Shown here: positions 1-64,000 of the stretch, one piece after another | Layout: each line of letters begins with the position of its first letter | Position numbering within the stretch: the first letter of the stretch is position 1 | From: Pseudomonadota bacterium | Lineage (GTDB): Bacteria; Pseudomonadota; Alphaproteobacteria; Micropepsales; Micropepsaceae | Length of the DNA stretch: 64,000 nucleotides | Direction of reading: 5' to 3' | Assembly (NCBI GenBank): GCA_016201105.1 | Contig: JACQDN010000009.1 | Span: forward strand, 1-64,000 | Notes under the pieces: generated by a model | Told to the model about the DNA's origin: nothing | Databases searched by the model: none | What the model saw: only the letters and a program-made list of their open reading frames with translations | Program-made: the position numbers and the translations under genes

Positions 1-1
1 G

Positions 2-637
2 AATCGGGAAGGCGTCGAGCGCGGCATCAATCCTTTCGATTCCGGTTCGGCACTGCATACCCAAGTGATGAAGACCGAAGCGCTCAAACAGGCGCTGGAC
101 AAATACGGATTCGATGCCGCGTTCGGCGGCGCCCGGCGCGATGAAGAAAAGTCCCGCGCCAAAGAGCGCGTGTTCTCGTTTCGCACGGCCGCGCATGCCT
201 GGGATCCCAAGAACCAACGTCCCGAACTCTGGCGCGTTTACAACACGCGCATCAACAAAGGCGAATCCATCCGCGTCTTTCCGCTCTCCAATTGGACCGA
301 GCTGGATATCTGGCAATACATCCTGCGCGAAGACATTCCGATCGTACCGCTCTATTTCGCAAAGAAACGCCCGGTCGTGGAGCGCGATGGCACGCTCATC
401 ATGGTCGACGACGAGCGGATGAAGCTGCGCGCGAGCGAGAAAGCCGAACAGCGCCTCGTGCGGTTTCGTACGCTCGGCTGCTATCCGCTGACCGGCGCTA
501 TCGACTCTTCCGCCGATACGCTCGAAGCCATCGTCAGCGAGATGTTCACCGCGCGCACCTCCGAGCGTCAGGGCCGGCTCATCGATTCGGATGAAAAATC
601 CTCGATGGAGAAGAAGAAGAAGGAGGGGTATTTCTGA
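2..637 (+). CDS. cysD: Sulfate adenylyltransferase subunit 2 (ATP sulfurylase small subunit), 5' end outside window
   Basis: This is the C-terminal 211 residues of CysD, the catalytic subunit that makes adenosine 5'-phosphosulfate (APS) from sulfate and ATP together with the GTPase CysN. The PAPS-reductase-like fold is recognisable from the stretch [17 protein letters not shown], then the segment with [14 protein letters not shown], and the C-terminal [10 protein letters not shown]. The open frame runs from base 2 without a start, so the gene begins upstream of the window. Its TGA shares one base with the ATG of the next gene (TGATG), which indicates translational coupling with cysNC. The tail is lysine-rich (KKKKEGYF). 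The family assignment is secure; only the N-terminus with the PP-loop is missing from view. Confidence 0.96.
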
Positions 638-2535
638 TGAACCACTCCTCAATTTCCGATCTGAAGGCTTTTCTGGCGGAACAGGAAAACAAATCTCTCC
701 TGCGGTTTCTCACTTGCGGCAGCGTGGATGATGGAAAATCCACGCTGATCGGACGGCTGCTCTACGATTCCAAGTTGTTGTTCGAAGATCATCTCGCGGC
801 GTTGGAAAAAGACTCCAAGAAGCACGGAACAACGGGCGACGACATCGATTTTGCGCTGCTGGTGGACGGTCTGGAAGCGGAACGCGAGCAGGGCATCACC
901 ATCGACGTCGCCTACCGGTTCTTCGCGACCCAGAAGCGCAAATTCATCGTCGCCGATACGCCCGGTCATGAGCAATATACGAGGAACATGGCGACGGGGG
1001 CTTCGAACTCCGAGCTCGCCGTCATTCTCGTCGATGCGCGCAAGGGCGTTCTCACGCAGACGCGCCGGCACGCGTATATCGCTTCATTGCTGGGCATTCG
1101 TCACGCCGTGTTGGCGGTGAACAAGATCGATCTCGTCGGATATTCTGAAGAGACCTTTTCCAGCATCGTCGCCGAGTTCAAAACGTTTGCGATGCAGCTG
1201 GACTTCGCCGGCCTGACCGCGATCCCGATTTCCGCGCGTTTTGGCGACAACGTTTTCGCGCGCAGCGAAAACATGAACTGGTATACGGGACCGGTGTTGT
1301 TGGAGCATCTGGAAAGGGTCGATGTGGAATCGAAGGCGGAGGAACTGCCGTTCCGTCTGCCGGTGCAATGGGTGAACCGTCCCGATCTCGATTTTCGCGG
1401 GTTCTCGGGCACCGTCGTCGGCGGTCGCGTGAAACCGGGTGACCAAATTGCGGTCGCCCGCTCGGGACGGACCAGTGCAGTCAAGCGCATCGTCACGATG
1501 GATGGCGATCTTCAGGAAGCCGTTGCCGGTCACGCCGTCACGGTCACGCTGGCGGACGAAATCGACGTTTCGCGCGGCGATCTCCTCGTCGCCCCCACGG
1601 AACGCCCGGAAGTCGCCGATCAATTCGCGGCTCACATGCTGTGGATGGCCGACGATGAAATGCTGCCGGGGCGCCAATATTGGCTGAAACTGGGGACTGC
1701 GACTGTTCCTGTCACCATTACGGCGCTCAAGCACAGCGTGGATGTGAATACGCTCGAGCATCTGGCCGCCAAGACGCTGCATCTCAACGAAGTGGGCTAT
1801 GCGAATTTTTCCTCGGCGCAGCCCATTGCGTTCGATTCCTATAAGTCCAATCGCGACACTGGCGGGTTCATTCTCATCGATCGTTTCACCAATGCGACGG
1901 TCGCCGCCGGCATGATCGACTTCGGTCTGCGCCGCGCAACCAATGTTCATTGGCAAGCGCTGGATGTGAACAAGTCCGTGCGCGCCGATCTTAAGGGCCA
2001 GAAGCCAGGGCTGTTGTGGTTTACGGGCCTTTCCGGTTCCGGAAAATCGACCATCGCCAATCTCGTGGAAAAGGCGCTGCTTGCGCGCGGTCGGCATACC
2101 TATCTATTGGATGGCGACAACGTTCGTCATGGGCTGAACCGCGACCTCGGCTTTACCGATGCCGACCGCGTGGAGAACATCCGCCGCGTCGCGGAAACGG
2201 CCAAGCTCTTTATCGATGCCGGATTGATCGTGCTGGTGTCGTTCATTTCTCCGTTCCGTTCGGAGCGGCGCATGGCGCGCGAATTGCTTGAGGCCGGGGA
2301 GTTCATCGAAGTCTTTGTCGATACGCCGCTGGAAGTCTGCATGCAGCGCGATCCCAAGGGGCTCTATCAAAAGGCCGTGCAAGGCCAGATCAAGAACTTC
2401 ACCGGTATCGACAGTCCGTACGAAGTGCCGGAAGCTGCGGAGATCACGCTCAAGACGGAAAGTGCCGCGCCCGAACAGCTCGCCGAGGAATTGGTGCGTT
2501 ATCTCGAAGAGCGCGGGCTCGTCCCGCACATGTGA
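637..2535 (+). CDS. cysNC: Bifunctional sulfate adenylyltransferase subunit 1 / APS kinase
   Basis: A 632-residue fusion of the regulatory GTPase CysN with APS kinase CysC; together with CysD it turns sulfate into APS and then PAPS in the cytoplasm. The N-terminal half carries the GTPase P-loop GSVDDGKS (residues 28-35), DTPGHEQY and NKID. The EF-Tu-like beta-barrel domains follow. The C-terminal domain starts near residue 455 with a second P-loop, GLSGSGKST (about 463-471), and the APS-kinase motif [10 protein letters not shown]. The length fits fused CysNC proteins. The start ATG overlaps the cysD stop. A 13-bp tandem duplication covers its own stop codon, and a long hairpin lies about 30 bases downstream. 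Confidence 0.97.
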
Positions 2536-2553
2536 TCAATACATGTGATCAAT
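2528..2553. repeat. 13-bp perfect tandem duplication over the cysNC stop codon
   Basis: The 13-mer ACATGTGATCAAT occurs twice in direct succession. The first copy holds the last codons and the TGA of cysNC. It looks like a recent slippage duplication; no function is implied. Confidence 0.8.
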
Positions 2554-2564
2554 CCGCGGGCCTT

Positions 2565-2602
2565 GGAGCATGATCTGATTACTTTGAATCAGATGATGCT
2601 CC
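2565..2602 (+). terminator. Long hairpin after cysNC, possible terminator between convergent genes
   Basis: A 16-bp stem with one mismatch (arms 2565-2580 and 2587-2602) encloses a six-base loop. It sits between the stops of cysNC (+) and ugd (-). What follows is only moderately T-rich (AGATTCTTTGATT), so it may end transcription from the + side, or it may be a dispersed palindrome of the GGAGCATGATC type common in alphaproteobacteria. Confidence 0.5.
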
Positions 2603-2642
2603 AGATTCTTTGATTATCGCGCAATTTAACGGGTGAACCGCT

Positions 2643-3968
2643 TCACACTTCACCCGATTGCGCTCCAGCGGTCCTTCGTCCCACGCTCACATAGGTGAAG
2701 CCCATCGCCGCCATCGAGGCCGGGCGGTAGATGTTGCGCAGATCCACCATCAATGGGTGCTTCAAAAGGTTTTTCGTTCTGCGCAGATCCAGTGCGCGGA
2801 ATTCGTTCCACTCGGTGAGGATGACGAGGCCATCGGCGTTTTCCAGCGCTTCGTAGCTGTCATTGCACAGTTCGACATTGAGCAGCCTGCGCGCTTCCTT
2901 CGCTCCTTCCGGATCGTAAGCACGGATATGCGCGCCCTGGTTCTGCAGATACGGCACGATCACCAAGCTCGGTGCATCACGCATGTCGTCGGTATTCGGT
3001 TTGAATGTGAGCCCAAGCACGGCGATGGTTTTGCCCTTCACGCTGCCGAAGGCTGCTTCGACTTTCTTGGCCATCTCAAGCTTGCGCGCTTCGTTGGCGT
3101 TCACGACGGCCTCGACAATGCGCGTGGTCGCTCCTGCCTGCTGGGACGTTTTCAAGAGTGCCAACGTGTCCTTGGGGAAACAGGAGCCACCGAAGCCGGG
3201 GCCGGCATGCAGGAATTTCGAACCGATACGGCCGTCCAGTCCCATGCCGCGAGCGACGTCCTGCACGTCCGCGCCGACCTTTTCACACAGGCTGGCGATT
3301 TCGTTGATGAAGGTGATCTTCGTCGCGAGAAAGGCGTTCGCGGCGTATTTGATCAGTTCGGAGGACTCGCGCGTCGTGAACAAAATTGGCGTCTCGTTCA
3401 GAAACAGCGGCCGATAGACTTCCTTCATCATGTCGCGTGCGCGATCGGTATCGCAGCCCACGACCACGCGGTCGGGCCGGCGAAAATCTTCGATCGCCGA
3501 TCCTTCGCGCAGGAATTCCGGATTGGACGCCACGTCGAAATTGGCATCGGGCCGCGCGCTCTTGATCGCATCTTCCACTTTGCGGCTCGTGCCGACCGGC
3601 ACGGTGGATTTGGTGACGACCACGGCATAGTCACTCAAGTTCATGGCGATCTCTTCCGCGGCCGCGAAGACGAAACTGAGATCGGCATGACCGTCGCCGC
3701 GGCGGCTGGGCGTTCCGACCGCAATGAACACGACCTGTGCGCCGGGTATCGCCGCTTTCAGATCGGTCGTGAACGAAAGACGTCCCGCCTTCACGCCCGC
3801 GGCGACCACCTCGTCGAGGCCAGGCTCGAAGATCGGAATGATGTTCTTCTTCAGCGCTTCGATTTTCGAAGCATCCTTGTCGACGCAAACCACTTCATGA
3901 CCGAACTCGGAAAGGCACGCCGCGGAAACCAATCCGACATAACCGGTTCCAATCATTGCGATACGCAT
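2643..3968 (-). CDS. ugd: UDP-glucose 6-dehydrogenase
   Basis: A 441-residue cytoplasmic enzyme that oxidises UDP-glucose to UDP-glucuronate with two NAD+, supplying uronic acid for exopolysaccharide or lipopolysaccharide. The N-terminus holds the Rossmann motif GTGYVGLV. The catalytic cysteine lies near residue 263 in GSCFPKDTLAL, followed by the C-terminal UDP-binding domain with GLTFKPNTDDMRD. The length is normal for the family. The gene lies 20 bases downstream of manC on the same strand, so the two are probably one transcript. galE and galU nearby complete a nucleotide-sugar set. Confidence 0.97.
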   Translation of the reverse strand: MRIAMIGTGYVGLVSAACLSEFGHEVVCVDKDASKIEALKKNIIPIFEPGLDEVVAAGVKAGRLSFTTDLKAAIPGAQVVFIAVGTPSRRGDGHADLSFVFAAAEEIAMNLSDYAVVVTKSTVPVGTSRKVEDAIKSARPDANFDVASNPEFLREGSAIEDFRRPDRVVVGCDTDRARDMMKEVYRPLFLNETPILFTTRESSELIKYAANAFLATKITFINEIASLCEKVGADVQDVARGMGLDGRIGSKFLHAGPGFGGSCFPKDTLALLKTSQQAGATTRIVEAVVNANEARKLEMAKKVEAAFGSVKGKTIAVLGLTFKPNTDDMRDAPSLVIVPYLQNQGAHIRAYDPEGAKEARRLLNVELCNDSYEALENADGLVILTEWNEFRALDLRRTKNLLKHPLMVDLRNIYRPASMAAMGFTYVSVGRRTAGAQSGEV

Positions 3969-3988
3969 GAAATGTCCTTGTGTTTCTC

Positions 3989-5452
3989 TTAGCGGCCGTA
4001 ATCGTCGCTGAACCGCTCGATATCGTCTTCACCGAGATAGGCACCGGATTGCACTTCGATCAGCTGCAGCGGCTCGCGGCCCTGATTGGCGAGGCGATGC
4101 TTAGCGCCGAGTGGAATAAAGGTAGATTCGTTTTCGTGCAATTCGAACGTTCTCTCGTCGCAGGTCACTGTGGCGGTTCCCGACACGACGACCCAATGCT
4201 CGGCGCGGTGTTTGTGACGTTGCAGGCTCAAACGCGCACCGGGATTGACGATCAACCGCTTCACCTGGAAACGCTCGGCGTTCTCAAGCGATTCATACGA
4301 ACCCCAGGGCCTGAGCACGCGCGGATGATGAATGTGACTTTCCGATCCACGCCTTTCCAGCTCTTCCACGATCGCCTTCACGTCTTGCGCGCGCTCATGG
4401 CTGGCGACCAGCACTGCATCTTTGGACGCCACGACCACCAGGTTGTCGACGCCCACCGCCGCGATGAGAGGGCCGTCGCTGCGCAAATAGGAGTTTCGGA
4501 CGGCTGTGGGGATCACGTCGCCATAGATCGCGTTGCCGCTGTCGTCCTTGCCGCTGGATTCCCACATCGAATGCCACGAACCGATATCGTTCCAGCCCAT
4601 CTCGACAGGCACAACGGCCGCATGGCTCGTATGTTCCATGACGGCATAGTCGATCGACTTGGACGGCGAGGCCTTGAATGCGGTCTCGTCCAACCTCAGG
4701 AAGTCCATGTCGCGCTTGGCGCGCGACACGGCCCTCTTGCAGGCCGAAAGTATCTCCGGCTGAAAGCGTTGCAATTCGGCGAGATAGGTTGACGCTTTGA
4801 AAAGAAAGATTCCGCTGTTCCAGAAATAAGTTCCCGCCTGCAGATAACGTTCCGCCGTCGCCACATCCGGCTTCTCGACAAAGCGCGATACCTTGGACAC
4901 GCCATGCGCTCCCTCAAGTGCGTCGCCCCGTTGCACATAGCCGTAACCGGTCTCAGGTTTTGTCGGCGCGATCCCGAAGGTTACGATTGCGCCTCTCAAT
5001 GCGGCTGGGCGTGCGACTTCCACCGCCGCAAGAAAGGCTGCGCGATCCGCCACCACATGGTCGGCCGGCATGGCGAGCACAAGCGACTCAGAATCGCCTT
5101 CACCGAGTATCAGGGAGGCTGCGGCAATTGCGGGCGCCGTGTTGCGTCCAGCCGGCTCAAGGATGATCGCCGAAGGTTGGATCCCAAGTTCGCGCAATTG
5201 CTCGGCGACGAGAAAGCGGTGCTCGTCATTGCAAACGATGGAAGGTTGGGCGAATTGCGCGCCCGAAACGCGCTCTGCCGCATCCTGGATCAACGTGTAT
5301 TTGCCCGCGAGTGGCAGAAACTGCTTGGGATGCTGACTTCGCGACAGCGGCCACAGCCGCGAGCCGACGCCGCCGGACATGATTACCGGATGGATGAGGG
5401 CGCTTGCGGTCATCTCGTGGCCTGAGGCGGCGGGAAACCGGGGTTCTCGCAT
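3989..5452 (-). CDS. manC: Mannose-1-phosphate guanylyltransferase / mannose-6-phosphate isomerase (type II)
   Basis: A bifunctional enzyme of up to 487 residues that makes GDP-mannose from mannose 1-phosphate and GTP and can interconvert mannose 6-phosphate and fructose 6-phosphate. The N-terminal nucleotidyltransferase opens with the signature GGVGSRLWPLSR. The C-terminal cupin domain has RPWGSYESL and the metal-site segment LQRHKHRAEHW. The start is uncertain: ATG at 5452 gives 13 extra residues over ATG at 5413 (MTASALIHPV), which fits homologues better, but neither has a good Shine-Dalgarno sequence. It is transcribed divergently from galE and leads into ugd. Confidence 0.95.
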   Translation of the reverse strand: MREPRFPAASGHEMTASALIHPVIMSGGVGSRLWPLSRSQHPKQFLPLAGKYTLIQDAAERVSGAQFAQPSIVCNDEHRFLVAEQLRELGIQPSAIILEPAGRNTAPAIAAASLILGEGDSESLVLAMPADHVVADRAAFLAAVEVARPAALRGAIVTFGIAPTKPETGYGYVQRGDALEGAHGVSKVSRFVEKPDVATAERYLQAGTYFWNSGIFLFKASTYLAELQRFQPEILSACKRAVSRAKRDMDFLRLDETAFKASPSKSIDYAVMEHTSHAAVVPVEMGWNDIGSWHSMWESSGKDDSGNAIYGDVIPTAVRNSYLRSDGPLIAAVGVDNLVVVASKDAVLVASHERAQDVKAIVEELERRGSESHIHHPRVLRPWGSYESLENAERFQVKRLIVNPGARLSLQRHKHRAEHWVVVSGTATVTCDERTFELHENESTFIPLGAKHRLANQGREPLQLIEVQSGAYLGEDDIERFSDDYGR

Positions 5453-5530
5453 AGAAGGTGGGAAATTTCATTCATTTCCGTCGTATTATCACATGAGACT
5501 CGCCCGCGCCCGATAGGACACCCCCCACCG

Positions 5531-6514
5531 ATGACGGTCTTGGTTACCGGCGGAGCCGGCTACATCGGCAGCCACATGGTCCTGGGACTGGTGGACCGCG
5601 GGGAAGTGCCCGTCGTTCTGGACAATCTGTCGACCGGGCAACGCGGATTGGTCCATGAAAATGTACGGTTCGTGGAAGGAAGCGCCGGCGATATACCGCT
5701 GGTGCGCAGGCTGGTTGCCGAGCACGGCATCGACGCCATCGCGCATTTCGCCGGCTCGATCGTAGTCCCGGATTCCGTAAGCGACCCGCTTTCCTACTAC
5801 GCAAACAACACAATGGTGTCGCGCAATCTCATCGAGGCCGCGCTGGCGTCGGGTGTGAAGAATTTTATCTTTTCCTCCACGGCGGCCGTGTATGCGGGGG
5901 AGTCTGCGGCGCTTCTTGATGAGAGTGTGCCGACCGACCCCTGCAGTCCGTATGGCCGCTCCAAGCTCATGACGGAATGGATGTTGGAAGACGGGGCGAG
6001 AGCCTATGGCTTGCGCTATGTCGCGCTTCGCTATTTCAACGTTGCGGGAGCCGATCCGAAGGGCCGCAGCGGGCAGGTGAGCGCGAAAACGACGCACCTC
6101 GTCAAACGTGCCTGTCAGGCGGCACTTGGCCGAACCTCTCACCTCGATATCTTTGGCACCGATTATCCCACTCCGGATGGAACCTGCGTTCGCGATTACA
6201 TCCACGTCAGCGATCTCATTGCCGCGCATGTCCTGGCGCTCGACTATCTTCGCAAAGAGGGCGCCGCAACGGTGATGAATTGCGGTTACGGACACGGAAG
6301 TTCGGTGCGCGATATTCTTTTCGCCACGGAACGCGTCGCCGGACTCAAACTAAAAAGCAGGGAATGTCCGCGACGTAAGGGCGACGTGCCGTTTCTCGTC
6401 TCCGACCCGCGGCTCATCAAGAAAACGTTGAACTGGGTGCCCGAACACGACGATCTCGACGAGATCGTACGCAGTGCCTATGGCTGGGAAAGCAAGCTGA
6501 ACAGCGCCGCCTAG
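5531..6514 (+). CDS. galE: UDP-glucose 4-epimerase
   Basis: A 327-residue short-chain dehydrogenase-type epimerase that interconverts UDP-glucose and UDP-galactose with bound NAD+. The NAD motif TGGAGYIGSH is at the N-terminus and the catalytic pair sits in SPYGRSKLMTEW (YxxxK). FSSTAAVY supplies the Ser/Thr of the triad, and later segments ALRYFNVAGAD and DGTCVRDYIHVSDL are GalE hallmarks. The gene is divergent from manC, with about 78 bases between them. Its last four bases overlap the end of galU on the other strand. Confidence 0.96.
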   Translation: MTVLVTGGAGYIGSHMVLGLVDRGEVPVVLDNLSTGQRGLVHENVRFVEGSAGDIPLVRRLVAEHGIDAIAHFAGSIVVPDSVSDPLSYYANNTMVSRNLIEAALASGVKNFIFSSTAAVYAGESAALLDESVPTDPCSPYGRSKLMTEWMLEDGARAYGLRYVALRYFNVAGADPKGRSGQVSAKTTHLVKRACQAALGRTSHLDIFGTDYPTPDGTCVRDYIHVSDLIAAHVLALDYLRKEGAATVMNCGYGHGSSVRDILFATERVAGLKLKSRECPRRKGDVPFLVSDPRLIKKTLNWVPEHDDLDEIVRSAYGWESKLNSAA

Positions 6515-7389
6515 AACTTCACGCTCTTCAGGATGGCCTTCAGCGCCGGTGCAATGTCGGGCCGCGAAAGTCCGACGGCGATATTGGCCTGCAGAAAGCC
6601 GACCTTGTCGCCGCAGTCGTAACGCGCACACGTCGTTGTCACGGCATGAAACGGCATGCGTCCGATCGTCTTCGCCATCGAGTCGGTCAGTTGGATCTCA
6701 CCGCCCGCGCCTTTATCCTGCTTGTCGAGTTCGGTGAAAATTTCCGGTTGCAGAATGTAGCGGCCGATCACGCACAAGCGCGACGGCGCCTTCGCGGCTT
6801 TCGGTTTCTCCACAACGCCTTTTACTTCGATGACGTTGCCTTTGATGACGCCGGGATCGATGACGCCATAGCGTTCGACTTCCGCTAGCGGCTTTTCTTC
6901 GGCCGCCACGATCACGCCGCCCACTTTGTCGTAAACCTGCATCATCTGCTTCAGCGCGCCGGGTTTGCCAACCAGCAGATCGTCCGGCAACAGCACGGCG
7001 AAAGGTTCGTTGCCAACGAAATGCCGCGCGCACCACACCGCATGGCCGAGCCCCAGAGGGCGCTGCTGGCGGGTGAAACTCACCGAGCCGGAAGCGGGAA
7101 GGCCTTCCAGAAGACTATTGAGCTGCTCCGTTTTCTCCCGGCTGCTCAACAGACGCTCGAGTTCATAAGCGTGATCGAAATGATCTTCAATGACGTGCTT
7201 GCCGCGGCCGGTCACGAAGATGAATTGCTCGATGCCCGCTTCCTTGGCTTCTTCCACCGCATATTGAACGACGGGTTTGTCCACCACGGGAAGCATTTCT
7301 TTGGGAACGGCCTTGGTGGCGGGTAGAAAGCGCGTGCCCATGCCGGCGACGGGCAGGACGGCTTTGCGGACGGGTGCGGGTTTGGGCAT
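6511..7389 (-). CDS. galU: UTP-glucose-1-phosphate uridylyltransferase
   Basis: A 292-residue enzyme that forms UDP-glucose from glucose 1-phosphate and UTP, the substrate of both ugd and galE next door. The nucleotide-binding signature GMGTRFLPATKAVPKEMLP is near residue 16, and the segments VVQYAVEEAKEAGI and GEIQLTDSM are typical of bacterial GalU. It converges on galE with a four-base overlap. The clustering of galU, galE, manC and ugd points to surface polysaccharide precursor supply, although no glycosyltransferase or polymerase is visible in this window. Confidence 0.97.
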   Translation of the reverse strand: MPKPAPVRKAVLPVAGMGTRFLPATKAVPKEMLPVVDKPVVQYAVEEAKEAGIEQFIFVTGRGKHVIEDHFDHAYELERLLSSREKTEQLNSLLEGLPASGSVSFTRQQRPLGLGHAVWCARHFVGNEPFAVLLPDDLLVGKPGALKQMMQVYDKVGGVIVAAEEKPLAEVERYGVIDPGVIKGNVIEVKGVVEKPKAAKAPSRLCVIGRYILQPEIFTELDKQDKGAGGEIQLTDSMAKTIGRMPFHAVTTTCARYDCGDKVGFLQANIAVGLSRPDIAPALKAILKSVKF

Positions 7390-7538
7390 CGCGGAGGGAC
7401 GAGAAGGGCGCGCTGTTCTTGCATACTCTGCGGCTCATCGTCCATCGGACCAAAAGTCCGAGCGCTTGGATAGCTTGCCAGCACCGTTGAACCCCCCAAG
7501 CGGAGGCTATAGATCGTTCCGGGATTGCGGGGGCGGGC

Positions 7539-9098
7539 TTGAGGTCCAAGGGCACGAAACCGGGCAGCGCGCTGCTGACTGGAGGATTTGAAATATCACC
7601 GCGCGCGCAGTGGCTCCTGCTGGGTGCGACGGTTGTCCTCTTTCTGTTGGCAACCCCTGCAGAACCTTTGTTCTACGGAAACCAAGTCACCAAATATCTC
7701 GTCGGCATGGCCGACGCGAACGTCGGCTTTTTGCGGGAAGACTGGGTCACAAACACACGCAACGGGCTCCCCGCCTTTCGTGGATTGGTCTTTCTCATTT
7801 ATTGGTTGGGACTTCCCCAACTCTCGTACGTTTTTTGGATAACGCTCACAGGCATTTTTGCCGTGGGCATGTTTGGCCTGGCGCGATCGCTGCAGGGACA
7901 AAAGACGCTCGCTGATTGCATGCACTTCGACAGGTCGAGTTTTATCTTCTCCGCTTTCTTTATTCTCACCAACTTCGGACTGTTGACGAAGCTGTGGTGG
8001 GGCGTGGCCCAACAGCACTTGCTGGGTCCGGCGCTCGAGCCCTCGCATTTCGCCACACTCTTTCCGCTCGCAATTCTTCTTTACGTGACGGAGCGCCGTG
8101 TTGCGGCGCTTCTGTGCACGATCCCGATCGGGTTATTTCACCCAGGATACATAATTCCAGTCGCCGTGCTTCTGGCCGGCTTTGTGATCGCCGATCGGGC
8201 GAACCTCCGGCGCTTTGGAGTTTCCGCGTGGGCCGCTCTTGCACTTGCCTTCATCGTTCTTGCCGCGCACGCGCTCTACTTGCAGATTCATTTCATGCCG
8301 ACGTCCCCCGAATTGGCGGAACGCGCTAGTACTATTCTCACGGAAAAGCGTATTCCCGAACAGGCAATGGTCGCACGTTGGTTGTTCACTTGGGGTTCAG
8401 CGGCGCGTATTGTCGCCGTACTGCTTGCCATGTGGTTCGCCCGCAAACATGCTGTCGGACGCATCCTGTTGGTAGCATTCGCCGGGATCGTGGCACTTAC
8501 CCTGTTTCAAGTGCTGACCGGTAATCATCTCCTTGCGCTCATCGCGCCGTGGCGCACCAGCATCTGGGTTGTGCCTCTATCGGTTATCGTCCTTCTCGGT
8601 ACGGCGGCACAGTTTGTGGATCACCAGTTGGAGCGTCCGGAATTGGGCGTGCGGATGCGCCTGCCGGTAGCAGCCCTCCTCGTTCTTCTTTCCGCCGCCG
8701 CGGCGCTCGAGGGCGCAAACGCAAAGATCAAGGATTTTAGAGCGCCCCAATTGGCCGGTTACGAGATCTATCTGAAGAACGCCGCCAGCCCGCACACGCT
8801 TTACCTCGTGCCGACAGATCTTTCGAAGATTCGTATCGATACGCTGGCGCCCATTTACATCACTGGGAAGTCTCATCCCTATCAAGATTATGAGGTGCTC
8901 GAATGGTATCGGCGCACGCAGGTTGTCGACGCACTGTACAAGCCCGAAGTCGTCGATTGCGGTGCATTGAGAGAACTCACGCGCGAAGCGCATCTTACGC
9001 ACATGCTCGTCACCCGCTTCGATCAAACCGTGAATTGTTCCTTTGCCAAGCTGGTGTATTTGGACGCGGAGGCCAGAATTTACGCACTGAAGTTGTAA
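7539..9098 (+). CDS. Polytopic membrane protein, GT-C-like, function unknown
   Basis: A 519-residue integral membrane protein with about ten hydrophobic segments spread over residues 20-390, then a soluble C-terminal region of about 130 residues. The architecture (many helices, extramembrane C-terminal domain, an early acidic loop) resembles GT-C glycosyltransferases and YfhO-like proteins, but I see no certain catalytic motif. The start is a TTG with only a weak upstream purine run, so the true N-terminus may differ slightly. It stands downstream of the divergent galU and 78 bases upstream of an exported FGE-fold protein. A role in cell-envelope glycan handling is an inference from fold and position only. 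Confidence 0.8.
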   Translation: MRSKGTKPGSALLTGGFEISPRAQWLLLGATVVLFLLATPAEPLFYGNQVTKYLVGMADANVGFLREDWVTNTRNGLPAFRGLVFLIYWLGLPQLSYVFWITLTGIFAVGMFGLARSLQGQKTLADCMHFDRSSFIFSAFFILTNFGLLTKLWWGVAQQHLLGPALEPSHFATLFPLAILLYVTERRVAALLCTIPIGLFHPGYIIPVAVLLAGFVIADRANLRRFGVSAWAALALAFIVLAAHALYLQIHFMPTSPELAERASTILTEKRIPEQAMVARWLFTWGSAARIVAVLLAMWFARKHAVGRILLVAFAGIVALTLFQVLTGNHLLALIAPWRTSIWVVPLSVIVLLGTAAQFVDHQLERPELGVRMRLPVAALLVLLSAAAALEGANAKIKDFRAPQLAGYEIYLKNAASPHTLYLVPTDLSKIRIDTLAPIYITGKSHPYQDYEVLEWYRRTQVVDALYKPEVVDCGALRELTREAHLTHMLVTRFDQTVNCSFAKLVYLDAEARIYALKL

Positions 9099-9176
9099 TC
9101 CGCCGGTAAGACTGGGCGCTGTTCAAGCCCGTCGATATCGGGATACTCGTTTGCGCCGTTACAACGTTAGAGTTTC

Positions 9177-10079
9177 GTGACACATCGTCTTTTGTTGATC
9201 GTTGGATTGCTGAGCGTGTTCTTCTGCGTTTCCGGTCAAGCCGAGGAGCGGACGGACCGCGAGTTCCAGGAATGCCGGAATTGTCCCGTGATGGTGGCCA
9301 TTCCCGGCGGCCGCTTCGTGATGGGAAGTCCGCAGAACGAGCCGGGGCGGTTCGATGCGGAAGGCCCGCAGCACGCAGTCTCGGTCAAGGCTTTCGCACT
9401 CGGCAAGTTCGATATCACAAGCGAGCAATTCCTGATCTTTCTCAAGGATACGGGCTATCAGCCCAAGCCTTGCAATCCGATTTTGAACATGTCGTGGCGC
9501 TCGCCCGGCGAAGGGCTCGCCTACACACCGACGGAATTCGAACCGCCGCGCTGGCCTGCGGTATGCTTGGATTGGCACGACGCGGAAGCCTTTGTCGCCT
9601 GGCTCAACACACAGGTGCGCAAGGAGCATCCCGCATTGGGAAACCGCGACGGGCCCTACCGGCTGCCCAGCGAAGCGGAATGGGAGTATGCCGCGCGAGC
9701 AGGCACCACAACGGCACGCTGGTGGGGTGAGGATATCGGCAGCGGCCATGCGAACTGCAACGGCTGCGGCAGCACGTGGGACAATCATCTGCTCAACGAC
9801 GTCTCTGGCTTTCCGCCCAATCCGTTCGGACTCTACGGCATGCTCGGCACGGCTTGGCAATGGACCGCCGATTGCTGGCATCCCAGCTACGTCGACGCGC
9901 CAACGGACAGCCGTGTGTGGCAGTCGAAGAACTGTACCAAGCACGTCATCCGCGGCGGATCGTGGGACAACGTGCCGATCTTCGTGCGCTCCGCGGCGCG
10001 CAGCGCTTCTGTCGCCAATGGCGGGGAGTACGACTATTCCAGTCTCGCGGGGTTTCGCGTCGCGCGCGATCTACCGTAG
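9177..10079 (+). CDS. Exported FGE/sulfatase-modifying-factor-fold protein without the catalytic cysteines
   Basis: A 300-residue protein with a Sec signal peptide (about residues 1-22, cleavage after GQA). The FGE-sulfatase fold is shown by PGGRFVMGSPQNEPGRFD, RLPSEAEWEYAARAGT, the GLYGMLGTAWQWTADCW segment and C-terminal RGGSWDN with GFRVARD. True formylglycine-generating enzymes have two active-site cysteines just after the GGS[FW] motif; here the residues are DNVPIFVR, so enzymatic sulfatase activation is unlikely. It is probably a binding or structural member of the family, like many periplasmic copies. The start is GTG. Its end overlaps the convergent TonB-like gene by nine bases. Confidence 0.88.
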   Translation: MTHRLLLIVGLLSVFFCVSGQAEERTDREFQECRNCPVMVAIPGGRFVMGSPQNEPGRFDAEGPQHAVSVKAFALGKFDITSEQFLIFLKDTGYQPKPCNPILNMSWRSPGEGLAYTPTEFEPPRWPAVCLDWHDAEAFVAWLNTQVRKEHPALGNRDGPYRLPSEAEWEYAARAGTTTARWWGEDIGSGHANCNGCGSTWDNHLLNDVSGFPPNPFGLYGMLGTAWQWTADCWHPSYVDAPTDSRVWQSKNCTKHVIRGGSWDNVPIFVRSAARSASVANGGEYDYSSLAGFRVARDLP

Positions 10080-10841
10080 CGTGTCGCGCGGATTGAGACT
10101 GATCGTGAACTCGGCGCCCTCGGGCAATTGTCCGTCAGGCAGTTTCAAAGGCGACGACAGGATGAGCGCGTTACGCGCGCTCAGCGCGATTTCGCGAAAA
10201 ATCGGATCGCTGCGATAGCGGGACTGATCCACGATGTCCGCCTTGGTCACCGTACCCCGCCCGCTCAGTTCGACATACAGCAGGATTGTGAAATTGCGAT
10301 TGCCCAGTTTCGCAAGATCGAGGCTCCATCGGCGAAGAACCTGGGCGCGGACGTAATCGCGCACGCTGTAGCTGGCATATCGTCCAGGCGCCGCATCGCT
10401 GCTCGCCGTGACGTCAGACGTGCCGGCATTGTCGATCGGGGCGCTGCTGGAGTCGGGCTGGCGAAGCTTGGCGAACTGCTTCAGCTTCGCTTCCAACTCG
10501 TCCACCGGCTCGTGCGTTTTGTTCGGTGCCACACCTTGCGGCTTCACCACGGAGGGTTCATGCCGGGATGCGCTCTGTTGTGGTGCCAGCGAGCGCTGAT
10601 CCGCAGGCGGCGACACCGTTTCCTCGCCCAACTGCACGACGTCGACGGGCACCGTGCGCATCTCTTTTGGCCCAGGCTGGGTCATGGTCTTCACCAGCAT
10701 GGACATCAGGAGAAGCACTGCGATTCCATGCAAGGCCAAGGAACCCAGCAGCCCGGGCCCCGCATCTCCCAACCGCTTCACACGGTCGCGCCAAGGCGCG
10801 TTGTACGGGCCGTTGGAATTGGGGTGCTGGAACGCGAGCAT
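10071..10841 (-). CDS. TonB/TolA-like inner-membrane energy-transducer protein
   Basis: A 256-residue protein with a short cytoplasmic N-terminus, one membrane segment at about residues 31-50 (GLLGSLALHGIAVLLLMSML), a Pro/Gln/Glu-rich spacer and a C-terminal domain from about residue 160. RDYVRAQVLRRW and the strand FTILLYVELSGRGTV fit TonB/TolA C-terminal modules. Such proteins pass proton-motive force to outer-membrane partners with ExbB/ExbD or TolQ/TolR; no such partner genes lie nearby. The start ATG lacks a clear Shine-Dalgarno. It is divergent from the M28 peptidase. A TonB versus TolA identity cannot be decided here. Confidence 0.75.
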   Translation of the reverse strand: MLAFQHPNSNGPYNAPWRDRVKRLGDAGPGLLGSLALHGIAVLLLMSMLVKTMTQPGPKEMRTVPVDVVQLGEETVSPPADQRSLAPQQSASRHEPSVVKPQGVAPNKTHEPVDELEAKLKQFAKLRQPDSSSAPIDNAGTSDVTASSDAAPGRYASYSVRDYVRAQVLRRWSLDLAKLGNRNFTILLYVELSGRGTVTKADIVDQSRYRSDPIFREIALSARNALILSSPLKLPDGQLPEGAEFTISLNPRDTLR

Positions 10842-11032
10842 CAGTGAGAAACTATCGCGCGGAGCGCATTTCCTCCAGACACAACGGCCTTTTCCAATAT
10901 TACCAGTTGTATAGCCGCACCCGAGTTTGGGGCGCAGCAGCCTTGCCTTTTTTGGGGCTGCCAGAACGCGTTCCGCCCGATAGCATCCCCAACCGGCATT
11001 TCGGCTATTCCGCTCTTGGGGGACATTCGTTC

Positions 11033-13282
11033 ATGCTTCGCATCGCTGCACTCGCTTCTGCCTGCGTGCTTTGCGCCGGCGTCGTTCTGGCTTCCTCGCA
11101 ACCGGTGCCGGATCAGACGGCGCGCGAAAAATCATTCGACGCAATGATCCAGCCCAGTGAGATGGGCGCTTGGCTAAAGCTCCTTGCGGCGGAGCCTAAC
11201 CATGTCGGTTCGCCGCATGACAAGGCGAACGCGGAATGGGTCCTCGCCCAATTCAAGTCATTCGGCTGGGACGCTCATATCGAGACCTTCCAAGTGCTCT
11301 ATCCCACGCCAATCAGCGAAACACTCGAACTGATGGGCGCGAAGCCCTACAAGGCGACGCTGCAGGAGCCCCCTATTCCTGGAGACACGAGCGCGACGGC
11401 AAAGCAACCGCCGCTTCCCGCTTATGTCGAGTATCAAGGCGATGGCGACGTGAAGGCGCCGCTCGTCTATGTCAACTACGGCATGCAAGACGATTACAAG
11501 GCGCTCGAAAGGATGGGCGTCAGCGTCAAGGGCAAGATTGTCATCGCGCGCTACGGCAAGGGTTGGCGCGGGCTTAAGCCGAAGCTCGCTCAGGATCACG
11601 GCGCCATCGGTTGCCTCATCTATTCCGATCCCGCCGACGACGGATATGCGGAAGACATCGTGTACCCGACCGGCGCCGAACGACCGCCCCACGGATTCCA
11701 GCGCGGTTCGGTGTTCGATATGCCGCTCTATCCGGGCGATCCGTTGACGCCGGGCGTCGGCGCCACAGCCGACGCAAAACGACTTACGCGCGCGCAGGCC
11801 GCCGTCATTCTGAAGATTCCGGTGCTGCCGATCTCCTACGCCGACGCACAAGTATTCCTGCAAACCATGACCGGCAACGTCGTACCGGGCAATTGGCGTG
11901 GCGCACTTCCCATCACCTACCGCGTCGGTCCGTCCAATGCGGCTATCCATCTCGCGGTCAAATCCGATTGGAGCATGAAGACGCTCTATGACGTGATCGC
12001 CACGCTCAGGGGCGTGACCTATCCCGATCAGTGGGTGGTGCGCGGCAATCATCGCGACGGCTGGGTGTTCGGCGCGACCGATCCACTTTCCGGACAGATC
12101 GCGATGCTCGAAGAGGCCAAAGCGCTTGGCCAATTGGAGAAGCAGGGTTGGAGACCCAAGCGGACGATCGTCTATGCGAGCTGGGACGGCGAAGAGCCCG
12201 GTCTTCTGGGCTCGACGGAGTGGGCTGAGACCCATGGCACCGAACTGAAGCAGAAGGCCGTGCTCTACATCAACAGCGACAGCAATGCGCGTGGCTTCCT
12301 GAGTGTGGGAGGTAGTCACGATCTCGAACATTTCATCAATCAAGTCGCCAGCGACGTCATCGATCCCGAAACCAAGGTGACGGTCGGGGAACGTCACCGC
12401 GCCAAGGTGCGGATCGACGCGCTGGCGCCCGATGTGAAAGACGAGGATAAAGAGAAAGCGAAAACCGCGGCAAACCCGGCCAAGGATTTCCCTCTTGATG
12501 CGCTCGGTTCAGGCTCGGACTATTCCACGTTCATCGAGCATCTTGGCGTACCGGCCATGAATATCGGTTACGACGGCGAAGGCGAAAGCGACGGCGTCTA
12601 TCATTCGCGTTACGACACGTATGAACATCACAGCCGCTTCGTCGATCCCGGCTTCGTTTACTCCGGCGTTCTGGCGAAAACCGTCGGGCGTATGGTGTTG
12701 CGGCTTGCCGATACCGAGCTTCCGGTCGAGCGGGCGCAGAACTTCTCCGACACGATGACGTCCTATCTGGGGCAGGTGAAGAAGCTCGAAGGCGACAAGC
12801 GCAAGGAAGCCGAAACGCAGAAGGGATTGCTGAAAGATCGTGCCTTCCAGCTTGCCGCCGACCCCACCAAAACGAGCGGTGTTCCGACGGCGTTGAACGA
12901 TGTCCCCAAACTCAATCTCGCGCCATTGGAAAAATCGATCGCCCACCTCACGCAGAGCGCCAAGGCCTACGACACGGCGTTCGCGGCGAAGTCCGCAACG
13001 CTTGCGCCGTCTGCGCGCGCGAAGCTGTGGGACGCGATGCAACGCCTCGATCAGAGGTTGACGTCCGACGTTGGGTTGCCCGGGCGGCCCTGGTACAGGA
13101 ACCTCATCTATGCGCCGGGCCGCTTCACCGGCTATGGCGCAAAGACGCTGCCGGGCGTGCGCGAAGCGATCGAAGACCAGCGTTGGAGCGATGCGGAGAA
13201 GTACGCAAAGCTCACGGCAGACGTGCTTGACGCCTATAGCAATGGTCTGGATCAGGCGACCAAGATCTTGAACGGAAAGTGA
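11033..13282 (+). CDS. Exported M28-family metallopeptidase (glutamate carboxypeptidase II-like)
   Basis: A 749-residue zinc peptidase with a Sec signal peptide (residues 1-22). A protease-associated domain interrupts the N-terminal part. The peptidase core carries zinc ligands in RGNHRDGWVFGATDP, the catalytic acid pair in WDGEEPGLLGS and the late ligand in YHSRYDTYEHH, then a transferrin-receptor-like dimerisation domain. This is the order seen in human PSMA/NAALADase-type enzymes, which trim C-terminal acidic residues from peptides. The frame is open upstream to 10526, but the ATG at 11033 begins a perfect signal peptide, so I start there. It is likely periplasmic and involved in peptide nutrition. 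Confidence 0.93.
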   Translation: MLRIAALASACVLCAGVVLASSQPVPDQTAREKSFDAMIQPSEMGAWLKLLAAEPNHVGSPHDKANAEWVLAQFKSFGWDAHIETFQVLYPTPISETLELMGAKPYKATLQEPPIPGDTSATAKQPPLPAYVEYQGDGDVKAPLVYVNYGMQDDYKALERMGVSVKGKIVIARYGKGWRGLKPKLAQDHGAIGCLIYSDPADDGYAEDIVYPTGAERPPHGFQRGSVFDMPLYPGDPLTPGVGATADAKRLTRAQAAVILKIPVLPISYADAQVFLQTMTGNVVPGNWRGALPITYRVGPSNAAIHLAVKSDWSMKTLYDVIATLRGVTYPDQWVVRGNHRDGWVFGATDPLSGQIAMLEEAKALGQLEKQGWRPKRTIVYASWDGEEPGLLGSTEWAETHGTELKQKAVLYINSDSNARGFLSVGGSHDLEHFINQVASDVIDPETKVTVGERHRAKVRIDALAPDVKDEDKEKAKTAANPAKDFPLDALGSGSDYSTFIEHLGVPAMNIGYDGEGESDGVYHSRYDTYEHHSRFVDPGFVYSGVLAKTVGRMVLRLADTELPVERAQNFSDTMTSYLGQVKKLEGDKRKEAETQKGLLKDRAFQLAADPTKTSGVPTALNDVPKLNLAPLEKSIAHLTQSAKAYDTAFAAKSATLAPSARAKLWDAMQRLDQRLTSDVGLPGRPWYRNLIYAPGRFTGYGAKTLPGVREAIEDQRWSDAEKYAKLTADVLDAYSNGLDQATKILNGK

Positions 13283-13283
13283 G

Positions 13284-13691
13284 TCACACTTCGCCAAACG
13301 CGGTGGCTGCCAGATACCCCGCAGCCGCCGCGACGGCGCTCGCGAACCCGCCCCAGGCCATATCGACGATGGTCAGCTTCAACGGCCAATCCTTCAGGGT
13401 TGCCATGTTGGTGAGGTCGTAGGTCGCATAAGCCGCCAGACCAAAGACGGTACCCCAAAGCAACGCCGTCACGACGGAATGCGCCTGAAATCCCGGCCTT
13501 AGTCCGAAGATAACAATACCGGCAATGTAGGCGAGATAGAATGCAACGGCGGCCCCGGTATGGAACCGCTCGGCCAGCAGATGTCCGATGGCCGGACGGT
13601 AGATTACCGGCGTCATCAGGTTCAGCCATGTCAGGTCCAGCAACACAAATGCCGCGCCGGCTCCCACATATCCCACAAGCCATTTGCTCAT
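13284..13691 (-). CDS. DUF2177 family membrane protein
   Basis: A 135-residue protein with four hydrophobic helices, matching DUF2177: the N-terminal helix has LLDLTWLNLM, and the central loop reads ATYDLTNMATLKDWP, a hallmark of the family, whose function is unknown. The helix GFASAVAAAAGYLAATAF is at the C-terminus. It converges on the M28 peptidase with a one-base gap. It starts with ATG. Confidence 0.9.
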   Translation of the reverse strand: MSKWLVGYVGAGAAFVLLDLTWLNLMTPVIYRPAIGHLLAERFHTGAAVAFYLAYIAGIVIFGLRPGFQAHSVVTALLWGTVFGLAAYATYDLTNMATLKDWPLKLTIVDMAWGGFASAVAAAAGYLAATAFGEV

Positions 13692-13820
13692 CGCGCATCC
13701 TCATTTCGACTGGAATACCTACGCGCCGCGTTGCGACTTGGATCGGGGGTTCCCTGCGCCGATCTGGGCGGCGCGGCTTACGCGTGTTAGATACGATTCA
13801 AGCTTCCACGGGGCTTTGAT

Positions 13821-14951
13821 TTGAGGCTCGCGACGCTATCTCTGCCGGTCACTCTGACGATACTCGCGTTCAGTGTTGCCGCCTTGGCGCAGACACCGCA
13901 GGAAGCCGTCTCCCCAGCCGGACCTCAATCGCAGGACAGCCAAAGCAACGCGAGTGCTGCTTCCGAAGCCCTTCGAGGAGGGCAACCGGTTTTGGCTGAA
14001 CAGCTCGCCAATCGCGTCATTCTGGCGCCCGATCCACCCGCGAAAAACTTGGCCAACGCATTTCTCACACGCGGCCTCGCGCGGGGGCAACTTGGCCGAC
14101 CCTTCGAGGCCGTAGGGGATTTTACCCAGGCCATAAACCTGAAGGCGTTCGGGCCCGACGACCTCGCACGGGTCTACTTCGATCGCGGCGTGACCTATGA
14201 CGGGATGGCCCAGATCGCCGAGGCGATCAGCGACTACAGCGCCGCGCTGAAACTGGTGCCGCAATTTCCTGCCGCCCTGAACAACCGGGCAAACGCCTAC
14301 CGCCGTTCGGGCCAACTCGCCGAGGCCAAGGCCGACTATGATGCCTCGCTCGCCGCGGGAAATTCCTCGCCGGAATATTCCTATTACGGCCTTGGCCAGA
14401 TCGCGGAAGCCAGCGGTGACGTGAACGGTGCCTGCGACTTCTATCGCAGGGCGCTCAAGGCCAATCCGGATTATGGACTCGCATCGAAGCGTCTCCTCGA
14501 GCTCGGTCATCCTTGGACGCCGGACGCCTACGCATTGCGTCCGCCACGCGAAAAGCTCGCTTTCGTGCCGAAGCCCATCAAACTCGAAAAGCCGAAAGTA
14601 ATACCAGTCGATTCAAAGCCGCCAAAACCCTCTTTGCGACCGGCGCTTGCGGAGATCAAAACGGCGGCGATGTCTGCCAACATTCCCGCCAGCTCCAAGC
14701 CGGAACGCGCGAGCGCTTCGCTGTTGCAGCTGGGCTCCTTCCGCAGCGAACAGGCAGCGAACGCCGCCTGGAAGACATTTGAGGTGACAGCAGCCGAGCA
14801 GCTGAAAGGGCTTTCTCCGCAAGTTGTGGCCGTCGACATTCCCGGCCGCGGGCGTTGGTACCGTTTGCGTACGGGGCCGGTAACTTCGGCAAAGACAATT
14901 TGCGCGCAGCTCAGTGCGAAGAGTCTCGCCTGCATTGTCGTGGGGAAATGA
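13821..14951 (+). CDS. Exported TPR and SPOR domain protein
   Basis: A 376-residue exported protein with a Sec signal peptide (about residues 1-24, ending ALAQ). Residues 55-235 form about four tetratricopeptide repeats (for example LARVYFDRGVTYDGMAQIAE and AALNNRANAYRRSGQLAEAK). A Pro/Lys-rich linker follows, and residues 300-376 form a SPOR domain (LLQLGSFRSEQAANAAW) that in other proteins binds denuded peptidoglycan at the division site. A role in cell-wall or division biology is inferred. The start is TTG. Its stop abuts that of the convergent FkbM-type gene. Confidence 0.88.
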   Translation: MRLATLSLPVTLTILAFSVAALAQTPQEAVSPAGPQSQDSQSNASAASEALRGGQPVLAEQLANRVILAPDPPAKNLANAFLTRGLARGQLGRPFEAVGDFTQAINLKAFGPDDLARVYFDRGVTYDGMAQIAEAISDYSAALKLVPQFPAALNNRANAYRRSGQLAEAKADYDASLAAGNSSPEYSYYGLGQIAEASGDVNGACDFYRRALKANPDYGLASKRLLELGHPWTPDAYALRPPREKLAFVPKPIKLEKPKVIPVDSKPPKPSLRPALAEIKTAAMSANIPASSKPERASASLLQLGSFRSEQAANAAWKTFEVTAAEQLKGLSPQVVAVDIPGRGRWYRLRTGPVTSAKTICAQLSAKSLACIVVGK

Positions 14952-15761
14952 TCACTGCTCCTTGACGAAGAGGAAATTGGCTTGGCCGTTGAAATAGGTG
15001 AACTTGTAACCGTACTTCACAAGCAAATCGATTGTCGGGCGCACACGGGTTTGGCTCCGCCTCGAGGGCATGTGCAACTCGTCGAATTCGACAAGCAGCT
15101 GCGTGGGACAGATCGCGCGAGCCAACATATCCTGAAGCACTTCGATTTCGGCGCCTTCGATATCAAGTTTCATCAGCGCCAGTGTCGTGATCCCCTGCTC
15201 GGCGAGGATCTTGTGCAACGGCAGCGCGCGAACCAAAATGACCCTCTGTGAGCTCTGCAGATTCGCGATGGAATGGGAATCGTCGACCTGTCCGACAGGT
15301 TCGTAGAATTCGACTTCGCCTTCCGCCGGCCAGAGAGCGAACGGAACAAGCTTGATCTGGCCAACGTGCAGCCCGGAGATATCGTAGGTCCAGGGGTCGA
15401 CCTGACCGCCGCGATGCGCCAAGGGGCCGGCCGCCGGTTCATTCGCGTCAATTCGTGCGAGAACGCTTGTGACGTGCGCGCGCGCCCGCGGGGTGGGGTC
15501 GACCACCACGATGTTGGCGCCGTAGCGACGGGCAAATTCGATGTCGAAGGAAATATCTTCTCCCGCGCCGCCGGAAACGATCGTCGCGCCATGAAGATAC
15601 GCGGCGTCAATAAACTCCCATCCGCCGTACTTTGTTCCAAGGCGAAGAAGATTGGCGGGCGGCGGGGGAAGGGGTGGTAACGTTCGCAACATGCGCAGCC
15701 GCCGCAGCGGCGTGATGGCGCGTTCTTTGAATTTCCTGCCGAGGAAGTTGATCAGGCTCAT
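14952..15761 (-). CDS. FkbM-family methyltransferase
   Basis: A SAM-dependent O-methyltransferase-like protein of about 269 residues. The N-terminal part has VSGGAGEDISFDIEFARRYG (the SAM-binding GxGxD region), then VVVDPTPRA, and the later FkbM motif LALMKLDIEGAEIEVLQDM. Such enzymes methylate sugars or small glycosyl acceptors. The frame could begin at a TTG at 15884, but the ATG at 15761 gives a protein starting MSLINFLGRKF and leaves room for a promoter before the divergent gene at 15908. Neither start has a convincing Shine-Dalgarno. The substrate is unknown; the polysaccharide-rich neighbourhood suggests a glycan. Confidence 0.85.
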   Translation of the reverse strand: MSLINFLGRKFKERAITPLRRLRMLRTLPPLPPPPANLLRLGTKYGGWEFIDAAYLHGATIVSGGAGEDISFDIEFARRYGANIVVVDPTPRARAHVTSVLARIDANEPAAGPLAHRGGQVDPWTYDISGLHVGQIKLVPFALWPAEGEVEFYEPVGQVDDSHSIANLQSSQRVILVRALPLHKILAEQGITTLALMKLDIEGAEIEVLQDMLARAICPTQLLVEFDELHMPSRRSQTRVRPTIDLLVKYGYKFTYFNGQANFLFVKEQ

Positions 15762-15907
15762 AGGAGCACGCGCCGTCCGTTCCCATTCACCAGAACAGCG
15801 CCGGACGCCTTGCGCAAGTTGCTGCGACCACGAAAGGGCTGACAGAGCCTGCAAAAGCTGATTGTCTTGCGTGGACCTCCGCAACTCGTCTGCAGCAGGA
15901 TGCTTTC

Positions 15908-17365
15908 ATGATAGGTATCACGTCGTATGGCGCTTACATTCCGCGTCTGAGACTTCAGCGTAAAGCCGTCGCTCAAGCCAATGCCTGGTTCGCGCCGGGG
16001 CTGCTCGGCGGGGCCAAGGGCGAACGCTCAATGGCGAATTGGGACGAAGATGCCGTCACCATGGCGGTGGAAGCGGCCCGTGATTGCCTTCCCGCCGCCG
16101 ATCCCATCAAAGACCGCGCCTTTGTGGATGCCGTCTATTTCGCTTCGACCACCATGCCGTTTTCCGATCGGCAGAACGCAGGCATCGTGGCGCAAGCGCT
16201 CAGCCTTCCCGAAAGTCTTTCCGTCGTCGACGTCACGTCTTCGCAGCGCTGCGGCACCTCCGCCTTGCTCGCCGCCCTCGACGCGGTGAAGTCGGGCCGG
16301 GTGAAGTCGCCGCTCGTCGTCGCCGGCGAAAAGCGCAAGGCCCGTGCCGCATCCTCGCAAGAACTCGCCTTTGGCGATGCCGCCGCGGCACTGGCGCTTG
16401 GAAACAATGGGGTCATCGCGAAAATCCTCGGCAGTCACTCACTCACCATCGATTTCGTCGATCATTTCCGCGGCGAGAGCGAAGAGTACGACTACGGTTG
16501 GGAGGAACGCTGGATCCGCGACGAGGGCTACAGCAAGATCGTTCCCAAAGCGGTGAAGGCGCTGCTCGAAGATGCCGGCGCACGGGGTTCCGATATCGCG
16601 CATTTCATTTTGCCCTGTCCTTTTGCGAAGCTCGATCAGACGCTCGCCAAGCTGTGTGGAATCGACCCCGCGAAAGTGCGCGACAATCTTGCGGCCACTG
16701 TCGGCGATGCCGGCGCGGTACAGGTCTTGCTCATGCTGGTCCACACGCTGGAAAGCGCAAAACCCGGCGACAAGATTCTCGTCGTCCAATTCGGCCAGGG
16801 CTGCGACGCGCTGCTGTTCGAGGTCACGCCCCACATCGGTGAATTGAAAAAGCGCGGCGGGGTGTCCGGTTCGCTCGCAAGGCGCAAGGAAGAAACCAAT
16901 TACAACAAATTCCTCGGCTTCAACGGGTTGATCGATCTCGAGAAGGGGATGCGCGCCGAAGTCGACAAGCGCACCGCGCTGACCACGCTCTACCGCAAGA
17001 ATGACATGCTGATGGGGCTTGTCGGCGGCAAATGCCGCGTCTGCGGTACGGCGCAATTTCCGCGCACGCGCATCTGCGTCAATCCGAACTGCAAGGAAGT
17101 TGACAGCCAGGATCCTTTCAGCTTCGCGGAAAGTGCAGGGACGGTCCTGTCCTGGTCGGCGGACTTTCTGACCTACTCGCTATCTCCGCCCAGCCACTAT
17201 GGCATGATCACCTTCGCGGATGGCGGACGGTTCATGGCCGACATCACCGATGTAGAGCAAGGTCAGATCGATTCCGGGACCAAGGTGCGCATGGTGTTCC
17301 GCATCAAGGATTTCGACGAGAAGCGCGGCTTCCGCCGCTACTTCTGGAAAGCAGTGCCGGTCTAG
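15908..17365 (+). CDS. HMG-CoA-synthase-like thiolase-fold protein fused to a DUF35 zinc-ribbon/OB domain
   Basis: A 485-residue fusion. Residues 1-330 have the thiolase/HMG-CoA-synthase fold with the nucleophile Cys115 in SSQRCGTSA. Residues about 375-485 form a DUF35 domain: a zinc ribbon (CRVCGTAQFPRTRICVNPNC) and an OB fold. In archaea a separate DUF35 protein links acetoacetyl-CoA thiolase to HMG-CoA synthase. Aligned by eye, the catalytic Glu of HMG-CoA synthase falls on Thr82 and the His on Pro236 (LPCPFAKL), so only the Cys remains and a standard HMG-CoA synthase reaction is doubtful. An SCP2-type thiolase lies 10 kb away. It is divergent from the FkbM gene. Confidence 0.88.
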   Translation: MIGITSYGAYIPRLRLQRKAVAQANAWFAPGLLGGAKGERSMANWDEDAVTMAVEAARDCLPAADPIKDRAFVDAVYFASTTMPFSDRQNAGIVAQALSLPESLSVVDVTSSQRCGTSALLAALDAVKSGRVKSPLVVAGEKRKARAASSQELAFGDAAAALALGNNGVIAKILGSHSLTIDFVDHFRGESEEYDYGWEERWIRDEGYSKIVPKAVKALLEDAGARGSDIAHFILPCPFAKLDQTLAKLCGIDPAKVRDNLAATVGDAGAVQVLLMLVHTLESAKPGDKILVVQFGQGCDALLFEVTPHIGELKKRGGVSGSLARRKEETNYNKFLGFNGLIDLEKGMRAEVDKRTALTTLYRKNDMLMGLVGGKCRVCGTAQFPRTRICVNPNCKEVDSQDPFSFAESAGTVLSWSADFLTYSLSPPSHYGMITFADGGRFMADITDVEQGQIDSGTKVRMVFRIKDFDEKRGFRRYFWKAVPV

Positions 17366-17382
17366 CCAGCACGACTCGATAC

Positions 17383-17413
17383 AAAAAAGAGCCGGAAGCG
17401 AAGCTTCCGGCTC
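17383..17413 (-). terminator. Rho-independent terminator of the low-complexity protein gene
   Basis: A perfect 10-bp stem (17389-17398 with 17404-17413, loop CGAAG) is followed on the minus strand by TTTTTTG. It ends the minus-strand gene whose stop is at 17432 and may also help end the convergent gene stopping at 17365. Confidence 0.85.
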
Positions 17414-17431
17414 TCGAGTTTAGAAACGCGG

Positions 17432-18124
17432 CTAGTTCTGTGGCGTTGTGTTCGACGCGCGATGCGATTTTTTTGAGGTGGTGGATTTCTTCGGCGCCGT
17501 CGAAGAGTCGTTCTGACCGGCGGAGGCATTGGCGTCAACGCTCGCGTTGGCGCTGGCGTTCGCATTGACGCTGTTCGCCGCATTCGTCGCCTGATCGACG
17601 GTGCCGTTCGCCGTATTCTCCGTTGTAGCCGCCGCGCTGTTGACTGTGCTGTTTGCCGTCCAGAGCGTGCTGTCGGTCGTCTGCTGCGCCGGTCCAGTCA
17701 CTGCGGAGGAATCGGTGGTCGCATTCGCCGTTCCGTTCACAGTCGCGTTTGCCGGTCCCGCGTTCACAGTCGTACCGGTGGAGGTGCTGGTGTTCGTCGA
17801 ACTGGCCGTATTGAGAGCGCTGTCGGCTGTCGAGCGCGCCGTATCCTGCGTGGATTGCGCCGTGCTGTTCGCGGTATCCTCAGCCTGTTGCGTAGTCTTC
17901 TTGGCTTTGTCGGTCGTGCCGGAAAGATCGGCATTGCCGTGAATGTTGCCGTTCAGATTGCCATTGGTCGTAACGCTCGGCGGCATCGTGGACTGACTAA
18001 TCCCGATATTGCTTCCCAGTCCCCCGCCACCGCCTAGCAAGCCGCCCGCGAAGGCCGGCGATGCGAGTGCCACAGCACCGCAGAGCAGGGCCGCCCGAAT
18101 GGTCCAATGATTTGATTTGGTCAT
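17432..18124 (-). CDS. Exported low-complexity Asn/Thr/Ala/Ser-rich protein
   Basis: A 230-residue protein of unknown function. The ATG at 18124 has GAGGA eight bases upstream and starts a clear Sec signal peptide ending SPAFA. The mature part begins with a glycine cluster (GGLLGGGGGLG), then about 150 residues of degenerate Asn, Thr, Ala and Ser repeats such as TANST, NTASSTNTSTST and NANASANASVDANAS. It ends in a lysine-rich tail (KKSTTSKKS). I see no cysteine in the mature part. Such composition suits an extended, disordered surface or periplasmic protein. It has its own terminator and faces a large divergent gap. Confidence 0.75.
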   Translation of the reverse strand: MTKSNHWTIRAALLCGAVALASPAFAGGLLGGGGGLGSNIGISQSTMPPSVTTNGNLNGNIHGNADLSGTTDKAKKTTQQAEDTANSTAQSTQDTARSTADSALNTASSTNTSTSTGTTVNAGPANATVNGTANATTDSSAVTGPAQQTTDSTLWTANSTVNSAAATTENTANGTVDQATNAANSVNANASANASVDANASAGQNDSSTAPKKSTTSKKSHRASNTTPQN

Positions 18125-18357
18125 GCTGCATGTCCTCGTTTTGGTTGCGAAGGAGCAGGGCGGCGCGACCGCACTGCATGCTCCCGCAGACGAAAACGCT
18201 TGGACGTGACGGCCGTTGCGCCAAAGCCGGTCGATCGACCTGAACATTTAGCAACGAAAGCGCCTCGATTCGGCCTCAATTGCGATGCGCGGGACTTGGT
18301 CCAGCTGGCTCATGCCATCGCCGATCAACCGCAACCCTGGCGCAAGGTTCCTGCTGC

Positions 18358-18392
18358 TTTAACCGGCTTTTGAAAATTCGTTATATTCTCAA
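18358..18392. promoter_or_regulatory. Possible promoter with operator-like inverted repeat in a 469-base divergent gap
   Basis: The gap 18125-18593 between two divergent exported-protein genes has no convincing gene. Within it, TTTAAC (18358-18363) and TATATT (18382-18387) are 18 bases apart, and TTGAAAAT / ATTCTCAA (18370-18377 and 18385-18392) form an 8-7-8 inverted repeat with one mismatch. This is compatible with a regulated promoter but is weak evidence. Confidence 0.3.
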
Positions 18393-18593
18393 AGAGATAG
18401 GTACCCCCTCGGGTTGAGCGGCCCGGCTTTGCAACATTGGTGCGGAAGCCACAACCCTGTGTTTCGCCAGCAAAAACTGGGCGGTGGCCTACCTTTCCGC
18501 GACCTGCAGTGCTAAAACCCCCTGGGTCGAACTGGGGTCCGGGCAGGACGCGCCAGCTGAGACTGTTTGAAGCTCTGGGTGAGGGAAGTATCG

Positions 18594-18848
18594 ATGAAAC
18601 GTTCTGCGATTTCGCTTCTGTGCGCGGCGATGATGGTTGCGGCTCCGATGTCGGCGCTGGCGGCCAGCCAAACGTCTTCGACGTCTTCCACGAAGCCGCT
18701 GCCGGCCGGTCCCTCCGCCGGTGTGCAACGAGCCGGGCGCAATGCCGGGCCTATCCATCATGTGCCGGTCTTCCGCCAAGGTTCTGGCACAGTCATGGGC
18801 ACGATCACCACGACGACGACGACCACAACGACAACGACCGTTCCGTAA
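18594..18848 (+). CDS. Small exported protein with a poly-threonine tail
   Basis: An 84-residue protein of unknown function. GAGGGAAG lies six bases before the ATG at 18594. Residues 1-23 are a Sec signal peptide (MKRSAISLLCAAMMVAAPMS, then ALA). The mature part is Ser/Thr/Pro-rich and ends in an uninterrupted run of threonines before Val-Pro. The Thr run is encoded by ACC/ACG alternation that resembles a trinucleotide microsatellite. A strong terminator follows. Its divergent neighbour also encodes a low-complexity exported protein. Confidence 0.7.
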   Translation: MKRSAISLLCAAMMVAAPMSALAASQTSSTSSTKPLPAGPSAGVQRAGRNAGPIHHVPVFRQGSGTVMGTITTTTTTTTTTTVP

Positions 18849-18876
18849 GCGGTTCACGTCCGATCGAATTTGCGAG

Positions 18877-18904
18877 CCGGCCGCGTAAGCGGCCGGTTTT
18901 AATT
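18877..18904 (+). terminator. Rho-independent terminator of the poly-Thr protein gene
   Basis: An 8-bp GC stem (18877-18884 with 18889-18896) with the stable loop GTAA is followed by TTTTAATTT. Confidence 0.85.
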
Positions 18905-19008
18905 TGTGTGTCTGCCATTTTTGGGCCTGCCGGCCGCATCTCGGAAGCAGCCGGTGGGACTCTCCAAAACGATCCGCTAGGCTGTCGCCAGAGCCTCGGG
19001 AGCGCGCC

Positions 19009-20196
19009 ATGGCCTATGTCGAAAACCGCATCGCACACGATGCCGATTCCCATTTGATGGAATTGACCGACTGTCTGGACGCCTTCCTTGATCCCAAATA
19101 CCGCGCCGCGTACGACGATTTGCCGAAGCTGAAGGCATGGCCGCGTGACGGAAAGCTGGTCCAGCACGCGAACAAATTGCACGACGATCCTGAATTCCGT
19201 GCCGGCAGCGACGAGAATATTCTGCTGCGCAAGAATTACGAAGCGCTTGGCTCTTTCCGCAAGAGCGATCGGCCGCGCGCACTCGATCTGCTTGGTTTTT
19301 CCAGTCAATTGATCTTCACCACATGGTGCCTGGGAAACTTCGGGATCGACGACAGCAATCCCGAACTCGCTTATGCCACGGCGCGGGCGCACAACCGCAT
19401 GATGGCGGATTTCTGCTCGGTGGATCGCCGCTTTCTCGGCACGGGTTATGTGCCGCTGTCCGATTTCGACCGCGCGATAAAAACGGCGCGCGAAGCGATC
19501 GCGCTCGGTTGCAAGGCGTTGTTGATTCCGTCGAAACCGCCCAAGACCCATTCGCCGAGTCACATTGCGTTCGAGCCGTTGTGGGCGGTGGCGCAGGAAG
19601 CGGGATTGCCGATTGTTTTCCACGTCGGCGGAGAAGAGAAACTCAATTCCGCCTACTTCAACAACGGCCTTCCGCGCGTGAAGGATTTTCACGGCGGCGA
19701 GGAGAACTTTACGTCCGTCAGCTATATGCCGATCGCCTATTCGGTGATGACCACGTTGGCCGCGCTCATCTTCGACGGCGTGCTCGATCGCTTCCCGAAA
19801 CTGAAGTTCGGTGCCATCGAACTCGGTGCCTCCTGGCTGCCGGGCTGGATGCGCAACATGGACTCCGCAGCGCACGCTTTCATCAAGAACGAGGAACGCC
19901 TGCAAAGACTCTCGGCGAGACCCTCGGAAATCGTGCGCCGACAGGTTCGCGTCACGCCCTATCCGCATGAGGACACGGGCTGGATCATCGCCAATTCTGG
20001 CGAGGAGGTTTGTCTCTTTTCCAGCGATTTCCCCCATGTCGAGGGCGGGCGCAATCCGCTCAAGCGATTCGACGATTCGCTGGCGGGCACCGGCACGCGC
20101 GCCGTAGAACGATTCTATGGCGACAACTTCACGGATTTGATGGGAGAGGGTCTGGCAGCCGATTTGCGTCGGCCTAAGTCAGCCGCCGCCGCCTAA
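19009..20196 (+). CDS. Amidohydrolase-related (amidohydrolase_2) family protein
   Basis: A 395-residue TIM-barrel metal hydrolase or decarboxylase. ATG at 19009 has GGGAG upstream and begins MAYVENRIAHDADSHLME, where DADSH takes the place of the metal-binding HxH. Other family landmarks are PIVFHVGGEEKL and FSSDFPHVEGG near the C-terminus (the metal-site Asp). Members act on cyclic acids, for example ACMSD-type decarboxylases; the substrate here is unknown. It stands alone, with no obvious operon partner. Confidence 0.88.
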   Translation: MAYVENRIAHDADSHLMELTDCLDAFLDPKYRAAYDDLPKLKAWPRDGKLVQHANKLHDDPEFRAGSDENILLRKNYEALGSFRKSDRPRALDLLGFSSQLIFTTWCLGNFGIDDSNPELAYATARAHNRMMADFCSVDRRFLGTGYVPLSDFDRAIKTAREAIALGCKALLIPSKPPKTHSPSHIAFEPLWAVAQEAGLPIVFHVGGEEKLNSAYFNNGLPRVKDFHGGEENFTSVSYMPIAYSVMTTLAALIFDGVLDRFPKLKFGAIELGASWLPGWMRNMDSAAHAFIKNEERLQRLSARPSEIVRRQVRVTPYPHEDTGWIIANSGEEVCLFSSDFPHVEGGRNPLKRFDDSLAGTGTRAVERFYGDNFTDLMGEGLAADLRRPKSAAAA

Positions 20197-20481
20197 TCCG
20201 TGGCCTTAAAGCCACAGACGCAGGGAACAAAAATCGCTGTAATTTCATGCAAATGACGCAAATTCGGCCCTGCCCAACGCGGCAGCGAAGATTTCCGTGT
20301 TTAATCAAGGGGTTTTTGCGCGCGCCCCGCTCAGCGGCCTGCAAGTCTTCATAAAACCTTTTGTTTTCTTGGACTTCTGCAACATTGCCACCCTTGCGCA
20401 TTGGATTTTCGCAGACTAGAAACGGCTAAACGCGTGCTTTGCATGGCGTTTCGGGACATTTGGGGAATAGGAGCGGTGCTC

Positions 20482-20634
20482 ATGCGTGAAGTTCATTCGA
20501 CCGTTGAAAATTCGATCGAAGGCGTGAGTGCGCGCAAGCGTCAGGCGTGGGAGCAGCCCCGCCTCAAGCGTCTTGCAACCGAAGATGCGGAACTGCGCCG
20601 CCACGGTTCGCCGGATCTGACCGTCAACTCCTGA
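20482..20634 (+). CDS. 50-residue peptide with leader-like WxxPxLxxL motif
   Basis: A very short gene with AGGAG nine bases before the ATG at 20482 and a strong terminator 24 bases after its stop. The product starts MREVHSTVENSIEG and continues KRQAWEQPRLKRLATEDAEL to SPDLTVNS. The aromatic-x-x-Pro-x-Leu-x-x-Leu pattern resembles the leader motif of lasso-type and related small modified peptides of proteobacteria, but there is no maturation enzyme in the window and the C-terminus does not match a lasso core. It may instead be a small regulatory protein. A self-contained transcription unit supports it as a real gene. Confidence 0.6.
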   Translation: MREVHSTVENSIEGVSARKRQAWEQPRLKRLATEDAELRRHGSPDLTVNS

Positions 20635-20658
20635 ATTTTTCGCGGATTGAATTTGCTC

Positions 20659-20690
20659 GCCCGGGACGAAAGTCCCGGGCGTTTGCGTTT
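20659..20690 (+). terminator. Rho-independent terminator after the small peptide gene
   Basis: A perfect 9-bp stem (20659-20667 with 20672-20680, loop GAAA) is followed by GTTTGCGTTT. It lies between the peptide gene and the convergent subtilase gene. Confidence 0.85.
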
Positions 20691-20722
20691 CTGCGAGCTG
20701 CCGAAACTGGGGAAATCGAGGT

Positions 20723-23233
20723 CTAGAAATTGATCTTGGCGCGGGAGAGCACCGAGAGGGAATCCTGGCCTTCCTGGCCTCCGAGGTTCATCTGATAGCC
20801 AGCATTGGCTTGCAGAGCCAAAGCGCCGTCCAGGAAAGTTGTGACATAGCCCAGCTCGAAATCCGTCTGCTGGGATTTGCTGACCAACGAGACTTTCTCG
20901 TCCTGGAAATTTGGCGCGCCGGCTGCGTCCAGGCCGGTCACGGCGCGCAGGATGGCATCGCCGTCAAAGATCTGGACAGGGCGCGAAACGGCGAGCCCGA
21001 GCGAATCGCCTTCATCGAACAGGCCGTGCTTGGCGACAGCGATCCCATAGGAACGACTGTGCAGCGCGTCGGCTTGTGTGAACAGCGCGCCTGGCTTGAG
21101 ATTGAGTTTCGTGATGCCTTCGCTGTAGGCGATGGTTGTTACCCAGCCGCCGCCAAAGCCGATGCGGGTTGAAACGCCCAGCGCGCTGGTGTCTGCGCTA
21201 TCGGCGACGGCAAGAAGTCCAGACGTGAGCCCGCCCAAAACGCCGTTGCGTTCGCTTGTCTGCGACGCCACGAGCCCCACGCCGCCCCAATCCGCAAAGT
21301 CCCAGTTGAGGCTTGCTACGCTGGACTGGGCTTGCCGCTGATCGACGCCGTAACGGTCTCCTTCGATCTGCGCGAGATAAGAGAAAACGGGAACTTCGAA
21401 ATCGGAACTGAAGCGGGAAAGCGAAGTCTCGGCCAGACGCAGATGCAGATCGTCCTCGAGATCGATCGTCGCCCCGACATAGTTGCCGCCACCGGTCAGG
21501 TTTGCATAAGGCGAGTTGACGCCCGAAGCAGAAAGGAAGAGGCCGTCATAAGCCACGCTCGTTCCCGCATCGTAGGCGTTGAAGCGTCCCGCCATGTCGG
21601 TGTGCAAGCCGAGATTGAGCTCCATGCCCGGAGCGACATTGGCCGTGAGATCCAGGTTGTGCACATCGACCTGATGATGATCGGCAGTGCGCAATTCGCC
21701 TGAGAGTAGAGCAGGTGTCGTCTTGTCGCTGGCGTAGCCGGTGGCCGTCAGCTGGCCGACGGGGCTCTGAATCGCGAATGCGAAGGGCGAGAAGGAAACG
21801 AACTGGCTTTCGGTCAGGGCGAATATCGGATCGAAACCGCGATTGACGACGGATTTCGTCAAATCGGTCTTGAAGTCGCGCCCGAAGGCATCGAACAGGA
21901 TAGCATCGCGCATCAGCGTGCTGTTCGTGATGCCCGCCGACAGCGGACCGCTCACAACCGGCACCGTCATGAACGTCATGCTCGAGGGTTCGGAGGGATT
22001 TGGCGCCGAGGTCACCGTCCCCACAGCGGCCATCGCGCGCGTGATATCGACCGCGCCGCGGCCGTAGGTGTTGTCCACGCCGGCGGGTCCCACGTCGTCA
22101 GTTGTCGAAAAGATGATGCTGGCGATTTTCGCGCCCGTCAGGTTTGGCCACTGCCCTTTGATGACCGCCGCCACCCCGGCAACATAAGGCGATGCCATCG
22201 AGGTGCCGGAGAGATAACCGTAAGCCGCGCTGGTGCTCGTCCCGTTTCCGACGGACGACCAGATATCGTAGCCCGGCGCGACGACGAAATAGTCGCGCAT
22301 GCAATAGGTGTTTCTGCCGGATCTCTGGCAGGTCGTGCTGGGGATTTGGCTGAAGTAGGCGATCTGGCCGTAGCCGTTCACACCGCCTTTTCCCGTTGCC
22401 CCGACGACGATCATCGAGCCGCGGATGCCGTCGGTGAGGGCCGCGCCCGCCAGATAGCCGCTCGCCGCCACCGTATTGCCGGCATTGCCCGCAGCAACGA
22501 CGAGCAATCCGCCTTTGCTGGCAATCGTCTTCAGCGCCGAAGTGTCGGCGGACGTCACCACGGGACCTGCGATCGACACGTTGATAATCGTCGCGCCGTG
22601 CGAGAAGGCCCACGAGATGCCTTGTGTGATCCCATCGCACGACGTGCCGAAAGACTGACATACCTTTACGGGGAGAATGTTGGCGAGCGGGGCAATGCCG
22701 GTGTTGGTTCCGGCAGCGATCCCGGCCACATGTGTTCCATGGGTGATATTGGTGGGATAGACGCCGAGATCGCCGCCGACCTGATCGTTCGCGCTTTGAC
22801 AATCGTTGACGCTGCTGACGATGCACCAGCCTGAAAGAATACGGCCCGTGAACTCTGGATTGTTGAGGTCGATTCCGGAATCGACGATGCCGATGATGAC
22901 ACCGGCGCCCTTCGCGTGAAAATCCCAGCCAAAGGTCGTAGCCGCGATGTGGGCGGCCGTATCGCACCAGCCCGCCGTGTCAGGACAGCTTCCCGGCGTC
23001 AGGAAGGCGGGCGATCCGAGGTTGAAAATTCCCAGCGAACGTTCTGATCCTTGCGCGGCGTTCCGCTCGCGAACGCCATAAAGCGCTCCATGGCTGGCGA
23101 CGGAAGGGGAAACGGACACCGCATCGAGTTTCAGCGAATCGCGATCGAGACCGTGGAACACGCGTTCAGCCAGGGCGGGACTCGCAAGTCCGGCCAGCAG
23201 CAACGACACAACAAGAAGCGTTCTTCCCCGCAT
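20723..23233 (-). CDS. Subtilisin-like (S8) serine protease with probable C-terminal outer-membrane barrel
   Basis: An 836-residue exported protease. Residues 1-22 are a signal peptide (ending ALAE). The S8 domain carries the triad in IVDSGIDLNNPEF, HGTHVAGIAAGT and GTSMASPYVAGVA. After about residue 430 the sequence becomes a set of alternating amphipathic strands of roughly 280 residues and ends in RAKINF, with the terminal phenylalanine typical of outer-membrane beta-barrels. Architecture and length fit an autotransporter-type subtilase that displays or releases its protease domain. There is no adjacent secretion system. It converges on the small peptide gene. Confidence 0.9.
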   Translation of the reverse strand: MRGRTLLVVSLLLAGLASPALAERVFHGLDRDSLKLDAVSVSPSVASHGALYGVRERNAAQGSERSLGIFNLGSPAFLTPGSCPDTAGWCDTAAHIAATTFGWDFHAKGAGVIIGIVDSGIDLNNPEFTGRILSGWCIVSSVNDCQSANDQVGGDLGVYPTNITHGTHVAGIAAGTNTGIAPLANILPVKVCQSFGTSCDGITQGISWAFSHGATIINVSIAGPVVTSADTSALKTIASKGGLLVVAAGNAGNTVAASGYLAGAALTDGIRGSMIVVGATGKGGVNGYGQIAYFSQIPSTTCQRSGRNTYCMRDYFVVAPGYDIWSSVGNGTSTSAAYGYLSGTSMASPYVAGVAAVIKGQWPNLTGAKIASIIFSTTDDVGPAGVDNTYGRGAVDITRAMAAVGTVTSAPNPSEPSSMTFMTVPVVSGPLSAGITNSTLMRDAILFDAFGRDFKTDLTKSVVNRGFDPIFALTESQFVSFSPFAFAIQSPVGQLTATGYASDKTTPALLSGELRTADHHQVDVHNLDLTANVAPGMELNLGLHTDMAGRFNAYDAGTSVAYDGLFLSASGVNSPYANLTGGGNYVGATIDLEDDLHLRLAETSLSRFSSDFEVPVFSYLAQIEGDRYGVDQRQAQSSVASLNWDFADWGGVGLVASQTSERNGVLGGLTSGLLAVADSADTSALGVSTRIGFGGGWVTTIAYSEGITKLNLKPGALFTQADALHSRSYGIAVAKHGLFDEGDSLGLAVSRPVQIFDGDAILRAVTGLDAAGAPNFQDEKVSLVSKSQQTDFELGYVTTFLDGALALQANAGYQMNLGGQEGQDSLSVLSRAKINF

Positions 23234-23366
23234 ACCCCTAAGGCCATCCCAACCCCGAGCCCCAGCGAGGCTCTCACGGGAATCTTAACACAGGCCTCCG
23301 CCGGCCGGTTCAATTTGTCGATGAATTTCCGGGTTGAAGGGTGGCTATCACCCGAAAAGTCGAACT

Positions 23367-23567
23367 CTAGCGGTGCCGGCCAGCCTCAACCGGCCCGGCG
23401 GCAGCATCCTTAAGCAGGTTTTGAAGCGTCCGAGCCGGGTGTTGGCTTGCAAGCTCGGCCCGAAGCTCTGTCCACTTTGCCGTGTCGAAACGGGACGCGA
23501 TGGCCCCCGGATGAAGGACCGCAAAGGCAATTGCAATGCCGGTAAAGGCGCGCAGGAGGGTACCCAT
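23367..23567 (-). CDS. Possible small exported protein, hypothetical
   Basis: A 66-residue reading frame in the 411-base gap between the subtilase and the XRE regulator. It starts with ATG and an N-terminal hydrophobic stretch (LLRAFTGIAIAFAVLHPG) followed by a charged, helical region (FDTAKWTELRAELASQ). The ribosome-binding site is weak. No family recognised. The remainder of the gap shows no other gene or strong structure. Confidence 0.3.
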   Translation of the reverse strand: MGTLLRAFTGIAIAFAVLHPGAIASRFDTAKWTELRAELASQHPARTLQNLLKDAAAGPVEAGRHR

Positions 23568-23644
23568 GTCTTGCCCCGGGACAAAGCCGAAGGTTGCGAT
23601 GGGTCCACTGCAAGAATTGCCGCAAGAATTCAGAGCGGGTGATT

Positions 23645-24025
23645 TCAGAGTACTGGCGAGAGGGCCTTGAGCAATTTGAGCGCTTGCCTGCGGGCTTCTG
23701 GTGTTTTGATCAGAAGATAGGTTTGCAGCAGCTCGATCCCCTCAGCCGTCGCCGCAAAGGATAGCAAGTCGCCGGCGCCGCGGGCTTTGACTTCGGGCTT
23801 GGCGTAGTACTCGAAGAAATAGGAGATCGGCAGGTTCAGTAGGCGGGAGAGTTCCAGCAGGGTCCCCGCACTGATGCGGTTGGTGCCGTTTTCGTATTTC
23901 TGCACCTGTTGATAGCTCGTATGGATCGCGCGACCGAGCGCGTGCTGGCTGAGCCCAGCCTCTCGGCGTGCGGCCGCCAGACGCCTGCCAACATACTTAT
24001 CGACTTCGCTTGCCGATCTCGGCAT
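23645..24025 (-). CDS. XRE-family transcriptional regulator
   Basis: A 126-residue protein with an N-terminal helix-turn-helix (residues about 12-66): RREAGLSQHALGRAI, then SYQQVQKYENGTNRISAG. The C-terminal part from residue 70 is a helical extension typical of the small XRE regulators common in alphaproteobacteria. It is 34 bases downstream of the LysR-type gene, same strand, so the two may be cotranscribed. Targets are unknown. Confidence 0.9.
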   Translation of the reverse strand: MPRSASEVDKYVGRRLAAARREAGLSQHALGRAIHTSYQQVQKYENGTNRISAGTLLELSRLLNLPISYFFEYYAKPEVKARGAGDLLSFAATAEGIELLQTYLLIKTPEARRQALKLLKALSPVL

Positions 24026-24059
24026 ATCAATCCTTCAAACCTGCGAAATATTCGCCGCT

Positions 24060-25046
24060 TTACGGCCTGCTTCGCGGCCGCCGCTTGCCGGCCACATCCT
24101 TCGTCAATCGCGCAATATGAGCCTTCAACATATCACGCCATTGCGGCGTGGGCAGATGAAACGCTTCGCTGAACCACGGCAACTCCTGACGATTGAAAAC
24201 TGCATCTTTAAGAAAGTTGATCGTCTTTCGCACCGCGGGTTTGCTGCCCGCATCCCGCTCGTAGCACACGAAAACCGGAGACTGAAAGTGCAATTGCGGC
24301 AGAATGGGCGTCAGCCGCGGATCTACGGATGCGGCATATGTGGGCAGCAAGCTTATTCCCGCTCCGGCCCGAACGCACTCGCCAAGAGCAATGCTGGAAT
24401 TGGTAAATAGCGCTGCTTTGTTCGACAGCCCCGCCCAAAAGGCGAGCGTGCCTTTCTCCGTTAAGGCCAAAGAGAGATCCAAAATGCGGTGATGAGCCAA
24501 ATCTTCCGGTGAACTGGGCGTGCCGTGAACGCTGATGTATTCGGGCGAGGCGAACAAAATAAAGTGAAGATCGCCGAGTCGTACCGCAATGTTGTTGGGC
24601 TCCATCTGCTCTTGATACTGAATCTGAAGATCGAACAGCGGCTTCTTGGAGGCGCCGCGATCGTGCGTGATGAATAGCTTCAGTTCGATATTCGGATTCA
24701 TCGCCAAGAAACTGGGCATAAAGCGCGGCATCCAGCCAGCGCCCAGCCCATCGCCGATGCCGAGCTTGCAGGTGCCTTCCACATTTGTCGTCGCATCCCG
24801 CGCGAGGCTCACCGCCCGGCCCAACGAAAATTCCGCGGCGCTCGCATGGTTAAGAACGCGTTCGCCTTCGGAGGTCAATTCGGCCCCGCGTGTGTTGCGG
24901 TCGAACAGCTTGGCGCCAATGGCCGCTTCAAGGCGCGCAATGCGCCTGCTGACGGCGGGCTGCGTGAGCGAAAGTTCCCGCGCCGCGCGCGTGTAGCTTC
25001 CTACCCGTGCCACGGTCGTGAACACGCGAAAATCGTCCCAGTCCAA
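24060..25046 (-). CDS. LysR-family transcriptional regulator
   Basis: A regulator of about 328 residues. The winged HTH is near the N-terminus (DDFRVFTTVARVGSYTRAA, then LTQPAVSRRIARLE), followed by a substrate-binding domain. LysR proteins usually begin a few residues before the WDD[LF]RxF motif; a TTG at 25046 with GAGAGG six bases upstream fits that, whereas the frame stays open to a TTG at 25088. It is divergent from the GNAT gene at 25204, the usual layout for a LysR gene and its target. The C-terminus carries a basic tail (KRRPRSRP). Confidence 0.88.
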   Translation of the reverse strand: MDWDDFRVFTTVARVGSYTRAARELSLTQPAVSRRIARLEAAIGAKLFDRNTRGAELTSEGERVLNHASAAEFSLGRAVSLARDATTNVEGTCKLGIGDGLGAGWMPRFMPSFLAMNPNIELKLFITHDRGASKKPLFDLQIQYQEQMEPNNIAVRLGDLHFILFASPEYISVHGTPSSPEDLAHHRILDLSLALTEKGTLAFWAGLSNKAALFTNSSIALGECVRAGAGISLLPTYAASVDPRLTPILPQLHFQSPVFVCYERDAGSKPAVRKTINFLKDAVFNRQELPWFSEAFHLPTPQWRDMLKAHIARLTKDVAGKRRPRSRP

Positions 25047-25203
25047 AATCCGCCTCTCTGGCAATTGGTCGATTCCGGAATGCCCCAATAAGAAATTAAC
25101 GACTTTTTTTCACAGCGCCACAACCCAAAGCTCCTTGTGGCAAGTGCGAATCATTGCGCACCAAAGAAAAGAAGCGCGTGGGGCAACGAAGGGGGCAGAC
25201 GAT

Positions 25204-26400
25204 ATGACCGGCGTGGGGGCAGAGCCGGCCAGTAAGGCCAGCAAAAACTCGCTTAATCCTTGGGTTTCTCATTGCGATGGCGGCACCATCTTTGTCCGCC
25301 GCCTGCGCGAAGACGAACTGGAGCAGGCGGCGAGCATCACCTACGAGCAATTGTCGGCATCCGTTGCGGCCAAGGACGTCGCCAAACGGGTGCTTCGACA
25401 CAATGGCGAATCGTTCTGGGGCGTTTACCGGGCCGACGACGAGCAGGGCAGCAATGCCAGGCTCGCGGGCTATCTGAGCATGCTGATGCTCAATGCCGCA
25501 GGATTGGCGGCGCTCAAGTCGGGCTTCTTCGACGCACAATCGCCATTGCTCGAACACCTGGCTGCGGACGGGGAGCCCGCCGAAGCGATCTATCTGTGGT
25601 CGATCATCGCCAAGAAATTGGGTGCGATCTCCATTGCGATGGTCGCCAAAGCGATGGGCTCGTCCTATGCCGGGCTCACGCTTTACGCAACGGCAGCCAG
25701 TGAAGCGGGCTTGCGCACCATCAAAGGCTTCGGATTCAAAGCCGAAGCCGAGGGCAGGGAGGGGCTCGGCGATCTTTTTCGGCTCGACCGTTCGTCCGGT
25801 ACATCGGGCGAAGCCAAACCGCGCCGCGCCAACCCTTGGAACGCGCGGTTCAAGACGAGCGTCGCACGCTCCTCCGATGAAGTGGAAAAGGCCCTCGCCA
25901 TCCGCGCGGCGGTGTTCATGCTCGAGCAGAGCTGTCCGTATGACGAGGAGTTCGACGGCAACGATCGTACCGGCTCGCACATCATCGGTTATGTCGACGG
26001 CGAACCGGCCGCCACGATCCGCATTCGCTACTTCGCCGATTTCGTGAAGCTTGAACGGCTCGCGGTCCTGCCGCGTTTCCGCCGCACGCTCATCGCGAAA
26101 GAAGTGATCGAAGCCGCGGTGAACTTCTGCCGCCGCAAAGGCTATCGCACCATCTACGGCCATGCGCAGAAACGGCTGGTGCCGTTCTGGACGCGGTTCG
26201 GCTTTCAGCCGCTCGCGAAAAACTACCGGCTGATTTTTTCCGATCACGAATATGTCGAGATGTGGGGCGAGGTCGATCCGCATCCCAACCCGCTCACCAT
26301 GCACAGCGACCCCTATGTGCTGGTGCGACCCGAAGGCTATTGGGACGAACCGGGCGCGCTCGACCGATCGGCCGCTCGTCCCGTCACCAGCCCGTACTAA
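25204..26400 (+). CDS. Double-GNAT acyltransferase-like protein
   Basis: A 398-residue protein. ATG at 25204 follows AAGGGGG by eight bases; the frame is open upstream without support. The C-terminal half is a clear GNAT fold (IIGYVDGEPAATIRIRYF, LERLAVLPRFRRTLIAKEV, HAQKRLVPFWTRFGFQPL). The N-terminal half (about residues 25-200) looks like a degenerate second GNAT-like domain. The layout is like N-acyl amino acid or autoinducer synthases in outline, but the acyl acceptor cannot be inferred. It is divergent from a LysR regulator and 20 bases ahead of a short helical protein. Confidence 0.8.
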   Translation: MTGVGAEPASKASKNSLNPWVSHCDGGTIFVRRLREDELEQAASITYEQLSASVAAKDVAKRVLRHNGESFWGVYRADDEQGSNARLAGYLSMLMLNAAGLAALKSGFFDAQSPLLEHLAADGEPAEAIYLWSIIAKKLGAISIAMVAKAMGSSYAGLTLYATAASEAGLRTIKGFGFKAEAEGREGLGDLFRLDRSSGTSGEAKPRRANPWNARFKTSVARSSDEVEKALAIRAAVFMLEQSCPYDEEFDGNDRTGSHIIGYVDGEPAATIRIRYFADFVKLERLAVLPRFRRTLIAKEVIEAAVNFCRRKGYRTIYGHAQKRLVPFWTRFGFQPLAKNYRLIFSDHEYVEMWGEVDPHPNPLTMHSDPYVLVRPEGYWDEPGALDRSAARPVTSPY

Positions 26401-26420
26401 GGCCCGTTTTGAGGATGACC

Positions 26421-26666
26421 ATGGTCAAACGTTCCACCTCGCCGCCAGAACTTGAGACCTTCAAGAATCTGCTCGAGGCCGATGCGGCGCTCTTTCAGGC
26501 TGCGAACCGCCTTCGTAGCTTGGAGCTGGAAGAATATGCGCTTCGCGTCGACGAAGTGCGCGAGACGATTGCCGATGAATTCGGCGCGATCCAATCGGCG
26601 GTCTACAAGAAGATTTCCCGCTCAGCGCGGTCGGCCCAAACGCGGCTGCGCGCCAGAATGAATTGA
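26421..26666 (+). CDS. Small helical protein, hypothetical
   Basis: An 81-residue cytoplasmic protein of unknown function. ATG at 26421 has GAGG six bases before it (a second ATG at 26415 is too close). The sequence is highly charged and predicted helical (FKNLLEADAALFQAANRLRS, then LELEEYALRVDEVRETI), ending in an Arg-rich tail. It follows the double-GNAT gene by 20 bases and is closed by a strong terminator, so it is likely the second gene of that transcript. Confidence 0.6.
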   Translation: MVKRSTSPPELETFKNLLEADAALFQAANRLRSLELEEYALRVDEVRETIADEFGAIQSAVYKKISRSARSAQTRLRARMN

Positions 26667-26686
26667 CCCTCGTGCTCTGAAAGTGT

Positions 26687-26727
26687 GAAGCCCGTCCGCG
26701 AAGGGCGCGGACGGGCTTCGTCTTTTT
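26687..26727 (+). terminator. Strong rho-independent terminator
   Basis: A perfect 14-bp stem (26687-26700 with 26706-26719, loop AAGGG) is followed by GTCTTTTT. It ends the GNAT/helical-protein transcript. Confidence 0.92.
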
Positions 26728-26751
26728 CCCACCATTATGCGTGAAAGGTGT

Positions 26752-27240
26752 TTACGGCGTGCTCTTCAGGGTTATCGCGCCGATGCCGGCCGCGACGTTC
26801 AAGCCCTTGTTGCCTTCGATGCTTAAAGGCTGCAACGCGATCGATTTGTCGAAGCCGCCGAGCAGAGCGTTGGCGCCGACGCCGTAGCCAAGGGTCGCGC
26901 TGGCGCTCACGCCCGCATAGTTGCCTTCGAGCGCACCCGGCTTGAGATCGGACGTCGGGGCAACCACCGCCCACACAATCACGGCGCTCTCGGTGTAACC
27001 GATATCGACGCCGTATTTGGACACGGTGCCGACATAGTGCTCGCCGCGGCCGCCTTTCTTCTTCGGGCTATAGCTGCAGTTCAAATCCTTGCTGGACCCG
27101 AATACGAACCCCCAACCGCTCGAGACATGGCAGGTGAGCACGCCCACCTTTACGCCCGCGGCGTCGGCCGGCGTGGCGAACCCGGCTGCGGCACCGATCG
27201 CGGCTGCCGCTACGCAAGCCACAAGAAATTTCTTCGTCAT
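26752..27240 (-). CDS. DUF992 family exported protein
   Basis: A 162-residue protein with a Sec signal peptide (residues 1-27, ending ADA). The DUF992 signature follows: GVLTCHVSSGWGFVFGSSKD, then YSPKKKGGRGEHYVGTVSKY, and the glycine-rich C-terminal sheet. The family is typical of alphaproteobacteria, periplasmic, and of unknown function. Two cysteines of the mature part could pair. It converges on the GNAT transcript. Confidence 0.92.
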   Translation of the reverse strand: MTKKFLVACVAAAAIGAAAGFATPADAAGVKVGVLTCHVSSGWGFVFGSSKDLNCSYSPKKKGGRGEHYVGTVSKYGVDIGYTESAVIVWAVVAPTSDLKPGALEGNYAGVSASATLGYGVGANALLGGFDKSIALQPLSIEGNKGLNVAAGIGAITLKSTP

Positions 27241-27424
27241 GATCGTCGACTCCTGTCTTTGTGCCCCCCAATTGGGGAGGCCCTATGTGTGTGGAAATAC
27301 CAGCCGCGCCGGGCCCAATCCTTGACCAAACGCAGGGACGGGCGCGGCGTTCCCTCTCCAGGGAACTTTCCTTTGGGGTACGAAGGCAGTTAGATGGCGG
27401 CAATCGCTATCGGGAGACGCCGCT

Positions 27425-28627
27425 ATGGCCACGGGAATCAAGGACAAAGTCGCTATTTTGGGCATGGGCTGCTCGAAGTTCGGCGAGCGCTGGGAATCGG
27501 GAGCCGAGGAGTTGATGGTCGAGGCCTATCTCGAGGCCATGCAGGACGCTGGCATCGACGTCAACCAGATCCAGGCCGCGTGGTTCTCGACCGCGATGCC
27601 CGAACAGCATGTCGGCAATGGCGGCACACCGATGTCGGTCGCCTTGCGGCTTCCCAACATTTCGGTCACGCGGGTCGAGAATTTCTGCGCCTCGGGTTCG
27701 GAAGCCTTCCGCGGCGCCGTCTACGCGGTGGCGGCCGGGGCCTGTGACATCGCACTGGCCCTCGGCGTCGAGAAGCTGAAGGACACCGGCTACGGCGGCC
27801 TGCCGCAACGCGAGAACGGCACGCTCAATCCGCTGTGGAGCGCGAACGGTTCGGCGCCGGGAAATTTCGCGCAGCTGGCGAGCGCCTACCGCGCCAAGCA
27901 CGGGGTTTCCAAAGACGATCTGAAACGCGCCATCGCGCATGTGTCGGTGAAGAGCCATGCCAACGGCACGAAGAATCCCAAAGCCCATCTGCAGAAAGCG
28001 ATCACAGAAGAGATGTGCCTCAACGCGCCGATGATCGCCGAGCCGCTGGGTCTGTTCGACTGCTGTGGCGTCTCGGACGGTGCGGCTTGCGCCATCGTGA
28101 CGACGCCGGAAATCGCGCGCGCGCTCGGCAAGAAGGATCTCATCACTGTGAAGGCGCTGCAGCTTGCGCTATCGAACGGTTTGGAGAGCCAGCACAATTC
28201 TTGGGACGGCTCTTATTTTCACACCGCGCGCATCGCTTCGAAGCGCGCCTACGAAGAAGCCGGCATCAAAGACCCGCGCAACGAAGTCTCGATGATGGAA
28301 GTGCACGATTGTTTCTCCGTCACCGAATTGGTGACGATGGAAGATCTGCACATCTCCAAGGAAGGCGAGGGCTGGAAGGACGTGATGAACGGCTTCTACG
28401 ATGCCGACGGCCAGGTGCCCTGCCAGATCGACGGCGGCCTCAAATGCTTCGGCCATCCTATCGGCGCTTCGGGCCTGCGCATGCTCTACGAGATGTATCT
28501 GCAGCTGCAAGGCAAAGCCGGCGCCCGCCAGCTCAAGAACCCGACGATCGGCATGACGCACAATCTCGGCGGCGCGCCGGCGATGAACGTGTGCTCAGTG
28601 GCGATCATCGGGGCGCAGGGAGCGTAG
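27425..28627 (+). CDS. SCP2-type thiolase / acetyl-CoA acetyltransferase family protein
   Basis: A 400-residue thiolase-fold protein. It carries the nucleophile in ENFCASGSEAFRGAVY, the late Cys/His region in MEVHDCFSVTELV and the C-terminal GGLKCFGHPIGASGLRM. The length and motif spacing fit SCP2/non-specific thiolases, which catalyse thiolytic cleavage or condensation of acyl-CoAs. In many bacteria such proteins work with a separate DUF35 protein; here the DUF35 module is fused to the HMG-CoA-synthase-like protein at 15.9 kb. It starts with ATG and stands as a single gene followed by a palindromic repeat. Confidence 0.9.
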   Translation: MATGIKDKVAILGMGCSKFGERWESGAEELMVEAYLEAMQDAGIDVNQIQAAWFSTAMPEQHVGNGGTPMSVALRLPNISVTRVENFCASGSEAFRGAVYAVAAGACDIALALGVEKLKDTGYGGLPQRENGTLNPLWSANGSAPGNFAQLASAYRAKHGVSKDDLKRAIAHVSVKSHANGTKNPKAHLQKAITEEMCLNAPMIAEPLGLFDCCGVSDGAACAIVTTPEIARALGKKDLITVKALQLALSNGLESQHNSWDGSYFHTARIASKRAYEEAGIKDPRNEVSMMEVHDCFSVTELVTMEDLHISKEGEGWKDVMNGFYDADGQVPCQIDGGLKCFGHPIGASGLRMLYEMYLQLQGKAGARQLKNPTIGMTHNLGGAPAMNVCSVAIIGAQGA

Positions 28628-28650
28628 GCGCTGGCAAATCGTTCCAAATC

Positions 28651-28773
28651 GTCGTCCCGGCCAAGCGTCGCGAAGCGGCGCGCGTGCCGGGACCTATAAT
28701 CACGCTGCGAAAGGTTCTCGCGGACAATTCAGGACCATATCTATGGATCCCGGCACAAGGCCGGGATGACGAT
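28651..28773. repeat. Palindromic intergenic repeat
   Basis: The ends TCGTCCCGGCC and GGCCGGGATGACGA are inverted and imperfectly complementary, with further internal hairpins. It sits between two convergent genes and resembles REP-like elements common in alphaproteobacterial intergenic regions. T-rich bases (TTTTTGAT) follow, so it may serve as a terminator. Confidence 0.75.
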
Positions 28774-28808
28774 TTTTGATCGCATGTTCACGTCAATCCC
28801 AAACGGTT

Positions 28809-29918
28809 CTAATACACCACCACGCTCCTGATGCTCTTGCCTTCGTGCATAAGATGAAACGCGTCGTTGATTTTTTCCAGCGGCATGGTGTGGGTGATGA
28901 GATCGTCGATGTTGATCTTCTTGTCCATATACCAATCGACGATGCGCGGTACGTCCGTGCGTCCTCTGGCGCCGCCGAACGCCGTGCCTTTCCAGACGCG
29001 CCCCGTGACGAGCTGAAACGGCCGCGTCGAAATCTCCTGGCCGGCACCCGCCACGCCGATAATGACGCTGACGCCCCAACCCTTGTGGCAGCATTCCAAG
29101 GCCTGACGCATCGTCTTCACATTGCCGATGCATTCGAAACTGTAATCGGCACCGCCTTTGGTGAGTTCGACAAGATGTCCGACGATGTCGCCGCTCACCT
29201 CCTTGGGATTGACGAAGTGCGTCATGCCGAACTGCCGCGCCAGTGTTTCGCGCGCGGGATTGATGTCGACGCCGACAATCATATTAGCACCGGCTAGTCG
29301 CGCGCCTTGGACGACGTTCAGCCCGATGCCGCCGAGCCCGAAGACGATGACATTGGCGCCCGGCTCGACTTTCGCGGTGAAGATCACCGCACCGATCCCC
29401 GTCGTCACGCCGCAGCCGATGTAGCAGACCTTGTCGAACGGCGCGTCCTTGCGGATTTTCGCGAGCGCGATTTCAGGAAGCACTGTGTGGTTGGCGAACG
29501 TCGAGCAGCCCATATAGTGCAGCACCGGCTTGCCCTTGAATGAAAAGCGCGACGTGCCGTCGGGCATCACGCCTTTTCCCTGAGTGGTGCGGATCGCCTG
29601 GCAGAGATTGGTTTTGTGGCTGGTGCAGTAGTCGCATTGGCGGCATTCTGGCGTGTAAAGCGGAATGACGTGATCGCCGGGCTGAAGCGACGTCACGCCC
29701 GCTCCGACGTCGAGCACGACACCCGCGCCTTCGTGGCCTAGGATCGCCGGAAACAACCCTTCCGGATCCTCGCCCGACAAAGTGAACGCATCGGTGTGAC
29801 AAACGCCAGTCGCCTTGATCTCAACCAGAACTTCTCCGACTCTGGGTCCGGCTAGGTCTAGGGTTTCGATCTGCAGCGGCTTTCCAGCCGCAAAAGCTAC
29901 TGCCGCGCGGGTCTTCAT
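28809..29918 (-). CDS. frmA: S-(hydroxymethyl)glutathione dehydrogenase / class III alcohol dehydrogenase
   Basis: A 369-residue zinc alcohol dehydrogenase that oxidises S-(hydroxymethyl)glutathione in formaldehyde detoxification. ATG at 29918 has GGGGAG seven bases upstream. The catalytic zinc ligands are in GVCHTDAF and LGHEGAG, the structural zinc site is [17 protein letters not shown], and the NAD motif is [13 protein letters not shown]. Formaldehyde-class features ([28 protein letters not shown]) favour class III. A GFA-type protein lies much further right at 54.8 kb and is not in this transcription unit. Confidence 0.93.
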
Positions 29919-30123
29919 GGGCAACTCCCCTGAGAATCTACGCCGATCACATCACGGCACGCCGCAGAGCGCCAACATGAACAACCGCAAGCAACTGCGG
30001 CCCAGACAAACTCTGTTGCATAATCACCGCTCTGTTCAGGCTAAACTAGTCTGCGGCAGTCAAAGCAGTTGTCCGGCGTGACTGCTTCCAACATATTTAT
30101 TTTCGGGCTTGTCAGGGGTGTCT

Positions 30124-30876
30124 ATGTTGAAAATCGAACGCCAGCTGCAACGCTGGCTCTTCTGCGTTGTCGTTGCCGTCGCAGCGATATCGTTCTGCGT
30201 TTTGCCGCCGCCGGCTATGGCCGGAAGTTATCTCGACGCCGGCACTCCTGATTTAAAACCGGAAGAGCGCATCAAGCTGGAGCAGCCCAAGCCAGTTCAA
30301 CTGCTTTTCCAATTCCAATCCAACGGGGACCCAAACGCTCGCGCCACCGATATTTTCAAAACCTACGTCACCCAGGCCGTTCAAAACAGCGGACTGTTTT
30401 CCGTTGTCACGGATGGGCCGGCGGACGGTGGTGCGGTACTTTCTGTTACGATCAACAACATATTCGACAAGAAGGGGTCGGAGTCCAAAGGGTTCGTTAC
30501 CGGTTTGACGTTCGGTCTTGCGGGTAACGTGCTCATCGATAACTACCTCTGCACGGTCGACTATCTCGCAGGAACGCCGGGCGCTGCAAAGATTACGAAG
30601 ACCGCGCGCCATGCGATCTATACGACCGTAGGGTTTACGGCATCACCGCCGGCGACGGCTGTGAAAGCGAAGAATCTTGATGACGCGGTTCTGACGATGA
30701 CGCGCCAGATCGTGGAGACTGCGCTGAACTCTTTAGCGGGTGATCGGGCGTTCAATCCCAACGCACCACTGCCGGTGACATCGACAACGCCGGCTGCGCC
30801 CGCATTGCCGCCGGCAGCATCGGCAACCCAACCCGCCGCAACGACGCCAGCATCGCAACCGGCGGTGCATCAATGA
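30124..30876 (+). CDS. Exported protein of unknown function, Ala/Pro-rich C-terminus
   Basis: A 250-residue protein. ATG at 30124 starts a long hydrophobic N-terminus (LFCVVVAVAAISFCVLPPP) ending in a probable cleavage site MAGS. The central domain (residues 55-205) is a mixed alpha/beta fold with VQLLFQFQSNGDPNARATDI, VLSVTINNIFDKKGSES and VLIDNYLCTVDYLAG; it resembles CsgG/GNA1162-like periplasmic lipoprotein partners in outline only. The last 40 residues are Pro/Ala/Thr-rich. It overlaps the next gene by ATGA, so the two are translationally coupled. Confidence 0.7.
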   Translation: MLKIERQLQRWLFCVVVAVAAISFCVLPPPAMAGSYLDAGTPDLKPEERIKLEQPKPVQLLFQFQSNGDPNARATDIFKTYVTQAVQNSGLFSVVTDGPADGGAVLSVTINNIFDKKGSESKGFVTGLTFGLAGNVLIDNYLCTVDYLAGTPGAAKITKTARHAIYTTVGFTASPPATAVKAKNLDDAVLTMTRQIVETALNSLAGDRAFNPNAPLPVTSTTPAAPALPPAASATQPAATTPASQPAVHQ

Positions 30877-31442
30877 ACGTGTTGAGATATTTCCTTGTCG
30901 TGATCGTTTCGGCTGCCGTCGCTTCCTGCGCGATGGCACCGCTTCCGGCGCCCCAAGCGTCCATCGACAATCTCCAGACGATACGCGCTGCGGGTATCGC
31001 GCCCGTAAAGCTCGGCGATTTCACGTTGGCTCCGGGACTGTCGGACGCGACTGACAAGTCCATTGCTATCCGTGCGATGACTGTGGCCGCGCCGGGCGGC
31101 TCGTTTACCGGATACTTGCGAGATACCCTGCGTGTCGAATTGCAGGCTGGCGGCAAGCTCGATCCGAACTCGACCATTGTCGTCAGCGGTCAGCTAACGA
31201 GAAGCGTTATCGATGCGGGTATGTCGGACCCGCATGCCATTTTGGGCGCCATCTTTGTCGTTACGCGAGACGGCAATGAGGTCTATCGCAAGCCGCTCGA
31301 AGTGCGCACGCGGTGGACCGGGGATTTCCTCGGCGGTATCGCGATTCCCGAAGCAGACAAGCAATACACCGCGCTCTATGCCAAACTCGTCAGCGCGTTC
31401 TTGTCCGATGGCGATTTCAAAGTGGCGGCCCAGCCGCACTGA
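30873..31442 (+). CDS. Putative lipoprotein, hypothetical
   Basis: A 189-residue protein with a lipoprotein signal peptide (lipobox VASC at about residues 16-19). The rest (LQTIRAAGIAPVKLGDFTLA, then SFTGYLRDTLRVELQAGGKL, and later DFLGGIAIPEADKQY) is of unknown family. It overlaps the preceding exported-protein gene by four bases (ATGA), which implies a joint envelope function. A GTG-start ABC ATPase follows 70 bases on. Confidence 0.75.
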   Translation: MNVLRYFLVVIVSAAVASCAMAPLPAPQASIDNLQTIRAAGIAPVKLGDFTLAPGLSDATDKSIAIRAMTVAAPGGSFTGYLRDTLRVELQAGGKLDPNSTIVVSGQLTRSVIDAGMSDPHAILGAIFVVTRDGNEVYRKPLEVRTRWTGDFLGGIAIPEADKQYTALYAKLVSAFLSDGDFKVAAQPH

Positions 31443-31512
31443 TCTCGCTTCCTCCCGCGATTTGGTCATAATACCTCGGTAGAAGTGGCGTCGATGGCCC
31501 TCGGGGCAATCT

Positions 31513-32430
31513 GTGATCGAAGTTCGCGATCTGGTTTATGAGTATCCCACCAAACGGGCCTTGGAAGGGGTGAGCCTTAGCGTGGCCGCGCAGACCATCA
31601 CGGCGCTGGTGGGCCCCAACGGTGCCGGCAAGACGACGCTTCTACGCTGTCTGGCGGCGCTGGAGTCGCCTTATACCGGTGCTGTGATGATCGACGGCCT
31701 CGATACGCGCGAGGCGCCTCGCCAAATTCATGAACGCCTCGGCTATTTGCCCGATTTCTACGGTCTCTACGACGAACTGATGGTGCGCCGCTGCCTCACC
31801 TATGCCGCGCGCTCGCATGGAATCGCACCTGCGCTCGCCGGGCCGGCGGTAGAGCGGGCGGCAAAACGTGTCGGACTTCTGGACCGGCTCGAAAGCAAAG
31901 CCGGCGAGCTGTCGCGCGGGCTGCGCCAGCGGCTCGCCATCGCTCAATCCATCGTGCATGAGCCCAAAGTGCTGTTGCTGGACGAGCCGGCTGCCGGACT
32001 CGATCCGCAGGCCCGGCGCGATCTTTCCGCGCTTCTCGTTGCCTTGCGCGAAGGTGGCATGACGCTGGTGGTGTCGTCGCACATTTTGGCCGAGCTGGAG
32101 GACTATTGCTCGGAGATGATCATCATCGACAATGGCCGCGTCGTGGGCGGCAAGCCCATCAAGGTGCGCGAAGTCGAGCGCGCCCGTTATCTCATCGAGC
32201 TTGCCACCGCGCGCAGCGATCTGGGCGACTTCCTCAAAGGCGCGGGCATCGACGTGCTGGAGGCCGACGAGCATCACGCGCTCATTCATTTCACCGCCAA
32301 TCCCGGCGCGCGCGCCAAACTCATTCGCGATCTGGTGACCGCCGGCTTTGAAGTCGCAAGCTTCGGCGGGTCCAGCAAGGCGCTGGAAGACGCGTATTTC
32401 AAGGAAGTGCACAAGGAGGGCGGCGCATGA
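31513..32430 (+). CDS. ABC transporter ATP-binding protein
   Basis: A 305-residue ATPase. GTG start at 31513. Walker A is GPNGAGKTTLL, the ABC signature variant is LSRGLRQRLAIAQS, Walker B is VLLLDEPAAGLDPQ, and the switch histidine is in VVSSHILAELEDYC. The C-terminal 80 residues are the accessory domain seen in NodI/CcmA-type exporters. It overlaps the following permease gene by four bases. The substrate is unknown. Confidence 0.93.
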   Translation: MIEVRDLVYEYPTKRALEGVSLSVAAQTITALVGPNGAGKTTLLRCLAALESPYTGAVMIDGLDTREAPRQIHERLGYLPDFYGLYDELMVRRCLTYAARSHGIAPALAGPAVERAAKRVGLLDRLESKAGELSRGLRQRLAIAQSIVHEPKVLLLDEPAAGLDPQARRDLSALLVALREGGMTLVVSSHILAELEDYCSEMIIIDNGRVVGGKPIKVREVERARYLIELATARSDLGDFLKGAGIDVLEADEHHALIHFTANPGARAKLIRDLVTAGFEVASFGGSSKALEDAYFKEVHKEGGA

Positions 32431-33788
32431 ATCCGGAATTCCGCCGCAACCTGTGGCTCGAACTGACGCCGCGCCGCATGACGTTGATGGTTGTCATTCT
32501 GGCGCTCGCTTTCTTCGCTGCCGCGCTGACCGGTCAATACCGCCCCGCCGGACTTGCCGAATTTCTCTACTACATGATCGTCGTGATCTGGGGCGCGCGC
32601 AACGCGGCCATCAGTGTGGTCGGTGAAATTCGCGATCGCACCTGGGATTCGCAACGCCTGTCTTCGCTTGGCGCGGGTGAGATGATGTGGGGCAAATTAT
32701 TCGGCTCCACGATCTACAACTGGTTCGGCGGGGCGATCTGTCTGGCCGTGTTGCTGATCTACGGCTTTGCCAACAACGGTTTGGTCGCGACAATCCTGGA
32801 CGCCATCTATTACGTCGCCGTCGGCATCGTTGCCCAGTCTGCTTCGTTGCTCGCCAGTCTGGTCGCGGTACGCCGCCGTCAGAGTCACACGCGCTTTGAG
32901 ATTTTCACCTATCAGGTCGCAGGTCTGATCGCGGCGCTTGGCGCATTCTATATCTGGGAAGCCGCCGATCCGGCCGGCTCGTTGGTTCCGCGCAAATTGC
33001 CAACCGATTTCATCCCGTGGTGGGGGCAGCGTCTTGACGCGCGCGTGTTCTTGCTGATTTCGCTGGCGATTTTCACAAGTTGGACGCTGGTCGGCTGCTA
33101 TCGCCAGATGCGGCTGGAATTGAAGATGCGCAACGGACCCTGGGTCTGGGCGTCGTTTCTGATCTTTATGGGACTTTATGTCGCCGGATTCGATGCATGG
33201 CTTACACAAGATCCGAAGATGGCTGATTGGAGCACCGTGGCCCTGCGGTTGGCGCTCGCTGCCACGACTTACGCCACATTCACCTATGTCATGGTGCTGC
33301 TCGAGCCGAAGGATCGGGTTCTTTATCGCTGGCTCGGAACGCAATTGCGTGGCGGCAGGCTCGATCGTTTTCTCGGCAGCGCGCAAGCCTGGATGACGAG
33401 TTATCTCGCGACTGTCACGGTTTCTATCGCTCTTATCGTCTGGATAGGCGTATCGCGTCCCGACGCGCTATGGGCGCAAGCGTTTATCGTCAGCTGCTTG
33501 GGCTTTCTTACGCGCGATGCCGGGATCTTCGTGCTGTTTCAAACTTTTCCGGGCCGGTGGCGCGGAGATTTTGGCGCCGTCATCGTGCTCTTTGCGCTCT
33601 ATGCGCTGGTGCCCGCTGTTTTGGACGGATTGGGACTTAAAGCCGCGCTTGCCTTGTTCTACCCGCAATCAACCGAGCCCGTTTGGCTTTGCGCGGCGGC
33701 GGCGTGGGCTCAGGCCCTCGTCGTGGCGGTTATCGCCATCGGCCGTCTCGCTCTGACGGAAAAGTCCGCCGTCGCCGCGCGGGCTTAG
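32427..33788 (+). CDS. ABC transporter permease-like membrane protein
   Basis: A 453-residue integral membrane protein with about eleven hydrophobic segments. It starts MNPEFRRNLWLELTPRRMT in the style of ABC-2-type permeases, and the cytosolic loop ISVVGEIRDRTWDSQRLSSL is characteristic of export permeases. It overlaps the ATPase gene by ATGA and is its evident partner. Its last four bases overlap the end of the minus-strand DUF6285 gene. Confidence 0.88.
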   Translation: MNPEFRRNLWLELTPRRMTLMVVILALAFFAAALTGQYRPAGLAEFLYYMIVVIWGARNAAISVVGEIRDRTWDSQRLSSLGAGEMMWGKLFGSTIYNWFGGAICLAVLLIYGFANNGLVATILDAIYYVAVGIVAQSASLLASLVAVRRRQSHTRFEIFTYQVAGLIAALGAFYIWEAADPAGSLVPRKLPTDFIPWWGQRLDARVFLLISLAIFTSWTLVGCYRQMRLELKMRNGPWVWASFLIFMGLYVAGFDAWLTQDPKMADWSTVALRLALAATTYATFTYVMVLLEPKDRVLYRWLGTQLRGGRLDRFLGSAQAWMTSYLATVTVSIALIVWIGVSRPDALWAQAFIVSCLGFLTRDAGIFVLFQTFPGRWRGDFGAVIVLFALYALVPAVLDGLGLKAALALFYPQSTEPVWLCAAAAWAQALVVAVIAIGRLALTEKSAVAARA

Positions 33789-34159
33789 CCGCGAGACTTG
33801 GCGATTCTCAAACCGGAATAGTTCGGTTGATCGATGGCGATCTTATCCCGCATCGACGCTTCCAGGTGTTCGGCGAGGCCCGGTGTCTCCAGCGCCATCC
33901 TGCCGTCGCGGATTTGCTTGCACAGTTCGCGATTGAGCTCTTCCAGCGAGCCTTCGTGTTTCAACAATGTGGTGAGACGCTTTACTTCCTCGGAGGTGGC
34001 TTGGCCGCCAAGTTCGAGTTCGCGCGAGACGATCCCCAGCGCATTGGCCGCGACACGCGCGTGAAACGCCGTATGGCCTTTCAGTTCGGGCATGGCCTTG
34101 GTTTCGAGGAAGCTGCGCACGGCTTCCACCAGCTCGCGGATTGAAGGTTGATCCATCAT
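33785..34159 (-). CDS. DUF6285 family protein
   Basis: A 124-residue helical protein that matches DUF6285: FHARVAANALGIVSRELELG is the family core, followed by LTTLLKHEGSLEELNRELC. In other genomes the family accompanies a phosphotransferase and an acyl-CoA dehydrogenase; here the phosphotransferase lies just upstream on the same strand, separated by an intergenic repeat. Its function is unknown. ATG start. Confidence 0.85.
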   Translation of the reverse strand: MMDQPSIRELVEAVRSFLETKAMPELKGHTAFHARVAANALGIVSRELELGGQATSEEVKRLTTLLKHEGSLEELNRELCKQIRDGRMALETPGLAEHLEASMRDKIAIDQPNYSGLRIAKSRG

Positions 34160-34166
34160 GAGAACA

Positions 34167-34369
34167 ACCTCCCCCTTGCGGGGAGGTCCAAAAATCCGCA
34201 GCGCAGCGAAGGATTTTCCCGCCTACGCTGAAGCTTCGGCGGGTCTTGAGCGTAGCCAAGTCCGCCATAGCCTTGGCGAAGGCGGATCGGGTGGGGGGAG
34301 GTGGTGCAGGCTTTCGCCCCCCACCCGAAATTTGCTTCGCAAATTTCGACCTCCCCGCGAGGGGGAGGT
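34167..34369. repeat. Compound inverted repeat, subtype A with nested element
   Basis: Near-complementary arms at 34167-34187 and 34347-34369, each of which can also fold on itself (CCTCCCC...GGGGAGG), enclose a second, GC-rich palindrome beginning CCCGCCTACGC. It lies between two same-strand genes (phosphotransferase and DUF6285). See the copies at 46130 and 52621. Confidence 0.85.
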
Positions 34370-34394
34370 AATTTCGTGGATTGATCAGACATCG

Positions 34395-35399
34395 TCATAA
34401 CATTCCGTGAAATATTAAGTTCACGAGGTCGATTTCCGTTTCGGAGGATCGCCGCCCGATGGCGGCACGCTCCACCGAGCCGTCCACCCGGAAACCCTGA
34501 TACATGCTCATGCACATGATGCCCCATTTGAGCGAGCCATAGACGATCCAGGTGCGCGCCTCGTCGAGACTGACATCGCCGCCGCCGGCGGCTTTGTAGC
34601 CCGCCAGCAGATCGGGAAGCTCGCCGAATCCGCCGACAACCTTCTCGGCCACGCCGAAACGCCACGAATTGGTGCAGATCCAGCCGATGTCTTCCAGCGG
34701 ATCGCCGATATGCGTCAACTCCCAATCGAGCGCCGCTTCCACGCCGTCGGGTGAAATCAAGAGATTGCCGTGCCGAAAATCGCCATGCACGAGCGTCTGG
34801 CGCTTGGCCTCAGCCATGCGCGGCTCCAGCCATTTGAGCGCATAATCGAACATCGGATGCGGATAGCCGTAGCTGTCGTAGAGATCGCGATAGCGGCGAA
34901 GCTGGATGGGTCCGTCGATCACGGGGAGAATATCGCGCAACGGTTCTTTGTCGACGGCGTGAATGCGGGCGAGAATTTCTCCGCATTGAAAGGCAAGCTT
35001 CGGCCGCACGGCATCGAATTCGGGATCGCGCAGGATTTTTCGCGCGATGGTTTCGCCCGGCAGCCGGTCCATGACGTAACCCTGGCCGACGCCGTCTTCG
35101 TCCTTCAGCACATAGCGCACGCCCGGCGCTTTCACACCTGCCTTGCGCGAGGCTTCGATCACGATGGCTTCCGTCGTCAGCGGAACCGCGGCCGAGCCCT
35201 CCGTCACCCGCTTTCCACCGCCGGGACTGCGCCGCAGGATGAGAGGCTCGGACTTGCCGTCCATGAGCGCATCAAACGACCAGGTCTCCTGGCTGGCGCC
35301 GCCGGAGAGCCGTGTGATGTTCGTCACGTGCTCGAAACCGGCGATCGCTTTGACGAGCGCGACTTCGAAGGGTAACAAAAAATCTGGGGCCATGGTCAT
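34395..35399 (-). CDS. Aminoglycoside-phosphotransferase-like family protein (phosphotransferase)
   Basis: A 334-residue kinase-like protein of the APH/choline-kinase superfamily. Nucleotide-binding LSGGASQETWSF is near the N-terminus; the catalytic loop is TLVHGDFRHGNLLISPDG, and the metal-binding Asp follows in LDWELTHIGDPLEDIGW. In related bacteria and in the human ACAD10/ACAD11 fusions such domains act with acyl-CoA dehydrogenases, possibly phosphorylating 4-hydroxy acyl groups. The neighbour DUF6285 fits this context, although the acyl-CoA dehydrogenase at 44 kb is not adjacent. Start ATG at 35399 (a second at 35393). Confidence 0.9.
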   Translation of the reverse strand: MTMAPDFLLPFEVALVKAIAGFEHVTNITRLSGGASQETWSFDALMDGKSEPLILRRSPGGGKRVTEGSAAVPLTTEAIVIEASRKAGVKAPGVRYVLKDEDGVGQGYVMDRLPGETIARKILRDPEFDAVRPKLAFQCGEILARIHAVDKEPLRDILPVIDGPIQLRRYRDLYDSYGYPHPMFDYALKWLEPRMAEAKRQTLVHGDFRHGNLLISPDGVEAALDWELTHIGDPLEDIGWICTNSWRFGVAEKVVGGFGELPDLLAGYKAAGGGDVSLDEARTWIVYGSLKWGIMCMSMYQGFRVDGSVERAAIGRRSSETEIDLVNLIFHGML

Positions 35400-35408
35400 T
35401 TTGGGCGG

Positions 35409-37493
35409 TCATCCCGTACGCAAGTAACGCACGGCTTCGTCTCTCTCGAAAAGATAGAGCAGAACGCGCAACGCTTCACCTCGCCGCGACTTCAGGTCCG
35501 GATCCTGGCTCAGAACGAGTTTTGCATCGTCGCGCGCTACGGAAAGCAGTTCGCCGTGGACGGCAAGGTCGGCGATTTTGAATTCGGGCATGCCACTTTG
35601 TCGGGTGCCCAGCAGTTCGCCGGCACCGCGCAGGCGCAGGTCTTCCTCAGCGATGACAAAGCCGTCGTCGGTCTCGCGCAAGGTCTTGAGCCGCGCTTTC
35701 GCCGTTTCCCCGAGCGGCCCCTGATAGAGGAGCAGGCAGCTTGATTTTGCTTCGCCGCGTCCCACGCGCCCGCGCAATTGGTGAAGCTGCGCAAGACCGA
35801 AGCGCTCGGCGTGCTCCACCACCATGATGGTGGCTTCGGCAACATCGACTCCTACTTCGATCACGGTGGTTGCCACAAGAACGGAGGTCTCGCCCACCTT
35901 GAATTTGGCCATAGCGGTATCGCGCTCCGCCGCTTTCATCTTGCCGTGGACGAGGCCGACCCGCGCGCCCAAGGCTTTGCGCAGTTCCGTCGCCCGTTCT
36001 TCGGCGGCCGCGAGATCGCTCTTCTCCGATTCCTCCACCAGCGGACACACCCAGTAAGCGCGCGCGCCCTTGGCGATGGCGCGGCGCAAATGATCGACCA
36101 CTTCGTTCAATCGTTCGGCGGATAGCACGCGTGTTTCCACCGGCTTGCGTCCCGGCGGGCGTCCGGTCAACCGCGAGACATCCATGTCGCCATAAGCAGT
36201 CAACGCGAGCGTGCGGGGAATCGGTGTCGCCGTCATTACCAGCACGTCGACGGGCTTTTCACCTTTGCCTTGCAGCTGCATGCGCTGATGCACGCCGAAG
36301 CGGTGCTGCTCGTCGACCACCGCGAGCGCGAGATCGTGGAATTGTACGTCTTCGGAAAAGATCGCGTGCGTGCCCGCCAGAATATCGATTTCACCGCTAG
36401 CGAGTGCTTTTAGAACAACTTCGCGGGGCGACCCGCGTTCGCGCCCGGTGAGGATCGCCATGCGAATGCCGGCGGCATTGGCGAGCGGCTCAAGCGAAGC
36501 CATGTGTTGGCGCGCCAGAATCTCCGTCGGCGCCATCAGGGCGCCTTGCCCGCCGGCTTCCACCGCGTTCAGCAAGGCGAGCATCGCGACAATGGTTTTG
36601 CCCGCGCCTACGTCGCCTTGCAGCAGCCGCAGCATCCGCGCCGGTGTGGCCATGTCGGCTTCGATTTCGGTGAGAGCCGTTTCCTGGGCTGACGTCAGGG
36701 CAAAGGGCAGGGCCGCGAGCGCTTTTTTCTTCAAATGACCGTCGCCCTTGATGGTGCGGCCTTTGATGCCGCGCATCCGTGCGCGGATCAGGACCAGAGC
36801 GAGCTGATTGGCGAGCAATTCGTCATAGGCAAGCCGCATTCGCGCCGGCGCTTCCGGCAAAAGATCTTTCTCGCGCGTCGGCGTATGTGCGATCTGCAGC
36901 GCTTCATCAAAGGCGGTCCAGCTTCGCTGCTTGCGGAACGCCTCATTCAACCATTCGGGCACGACCGGCACTTTTTCCACCGCCGCGCGAATGGCCTTCG
37001 CCAAGACTTTGCCGGCCAGGTTTTCCGTGAGCCGATACACCGGCTCCTGCATCGGAAAAGTCGTCGCCTCTTCCGGCGAGAGCACGTGATCGGGATGAGG
37101 CATCTGCAGACGGTTTTTGAATTTCTCGATCCGCCCGCTGACGATGCGTTTGCCGCCGACGGGCAGCATGCGCTTCAAGTGATCGGCATAGGCATGGAAG
37201 AAAACGAGTTCGATCGCCGCGGTGTCGTCGGAGCAGCGCACGCGATAGGGCTGACGGCGGTCATGCGAGGGCACGTGATCGAGCACATTCACCGCGACCG
37301 TCGCGATACGGCCCAATTCGGCTTCGATGAGTTTGGGGCGATAGCTCCGGTCGATGATCCCGCTGGGCAAATCGAGGACGAGATCGACCAGCCGCGTTCC
37401 CGCCACCTTGGCGATGAGTTTTTCCACCTTCGGGCCGACGCCCGGCAGCGTGCGTGTCTCGGCAAAAAGCGGAAAGAGAATCGAAGGCCGCAT
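35409..37493 (-). CDS. recG: ATP-dependent DNA helicase RecG
   Basis: A 694-residue helicase that remodels stalled forks and branched DNA. The N-terminal wedge/OB domain (LPGVGPKVEKLIAKVAG) is followed by the helicase core with Walker A GDVGAGKTIVAMLAL, the DEQHRFG box and the motif TATPIPRTLALTAYGDMD. QLRGRVGRG is in the second RecA domain and the C-terminal signature is LLGTRQSGMPEFKIADL. Length is normal. It is divergent from sdhE, with a palindromic repeat between them. Confidence 0.98.
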   Translation of the reverse strand: MRPSILFPLFAETRTLPGVGPKVEKLIAKVAGTRLVDLVLDLPSGIIDRSYRPKLIEAELGRIATVAVNVLDHVPSHDRRQPYRVRCSDDTAAIELVFFHAYADHLKRMLPVGGKRIVSGRIEKFKNRLQMPHPDHVLSPEEATTFPMQEPVYRLTENLAGKVLAKAIRAAVEKVPVVPEWLNEAFRKQRSWTAFDEALQIAHTPTREKDLLPEAPARMRLAYDELLANQLALVLIRARMRGIKGRTIKGDGHLKKKALAALPFALTSAQETALTEIEADMATPARMLRLLQGDVGAGKTIVAMLALLNAVEAGGQGALMAPTEILARQHMASLEPLANAAGIRMAILTGRERGSPREVVLKALASGEIDILAGTHAIFSEDVQFHDLALAVVDEQHRFGVHQRMQLQGKGEKPVDVLVMTATPIPRTLALTAYGDMDVSRLTGRPPGRKPVETRVLSAERLNEVVDHLRRAIAKGARAYWVCPLVEESEKSDLAAAEERATELRKALGARVGLVHGKMKAAERDTAMAKFKVGETSVLVATTVIEVGVDVAEATIMVVEHAERFGLAQLHQLRGRVGRGEAKSSCLLLYQGPLGETAKARLKTLRETDDGFVIAEEDLRLRGAGELLGTRQSGMPEFKIADLAVHGELLSVARDDAKLVLSQDPDLKSRRGEALRVLLYLFERDEAVRYLRTG

Positions 37494-37505
37494 GGGGGAG
37501 CTTTA

Positions 37506-37663
37506 CCACCCTCCCTTGGGAGGGTCGAAGCGCGAAGCGCTTCGGGGAGGATGTGGAAGGAAGAGCTCGACTTTCCTGATCCTCCCCGAAAAATCCGTTC
37601 GCTCCGCTCTCGAATTTTTCGACCCTCCCGAGGGAGGGTCAGTCCGGCTCCAAGGGAGGGTGG
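37506..37663. repeat. Compound inverted repeat, subtype B
   Basis: The outermost 14 bases are perfectly inverted (CCACCCTCCCTTGG at 37506-37519 and its complement at 37650-37663). Internal arms with CGGGGAGGATG and ATCCTCCCCG form a second pair. It fills the divergent gap between recG and sdhE. A sister copy follows mfd at 41468. Confidence 0.88.
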
Positions 37664-37695
37664 CAGCAGCGCCATCCACGCGCTATATCCCGCTC

Positions 37696-37992
37696 ATGTC
37701 TGACGCATTCAACGGTGGCTCTTCGGAGGCCCGCCGCAAACGCCTATTGTTTCGGGCCCAGCGGCGCGGCTTCAAGGAAGTCGATCTGATCTTCGGCACG
37801 TTCGCCGCCAACCATTTGGCTCAGCTGGATGAAACCGGTCTCGACGCGTTCGAGGCGCTGCTCGATGCGCCCGACCAGCAAGTGTATGCCTGGCTCCGGG
37901 ATCATGCGCCCGTGCCTGCCGCCTTCGACACGCCCGTCTTCGCGCAACTGAAGGCGCTCTGCCAGCGAAAGAACCCCACTTGGAACGTCTGA
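37696..37992 (+). CDS. sdhE: Succinate dehydrogenase flavinylation factor SdhE
   Basis: A 98-residue cytoplasmic factor that helps attach FAD covalently to SdhA. The family motif RGxxE is present in RAQRRGFKEVDLIFG, followed by the helical core FEALLDAPDQQVYAWL. ATG start at 37696. The neighbourhood recG / sdhE-mfd is conserved in alphaproteobacteria. Its end overlaps the start of mfd by 13 bases. Confidence 0.95.
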   Translation: MSDAFNGGSSEARRKRLLFRAQRRGFKEVDLIFGTFAANHLAQLDETGLDAFEALLDAPDQQVYAWLRDHAPVPAAFDTPVFAQLKALCQRKNPTWNV

Positions 37993-40900
37993 ACTATATC
38001 GCCCGCGCCGATGGGCGCTTTGCACTGACGGGCGCACCGGACGGCTATGACGCCTATGTCGCCGCTGAGTCCGCCGCGCGCCGCAAAGGTCTCGTTGTCT
38101 TCGTGGCAGCGGATGACGTGCATGCGCAGTCCATTCTCGAAGCGGCGAAGTTCTTCGCGCCGGATCTGCCGCTGCTGCCCTTTCCGGCCTGGGATTGTTT
38201 GCCGTACGACCGCGTTTCTCCCAAGCCGGATATCGAAAGCCAGCGTTTGGCGACTTTGGCCGCGTTGGCCCGCCGCAAGAACGACCATCCGGCGCTCGTC
38301 GTTACGACCATCAACGCTTTTCTGCAACGCGTGCCGCCGCGCGAAGCGATCGCCGAAGCAAGTTTCTTTGCGCGCGTCAGCAGCATGGTGGAGCACGATG
38401 CGCTAGTGGCGTTTCTGGCTCGCAACGGTTACGCGCGGGCGAGCACGGTGCGCGAACCGGGCGATTTCGCTTTGCGTGGCGGTATCGTCGATCTGTGGCC
38501 GCCGGGATCGGATCATCCCCTGCGGATGGACTTCTTCGGCTCCACGCTCGAGGCCATTCGCCTGTTCGATGCCGAGACGCAGCTTTCCACCGATCAGATT
38601 TCCGAGATCGAGCTGCTCCCCGCCAGCGAAGCGCCGTTGGACAAGGACACCATCAGCCGCTTTCGCGCCGGTTATGTGGCCGAGTTCGGCCCCGCCACCA
38701 GCGATGATCCGCTTTACGAATCCGTCAGCGCGGGGCGCAAGCATCAGGGCATGGAGCACTGGCTGGCGCTGTTCTATCCGAAGTTGGACACGCTGTTCGA
38801 TTATCTGCCGCGGTCGCTGATTTTGCTCTCACACCAGACCGAGGAAGCCAAATCTGCACGTCTGGAGTTGATCGCCGACTATTACGCGACGCGTCGGCAG
38901 TTCCTTCAGGCCGCGCGCGAAGGCGCGAAGGAAAATATCGGACCGCCTTACAAGCCTTTGCCAATCGACCGTCTCTATCTGCCGAGCGACGAATTTTCGG
39001 CAGGATTGGCTCGCCATGTCGTGCGCGATCTCTCACCCTTCCAGGCACCGGAATCGAAGAACTCGACCGACGCCGGCGGCCGCCTGGGCCGGGATTTCGC
39101 GCCCGAACGCGCGCAGGAAAAGCTCAACGTTTTCGAAGCCGCCGCCGCCCATGCCAAGGCGCTGCAGACCAGCGGCAAGCGCGTGCTTGTGGCGGCCTGG
39201 AGCGAGGGCTCCGCCGAACGTTTGGGCGGCGTCCTCTCCGATCATGGTCTTGCCGCCATCCGCCAGGTGCGCAATTGGCCGGACACTTTGAAGATGCACA
39301 GCGAAGCCGTCGGCGTTGCCGTCCTCGGGCTAGAGCACGGGTTCGAAGCGCCGGATTTCGCGGTCATCGCCGAACAGGACATCCTGGGCGATCGCATGGT
39401 GCGCACGCGCCGCGCCAAACGCGCTGCGAATTTCTTGAGCGAAGCCTCCAGTCTCGCGCCCGGCGATCTCGTCACCCATATCGAGCACGGCGTCGGCCGC
39501 TACCTCGGATTGCAGACCATCGATGCCGCAGGCGCGCCCCACGATTGCCTGGAGCTGCAATATGATGGCGGCAAGCTGTTCCTGCCGGTCGAGAACATCG
39601 AACTTCTGACGCGCTACGGCTCGGACGAAGGCCATGCCCAGCTTGACCGGCTCGGCGGAGCAGGCTGGCAACAGCGCAAAGCGCGCATGCGCGAGCGCGT
39701 GCGCGAGATCGCCGCCGAACTCATCCGCATTGCCGCGGCACGCCAGTTGAAAACCATCGACCCGGTGGATCCTCCACAAGGCCTCTACGACGAGTTCTGC
39801 GCCCGCTTTCCCTATCAGGAGACCGAGGATCAGGAGAAAGCGATCGCCGATACGATCGAAGATCTCGCCAAAGGTACGCCGATGGATCGCCTGGTTTGCG
39901 GCGATGTCGGCTTCGGCAAGACCGAAGTCGCGTTGCGCGCGGCCTTTGTCGAAGCGATGTCGGGCTCTCAAGTCGCCGTCATCGTGCCCACGACATTGCT
40001 GGCCCGCCAGCATTACAAGACCTTTGCCGAGCGCTTCGGCGGCTTTCCCCTCAAGGTCCGCCAGCTTTCACGCTTCGTGACGGCGGCCGACGCGAAGGAA
40101 ACCAAAGCCGATCTCGCGGTCGGCAAAATCGAGATCGTCGTCGGCACCCATGCGCTGCTCGCCAAGAACATTGAATTCCACAATCTCGGTCTTCTCATTG
40201 TGGACGAAGAGCAGCATTTCGGTGTTTCCCACAAAGAGCGGCTCAAGGCGCTCAAAGCCGACGTACATGTGCTGACGCTGACGGCAACACCCATTCCCCG
40301 CACCTTGCAGTTGGCGCTCTCCGGCGTGCGCGACCTTTCGCTGATCACCACGCCGCCGATCGACCGTTTGGCCGTGCGAACCTTCGTCTCGCCGTTCGAT
40401 CCCCTGGTGATCCGCGAAGCCCTGCTGCGCGAGCACTACCGCGGCGGGCAGAGTTTCTATGTCTGCCCGCGTATCGCGGATCTGCGCGAGGCGGAAGAAT
40501 TCATCAAAGCCACCGTGCCGGAAGTGAAAGTCACAGTCGCGCACGGCCAGATGTCGCCGACGCTGCTCGAAGACGTGATGACGTCCTTCTACGACCGCAA
40601 GGTCGACGTGCTCATTTCCACCAACATCGTGGAAAGCGGTCTCGACATTCCCACCGCCAACACGCTGGTCGTGCATCGCGCCGAAATGTTCGGCCTGTCG
40701 CAGCTTTATCAGCTGCGCGGACGCATCGGCCGCTCCAAGCAGCGCGCTTACGCCTATCTGACGACACCGGCAGATCGCAAGCTCACCGAAACGGCCGAAC
40801 GGCGGCTGCAGGTGCTGCAATCGCTGGATCAGCTGGGCGCCGGGTTCTCGGTCGCCAGCCACGATATGGACATTCGCGGCGCCGGCAACCTTCTGGGCGA

Positions 40901-41465
40901 AGAGCAATCCGGCCATGTGCGCGAGGTGGGCATCGAGCTCTACCAGGAAATGCTGGAAGAGGCCGTTTCCCAGATGCGTGCGGGCGGTGGCGATGGTGAA
41001 ATCACCGACCAATGGTCGCCGCAGATCAACATCGGCGCCGCCGTGATGATCCCGGAATCTTATGTGGCGGATTTGAACCTGCGCATGGCGCTCTATCGCC
41101 GTGTCGCCGCGCTGGAAGACCGCAACGACATCGATCGCTTTGCCGCCGAATTGATCGACCGGTTCGGTCCGTTACCGGACGAGGTGAAGCATTTGCTGGA
41201 GATCGTGACCATCAAGGCGCTCTGCCGCATTGCGCTGGTGGAAAAGATCGAAGCGGGCCCCAAGGGCGCGACGCTCACCTTCCGCAACCAGACCTTCCCC
41301 AATCCGATTGGCCTCGTGCGTCTCATCTCGCAGCACCAGAACACGATGAAAGTGCGCCCCGACCAGAAAGTGGTGATCGCCCGCGACTGGCCGACGCCGG
41401 AGTCTCGCCTCAAGGGCACGCAAAATCTACTCCACCAGCTCGCGAAGCTAGCCGAGGCGGCGTAA
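37980..41465 (+). CDS. mfd: Transcription-repair coupling factor
   Basis: A 1161-residue translocase that removes stalled RNA polymerase at lesions and recruits UvrA. The N-terminal UvrB-like region includes PFPAWDCLPYDRVSP. The RNA-polymerase-interaction domain begins near PGDLVTHIEHGVGRYLG. The translocase has Walker A GDVGFGKTEVALRAAF, DEEQHFGVSHKERLK and TATPIPRTLQLALSG, and the TRG motif region and C-terminal TRCF domain follow. Length is typical. The TTG start at 37980 lies inside the sdhE gene, a coupled arrangement. A subtype B repeat follows. Confidence 0.98.
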   Translation: MERLNYIARADGRFALTGAPDGYDAYVAAESAARRKGLVVFVAADDVHAQSILEAAKFFAPDLPLLPFPAWDCLPYDRVSPKPDIESQRLATLAALARRKNDHPALVVTTINAFLQRVPPREAIAEASFFARVSSMVEHDALVAFLARNGYARASTVREPGDFALRGGIVDLWPPGSDHPLRMDFFGSTLEAIRLFDAETQLSTDQISEIELLPASEAPLDKDTISRFRAGYVAEFGPATSDDPLYESVSAGRKHQGMEHWLALFYPKLDTLFDYLPRSLILLSHQTEEAKSARLELIADYYATRRQFLQAAREGAKENIGPPYKPLPIDRLYLPSDEFSAGLARHVVRDLSPFQAPESKNSTDAGGRLGRDFAPERAQEKLNVFEAAAAHAKALQTSGKRVLVAAWSEGSAERLGGVLSDHGLAAIRQVRNWPDTLKMHSEAVGVAVLGLEHGFEAPDFAVIAEQDILGDRMVRTRRAKRAANFLSEASSLAPGDLVTHIEHGVGRYLGLQTIDAAGAPHDCLELQYDGGKLFLPVENIELLTRYGSDEGHAQLDRLGGAGWQQRKARMRERVREIAAELIRIAAARQLKTIDPVDPPQGLYDEFCARFPYQETEDQEKAIADTIEDLAKGTPMDRLVCGDVGFGKTEVALRAAFVEAMSGSQVAVIVPTTLLARQHYKTFAERFGGFPLKVRQLSRFVTAADAKETKADLAVGKIEIVVGTHALLAKNIEFHNLGLLIVDEEQHFGVSHKERLKALKADVHVLTLTATPIPRTLQLALSGVRDLSLITTPPIDRLAVRTFVSPFDPLVIREALLREHYRGGQSFYVCPRIADLREAEEFIKATVPEVKVTVAHGQMSPTLLEDVMTSFYDRKVDVLISTNIVESGLDIPTANTLVVHRAEMFGLSQLYQLRGRIGRSKQRAYAYLTTPADRKLTETAERRLQVLQSLDQLGAGFSVASHDMDIRGAGNLLGEEQSGHVREVGIELYQEMLEEAVSQMRAGGGDGEITDQWSPQINIGAAVMIPESYVADLNLRMALYRRVAALEDRNDIDRFAAELIDRFGPLPDEVKHLLEIVTIKALCRIALVEKIEAGPKGATLTFRNQTFPNPIGLVRLISQHQNTMKVRPDQKVVIARDWPTPESRLKGTQNLLHQLAKLAEAA

Positions 41466-41467
41466 TT

Positions 41468-41600
41468 CCACCCTCCCTCGGGAGGGTCGAAATTCGCGCA
41501 GCGAATTTCGGGGAGGATGTGCGACAAATGCACTTGAATTTCCGTATCCTCCCCGAAAATTCTCGCTACGCTCGAATTTTCGACCCTCCCGAAGGAGGGT
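41468..41600. repeat. Compound inverted repeat, subtype B
   Basis: Outer arms CCACCCTCCCTCGGGAGGG and its near complement GACCCTCCCGAAGGAGGG, inner arms GGGGAGGATG and ATCCTCCCCG, as in the copy at 37506. It fills nearly the whole gap between mfd and the PIG-L gene. Confidence 0.88.
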
Positions 41601-41611
41601 AGAGTTGGAAG

Positions 41612-42388
41612 ATGACCGCCATCCTCGCCATCCATGCCCATCCTGACGACGTCGAGACTCTCGGTGCTGCGACGCTCGCGTTGCTGGCGGCGAAGGGTCA
41701 CCGCATTTCGATCGTCACGATGACGGCGGGAGATTGCGGTTCTGTTGAAACCGACAATGAGGAAACGGCGCGCATCCGCATGCGGGAAGCAGCCAATGCG
41801 GCTGCGATTATCGGCGCAGACTATGCTTGTGCCGGGTTCGGCGATCTTTCTGTCTTCAGCGACGACGCGTCGCGGCGCCGTACCACTGAAATCTTGCGCA
41901 GCGCGCGCCCCGACATCGTCATCACGGCATCACCCGCCGACTATCATCCCGATCACGAAGCGACGAGCCTTCTGGTGCGCGATGCCTGTTTCGCGGTACC
42001 AATTCCAAATTATCATGGGTCAAACTACAAATCCGGAAGCGCCGCGGCGCTCGCCGCCATTCCGCATCTCTATTTCATGGATCCCATCGAAGGGCGCGAC
42101 CGCGGCAACGCCAAGATCGTGCCCGACTTCGCGGTCAATGTGGAAGCATGGATGGACAAGAAACGCGCCATGCTGGCGGCCCATGAGAGCCAACGCGCCT
42201 GGGTGCTGAAGCAGCACGGCATCGACGACTATATGGGCGCCATGGAATCCTGGACGAAGCGGCGCGGCAAACACTTTGGCGTCGGATACGCCGAGGGATT
42301 TCGGCAATACAAAACCCATCCCTACCCGGCGACACCGTTGTTGCAGGAGTTGGTCGGTGAGGCACTCCTGAAGGAAATGAACGCATGA
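41612..42388 (+). CDS. PIG-L family deacetylase
   Basis: A 258-residue zinc-dependent N-deacetylase of the LmbE/PIG-L type. The metal-binding motif is AIHAHPDDVE (residues 5-14) and the later histidines are in SPADYHPDHEATS. Members deacetylate N-acetylglucosamine-containing conjugates or related sugars; the substrate here is unknown. It overlaps the following epimerase gene by ATGA, so both act in one pathway, probably on a sugar. Confidence 0.92.
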   Translation: MTAILAIHAHPDDVETLGAATLALLAAKGHRISIVTMTAGDCGSVETDNEETARIRMREAANAAAIIGADYACAGFGDLSVFSDDASRRRTTEILRSARPDIVITASPADYHPDHEATSLLVRDACFAVPIPNYHGSNYKSGSAAALAAIPHLYFMDPIEGRDRGNAKIVPDFAVNVEAWMDKKRAMLAAHESQRAWVLKQHGIDDYMGAMESWTKRRGKHFGVGYAEGFRQYKTHPYPATPLLQELVGEALLKEMNA

Positions 42389-43323
42389 ACATCTTCGTCA
42401 CCGGTGCATCGGGATTTGTCGGCGGTGCGTTTGTGCGCGCTTCGGCAGGAAAGCATGTGATCTCAGCGATGTCGCGATCCGAAGCCAGCGACGCCAAGAT
42501 TAAGGCCGCAGGCGCAACGCCGATCCGCTGTTCGCTGGACGATGTGACGGCCGATCATATGAAAGGTATGGACGCGGTCGTGCACTGCGCGGCCTTCGTG
42601 GAGGAATGGGGCCCGTGGCGCGACTATTGGCGCATGAACGTCGATGGCACCAAGCGCATGCTGGCGGCGGCGAAGAAGGCCGGCGTGAAGCGCTTCGTTC
42701 ACATCGGCACGGAAGCGGCCCTGTTCCACGGCCAGCACATGCGCAATGTGGACGAAAGCTATCCTCTCGCTCTCGACTCTCCTTTTCCGTATTCGCGCAC
42801 CAAGGCGCACGCGGAGAAGGCGGTGCGTACAGCCAACGATCCGAAAGCTGGGTTCGAGACGATCGTGATACGTCCGCGCTTCGTGTGGGGACCGGGCGAT
42901 GAAACCATTCTTCCGGTCGTGCGCCGGATGGCGGCCGAGGGTCAATTCGCCTGGATCGGCGGCGGGCGCAACAAGACGTCGACGACCTATATCGGCAATC
43001 TCACGCATGCCATCGAACTTGCGCTGAGCGCGGGCAAGAGCGGCGAAGCCTATTTCGTACTCGACGGTCCGCCGATTGTTTTCCGCGAAATGCTGACCCG
43101 CATGGCGAAGGCGGCGGGCTTTTCGCTCCCGGATCGCGAGGTTCCGGGCTGGCTCGTCAGAACCATCGCTTATGCCGGCGAGAAGGCCTGGCGCATTCTC
43201 CCGCTCAACGGACGCCCGCCGCTGACGCGTTTTACGGCCAATATCATGTCGCGCGACTGCATTCTGATAGACGCGAAGGCGCGCCCGCGAGATGGGGTAC
43301 GCCCCGCTGTTCACCGTCGATGA
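42385..43323 (+). CDS. NAD-dependent epimerase/dehydratase, probably frameshifted near its 3' end
   Basis: A short-chain-type sugar-nucleotide or steroid epimerase with NAD motif TGASGFVGGAF at the N-terminus and YSRTKAHAEK as the YxxxK active site. In the called frame it ends after 312 residues with an odd tail (RPRDGVRPAVHRR). A one-base shift at the CCC of 43284-43286 restores a normal C-terminus of the family (MGYAPLFTVDEGMKALAAEK) ending at 43369, giving about 327 residues. So the intact gene would run to 43369; an extra C (real mutation or sequencing error) is the likely cause. It follows the PIG-L gene with an ATGA overlap. Confidence 0.88.
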   Translation: MNIFVTGASGFVGGAFVRASAGKHVISAMSRSEASDAKIKAAGATPIRCSLDDVTADHMKGMDAVVHCAAFVEEWGPWRDYWRMNVDGTKRMLAAAKKAGVKRFVHIGTEAALFHGQHMRNVDESYPLALDSPFPYSRTKAHAEKAVRTANDPKAGFETIVIRPRFVWGPGDETILPVVRRMAAEGQFAWIGGGRNKTSTTYIGNLTHAIELALSAGKSGEAYFVLDGPPIVFREMLTRMAKAAGFSLPDREVPGWLVRTIAYAGEKAWRILPLNGRPPLTRFTANIMSRDCILIDAKARPRDGVRPAVHRR

Positions 43324-43524
43324 GGGAATGAAAGCGCTGGCGGCCGAGAAGGTCGCCTCGCCGCTGTAAATCCAAGCCGAGCAGGTATTTACCTCTGAAG
43401 GCTGTGGCCGCACGGTGACGCCGGTCACGGAATTATTGCTTAAGACCGGGAACCGAACCCCACATTCGCCGCATTGTTAGATAGGGTTGCAAGGTTAAGG
43501 CGGCAGGCCCGCAGGAGAGTTCGC

Positions 43525-44226
43525 GTGAGTTTTCTCACTTCAGGTATGGGCTGGTACTGGATGGTCGTCCCGTTCGCGGTTGCGGCGTTCGGCGTGCTGT
43601 TCGTGTTGTCCGGCTTCGGTCATGTCTTCGGCGGCCGCGCGGGCCGGGGCGGCCTAAACCTCATCATCGGCACGCCGCTCGCGGTGATCGGCCTCGCGCT
43701 CAGCCTGCTTGCGCTCAACACCCAGACCATGGCGCGGCTTGCTTATGAGGGTTATGTCGCCGATGTGAGCATCAAGGCCGTCGATCCCGCGAACAAGCTC
43801 TACGACGTGACCGTTGCGCGGCATGACGGCGCCAACGTCACGCAGACCTGCCGCATCCAGGGCGACGAATGGGAAATGAGCGGACGCGTGCAGAAGTGGA
43901 AGCCCTGGGCCAACATGCTCGGCCTCGACTCGACCTACGATCTCGATCAGCTCGGCAACAAATATTTCACGGCCGCGGTCGGAAACGGCAAAGCCATCAC
44001 GGCCTGCGATCTCAAAGGTCCGCCGCCGCTGGTCAATCAGTATGTGCCGAGCAATTGGCTGTTCTGGATCACCAGCAAGTCCTACACCGAAGAACGCCGC
44101 TTCGGTTCGGCCAGCTACATGCCGCTCGCCGACGGCGCGACGTACAAGGTGGTGATGACGCAATCGGGCCTGAATGCGGAGCCGTCCAACGACGCAGCCA
44201 CCGCCGCCAACAACGCGCGGCCTTAA
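43525..44226 (+). CDS. Hypothetical membrane-anchored protein
   Basis: A 233-residue protein. GTG at 43525 has AGGAG eight bases upstream. Two N-terminal membrane segments (YWMVVPFAVAAFGVLFVLSG and an AVIGLALSLLAL segment) precede an extracytoplasmic domain of about 150 residues (YDVTVARHDGANVTQTCRIQ, then NWLFWITSKSYTEERRFGSA) that I cannot assign to a known family. It ends in an Asn/Ala tail. Its last four bases overlap the end of the convergent acyl-CoA dehydrogenase. Confidence 0.75.
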   Translation: MSFLTSGMGWYWMVVPFAVAAFGVLFVLSGFGHVFGGRAGRGGLNLIIGTPLAVIGLALSLLALNTQTMARLAYEGYVADVSIKAVDPANKLYDVTVARHDGANVTQTCRIQGDEWEMSGRVQKWKPWANMLGLDSTYDLDQLGNKYFTAAVGNGKAITACDLKGPPPLVNQYVPSNWLFWITSKSYTEERRFGSASYMPLADGATYKVVMTQSGLNAEPSNDAATAANNARP

Positions 44227-46055
44227 GCCGTCGCCGGCTCAAACGCCATGATCGTCGCGCTGCCGGCCTGGATGCGCTCGAACAGCATGGGGCATTCCGG
44301 GATCATGCGTTCCATCCAATAACGCGCGGAGACGAGTTTGCCTTCGTAGAACGTCTTGTCGCCTGTTCCTGCAGCGAGCTTGGCTTGCGCGACCTTCGCC
44401 ATGCGCGCCCACATCCAAGCGAGCACGACGATGCCCATCATGCGCAGATAATCGACGGCACCGGCGCCAGCGTCGTTGGGGTTCTGCACCCCATGCTGCG
44501 CCAGCCACAGCGTCGCCTGCTGCAGCGTGTCGAGGCCGCGCTTCACCGGCTTCACGAACGGCGCAAGGTTTTCGTCGCCTTCGTTTTCGCCGAGCCAGCC
44601 GGAGATCAATCCGAACAGCGCCATCGGCGCGGCGCCGCCTTTGCGGCCGAGCTTGCGGCCCACAAGGTCCATCGCCTGCACGCCGTTAGCGCCTTCATAG
44701 GTCTGGTTGATGCGGGCGTCGCGCACGAACTGCTCCACGCCGTTGTCGCGGATATAGCCGTGGCCGCCATAGCATTGCATCGCCATGTTGGCCGCTTCGA
44801 AGCCCATGTCGGTGAAGAAGGCCTTGATCACCGGCGTCATGATATCGCCAAGCAGGCCTGCCGTATCTTTTTCCGGCCTGTCGGATTCGGCGATCGCCAT
44901 GTTGAGCGTCGTCCACATCGCCACGGCGCGGGCGCCTTCCACGAAAGCGCGGCAATGCAGGAGCATGCGCCGCACGTCGGGATGCACGATCTCCAGATCG
45001 GCGGGTTTGTCCGGCTCCTTTGGCCCGGTCAGCGCATGGCCGACGCGCCGCTCATGGGCATAGGCAAAGCCGTTCTGATAAGCGACTTCGCCGACGGAGA
45101 TGCCCTGTACGCCGACACCCAGACGTGCGGCGTTCATCATGCCGAACATGCCCGCCATGCCGGCAGAGGCCGAACGCTTCTCGCCGGGCTTGGGCGGCGT
45201 CGGCTTGGGGCCGAGGCGCCAGCCGACCGCTTCGTCGAAATTGAGCACGCAGGTTGCGTTCGCCTTGATGCCCATTTTCTTTTCGATGCCGCCGGTGGCA
45301 ACACCGTTGCGCGCGTCCATCTTGCCGTCTTCGCTGACGAGAAATTTCGGCACCATGAAGAAGTTCACGGTCGAAAGATCGTCGTAGATCTTGCCGTTCT
45401 CGTCCGGGATTTTCGCGATCACCATGTGGATGATGTTGTCGGTGAGGTCGTGATCGCCGCCGGAGATGAAGATTTTCGTGCCGGAGAGGCGATAAGTTCC
45501 GTCGGGCTGCTCCACCGCGCGTGTTTTCATCAAGCGAAGGTCGGTGCCGCAATTCGGTTCGGTCAGGCACATGGTGCCGGTCCATTCGCCCGCGATCATG
45601 CGCTTGAGGATGTGTTCCTTCATCCAGGGCGCGCCGGTGGCGCCAAGCGCGCTGGCGGCGGCGCCCGATAGGCCGGGATACATCGAGAAGGCCTGGTTGG
45701 CCGACTGCGCCATCTCGCCCACCATCAAGGCGACGAGCATCGGCATGCCGGCGCCGCCCATCTTGGTGGGTGCGGCAAGCGCCCCCCAGCCGGCTTCGGT
45801 GTAGGCCTTGTAGGCTTCCTTGAATCCCTTCGGCGTGCGCACCACGCCGTTTTCGAAATGACAGCCCTCTTCGTCGCCAGACTGGTTGATCGGCTGCAGC
45901 ACCTCTTCGCAGAACTTTCCGGCGTTGACGAGAATGTCTTCCAGAAGATCGGGCGAGAGCTCTTCGAAGCCCGGCAAGTCGCGATGTTTCTCCACTTCGA
46001 GAAGCTCGTTCAGCACGAAGCGGAAATCGTCGACCGGCGCGCGGTAAATCGGCAT
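44223..46055 (-). CDS. Acyl-CoA dehydrogenase
   Basis: A 610-residue FAD-dependent acyl-CoA dehydrogenase of the large FadE-like subgroup that introduces the alpha-beta double bond in beta-oxidation. ATG at 46055 has AGGGG eight bases upstream and begins MPIYRAPVDD. It shows TGTMCLTEPNCGTDL (FAD/substrate site), MQCYGGHGYIRDNGVEQFVR and the active-site segment YEGANGVQAMDLVGRKLG with an extra C-terminal helical domain. Single gene on the minus strand. A repeat of subtype A lies just upstream of its start. Confidence 0.95.
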   Translation of the reverse strand: MPIYRAPVDDFRFVLNELLEVEKHRDLPGFEELSPDLLEDILVNAGKFCEEVLQPINQSGDEEGCHFENGVVRTPKGFKEAYKAYTEAGWGALAAPTKMGGAGMPMLVALMVGEMAQSANQAFSMYPGLSGAAASALGATGAPWMKEHILKRMIAGEWTGTMCLTEPNCGTDLRLMKTRAVEQPDGTYRLSGTKIFISGGDHDLTDNIIHMVIAKIPDENGKIYDDLSTVNFFMVPKFLVSEDGKMDARNGVATGGIEKKMGIKANATCVLNFDEAVGWRLGPKPTPPKPGEKRSASAGMAGMFGMMNAARLGVGVQGISVGEVAYQNGFAYAHERRVGHALTGPKEPDKPADLEIVHPDVRRMLLHCRAFVEGARAVAMWTTLNMAIAESDRPEKDTAGLLGDIMTPVIKAFFTDMGFEAANMAMQCYGGHGYIRDNGVEQFVRDARINQTYEGANGVQAMDLVGRKLGRKGGAAPMALFGLISGWLGENEGDENLAPFVKPVKRGLDTLQQATLWLAQHGVQNPNDAGAGAVDYLRMMGIVVLAWMWARMAKVAQAKLAAGTGDKTFYEGKLVSARYWMERMIPECPMLFERIQAGSATIMAFEPATA

Positions 46056-46129
46056 GGCAAAAACCCCTGATTTGCTGGCGCGCAAGCTATGGGATTGGAG
46101 CGAAGGAAAGAAGGGGGCGATTGCGCTTC

Positions 46130-46405
46130 ACCTCCCCCTTGTGGGGAGGTCGAAAAATCCGCAGCGTAGCGAAGGATTTTCCCGCCTACGCAAATGCTTC
46201 GGCGGGTCTGGAGATGCAATTGGTCCGCCGGAGCTTTAGCGTAGGCGGATCGGGTGAGGGGAAGCCTCTCCAGTTGCGCTTTATTCTTACCCCTCACCCG
46301 ACGCGCTTCGCGCGTCGACCTCTCCACCCGCCTACGCTTCGCTTCGGCGTGGCAGGTGCGAACTCAAGGCACGCCGTAGCTTTAGCGAAGGCGGCAGGGG
46401 AGAGG
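46130..46405. repeat. Large compound inverted repeat, subtype A with nested elements
   Basis: Outer arms ACCTCCCCCTTGTGGGGAGG and, at the far end, AGGGGAGAGGT are similar to the copies at 34167 and 52621, but the middle carries two further GCCTACGC/GCGTAGGC-type palindromes (one at about 46181-46250, one at about 46330-46395). It fills most of the 360-base gap between two minus-strand genes. No coding sequence is visible in it. Confidence 0.8.
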
Positions 46406-46414
46406 TGATGTTCT

Positions 46415-47635
46415 TCAAATCTGATCCTTCAGCGTCACCACCACGCCCCGGGTCTTGTTTCCACGCTTGATCGTGAAGGTCACCTTGGTGCCGGGCGGAT
46501 CGTTGCGCAGCCGCTTGCGCAAATCGTAGAGCGCGATAGAGGGGGCGAGCTTGCCGTCCACCGCCGAGATCACATCGTCCGCCTTGAGGCCGGCAAGTTC
46601 GGCCGGTCCTTTGAGGATCACGTCGGCGATCTGGAAACCGGCGCCGACCTTGTTCAGCCACATGCCCGAACGGTCGAAGGTGCCGATATCGGCGACCAGC
46701 CGGGGCAGGGACTTGAGATACATCGTCTGATGTTCGTAGTCGAAGGTAACCACGAAGCGTTTCAGGATGCCGCCGCCGATGTTGCCTTGATAGCTTTCGC
46801 CGTAAAATGCACGCTTTTTCTGCATCGACAATGACGTTACCACGCCGTCGATCTTGATCGGGCCAATCGTCATCTCGGTGCCGCGTGTAACATAGGCCCG
46901 CGAAGGCCCGCCGACGCCCCAGCCTTCCATCGCATCCACACCTTTGGGATGTTTGGCCTTCAGGTCGTTTTTATCGGCGAAAGACTTGGTAAGCGTCAGC
47001 TCCGAACGCGATCCGGTGTCGACATCGTACTTGGCCGGGAAACCTTCGAACGTACCCATCACTTCGGGAATATGGTTGTTGAAGGTGAATTTGATGGGCG
47101 TGCCTGCGCCCTTGGGATCGAAGCTTTTCGGATCGATCAGCGTCAGCGTCTTGGCACCGTAATCGATGCGCGTGACAAAGCGGCGAAACAGTTCGAAGCC
47201 GATCATGCCGGGCATCTCAGTGCCTTCGATATTGGCGAACGCGTCGAGCGGCAGCACGGTAAAGACCTGATCGGTGACGGCCGCGCCGCCGACTTCAATC
47301 TTTTTCACTTTGGTGAAGCCGGCTTCCATCGTGCCTTCGCCCGCCCCCCCCGCCGCCATCTTGCCCTCAGTCGTGAGGCCCAGCAGCTTTGCGGTGGCCG
47401 GCGTGAGCAGATTGTGTCCGCCCATATCGAAGATGAAGGTGAACGGCCCTTTGCCGTCCACCATCGCCTGGCCGTAGATGTGATTGTTGATGATCTGGAT
47501 CGGCAGTGTGGTTTCCTTTGCGTTGCCGGCGAAATAGCGATCCGGGGAGCCGGCGATCTCATTCGAGATGCTCACGCGCGTCTGGCCGCACAGCGCAAGC
47601 GTCCCCAAGAGCGCTATTGTCGGCAACCTGCCCAC
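46415..47635 (-). CDS. Exported aspartyl protease-like/PDZ protein (shorter paralogue)
   Basis: A 406-residue protein. GTG at 47635 follows GGAGG four bases upstream and starts a signal peptide (MGRLPTIALLGTLALC). Two retropepsin-like domains follow: the first active-site region reads FIFDMGGHN, where the usual D[TS]G is DMG; the second reads VDTGSRSELTL. The C-terminal 90 residues are a PDZ domain (LAGLKADDVISAVDGKLAP). It is homologous over its whole length to the upstream gene at 47747. The terminator of that gene lies between them, so this copy needs its own promoter. Confidence 0.88.
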   Translation of the reverse strand: MGRLPTIALLGTLALCGQTRVSISNEIAGSPDRYFAGNAKETTLPIQIINNHIYGQAMVDGKGPFTFIFDMGGHNLLTPATAKLLGLTTEGKMAAGGAGEGTMEAGFTKVKKIEVGGAAVTDQVFTVLPLDAFANIEGTEMPGMIGFELFRRFVTRIDYGAKTLTLIDPKSFDPKGAGTPIKFTFNNHIPEVMGTFEGFPAKYDVDTGSRSELTLTKSFADKNDLKAKHPKGVDAMEGWGVGGPSRAYVTRGTEMTIGPIKIDGVVTSLSMQKKRAFYGESYQGNIGGGILKRFVVTFDYEHQTMYLKSLPRLVADIGTFDRSGMWLNKVGAGFQIADVILKGPAELAGLKADDVISAVDGKLAPSIALYDLRKRLRNDPPGTKVTFTIKRGNKTRGVVVTLKDQI

Positions 47636-47693
47636 TATACCTCCGTTGGCCCCGCACGATGCGAAGCCACCGAAACGTTGTGCACCAAGTCGC

Positions 47694-47732
47694 GAAAAAA
47701 AACACGGTCCCGCTGCAAGGCGGGACCGTGTT
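47694..47732 (-). terminator. Rho-independent terminator between the two aspartyl-protease paralogues
   Basis: A perfect 13-bp stem (47701-47713 with 47720-47732) with a six-base loop is followed on the minus strand by a run of eight or more T. It closes the gene that ends at 47747. Confidence 0.92.
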
Positions 47733-47746
47733 TCGCCCTCCAAACC

Positions 47747-49600
47747 TCAGACCTGATCGCGCAGCATGATGGCCACGTCCTTGGTTTGGTTTCCGTGTTT
47801 GACCTGGAAGGTCACGACCGTTCCCGGTTTGTCGTTGCGCAAGCGCGTACGCAGCTCCGGCAGCGGCAGATCTTTCGCTGGCCTGCCGTCCACGGCGACG
47901 ACGATATCGCCCGCCTTCAGACCGGCCGTGTCGGCAGGACCTTTGGCGGTGACGTCCACGACCTTGAAGCCCGCGTCGTCGCGATTGATCCAGGCACCGG
48001 CACGGTCGAACGTGTCGAGATCGGCGATCGGTCCCTGCACCGACTTCAGATACATCAGCGAATGTTCGTAGTCGAAGGTGACGATGAAACGCTTGAGGAC
48101 GCCGCCGCCGATGTTCCCCGCCTGCTCGCTCTTGGACATCGCGCCGCCTTTGTCGGTGGAGAGCAGTGTCAGCGGATGGTCCACCTCGACGCTGCCGATC
48201 ATTAGCAGGCCGCCACGCAAGACGCTGCTGCGCGTCGGGCCGCCGACGCCCCAACCGGTCACCGCATCCACCGCGCTGGCCTTGCCGCGCAGATTGTACT
48301 TGTCGGAGAAGGTTGTGGTCAGTGACAGTGCCATGCGAGCGCCGGTATCGATCATGAACTTCCCGGGAATGCCGTCATAAGTGCCTTCGGCTTCCGGCAC
48401 ATTGCCGTTGAACGCGATTTTCACCGGTGTGCCTGCGTCTTTCGGATCGAAAGATTTTGGATCGATCAGCGTGATCGTCTTGGCGCCATAGTCGATGCGC
48501 GTAACGAAGCGGTGGAACGTCTCGAACCCGATCATCCCGATCATCTCGGTGCCTTCGATCGGGCTCATCTGATCGAGCGGCGCGGAGATGAAGAGTTGAT
48601 CCTTGATCGAGGCATTGCCGAGCTGGATGGAAGAGACCTTGGTCATTCCCATTTCCATCGTGGCGTCGCCGGCGCCGCGGCCTTCGAGCTTACCTTCGCT
48701 TTTCAAGCCGAGCTGCTTGACGAGCGGCGGCGTCACCACGTTCACGCCGCCCGTGTCGAAGATGAAAAGAAACGGGCCTTTGCCGTTGACGCTGACGTTG
48801 GCGTAGATGTGGTTGTTCAAAAGCTGGAACGGGAACGTGGTTTCCTTCGCATTTCCGGCGATCGAAAAATCGGAAAGTTTCACAACCGGTTTCGCGAAGG
48901 CGGACGCGTCCTGCGCGGGGAGGAAGCTCGCTGTCGTCAGCGTCGCGGTCTGGTCGTATTTCTTGTCGCCGGTGCTGGTGAGCGACGTGCCGGCCAAAAG
49001 AACGCCATCGATTCCGCGGTAGTTCGAAAGCGTCGTCGTGTTGAGAACCGGGCCCTGGTACTCCAGAACGCGCGAGAGTAGATGCGTCTTCGCATCGAAC
49101 CAGGCTTCGAACTTTTCGCCGCTCTTCGGCGAAACGCTCAGCACATCGTAGGTCGCGCCCGCGTCTGTCTTTTCTCCAGAGACAGTAATCGTCGCGCCGC
49201 CACGGTCCGCCCGCCACCAGAGATTGGCGCGGCGATAGGCTTCATTGAACGAATAGGGCAGCGTGTCGGCCCCGTCTTGCGCCGTGATCGTGCCGGAAGG
49301 GTCTTTCGCCCAGCCGTGGACGCCGTCGAACGCATTGGCGCCGGTCATCGGCCCGATGGCAAAGGTGTCGATGTAGCGGCCGGTCTTCAGATCCGAGAGC
49401 GAGGTGACCTTGCCCGTCATGCCTTGGCCAGAATAGGCATATTCCACCTTCAGAGTCGCTTTGGAGTCCCAAAGCTTGCTGGCCGTGGCGTTCTTGTTGG
49501 CATCAAGAATTTCGGCAGGAGTGGACGCGGCGTAGGCTGACGACGATGCTTGGGCGGCTGCAAAGGCGAGTAACGCGAAAGCGGTGAGGGTGTGGCGCAA
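47747..49600 (-). CDS. Exported aspartyl protease-like/PDZ protein (longer paralogue)
   Basis: A 617-residue protein with a Sec signal peptide (MRHTLTAFALLAFAAA, cleavage near AYAAS). An extra N-terminal domain of about 190 residues resembles a lipid/lipoprotein-binding fold (VEYAYSGQGMTGKVTSLSDL). Two retropepsin-like domains follow with FIFDTGGVN and MIDTGARMAL (both with intact DTG) and a C-terminal PDZ domain (AGLKAGDIVVAVDGRPA). It may act as a periplasmic protease or binding protein. Tandem duplication with the shorter gene is evident. It is divergent from the cobalamin-binding-protein gene. Confidence 0.9.
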   Translation of the reverse strand: MRHTLTAFALLAFAAAQASSSAYAASTPAEILDANKNATASKLWDSKATLKVEYAYSGQGMTGKVTSLSDLKTGRYIDTFAIGPMTGANAFDGVHGWAKDPSGTITAQDGADTLPYSFNEAYRRANLWWRADRGGATITVSGEKTDAGATYDVLSVSPKSGEKFEAWFDAKTHLLSRVLEYQGPVLNTTTLSNYRGIDGVLLAGTSLTSTGDKKYDQTATLTTASFLPAQDASAFAKPVVKLSDFSIAGNAKETTFPFQLLNNHIYANVSVNGKGPFLFIFDTGGVNVVTPPLVKQLGLKSEGKLEGRGAGDATMEMGMTKVSSIQLGNASIKDQLFISAPLDQMSPIEGTEMIGMIGFETFHRFVTRIDYGAKTITLIDPKSFDPKDAGTPVKIAFNGNVPEAEGTYDGIPGKFMIDTGARMALSLTTTFSDKYNLRGKASAVDAVTGWGVGGPTRSSVLRGGLLMIGSVEVDHPLTLLSTDKGGAMSKSEQAGNIGGGVLKRFIVTFDYEHSLMYLKSVQGPIADLDTFDRAGAWINRDDAGFKVVDVTAKGPADTAGLKAGDIVVAVDGRPAKDLPLPELRTRLRNDKPGTVVTFQVKHGNQTKDVAIMLRDQV

Positions 49601-49666
49601 GGGTATCTCCAGCGGGGGTGCAAACGGGTTAGGTCGCAGGTGGTAGAGGTTCAGAAGCGGGTCAAT

Positions 49667-50530
49667 ATGCGTTCAAAGCATGCGAGATATGCCCTGGTGT
49701 TGCTGGCTGCGCTCCTAGTCGGGCCGGCAAGTGCTGCGCCGCAACATGTCGTCTCTACATTTCTCTGTACCGACGAGTATATCTTCCGCCTGTTGCCGCG
49801 CCAGCGCATTGCGGCGCTGTCTTTTCTTGCCGGCGATACCAATCCCGTCGTTTCCACCATCGTCGATCAAGTGAAGGGCATTCGCCTCATTCATCCCGAG
49901 GCGGAAGAGATCGTCACGCTCAAGCCCGATCTCGTCGTGATGTATGAGGGCACCAATCCGCGCCTGCACGCCATCCTCGATGAAATTCACATTCCAGTCC
50001 TTGACGTGCCCTGGGCCACTTCGCTCAAAGATGTGCGCCGCGTTACCACCCTGCTTGGTGAAAGGCTCGGCGAACCGGAACGTGCGCGAGCGCTCATCGC
50101 GGAGATGAATGCGAGCTTGAAGCGTGCAGCGGAGAATGCGGCAAAGCCTGCGGTGCGAACGCTGATCTACGAACCGAACGGTTATGCCACAACGGGCGGG
50201 GTCTCTAACGAGATCATGCTCGCTTCGGGACTGCGCAACGTCGCGACCGAACTGGGCCTGACGCGGCAAAGCACCATTCCTGTCGAAGCGGTGATCGCCG
50301 GTGTGCCGGACGTTCTGATTCTCAACGGAGCCACCCGCGGCGTGCAGACGCGAGCGGATCTCGTCCAGCATCACCCCGCGTTGAACGCGCTTCGCGGTCG
50401 AACGGTGATCGCCACCGCCAATCTCACGCCGCTGCTCTGCCCCGGCCCATGGTCGCTCAACGCCGCGTCCCAGTTCGTGCCATTGGGCCGCAAAGCGCGC
50501 GCGCTTGCGGCTGGCAAAGCCCCGTCCTAG
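49667..50530 (+). CDS. btuF: Periplasmic cobalamin-type ABC substrate-binding protein
   Basis: A 287-residue class III binding protein. ATG at 49667 starts a signal peptide (YALVLLAALLVGPASA). The BtuF/TroA-like fold shows PQHVVSTFLCTDEYIFRLLP, then EEIVTLKPDLVVMYEGTNP and GVPDVLILNGATRG. The vitamin B12 assignment rests on the riboswitch and the btuCD-like genes immediately downstream. Unlike those, this gene is upstream of the riboswitch, so it may be expressed from its own promoter. Confidence 0.85.
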   Translation: MRSKHARYALVLLAALLVGPASAAPQHVVSTFLCTDEYIFRLLPRQRIAALSFLAGDTNPVVSTIVDQVKGIRLIHPEAEEIVTLKPDLVVMYEGTNPRLHAILDEIHIPVLDVPWATSLKDVRRVTTLLGERLGEPERARALIAEMNASLKRAAENAAKPAVRTLIYEPNGYATTGGVSNEIMLASGLRNVATELGLTRQSTIPVEAVIAGVPDVLILNGATRGVQTRADLVQHHPALNALRGRTVIATANLTPLLCPGPWSLNAASQFVPLGRKARALAAGKAPS

Positions 50531-50544
50531 AAATCTCGCCGACG

Positions 50545-50725
50545 CGACGGTGCCCCGGGTCTTCCGGGTAAAAGGGAATGGGGTGAGATGCCCCGGCTGC
50601 CCCCGCAACTGTAAGCGGCGCGCCCCGGACTTAACCGGGGCATTGCGACCCAAGAGCCACTGGGAAACCGGGAAGGCGGGCGCGAAAGCCGCAAGCCAGG
50701 AAACCTGCCCTCGCGTGTCGTCCAA
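50545..50725 (+). promoter_or_regulatory. Adenosylcobalamin riboswitch
   Basis: A structured leader between btuF and the permease gene. It has the typical cobalamin riboswitch sequence GGTGCCCCGGG near the start, the internal AATGGGGTGAGATGCCCCG and CCCCCGCAACTGTAAGCGG segments, and the highly conserved B12 box GCAAGCCAGGAAACCTGCC at 50691-50709. It should bind adenosylcobalamin and block expression of btuC-btuD when the vitamin is plentiful. Likely exact limits are 50540 to 50730. Confidence 0.95.
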
Positions 50726-50790
50726 CCTTGGGCCGGGGAGCGCTTAGGGTTGCGGTTCATCCGCAGCGGCGACCGAGAGGCGAGGAGCCC

Positions 50791-51831
50791 GTGGACGGCG
50801 CTATAGGACGAGAGCATCGCGCACAATCCGTCGTTCAGATCGTTGGCGGTCACGCGGCCGGCATCACCTGGATGCTGGCCGGATTGGCGCTGCTGTTCGC
50901 GGTGATTTCGTTTTTGCTCGGGCCTGCAAACTTGCCTGCGGGTGATCTGTTTTCGGGACTGTTCGCTTCACACGGCGCCGTCAGCGTCATCGCGCGCGAA
51001 ATCCGTCTGCCGCGCGCGGCTCTTGCCCTGGTCGTCGGCGCGGCGCTTGGCGCGAGTGGTGCAGCGCTGCAAGGACTCTTCCGCAATCCGCTCGCCGAAC
51101 CGGGCGTGACGGGTGTGACGTCGTCGGCAGGGCTTGGTGCCGTCATCGCGATGTATTTCGGGCTGGCCGCGATGACGCCGGTCTTGCTGCCATTGTTCGC
51201 GATCGTCGGCGCCTTGGTCGCGGCAAGCGTGCTTTATCTTCTGTCGCGCGCGGGTGCGGGCGTGATGGCGCTGGTGTTGGCGGGCGTGGCGGTCGCGAGC
51301 CTGGCAACCGCGCTCACGGCGCTTGCGCTGTCATTCGCGGCCAATCCCTACGCCATGAGCGAAATGGTGATGTGGATGATCGGCTCGCTCAAGGATCGCA
51401 CGTTGAACGATCTCTATTTCGCCGCGCCGCTCTCCGCCGCCGGTATTGCCTTGCTGATGACGGCGGCACGCGGCCTCGACGCGCTGACTCTGGGCGAAGA
51501 AGCTGCTCACAGCCTCGGCATCGATGTGCAGTCGGTGCGCCGGCGTGTCGTCGTGGGCGTGGCGCTGGCCACGGGAGCGGCGACTGCGGCGGCGGGGGCC
51601 GTCAGTTTTGTCGGCCTTGTTGTGCCGCACTTGCTGCGTCCGTTTTACGGCTACGAGCCGGCGCGGCTGATCTGGCCCTCGGCCCTTGGCGGCGCGGCAC
51701 TGGTCGCGGCGGCCGACGTCGCGGTGCGTCTCATCGCGCCGGACGGCCAATTGCTGCTGGGCGTGCTCACCGCACTTCTGGGAGCGCCGTTCTTCCTCTG
51801 GCTTATCATCCGTTTACGGAAAGACGCATGA
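50791..51831 (+). CDS. btuC: Cobalamin ABC transporter permease (FecCD family)
   Basis: A 346-residue inner-membrane permease with about nine or ten helices. GTG at 50791 follows GAGGCGAGGAG. Family landmarks are REIRLPRAALALVVGAALGA, GLFRNPLAEPGVTGVTSSAG and FVGLVVPHLLRPFYGYEPAR. It lies directly under the cobalamin riboswitch and overlaps the ATPase gene by ATGA, so it forms the membrane channel of a B12 importer with the binding protein upstream. Confidence 0.92.
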   Translation: MDGAIGREHRAQSVVQIVGGHAAGITWMLAGLALLFAVISFLLGPANLPAGDLFSGLFASHGAVSVIAREIRLPRAALALVVGAALGASGAALQGLFRNPLAEPGVTGVTSSAGLGAVIAMYFGLAAMTPVLLPLFAIVGALVAASVLYLLSRAGAGVMALVLAGVAVASLATALTALALSFAANPYAMSEMVMWMIGSLKDRTLNDLYFAAPLSAAGIALLMTAARGLDALTLGEEAAHSLGIDVQSVRRRVVVGVALATGAATAAAGAVSFVGLVVPHLLRPFYGYEPARLIWPSALGGAALVAAADVAVRLIAPDGQLLLGVLTALLGAPFFLWLIIRLRKDA

Positions 51832-52610
51832 AATCGGCTCTGTTCCTCGCCCGCGTTTCCGCCGGTTATGGAGACCGCATGGCGCTGGATTCTGTGACAA
51901 CGGAAATTCGCGCCGGTGCCGTCACCGGACTTGTCGGACCGAACGGGGCGGGAAAGACGACGCTGCTGCGCGTCGCCCTTGGCTTGCTGAAGCCCACGCA
52001 GGGAAGCGTGCATGTTTTCGGCAAGAGGCACGCGGAGTATTCGCGCGAGTCGCTGGCCAAGACGATCGCCTATCTGCCGCAGGGCGCGGACGCTCATTGG
52101 CCGATCGCGGCCCGGCATCTGGTGGCTCTGGGCCGCATGCCGTATCGCCCGTCCTTGACCCGGCTCAGCGCAGAAGACCATGGCGCGATCGAAAGCGCGC
52201 TCGGGCGCTGCGATGCCTGGCAATTCCGCTTGCGCCGTATGAACGAGCTTTCGGCCGGCGAACGCAGCCGCGTTCTCCTGGCGCGCGCGCTGGCGACCGC
52301 TGCGCCCATCCTGCTGGTGGACGAACCGGCCGCGCATCTCGATCCCGCGCATCAATTGCGGCTGATGGAGCTCTTGCAGGAGGAGGCGCACCGTGGAACG
52401 GCCGTCGTCGTCACACTGCACGATCTCTCATTGGCCTCGCGCTATTGCGAGGAATTGGTCGTGCTGCAAGACGGCCACGTCGCCGCGCAAGGGCAGCCGG
52501 ACGAAGCCTTGAGCGACAAGGCGTTGGCCGGCGTATTCCAAGTCTCTGCCGTTCGTGCCGCGCGAAATGGTTCCGGCCGTCCGGCCATCGTGCCCTGGCA
52601 GCGGCTTTGA
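51828..52610 (+). CDS. btuD: Cobalamin ABC transporter ATP-binding protein
   Basis: A 260-residue ATPase. ATG at 51828 overlaps the btuC stop; the open frame extends far upstream but only as an overlap with btuC. Walker A is GPNGAGKTTLLRVALG, signature LSAGERSRVLLARALA, Walker B PILLVDEPAAHLDP, and TLHDLSLASRY holds the switch histidine. It completes the btuFCD transporter. No outer-membrane receptor (BtuB) lies in the window. Confidence 0.93.
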   Translation: MKSALFLARVSAGYGDRMALDSVTTEIRAGAVTGLVGPNGAGKTTLLRVALGLLKPTQGSVHVFGKRHAEYSRESLAKTIAYLPQGADAHWPIAARHLVALGRMPYRPSLTRLSAEDHGAIESALGRCDAWQFRLRRMNELSAGERSRVLLARALATAAPILLVDEPAAHLDPAHQLRLMELLQEEAHRGTAVVVTLHDLSLASRYCEELVVLQDGHVAAQGQPDEALSDKALAGVFQVSAVRAARNGSGRPAIVPWQRL

Positions 52611-52620
52611 CGTTTAGTTT

Positions 52621-52759
52621 CACCTCCCCCTTGCGGGGAGGTCGAAAAATCCGAAGCGTAGCGCAGGGTTTTTCGGGTGGGGCAGAACGCGACGACTCCC
52701 CCCACCCGAACCGTCTACGCTACGCTCCGACGGTTCGACCTCCCCGCAAGGGGGAGGTG
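52621..52759. repeat. Compound inverted repeat, subtype A, best-preserved copy
   Basis: The terminal 26 bases are perfectly inverted (52621-52646 and 52734-52759), and each arm also contains its own hairpin (CCTCCCCCTTGCGGGGAGG). A middle palindrome pairs TCGGGTGGGG with CCCCACCCGA. It fills the gap between btuD and the PPK2 gene, with nothing else visible in it. Confidence 0.93.
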
Positions 52760-52775
52760 AAAATTTGGGGCGGTC

Positions 52776-53579
52776 ATGGGGAAAAAGAAGCACCATCGCG
52801 ATGACGACGACGATCGCAACGACAATGATCGCGACGACGACTACAAGCATGAACTCTACAAGCTGCAAGTCGAATTGGTAAAATTGCAGCGCGGGCTGAT
52901 CGCCGATGGCGCGCGCGTGCTTGTCATCCTGGAAGGCCGCGACGGCGCGGGCAAAGACGGCACCATCAAGCGCCTCACCGAACATATGAGCCCGCGCGAG
53001 ACACGCATCCACGCGCCCGGCAAGCCGTCGAGCCGCGAGGACACTGAGTGGTATTTCCAGCGCTTCGTGCCGCAGCTGCCGGCGGGCGCGGAATTCGTCG
53101 TGTTCAACCGCTCCTGGTACAACCGTTCGGGCGTCGAGCGCGTGATGGGCTTTGCAAAGTCCAAACAGGTCGAAGAGTTTTTTGAATCCGTCGTGCCGTT
53201 CGAAGAAATGTTGATCCGCGACGGTATCGCGTTGCGCAAATACTATCTCGATATCTCCAAGGCCGAACAGAAAAAGCGCTTGGAGGATCGCCACGAAGAT
53301 CCCTTGAAGCAGTGGAAGATCTCACCGATCGACGAATCCGCGACCAAGAATTGGGATCACTACAGCCGGGCCCGCGACGAAACCTTCCGCCGCACCAGCC
53401 ACAAGCTCGCGCCATGGAGAGTGGTCTGCGCCGATGGGAAGAAAACGGCGCGGCTCAATCTGATCCGCGACCTGCTCGACAGCTTTTCCTATAAAGGTAA
53501 AAAAGAAAAACTGGTGCGCCCGGAGCGAGAAATCGTTTTTTCTTGGTCTCCCGATAAGCAGGCAAAGATCACGCGATAG
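52776..53579 (+). CDS. ppk2: Polyphosphate kinase 2 family protein
   Basis: A 267-residue kinase that uses polyphosphate to phosphorylate nucleotides. The core has Walker A LEGRDGAGKDGTIKR, then the typical FNRSWYNRSGVERVMGF segment (Walker B and lid) and the later KYYLDISKAEQKKRLEDR. Unusually, residues 5-23 are an Asp/Arg/Asn/His-rich stretch (HHRDDDDDRNDNDRDDDY) before the folded domain. ATG at 52776 follows the repeat at 52621. Confidence 0.95.
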   Translation: MGKKKHHRDDDDDRNDNDRDDDYKHELYKLQVELVKLQRGLIADGARVLVILEGRDGAGKDGTIKRLTEHMSPRETRIHAPGKPSSREDTEWYFQRFVPQLPAGAEFVVFNRSWYNRSGVERVMGFAKSKQVEEFFESVVPFEEMLIRDGIALRKYYLDISKAEQKKRLEDRHEDPLKQWKISPIDESATKNWDHYSRARDETFRRTSHKLAPWRVVCADGKKTARLNLIRDLLDSFSYKGKKEKLVRPEREIVFSWSPDKQAKITR

Positions 53580-53612
53580 AAAACGGCGGACGGTGGCAGG
53601 GGGCGGTTCCAG

Positions 53613-53939
53613 TCATTTTGGCGGCAGCCCACCGACGAATTTGGCGGCGAAATCGAGCCATTTATCGAGGCCAGCGTCCATCGCAGCGTCGGCATCAACC
53701 CAGATTATCCCTCGCATCGGCTTGCCGGTGATGTCCATCGGCGCCGCGCCGGGGCGTGTGAGCGCCTCGGCTTCCTGATTCCTACCCACTCGAAACATGA
53801 AGCGCCCAACTTCGACGCCGCATAGCATATTGCCGTTGAGCATCCAGCAATATCCGCCGAACATTTTTCTCTCGGCGATGCCGGTTCGCCGCTCTAGGGC
53901 TTCCCGCATCAGCTCCGCTAGGTGTGGGTCATGTGGCAT
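53613..53939 (-). CDS. TfoX N-terminal domain family protein
   Basis: A 108-residue protein with the TfoX_N fold: KMFGGYCWMLNGNMLCGVEV and RFMFRVGRNQEAE, then MDITGKPMRGIIWVD. TfoX regulates competence in gammaproteobacteria, but stand-alone N-domain copies are widespread and of unknown role. It starts with ATG, is separated by 126 bases from the HxlR-type gene, and its 3' end faces the PPK2 gene. Confidence 0.9.
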   Translation of the reverse strand: MPHDPHLAELMREALERRTGIAERKMFGGYCWMLNGNMLCGVEVGRFMFRVGRNQEAEALTRPGAAPMDITGKPMRGIIWVDADAAMDAGLDKWLDFAAKFVGGLPPK

Positions 53940-54065
53940 GAGCGTCCCGTGCGGTCAAAATTTGCGTCGGTCTGGGTTGATTTGTTGAGCGGCATGCCAA
54001 TTTCGTCCGCGATCTGCGGGGCGTGAAAGAAATGTGATCGCGATGATCCGTCGCTCATCCAAGCC

Positions 54066-54737
54066 TCAGCGTCTCGCACTGCTTCGACGTAGATCAAACA
54101 GCTTCGGCAATGAACGTACGATGTTTATCGAGCCTTCGATGCGAGCCAATCGCTCGGACACCGCGGTTTCGATGGAAATATCCGTCGCGATAATGCGCAA
54201 CAGCGTATCGAAGGTTGTTTCGATTGCAGCGCCTCCGGGACTGTCGTCGATTTTGGCGATGGTCGTGCCATTTGGGCCGCCGGTAACCAGAAAACTCGCG
54301 GATTTGGCATTGTGCAGCACGTGCAGCAGAATTTTTCTAGCCGGTGTCGGCGCACGACGCGCGACGGCGTCAAGGCCCAGCAAAACCCACTCTGGGTCAA
54401 ACTCGTCATCCGGTCGCATGGGAAACAGGAAGTGCCCGCCCCAACGGATAAGTTCGTAGATCGCCGGTTTGAGCGCGAGTCCGACAGGTGTCAGTTTGTA
54501 CACCTGCGCATTGAAGGGGGGTGGCAAGGTGGAGCGTTGCACGACGCCTTGCTCTACAAGCATGTTGAGGCGGGTTGTCAGCACGGTTGGGCTCAAAGCG
54601 CCCAGCCGGTCAGAGAGATCGCTGAACCGCTTCTGACCAACGAGCAGCTCACGAATGATCAAGAGCGTCCAGCGCTCGCCGAGTATCTCCGCGGCGCGCG
54701 CAAGGGCGCAAAATTGTGGATAGTGGGTTCCGCTCAT
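54066..54737 (-). CDS. HxlR-family transcriptional regulator with a C-terminal extension
   Basis: A 223-residue protein. The N-terminal 100 residues are a winged helix of the HxlR type (ALARAAEILGERWTLLIIRE, then LGALSPTVLTTRLNMLVEQG). The remaining 120 residues (DPEWVLLGLDAVARRAPTPA, then SASFLVTGGPNGTTIAKIDD) look like a separate SCP2-like small-molecule domain, seen with some HxlR regulators. ATG at 54737 gives MSGTHYPQFCAL. It follows the GFA-type gene by 26 bases on the same strand; the pair may be cotranscribed. Confidence 0.85.
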   Translation of the reverse strand: MSGTHYPQFCALARAAEILGERWTLLIIRELLVGQKRFSDLSDRLGALSPTVLTTRLNMLVEQGVVQRSTLPPPFNAQVYKLTPVGLALKPAIYELIRWGGHFLFPMRPDDEFDPEWVLLGLDAVARRAPTPARKILLHVLHNAKSASFLVTGGPNGTTIAKIDDSPGGAAIETTFDTLLRIIATDISIETAVSERLARIEGSINIVRSLPKLFDLRRSSARR

Positions 54738-54763
54738 GCTTGGCACAGGGCCCAATGGCAAAT

Positions 54764-55174
54764 TTAGCTAGGAGGCGGGCGCTCGTCGAACGCCGGAATG
54801 TCTGGCGAAACCGGATCCCAAGCTGGCGCACGCGATGCATAGACGGTGAGTTGAGGCACAAAAATACTCGGATCGTCGAGTGTCGAAGCACGCACGAAGA
54901 TCATACCCGGCATCGCTGAAACGCGTGCAAATACGCCAGACCCGCAGTTGGGACAGAATGCGCGAGAGACGTCGGAGCCGCTGTCGGCCTTGGAGCGATA
55001 CTCCTTGGCATCACCGCGTATGCGCAGCTCGTCGGCGGAAAATCCCATCAGCGCTGCATGGCCCGTGGCACTCACCTTGCGGCAATCCGTGCAATAACAT
55101 TTGACCTGAAAACGCGGCTCTGCTTCGCCCTGATAGCGAACTGAACCGCAAAGGCATTGGCCTGATACTCGCAT
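54764..55174 (-). CDS. GFA family protein (glutathione-dependent formaldehyde-activating-like, Mss4 fold)
   Basis: A 136-residue zinc protein. GQCLCGSVRY, CYCTDCRKVSATGHAAL and FCPNCGSGVFARVS provide the three Cys pairs of the family. Most members are not real formaldehyde enzymes, and this one is not next to the alcohol dehydrogenase. Start ATG at 55174. Probable transcript with the HxlR gene. Confidence 0.92.
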   Translation of the reverse strand: MRVSGQCLCGSVRYQGEAEPRFQVKCYCTDCRKVSATGHAALMGFSADELRIRGDAKEYRSKADSGSDVSRAFCPNCGSGVFARVSAMPGMIFVRASTLDDPSIFVPQLTVYASRAPAWDPVSPDIPAFDERPPPS

Positions 55175-55269
55175 CTTTGCACTCCTCGCCCCTCGTCTGC
55201 GGCTTTTATGTCCATGGCGTCGGCTTTAACACCCGAGAATGCTGCGCGCGGAAAGTTCGCCGTCGTCCG

Positions 55270-55578
55270 TCACGCCATCGGCATATCCATAGCTTCGGCG
55301 ACTTCGATTGTTCCGATGTCCAGATGCGGGCAACTCTGCGCGAGCGCCAATGCAGCGTCCATGTTGTCAGCTTTGACGATGGAAAACCCCGCGAGCGGAT
55401 TGGGTCCCCCGCCGTCAGTCACGCCATCGCCGCTGACCGTCTTCGACCTGCCGACAGGCAAGCCGGGATTGACGAATGCCGCGCCGAGCCCTTTGACCCA
55501 AGACTTCCAGCGCGACATGTGCTGGGCCGGATTCTCGGGCCGTTTCGAGCCATGATAAGCGAAAACATAATTGGGCAT
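55270..55578 (-). CDS. YCII-related domain protein
   Basis: A 102-residue protein. ATG at 55578 has GGAGG eight bases upstream and starts MPNYVFAYHGSKRPENPAQH; the frame is open upstream without support. FSIVKADNMDAALALAQSCP is the typical YCII end. Such proteins often accompany ECF sigma factors, but none is seen here. Its promoter region holds a short dyad. Confidence 0.88.
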   Translation of the reverse strand: MPNYVFAYHGSKRPENPAQHMSRWKSWVKGLGAAFVNPGLPVGRSKTVSGDGVTDGGGPNPLAGFSIVKADNMDAALALAQSCPHLDIGTIEVAEAMDMPMA

Positions 55579-55598
55579 GACGTTGCCTCCGACCGTGT

Positions 55599-55617
55599 TA
55601 CTACAAAAAAAATAGTA
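55599..55617. promoter_or_regulatory. Operator-like dyad upstream of the YCII gene
   Basis: A TACTA / TAGTA inverted repeat flanks an A-rich centre of nine bases, 20 bases upstream of the minus-strand start at 55578. It may be a regulator site, for example for the nearby HxlR protein. Weak evidence. Confidence 0.3.
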
Positions 55618-55787
55618 GTGTATACGTAAAACGGAGTCAATCGTCTGTGTTGAGGGCGTCTTAGCGGTCTGCCTGCACCCAGGGCACAAAACAGCGAACG
55701 ACCATTCTTCGGCGAATTGGGCTGCCCCGCAGCCGAGCTGCCTTTATCGAAGCAACGCGTGGCGTTTGCGCCATAAGAGCGTCGGCG

Positions 55788-55864
55788 TGGCGACCCCGGC
55801 GTGATTCGAACACGCGGCCTGCGGTTTAGGAAACCGCTGCTCTATCCAACTGAGCTACGGGGTC
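55788..55864 (-). tRNA. tRNA-Arg (anticodon CCT)
   Basis: A 77-base cloverleaf on the minus strand. The acceptor stem pairs GACCCCG (55864-55858) with CGGGGTC (55798-55792), the D-arm is GCTCAGTTGGATAGAGC, the anticodon stem is GCGGT/ACCGC with anticodon CCT at 55830-55828, and the T-arm contains GTTCGAATC. The CCA end is encoded (55790-55788). No integrase or repeat of the 3' end is seen nearby. Confidence 0.97.
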
Positions 55865-55900
55865 ACGGGCCGTCAAATTGCCCGAGATCGCGACGCAAGC

Positions 55901-57505
55901 CTAGTGCTTTTCGACCCAGAGCCAGCGGGTGCGGTTGAAATTGCGCAAGTTGGGCTTCCAGCCTTTTACATAGGGCTGCACCAGGTCGCGCGTCACCAGG
56001 TAGCGCACCGGAATCCAGGCGTAGTCGTCCAGCGCCATCTGCTCGGCCTGTTTGAGGATTTCGCCGCGCGCCTTCGCGTCCGCTTGCTGTTGTGCCTTGT
56101 CGAGCAGAGCGTCGTAGGCAGGTCTGTTGTAGCGCCCATAGTTTTTGCCGCTGTCGCCTCTGAGCAGATCGAGGAAGTTCGACGCGTCGTTGAAATCGGC
56201 GATCCACGCGGCCCCGGCAAGGTCGAAGTTGCCCGACTGCAGATTGGCGAAATGAATTTGAATGTCGGAGCTTACGATCTCGACGTCGATATAGATCGCC
56301 CGCAGCATGGACTGAATGGCGGCCGCCGCCCGTTTGTTGTCGTTGTCGGTGGTGGCGGAATATGTTGTCTGCAGATGACGGCTCGGACCATAACCCGCCG
56401 CTGTCATCAACGCTTGAGCGCGCTCGATACGCTGATCGTAGGATAGCGTTTTGAATCGTAGCGCCGTACCGCCGGGGTAATTCGCGACGCCGGAAGGAAC
56501 GATGGAATAGGCAGCCGGCTCGCCGAGCTTGTAGATACGCTGGGCGATCATCTCCCGGTTGACCGCCAGATCGATCGCCTCTCGAATGCGCACGTCGTCG
56601 AACGGCTTGTGCGAACTGTTCGCGACCATGTACGCGATGCCGAGGTATGGCTTGATTTGCAGCGCGTCCGGGATATGTGCCCGCATCCAGTCGATCTCGA
56701 GTGCGGGCAGAGGATTTTGCGTGTCCAACGCTCCAGCACGAAATTGTTTCAGCGCTGCTTGGGTATCGGTCGTAGGGTAGAAGTTCACTGTATCGATCCG
56801 AACCGTCTTCGCATCGTAGAACTTGGGATTCTTGATGAGTGTCAGGTGATCGTTCGGCCGCCAGTCCTTCAGCATGTAAGGACCGTTGGAAACGATATGC
56901 CCGGGCTGGGTCCACTGCGCGCCGTACTTCTCGACCACGTGTTTGGGAAGCGGAAAGGTGCTGTGATGGGTCAACAGCTCCAGAAGATAGGGAGCGGGAT
57001 GTTCCAGCGCTACGACGAACGTCTTGTCGTCCGGCGCGCTGACGCCCAGCGCAGTGGGAGGCAGATTGCCGGCGCTGATCTGCTGGCCGTTTTTTACCAG
57101 CCACAGATTGTAGGCATAGGCCGACGCGGTCCTGGGATCGAGCAAATGCTGCCAGGCGAAAACAAAATCATGCGCCGTCACCGGGACGCCGTCCGACCAC
57201 AGATGCGGGCGTATATGAAACGTCCAGGTTTTGCCGTCCGCTGAGGTTTCCCAACTGAGCGCCGCGCCGGGAATGGGCTTGGCCTCTGGATCATCCGTCG
57301 TCAGCCCGATCAGCATGTCCCCGACGATGTTAGATTCCCAGGTTCCGTCGATCTGTTGTGGATCGAGCGTCTTGGGTTCGCCGCCGTTGCCGCGATTGAG
57401 CACCATGCCGTGCTGCGCGGGTGTGGAGGAAGAACAGGCGGGCAAAACCGCCGCCAACGTGGCCATCCAGAGCGCGGCCATCCAGAATGTCCGCGCGCGG
57501 AGCAT
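55901..57505 (-). CDS. Peptide ABC transporter substrate-binding lipoprotein (OppA family)
   Basis: A 534-residue binding protein. ATG at 57505 has GGGAG eight bases upstream. The signal peptide ends in lipobox LPAC (Cys24). The SBP_bac_5 fold shows EPKTLDPQQIDGTWESNIVG, YGAQWTQPGHIVSNGPYML and later SSHKPFDDVRIREAIDLA. Length is normal for OppA. It is 17 bases downstream of a close paralogue, so the pair is cotranscribed. The permease genes lie beyond a convergent gene. Confidence 0.93.
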   Translation of the reverse strand: MLRARTFWMAALWMATLAAVLPACSSSTPAQHGMVLNRGNGGEPKTLDPQQIDGTWESNIVGDMLIGLTTDDPEAKPIPGAALSWETSADGKTWTFHIRPHLWSDGVPVTAHDFVFAWQHLLDPRTASAYAYNLWLVKNGQQISAGNLPPTALGVSAPDDKTFVVALEHPAPYLLELLTHHSTFPLPKHVVEKYGAQWTQPGHIVSNGPYMLKDWRPNDHLTLIKNPKFYDAKTVRIDTVNFYPTTDTQAALKQFRAGALDTQNPLPALEIDWMRAHIPDALQIKPYLGIAYMVANSSHKPFDDVRIREAIDLAVNREMIAQRIYKLGEPAAYSIVPSGVANYPGGTALRFKTLSYDQRIERAQALMTAAGYGPSRHLQTTYSATTDNDNKRAAAAIQSMLRAIYIDVEIVSSDIQIHFANLQSGNFDLAGAAWIADFNDASNFLDLLRGDSGKNYGRYNRPAYDALLDKAQQQADAKARGEILKQAEQMALDDYAWIPVRYLVTRDLVQPYVKGWKPNLRNFNRTRWLWVEKH

Positions 57506-57522
57506 AACGATCTCCCGGAAAG

Positions 57523-59184
57523 CTAGGCGCTGACCACGCTGCGTTGGAGCGAAAGGTAGCGCGAACGGTGGGTGTTCACGTTGTTGCTAACCCAGCCGGC
57601 CACCTGTGTCGAGACCAGATCGCGTGTGACGCCGAAATAGACCGGCGCGATACCGGCTTCGTCGAGCAGGAGTTGCTCGGCCTGCTGCAACAGATCGGCG
57701 CGCTTGGAAGCGCTGCGCTCCCGATCGGAAAGGTCGATCAAGTGGTCGAACTTCGGATTGGCATAATCGCCGTAGTTCAAGTCGCGCGTGGAGCTCTGAA
57801 AGAGGAAGAGGTAGTTCTTCGGGTCGCGATAGTCGGCGACCCAGCCCGCCCAACCGGCCACGAAATCGCGCTTGCGCAGCGTGTTGTAGTGAATCTGGGA
57901 TTCGGAAGGCACGAGGCGCACTTCGGCACCGGCCTGTTTCCACATCGCCTGCAGCGCGACCGCCACCATCTTGGCTTCCGTGGTGTTCTGCGTGTTGTAG
58001 TCGAAGGTCAGCGGGTTGGAGGCGTTAAAGCCGGCTTGGGCCAGAAGGTCCTTGGCTTTGGCCATGCGCGCACTCTGCGCCATCGCTTTGAAGTCGAATT
58101 GCGCCTTACCGGGATAGCCGGGCATGCCTGGCGGCACGAGCGAATAAGCCGGACGCTCGCCGGCGCGTAGCACCTTGGCGGTCATCACTTCGCGGTCGAT
58201 CGCCAATGACAGGGCGCGACGCACGCGCATATCGTCGAAGGGTTTGCGTTTTGTGTTGAACTGCACGTACTGGGTGAGGATGAAAGACCACAGACGCAGT
58301 TCTCGCGGCAAGTTGGCGCGCAGCCAGTCGATTTGTTGCGGCGGGATGCTGTCCGTCACCAGGTCGAAATCGCCGCCGCGGAAGCGCTTGAGGGCGGCTG
58401 AGGAGTCCTGCGTGGGATAGAAATTGACGGTCGCGATCTTCACCTGATCGCGGTCGTGGAACATCGGATTCTTGACCAGCGTGATGTGATCGTTCGGCAG
58501 CCATTCCTTCAAGACATAGGGGCCGTTGGTTGCGATGTTCTCGGGCTTCAGCCAATCGTCGCCGTATTTCTCGACCACGTGCTTGGGCACGGCGAACGTC
58601 GTGTAGTGCGTGAGGAGTTCCAGCAGATACGGCACCTGGAAATTGAAGGCGATTTCGAGCGTATGATCGTCGACCGCGCGCACGCCCACTTGGTCCGGTT
58701 TCATCTTGCCGGCGTTGACGGCCTCAGCGTTCTGGATCGGATAGAGGATGGTGGCGTATTGCGCGGCCGTCTTGGGGTCGAGAATGCGGCGGAATGAAAA
58801 CACGAAATCGTGCGCCGTAACCGGCACGCCGTCGGACCATTTATGATCGCGAAGTTTGAACGTGTAGGTAAGACCGTCGCCAGAAACGGTGTAGCTCTCG
58901 GCCGCGCCGTAGACCGGCGATGCAGTGGCGTCCTGAGTCATCAGCCCCATGAACATGTCGCCGATGATGTTGTTCTCCCACTGGCCCGAGGCCTTGTGTG
59001 GGTCGATGGAGTCCGGCTCCGCACCATTGCCGCGATCAAGCGTGTGCGGGTCGAATGAAGCCCTGCGGCGCGCATCGTCGGAAGGACCGCGCAGCGCGTA
59101 GGCGGCGCCGCCGACGGCAACGACGGCGGCCCCGGCGCCCATCAGGGCCCGGCGGGTCAAACTATTGCGATTGCCATCCGCCAT
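57523..59184 (-). CDS. Peptide ABC transporter substrate-binding protein (OppA family)
   Basis: A 553-residue paralogue of the next gene. ATG at 59184 has GGAGAAGG upstream and begins a Tat-like signal (SLTRRALMGAGAAVVAVGG) without a lipobox, so it may be a soluble or N-terminally anchored protein. It shows EPDSIDPHKASGQWENNIIG, YGDDWLKPENIATNGPYVL and RKPFDDMRVRRALSLAIDRE. It works with the same permease set, with a ligand preference that may differ from its neighbour. Confidence 0.93.
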   Translation of the reverse strand: MADGNRNSLTRRALMGAGAAVVAVGGAAYALRGPSDDARRRASFDPHTLDRGNGAEPDSIDPHKASGQWENNIIGDMFMGLMTQDATASPVYGAAESYTVSGDGLTYTFKLRDHKWSDGVPVTAHDFVFSFRRILDPKTAAQYATILYPIQNAEAVNAGKMKPDQVGVRAVDDHTLEIAFNFQVPYLLELLTHYTTFAVPKHVVEKYGDDWLKPENIATNGPYVLKEWLPNDHITLVKNPMFHDRDQVKIATVNFYPTQDSSAALKRFRGGDFDLVTDSIPPQQIDWLRANLPRELRLWSFILTQYVQFNTKRKPFDDMRVRRALSLAIDREVMTAKVLRAGERPAYSLVPPGMPGYPGKAQFDFKAMAQSARMAKAKDLLAQAGFNASNPLTFDYNTQNTTEAKMVAVALQAMWKQAGAEVRLVPSESQIHYNTLRKRDFVAGWAGWVADYRDPKNYLFLFQSSTRDLNYGDYANPKFDHLIDLSDRERSASKRADLLQQAEQLLLDEAGIAPVYFGVTRDLVSTQVAGWVSNNVNTHRSRYLSLQRSVVSA

Positions 59185-59316
59185 GAGCGGCCTTCTCCGG
59201 TGAAAGCATCGCACTCGGACGCTCGATTCCGTCCGAGCCATACCATATCATCGCCTAACGCCGCCCTCTGCGGCCTAGGTCAACGCGCTATCACAACACA
59301 GTAGGGTGAACGAGAT

Positions 59317-59934
59317 ATGAACCTGCTTGCATCGCGAGTAACGTTGTCTGTTTTGATCGCTTTTGCCGCACCCGCGCTGGTCATGCCTGCCTTTGCAGGG
59401 CCGCGGGACGATGCGCTGCAAGCCGTCGGCAAATGCGCAGCCATCGCCGAGGACAAGGCCCGTCTTGCCTGTTACGACCAGCTAGCCACACAGATTAAAA
59501 GTGCGTTAGCAACTCCGCCAACCGCGGTTGCCGAGAATAAGCCGCCCACGAAGGAAGAACAGGAGTCGTGGTTCGGCTTCGATCTTGGCGGGCTATTCGG
59601 TCCCAAGGAGGTGCCACAGACAAAGCCGGAGCAATTCGGTCAGGAAAACACCGAACAAGCCAAGGCACAGCAACAACAGGCCGAGACCGAGGGCCTTGTC
59701 GTGGACAGCATTTCGGCGGGCGTCACGGAATATGCCTTCACGCCGTTTGGAAAATTTGTCGTCATTCTCGACGACGGCCAGGTGTGGAAGCAGATCGAGG
59801 GCGATTCCGATCTGGCGCGATTCAAGAAAACGCCGACCGACAACAAAGTCACGATTTCTCGCGGCTTCATGGGCAGCTACTCGTTGACGATCAACGGCAG
59901 CGCGAAGGTCTACAAGGTTACGCGCGTAAAGTAG
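59317..59934 (+). CDS. Exported protein of unknown function
   Basis: A 205-residue protein with a Sec signal peptide (residues 1-27, ending AFAG). Mature part: CAAIAEDKARLACYDQLA, a motif shared by many small alphaproteobacterial periplasmic proteins, then a Pro/Glu/Gln-rich linker and a C-terminal sheet (TEYAFTPFGKFVVILDDGQV, then GFMGSYSLTINGSAK). Its TAG directly abuts the TAA of the convergent oppDF gene with no spacer, so it separates the transporter genes from their binding-protein genes. Confidence 0.8.
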   Translation: MNLLASRVTLSVLIAFAAPALVMPAFAGPRDDALQAVGKCAAIAEDKARLACYDQLATQIKSALATPPTAVAENKPPTKEEQESWFGFDLGGLFGPKEVPQTKPEQFGQENTEQAKAQQQQAETEGLVVDSISAGVTEYAFTPFGKFVVILDDGQVWKQIEGDSDLARFKKTPTDNKVTISRGFMGSYSLTINGSAKVYKVTRVK

Positions 59935-61749
59935 TTATTCGGGATCGAATTCAGCCACGAAGTGGCCGGGGGCCACTTCCTGGAGTTGCGGGCGATACTG
60001 CTCTGCGTCGGCATCGTCGATCATGTGCGACTTCAGAAATGCAAGCTGCGCGCGTGTATCGAGCGGCGAGGCGAGTTCGCTCACCAGCCGATCATGCGAT
60101 TTGGAGCGTTCGGCCTTCGGGTCCGGGGTCAGCACGGCCGAGATCAGCGCGCGGGTGTAGGGATGGCGCGGGTCTTCGTAGATTGCGTGGCGGTCCGCCA
60201 ATTCCACGATGCGTCCCAGATAAAGCACCATGACGCGGTGTGAGACCTGCCGCACGATCGACAGATCGTGGCTGATGAAAATCAGCGACATGTTGAATTC
60301 GGCCTGAAGCTTGAGGATCAAATCCACGATCTGGGATTGTATTGAGACGTCCAGCGCGCTCACGGCTTCGTCGCAGATCACGAGTTTTGGCTTGACGATC
60401 ATGGCGCGGGCGATGCCGACGCGCTGGTTCTGGCCGCCTGAGAACTCGTGCGGATAACGGTTGATCGATGCCGGCTCCAGACCGACATGTTGCATCATCG
60501 CGCGCACTTCCTGGGTGGCTGCGTCGGCCGACAATTCCGGCTTCAGCGAACGCAGTGGCTCGGCGATGGATTCGCCTATCGTCATGCGCGGATCGAGGCT
60601 CGCCAGCGGATCCTGGAAAACGATCTGAAATTCCTTGCGCAAAGCGCGAACTTCAGCGTCATTGGAGAACGTCACGTCGCGTCCGCACCACACGACTTTG
60701 CCGTCGGATTTCGGCGCCAGCTTCAGAATGGCGCGTGCCAGCGTCGATTTTCCGCAACCGGATTCGCCAACGATCCCAAGTGTTTCACCTTGGCGCAGTC
60801 TGAAACTGACGCCGTCCACTGCGCGCAGCGGTTTGGTCTTGCGAAACAGAAATCCTCCGGATCGGATGGGGAAATAGACTTTGAGATCTTCCACATTGAG
60901 CAATTGCTGATCTGCGCTGATCGTGGAAAGAGGCGAGAGGCCCACATGACCCTCGCGCATCGGCCTGTCGAGGCGGGGCATCGCATCGAGCAGCGTCTTT
61001 GTATAGGTGTGTTTGGGACGGTAAAAGATTTCGTCGACCGGTCCCGCTTCGACGATTTCGCCTTCGCGCATGACCTGCACGCGGTCCGCCATCCCGGCGA
61101 TCACGCCCATGTCGTGCGAAATCATGACGATGGCAGTTTTCAGCTCTTTCTGCAGATCGCGCATGATGTCGAGAATCTGCGCCTGCACGGTCACGTCGAC
61201 GGCCGTTGTCGGTTCGTCCGCAATCAGGAGATCTGGGCCGCAAACGGTCGCCATCGCGATCATGACGCGCTGGCGCGTGCCGCCGGAAAGCTCATGCGGA
61301 TATTGATCCATGCGCTGGCGCGCTTCGGATATACGCACCAGATCGAGAATTTCGAGCGTCCGCTTTTCCGCTTCGCCCGAAGAAACGTTCTGGTGGGCAC
61401 GCAGCGCTTCCATGATCTGCGCACCCACCGTCATGTGCGGCGTGAGCGAGGTCAGTGGGTCTTGAAAGATCATGGTGATGGTCGAGCCGCGGATCTTGTT
61501 CAGCCTGTTTTGCGAGATGTTGAGAATCTCGTCGCCGCGATACTTGACGCTTCCGGTGGCGCGGCCGTTGGACGCCAGAAGCCCCATCGCGCCGAGAAAC
61601 AGCTGGCTTTTGCCCGATCCGGACTCGCCCACCACTCCCAGACATTCGCCTTCGCCCACCGCCAAATCGAGATTCTTGACCGCGTGCACTTCGCCATCCG
61701 GTGTGGAAAAGCGAACGTCGAGATTACGAATTTCAAGGATCGGGGCCAT
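59935..61749 (-). CDS. Dipeptide/oligopeptide ABC transporter ATPase, fused OppD-OppF type
   Basis: A 604-residue protein with two complete ABC ATPase domains. Domain 1 has Walker A GESGSGKSQLF, signature LSGGTRQRVMIAMA and Walker B LLIADEPTTAVD. Domain 2 has GESGCGKSTLARAIL, FSGGQNQRVGIARAM and LVICDEAVSALD, and its oligopeptide C-terminal domain ends in EYRP-like TQ sequence. ATG at 61749 (MAPILEIRNLDVRF); the frame is open further upstream but overlaps oppC. Two bases separate it from oppC. Both nucleotide-binding domains of the importer in one chain is a known variant. Confidence 0.92.
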   Translation of the reverse strand: MAPILEIRNLDVRFSTPDGEVHAVKNLDLAVGEGECLGVVGESGSGKSQLFLGAMGLLASNGRATGSVKYRGDEILNISQNRLNKIRGSTITMIFQDPLTSLTPHMTVGAQIMEALRAHQNVSSGEAEKRTLEILDLVRISEARQRMDQYPHELSGGTRQRVMIAMATVCGPDLLIADEPTTAVDVTVQAQILDIMRDLQKELKTAIVMISHDMGVIAGMADRVQVMREGEIVEAGPVDEIFYRPKHTYTKTLLDAMPRLDRPMREGHVGLSPLSTISADQQLLNVEDLKVYFPIRSGGFLFRKTKPLRAVDGVSFRLRQGETLGIVGESGCGKSTLARAILKLAPKSDGKVVWCGRDVTFSNDAEVRALRKEFQIVFQDPLASLDPRMTIGESIAEPLRSLKPELSADAATQEVRAMMQHVGLEPASINRYPHEFSGGQNQRVGIARAMIVKPKLVICDEAVSALDVSIQSQIVDLILKLQAEFNMSLIFISHDLSIVRQVSHRVMVLYLGRIVELADRHAIYEDPRHPYTRALISAVLTPDPKAERSKSHDRLVSELASPLDTRAQLAFLKSHMIDDADAEQYRPQLQEVAPGHFVAEFDPE

Positions 61750-61751
61750 GG

Positions 61752-62690
61752 TCAGCGATCCTTCGGATCCAACGCGTCGCGCAACCCGTCGCCGATGAAA
61801 TTGAAGCAGAAGAGCGTGATCGCCATAATGGCGGCGGGGAACACCAACGTCCATGACGCGGATTCCATTTGATCCGCGCCGTCCTTGATCAGCACGCCCC
61901 AAGACGTCAGGGGCTCGCGGATACCCAGGCCGAGGAACGAAAGGAAGCTCTCCGACAGGATGACGGTGGGGATTGTGAGCGTGACGTAGACAATCACGGG
62001 TCCCACCACATTGGGCACAATGTGCTTGCGGATGATGCCGAACGTGCCGACGCCGGCGGCGCGCGCGGCTTCGATGAACTCTTTTTGTTTCAGCGAAAGA
62101 GTCTGGCCGCGCACGATACGCGCCATAGTCAGCCATTCGACCGCGCCGATGGCGACAAACAGCAGAAAGAAATTCTGCTGGAACACAACCATCAGGATGA
62201 TGACGAAGAAGATGAAGGGCAAGGAGTAGAGGATATCGACGAAACGCATCATGAATTCGTCGAGCCGTCCGCCGATGTAGCCCGATATCGCGCCATAGGT
62301 GACGCCGATGAAAAGGCTTACGAGCGTGGCGGCAAGGCCGACGGCCAGCGAAATTCGCGCGCCATAGAGGATGCGCACGAACAGATCGCGGCCCAAATCG
62401 TCGGTGCCGAAGATGTGCAAGCCGCCGGCGCGGCACATCACGCTCTCTTCCGGCCACCAATCGGGAGCGCAGGATATGTGGTCGTAGTCCACGGCATTGT
62501 AGGCGTAGGGCCAGAACAGCGGCACAAAGAGCGCCATCAAGGCAATGATCCCAAGCAAGACCATGCTGGCAACCGCCGCACGGTTCCGCAACAGGCGGTT
62601 GCGCGCATCGACCCAAAGGCTGCGGCCTTGAACGACCTGCGCCCTCATCATCACTTCGGCGTTTTGGATGCTGGCCCCGGTGGCGATCAT
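61752..62690 (-). CDS. oppC: Peptide ABC transporter permease (OppC type)
   Basis: A 312-residue inner-membrane permease. The N-terminal helix is NRAAVASMVLLGIIALMALF, a periplasmic loop with FGTDDLGRDLFVRILYGARI follows, then the EAA loop EAARAAGVGTFGIIRKHIVP and C-terminal helices. ATG at 62690 overlaps the oppB stop by four bases. It pairs with OppB as the membrane channel. Confidence 0.95.
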   Translation of the reverse strand: MIATGASIQNAEVMMRAQVVQGRSLWVDARNRLLRNRAAVASMVLLGIIALMALFVPLFWPYAYNAVDYDHISCAPDWWPEESVMCRAGGLHIFGTDDLGRDLFVRILYGARISLAVGLAATLVSLFIGVTYGAISGYIGGRLDEFMMRFVDILYSLPFIFFVIILMVVFQQNFFLLFVAIGAVEWLTMARIVRGQTLSLKQKEFIEAARAAGVGTFGIIRKHIVPNVVGPVIVYVTLTIPTVILSESFLSFLGLGIREPLTSWGVLIKDGADQMESASWTLVFPAAIMAITLFCFNFIGDGLRDALDPKDR

Positions 62691-63634
62691 TGATCGTATC
62701 TCACGCGCGGATCGAGCACGGCATAAAGAAGGTCAGCCAACAGATTGAGAACGATAATGAAGGCGGCGTAGTAGATGACGACACCCAGAACCAGTGTGTA
62801 GTCGCGATTGAGCGCTCCGTTGGTGAAGTAGCGTCCGATGCCCGGAATGCCGAAGATCGTTTCCACCACCAGCGAGCCGGTCAGGATCGCCGCGATCGCC
62901 GGGCCGAGGTAACTCACCAACGGGAGAACAGCCGCGCGCAAGGCATGACGGAAGACAACCAAGCGGTTCGGCAACCCTTTGGCGCGGGCCGTGCGCACAT
63001 AGTTGGAACGCAGCACCTCCACCATACTGCCGCGAATGAGGCGGGAAACGACGGCGATTTGCGGCAGGGCAAGCACGATCACGGGCAGGATCATGTTGCG
63101 CACGGCGCCATTGTTCCAACCGCCCACCGGCAATGACAGGTCGAGCCCGAACAGACTGACGCCGTAGACGCCGAAGATCAGGGTCAAGATGGGCGCGGTC
63201 ACGAAGTTCGGAATCGTGATCCCGAACATCGCGACCGTCATGACGCTGTGGTCGGTGATCCGGTTTTGGTTGAGCGCCGCGATCGTGCCCAAAGTCAGAC
63301 CCAAGAGCAGCGCCAGTGCGATCGCGCTCAACCCCAGTTCTGCACTCACCGGCAGTCCATCAGCGATCAGCTGGGAAACGGTGAAATCCTTGTTCTTGAA
63401 CGAAGGGCCGAAGTCGAGGTGCGAGAGTTTGCCCAGATAAATGAAATACTGCTGGTAGACGGGTTTATCGAGATCGTAGGCGGCCTTGATGTTGTGCTCG
63501 ATTTCCGGGGGCAGGCGGCGGTTGCTGTCGAACGGACCGCCCGGCGCAATCCTCATCATGAAGAAGCCGAGCGTGATGATGATAAAGAGGGTGGGTATTG
63601 CGCCGAGGAAGCGCCGGATCGCGTAGGAAAACAT
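62687..63634 (-). CDS. oppB: Peptide ABC transporter permease (OppB type)
   Basis: A 315-residue permease with six helices. It starts MFSYAIRRFLGAIPTLFIII and has the EAA loop RTARAKGLPNRLVVFRHALR and late segment TIFGIPGIGRYFTNGALNRD typical of DppB/OppB. First gene of the oppB-oppC-oppDF unit. The 265 bases upstream to 63899 show no gene or strong promoter that I can name. Confidence 0.95.
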   Translation of the reverse strand: MFSYAIRRFLGAIPTLFIIITLGFFMMRIAPGGPFDSNRRLPPEIEHNIKAAYDLDKPVYQQYFIYLGKLSHLDFGPSFKNKDFTVSQLIADGLPVSAELGLSAIALALLLGLTLGTIAALNQNRITDHSVMTVAMFGITIPNFVTAPILTLIFGVYGVSLFGLDLSLPVGGWNNGAVRNMILPVIVLALPQIAVVSRLIRGSMVEVLRSNYVRTARAKGLPNRLVVFRHALRAAVLPLVSYLGPAIAAILTGSLVVETIFGIPGIGRYFTNGALNRDYTLVLGVVIYYAAFIIVLNLLADLLYAVLDPRVRYDQ

Positions 63635-63899
63635 CGAACTCGACTGATCTCCCTCGCGAACAGCGCCGAGAAACGCGCGCCAAAGTCTGCGACGCTGGGA
63701 ACGATGTCAATGCGAAGCGACGCCATTCCCGGCAGCAGATGACACCTGCCTAGCATCCGATTCCCAAAAGATGCGTAAACGCTCGGTTAGACGAAATATA
63801 GAATCGAGTTCCGGCTCCTTCGCTCCGTCGGGCAGGCGAGGCCAAGAAGGCTCGGGGCGACAAACGAAGGACTCGAGCGGGGTGATTCGCGGCCGGACT

Positions 63900-63998
63900 C
63901 TAACCAACGCTAGGCAGCTTGAGCGTGTCCGGTAGCAGGCGCTCGAAAGCCCGCGACGCCACCAATTCGTGCACGGCTTCGATGGAAGGTGCAAAGAA
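63900..63998 (-). CDS. C-terminal fragment of an unidentified protein, runs off the window
   Basis: Reading the minus strand from the right edge gives FFAPSIEAVHELVASRAFER and LLPDTLKLPSVG before a stop at 63900-63902. The amphipathic, gene-like composition suggests a real 3' end of an otherwise unseen gene. The protein family is not recognisable from 32 residues. Confidence 0.5.
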   Translation of the reverse strand, partial: FFAPSIEAVHELVASRAFERLLPDTLKLPSVG

Positions 63999-64000
63999 AC

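Follow-up and report, generated by a model that had tools for sequence, protein, structure and literature searches.

A pair of genes in the window (the whole 64,000-nucleotide stretch of DNA analysed) probably encodes a two-gene form of the thiolase/DUF35/HMG-CoA synthase (HMGCS) assembly, in which a dead PhlA/PhlB-type fusion would accompany a working thiolase in the thiolytic cleavage of 3-ketoacyl-CoA; we assign this reading a probability of about 0.75. The first gene (15908..17365, forward strand, ATG start) encodes a fused pseudo-HMGCS and DUF35 protein of 485 amino acids. An HMGCS/PhlA-like thiolase-fold domain, delimited by alignments and by conservation among 106 fused proteins, spans residues 1 to 343 approximately (15908..16936, forward strand), and a DUF35 domain consisting of a zinc ribbon and an OB fold spans residues 365 to 485 approximately (17000..17362, forward strand). 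The N-terminal two thirds matched Pfam ACP_syn_III_C at 32.6 bits (cut-off 26.6), and the protein scored 205 bits against NCBIfam PRK04262 and 146.8 bits against TIGR00748, below the respective cut-offs of 244 and 353.35. At the C-terminus, Pfam OB_ChsH2_C was matched at 31.8 bits, over its cut-off of 27.1, and zf-ChsH2 at 21.1 bits, slightly under its cut-off of 23.2. A profile of the fused family, compared with solved sequences, matched PhlA chains best (157 and 150 bits), followed by archaeal HMGCS (130.7 bits) and MucABC (111 bits), and its DUF35 part matched 6esq_E and PhlB, so that a DUF35 component is recognizable both by Pfam and by profile.

The predicted fold agrees with these matches. 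An AlphaFold2 model of the fused protein, computed from the window protein and 40 relatives from genome contigs, had a pLDDT of 87.9 and a pTM of 0.90. Superposition of this single-chain model, a check that the original prediction had proposed, gave 6esq_I, the HMGCS chain of the archaeal thiolase/HMGCS/DUF35 complex, as the best VIA-align match (Z 42.4, 331 residues, 2.3 A), followed by the PhlA chains of 9skh (Z 41.1) and 5mg5 (Z 40.5), a MucABC chain (Z 38.2) and bacterial HMG-CoA synthases (Z 35.2 or less). Foldseek ranked the PhlA-type chain 9skh_C first and 6esq_I second. The fused protein thus resembles an HMGCS/PhlA-like subunit in sequence (157 bits) as well as in fold (Z 40-42), and by these matches its N-terminal domain is a thiolase fold of the HMGCS/FabH group.

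The active site of this domain has been erased. Three alignments (phmmer, family profile and MAFFT, the last taking in two PhlA chains and MtHMGCS of 6ESQ) placed Gln113 (16244-16246, forward strand) without gaps on the HMGCS nucleophile, Cys114 of 6ESQ chain I. The Glu column corresponds to Thr81 (16148-16150, forward strand) and the His column to Pro236 (16613-16615, forward strand), where we take the His of 6ESQ to be the catalytic His of HMGCS. Among the 106 fused proteins the nucleophile column holds Gln in 79, Leu in 21, Met in three and Ile, Arg or His in one each, with Cys in none; the Glu column holds Thr in 104 and Ser in two, and the His column Pro in 104 and Ala or Ser in one each. 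In PhlA, the Cys position of HMGCS is reported as Gly115 and the Glu position as Cys83 (PMC6392133); our alignments put Gly115 in the Gln113 column and Cys83 in the Thr81 column of the fused protein. With the Cys, Glu and His columns all changed, none of the three HMGCS catalytic residues is left as judged from the alignments, and the domain is a predicted pseudo-HMGCS in the condition of PhlA, not a partial-triad enzyme. The original prediction was borne out in the absence of the catalytic Glu and His and in the position of the His column at Pro236; its Glu column, set at Thr82, moves to Thr81, since the FASTTMP motif starts at residue 78. Its central claim, that Cys115 (16250-16252, forward strand) is a retained nucleophile, fails, and we rejected this candidate because the residue lies two positions past the Cys column and is replaced by Ala in 85 of the 106 proteins. 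The counterpart of Cys115 is Ala116 in 6ESQ and a Ser in PhlA.

The surroundings of the lost nucleophile are partly conserved: Asp108, five residues before Gln113, is kept in 106/106 fused proteins, position 114 is Arg (73/106) or Lys (33/106), and the GTSAL stretch after Gln113 is common to the window protein and PhlA. Apart from Ala, the Cys115 column holds Cys in 13 proteins, Ser in seven and Gly in one. The 13 Cys rows comprise the window and two genomes of its genus (L008 and L012), L042 with a motif identical to that of L012, six rows sharing a Caulobacter-type motif, of which five bear the title Caulobacter, and three rows with OCS116 or PS1 in the title; another relative from the same genus, L017, has Ala. 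Six additional fused proteins (from Sphingopyxis, Rhodococcus, Haladaptatus, M. avium, Streptomyces and Sphingobium) likewise had no Cys at the nucleophile column, the Streptomyces protein showing a gap there. In the Sphingopyxis plasmid locus L141, a His is present at the HMGCS His column and Cys and Glu are absent; its placement in the tree is uncertain owing to a long branch.

The 106 rows include the window and exclude partial relatives (L021, L027, L028, L031, L032 and L033), overlapping or repeated loci (L004, L007 and L034) and weak matches (L035 and L036), with the plasmid loci L141-L146 aligned apart; some rows are near-duplicates (e.g. L044 lies in genome G020), and the rows are therefore not independent. 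The four zinc-ribbon cysteines (Cys376, Cys379, Cys390 and Cys395) are all present in the window protein and in 62/106 fused proteins, the window counted. As a separate observation, Cys379 and Cys390 are both replaced in 43/106 fused proteins, the window not among them (e.g. L022, L037, L038, L052, L053, L055-L064, L073 and L082), and the DUF35 zinc site has therefore been lost there with the fusion persisting.

Matches to the fused protein were found in 23/100 relative genomes, and at least 544 of the 592 stretches picked out of the genome collection by a sequence pattern carry a gene for a relative. The fusion of an HMGCS-like part with DUF35 is a real family, and the open reading frame, the Pfam and NCBIfam matches and this spread all agree with the fusion as originally called at this locus. 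The proposed phylogeny of the family was run as a quick tree of 41 rows, unrooted (displayed with an arbitrary root), with three PDB rows and several long branches; it split archaeal HMGCS and two PhlA chains from the fused family (SH-aLRT 96). With PhlA on the archaeal HMGCS side of this split, the tree hints, faintly, that the HMGCS site may have been lost separately in the fused family and in PhlA. One genome of the window's genus (G028) carries only a divergent fused protein (L029), with 37-38 % identity to that of the window and directly adjoined by its thiolase (64 %); this pair is possibly a second lineage acquired separately.

The second gene (27425..28627, forward strand) encodes a thiolase of 400 amino acids that scored 708 bits against NCBIfam PRK06157 (cut-off 403). 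Its Cys88 (27686-27688, forward strand), its HDCF motif from His294 to Phe297 (28304-28315, forward strand) and its GHP His344 (28454-28456, forward strand) align with the Cys, HDCF and GH motifs of archaeal acetoacetyl-CoA thiolase and are intact in 80/80 thiolases, a count that required at least 350 aligned residues (more than 380 for the genome-search loci and the first five plasmid loci) and left out the partial thiolases of L015, L063, L079, L083 and L109. HDCF is described as the motif of SCP-2 thiolases, with YDHF or YDCY in its place in the steroid aldolases Ltp2 and Sal (PMC12329534). Among solved structures, the thiolase matched 7yvy, an acetyl-CoA acetyltransferase, at 208.7 bits, the acetoacetyl-CoA thiolase 6esq_A at 184.7 bits, BbsB at 155.7 bits and PhlC chains at 65.1 to 70.5 bits; its score against the NCBIfam BbsB model (150.3 bits) was far below the cut-off of 750. 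The partner thiolases of all five bacterial plasmid relatives scanned passed the PRK06157 cut-off, and the one haloarchaeal partner scanned passed PRK06064 instead. The AlphaFold2 model of the window thiolase was poor (pLDDT 62.3, 15 sequences). Over 80 matched pairs, the thiolase had a mean pairwise identity of 77 %, against 55 % in the HMGCS-like part and 59 % in DUF35; the greater divergence of the fused protein fits a non-catalytic partner or scaffold without a reactive site to preserve.

The fused gene and the thiolase occur together. In a sample of 289 genomes of the class, 51 (from 33 genera) carried both and all others neither, so that no genome was discordant, at cut-offs of E up to 1e-40 for the fused gene and up to 1e-110 for the thiolase (Fisher p 5e-58, a statistic that ignores phylogeny). 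A zinc alcohol dehydrogenase of the window, used as control, was present in 154/289 genomes and was itself enriched among pair genomes (43/51 vs 111/238 others, p 8e-7), so part of any such association reflects metabolic richness, a warning against small p-values; among the three genes compared (thiolase, alcohol dehydrogenase and kinase), only the thiolase was without discordant genomes. Within the window's genus, at a thiolase cut-off of 1e-60, 17/60 genomes carried both genes and 43/60 neither. At least part of both genes lay on one contig in 15 of these 17 genomes, the thiolase always following the fused gene on the same strand (15/15), and on different contigs in the remaining two. Four genomes (G097, G225, G321 and G323) had two fused and two thiolase matches each, and G141 and G255 had one extra thiolase.

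Gene order points the same way. The thiolase starts less than 300 bp downstream of the fused gene in 55/80 loci and 0.7-4.3 kb downstream in a further 15/80; the contig ends within 1.5 kb in 8/80, and the thiolase is missing despite room in 2/80. It was found in all five genomes searched, which covered both loci where room was available and three of the eight contig-end loci. The thiolase in the genome of L114 (G346:C13:6908-8104) carries one in-frame TGA, from either an assembly error or a decaying gene. Of 59 matching plasmid records, we opened 11 regions, and in all 11 the fused gene had a thiolase gene as its immediate neighbour. The two genes of the window are 10 kb apart, and in most of the genus they are likewise further apart; because the genes are adjacent in relatives and their presence sets are identical, this spacing looks like a lineage feature and not a missing connection. 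By the genetic evidence the fused protein has a constant partner, a thiolase whose catalytic residues are intact. Given identical presence sets and adjacency in relatives, this partner is very probably the SCP2-type thiolase at 27.4 kb, originally suggested with a 'perhaps'.

Genes around the pair in relatives bear on the pathway. Annotated neighbours in the 11 opened plasmid regions included an enoyl-CoA hydratase or MaoC protein in 10, SDRs in seven, a CoA ligase (AMP-binding or benzoate-CoA ligase) in six and an acyl-CoA dehydrogenase in five, with ring-hydroxylating dioxygenases, CoA-transferases and a CoA ester lyase also in some; the L040 region had SDRs and lacked hydratase, ligase and acyl-CoA dehydrogenase. 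These degradation genes favour thiolytic cleavage as the end of beta-oxidation-like routes, with substrates differing between operons. On a haloarchaeal plasmid (L143), a fused HMGCS-like/zinc-ribbon/OB protein, likewise without the nucleophile Cys, directly follows a PRK06064 thiolase, with UbiD decarboxylases and a benzoate-CoA ligase in the surroundings. Around the window's own pair we saw no beta-oxidation operon; the genes nearby include those for peptidases, a LysR regulator, an ABC transporter, an alcohol dehydrogenase, a kinase and RecG. A 271-residue open reading frame just downstream of the fused gene (17432-18247, reverse strand), whose later two thirds abound in Ser, Thr, Asn and Ala, matched no Pfam family (E up to 0.001).

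Neighbour genes were clustered over 80 loci and the window, excluding reverse-strand shadow ORFs and with many loci cut by contig ends. After the thiolase, the commonest clusters were an APH-type kinase (32/81) and RecG (21/81). In the window the APH-type phosphotransferase (34395-35399, reverse strand; PF01636, 110 bits) adjoins RecG (35409-37493, reverse strand). This kinase was present in 39/289 genomes of the class, 32 of them among the 51 pair genomes; in G108, G232 and G327 it lies about 0.5 kb or less from the thiolase. It may be the kinase of a hydroxyacyl-CoA route, for which we presume the ACAD10/11 or LvaA type as candidate, or may merely share the locale.

PhlABC already provides an example of a three-part assembly whose HMGCS-like subunit is dead. 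PhlA is described as an inactive subunit (PMC2954200): it is the inactive HMGCS-like member of the Phl(A2C2)2B4 acyltransferase, in which PhlC is catalytic, and the fused protein is in the same condition. PhlABC (PpATase) and CsATase are similarly reported to combine an inactive HMGCS-like subunit with a DUF35 subunit and a catalytic thiolase-fold subunit, the Cys and Glu of the HMGCS-like part being lost in PhlABC; there, only PhlC residues act in catalysis and a functional enzyme is obtained only upon expression of the whole phlABC operon (PMC6392133). The C88S variant of CsATase PhlC is reported as inactive (PMC12955522), and DUF35 units were noted in 2010 both as fusions to thiolase-superfamily members and as neighbours of thiolases (PMC2954200). 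In contrast to PhlABC, the A and B parts are fused in the window protein, the window thiolase is only distantly PhlC-like (65-70 bits vs 155-209 to other thiolases) and the surroundings of opened relatives look catabolic, not polyketide. The archaeal complex (6ESQ) has the same three folds and a thiolase with the same catalytic motifs (184.7 bits), but in the window the HMGCS active site is gone, DUF35 is fused to the HMGCS-like part and the genome has the MEP gene GcpE. MucABC of Streptococcus macacae (9VBO, 9VBT), a multi-component acyltransferase with PhlA-like (Z 38.2) and thiolase-like chains, is more distant (23 % identity), with separate chains in the entry. We know of no HMGCS-like part in the benzoylsuccinyl-CoA thiolase BbsAB (7PXP); its likeness to the pair is that of a catabolic thiolase with a DUF35 protein (PMC12329534). 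The steroid aldolases Sal-Shy and Ltp2-ChsH2 share the thiolase fold and DUF35 partner but have YDHF/YDCY, not HDCF, and their DUF35 is carried by a hydratase and not by a pseudo-HMGCS (PMC12329534).

Several other readings of the pair were weighed against this background. The complex might run in the condensing direction, making a biosynthetic 3-ketoacyl-CoA with the dead HMGCS as product holder; the archaeal complex belongs to the mevalonate pathway (PMC6392133), and the presence of the pair in 1.4 Mb genomes (e.g. G108, G232 and G327) suggests a core role. We consider this unlikely, with the pull of an active HMGCS gone and the genes near opened relatives mostly those of acyl-CoA degradation. 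A CoA-independent Friedel-Crafts C-acyltransferase like PhlABC/CsATase, acylating a phenolic compound, would suit an HMGCS-like half closest to PhlA chains in the PDB, yet the thiolase half is far nearer 7yvy, 6esq_A and BbsB than PhlC chains, and no polyketide synthase was seen in the 11 opened annotated stretches, whose gene tables are incomplete; the chance of such an activity seems slim. The retro-aldolase alternative, cleavage of a 3-hydroxyacyl-CoA in the manner of Sal-Shy or Ltp2-ChsH2, draws on the description of DUF35-thiolase-fold pairs of this kind as steroid side-chain aldolases (PMC12329534). It is very improbable given HDCF and Cys88 in 80/80 thiolases, where the aldolases have YDHF or YDCY with a catalytic Tyr, and we rejected it on this motif.

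Two readings would leave the HMGCS-like domain active. It might have its own activity, retained or newly gained, for instance via Cys115 or the neighbouring Arg/Lys, and the constancy of Arg/Lys at position 114 (73/33) and of Thr at Thr81 (104), together with the Cys115 of 13 of the 106 proteins, could be taken that way; but the predominance of Ala in the Cys115 column, even in the same-genus L017, and the alignment of Cys115 with Ala116 of 6ESQ leave this little credence. A true mevalonate-pathway HMG-CoA synthase is scarcely conceivable: the best NCBIfam matches of the fused protein are HMGCS models, but it lacks the three catalytic residues, its scores stay under the curated cut-offs (PRK04262 and TIGR00748) and its genome holds GcpE of the MEP route (477 bits), so a mevalonate role is not needed. 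We rejected this candidate on those three grounds, and to this extent the original view of a protein different from ordinary HMG-CoA synthase stands. The accompanying proposal of a condensation or acyl transfer carried out by the fused protein itself does not, with the triad absent and Cys115 misplaced and unconserved.

The thiolytic assembly remains our preferred reading. A catalytically dead PhlA-type subunit would be joined to a PhlB-type DUF35 subunit in one protein, which would bind the thiolase encoded at 27425-28627 as its obligate partner in a putative physical complex. The reaction chemistry most likely belongs to the thiolase, with its residues intact in 80/80, and would proceed through Cys88, the cysteine of HDCF and the histidine of GHP. 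The role of the fused protein would be to hold the complex together and, probably, to contribute to the pocket for CoA and substrate. The reaction would most likely be thiolytic cleavage of a branched, aromatic or otherwise unusual 3-ketoacyl-CoA at the end of a beta-oxidation-like route, the cleaving direction being favoured by the genes around the pair in relatives. A wider version is possible, if doubtful, in which the former HMG-CoA synthase has become a substrate-gating and CoA-holding module of a widespread degradative thiolase complex, possibly in a hydroxyacyl-CoA route with the APH-type kinase, its site perhaps lost separately from that of PhlA.

Among the papers listed by a literature search over titles and the starts of abstracts, with few subscription journals covered, none concerned a fused HMGCS-like/DUF35 protein with a PRK06157 thiolase. 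Public labels for the fused family include OB-fold protein, 3-oxoacyl-ACP synthase III domain protein and hypothetical protein, and one Streptomyces member is labelled HMG-CoA synthase; the partner thiolase of the family is labelled acetyl-CoA acetyltransferase. In sum, the sequence evidence indicates that the fused protein is probably not an enzyme by itself and that the thiolase probably needs it. A correct reading would fix many annotations, 51/289 sampled genomes of the class carrying the pair, and would provide a simple two-gene system for studying the dependence of some thiolases on an inactive synthase and a DUF35 domain, a puzzle that PhlABC and the archaeal complex also pose.
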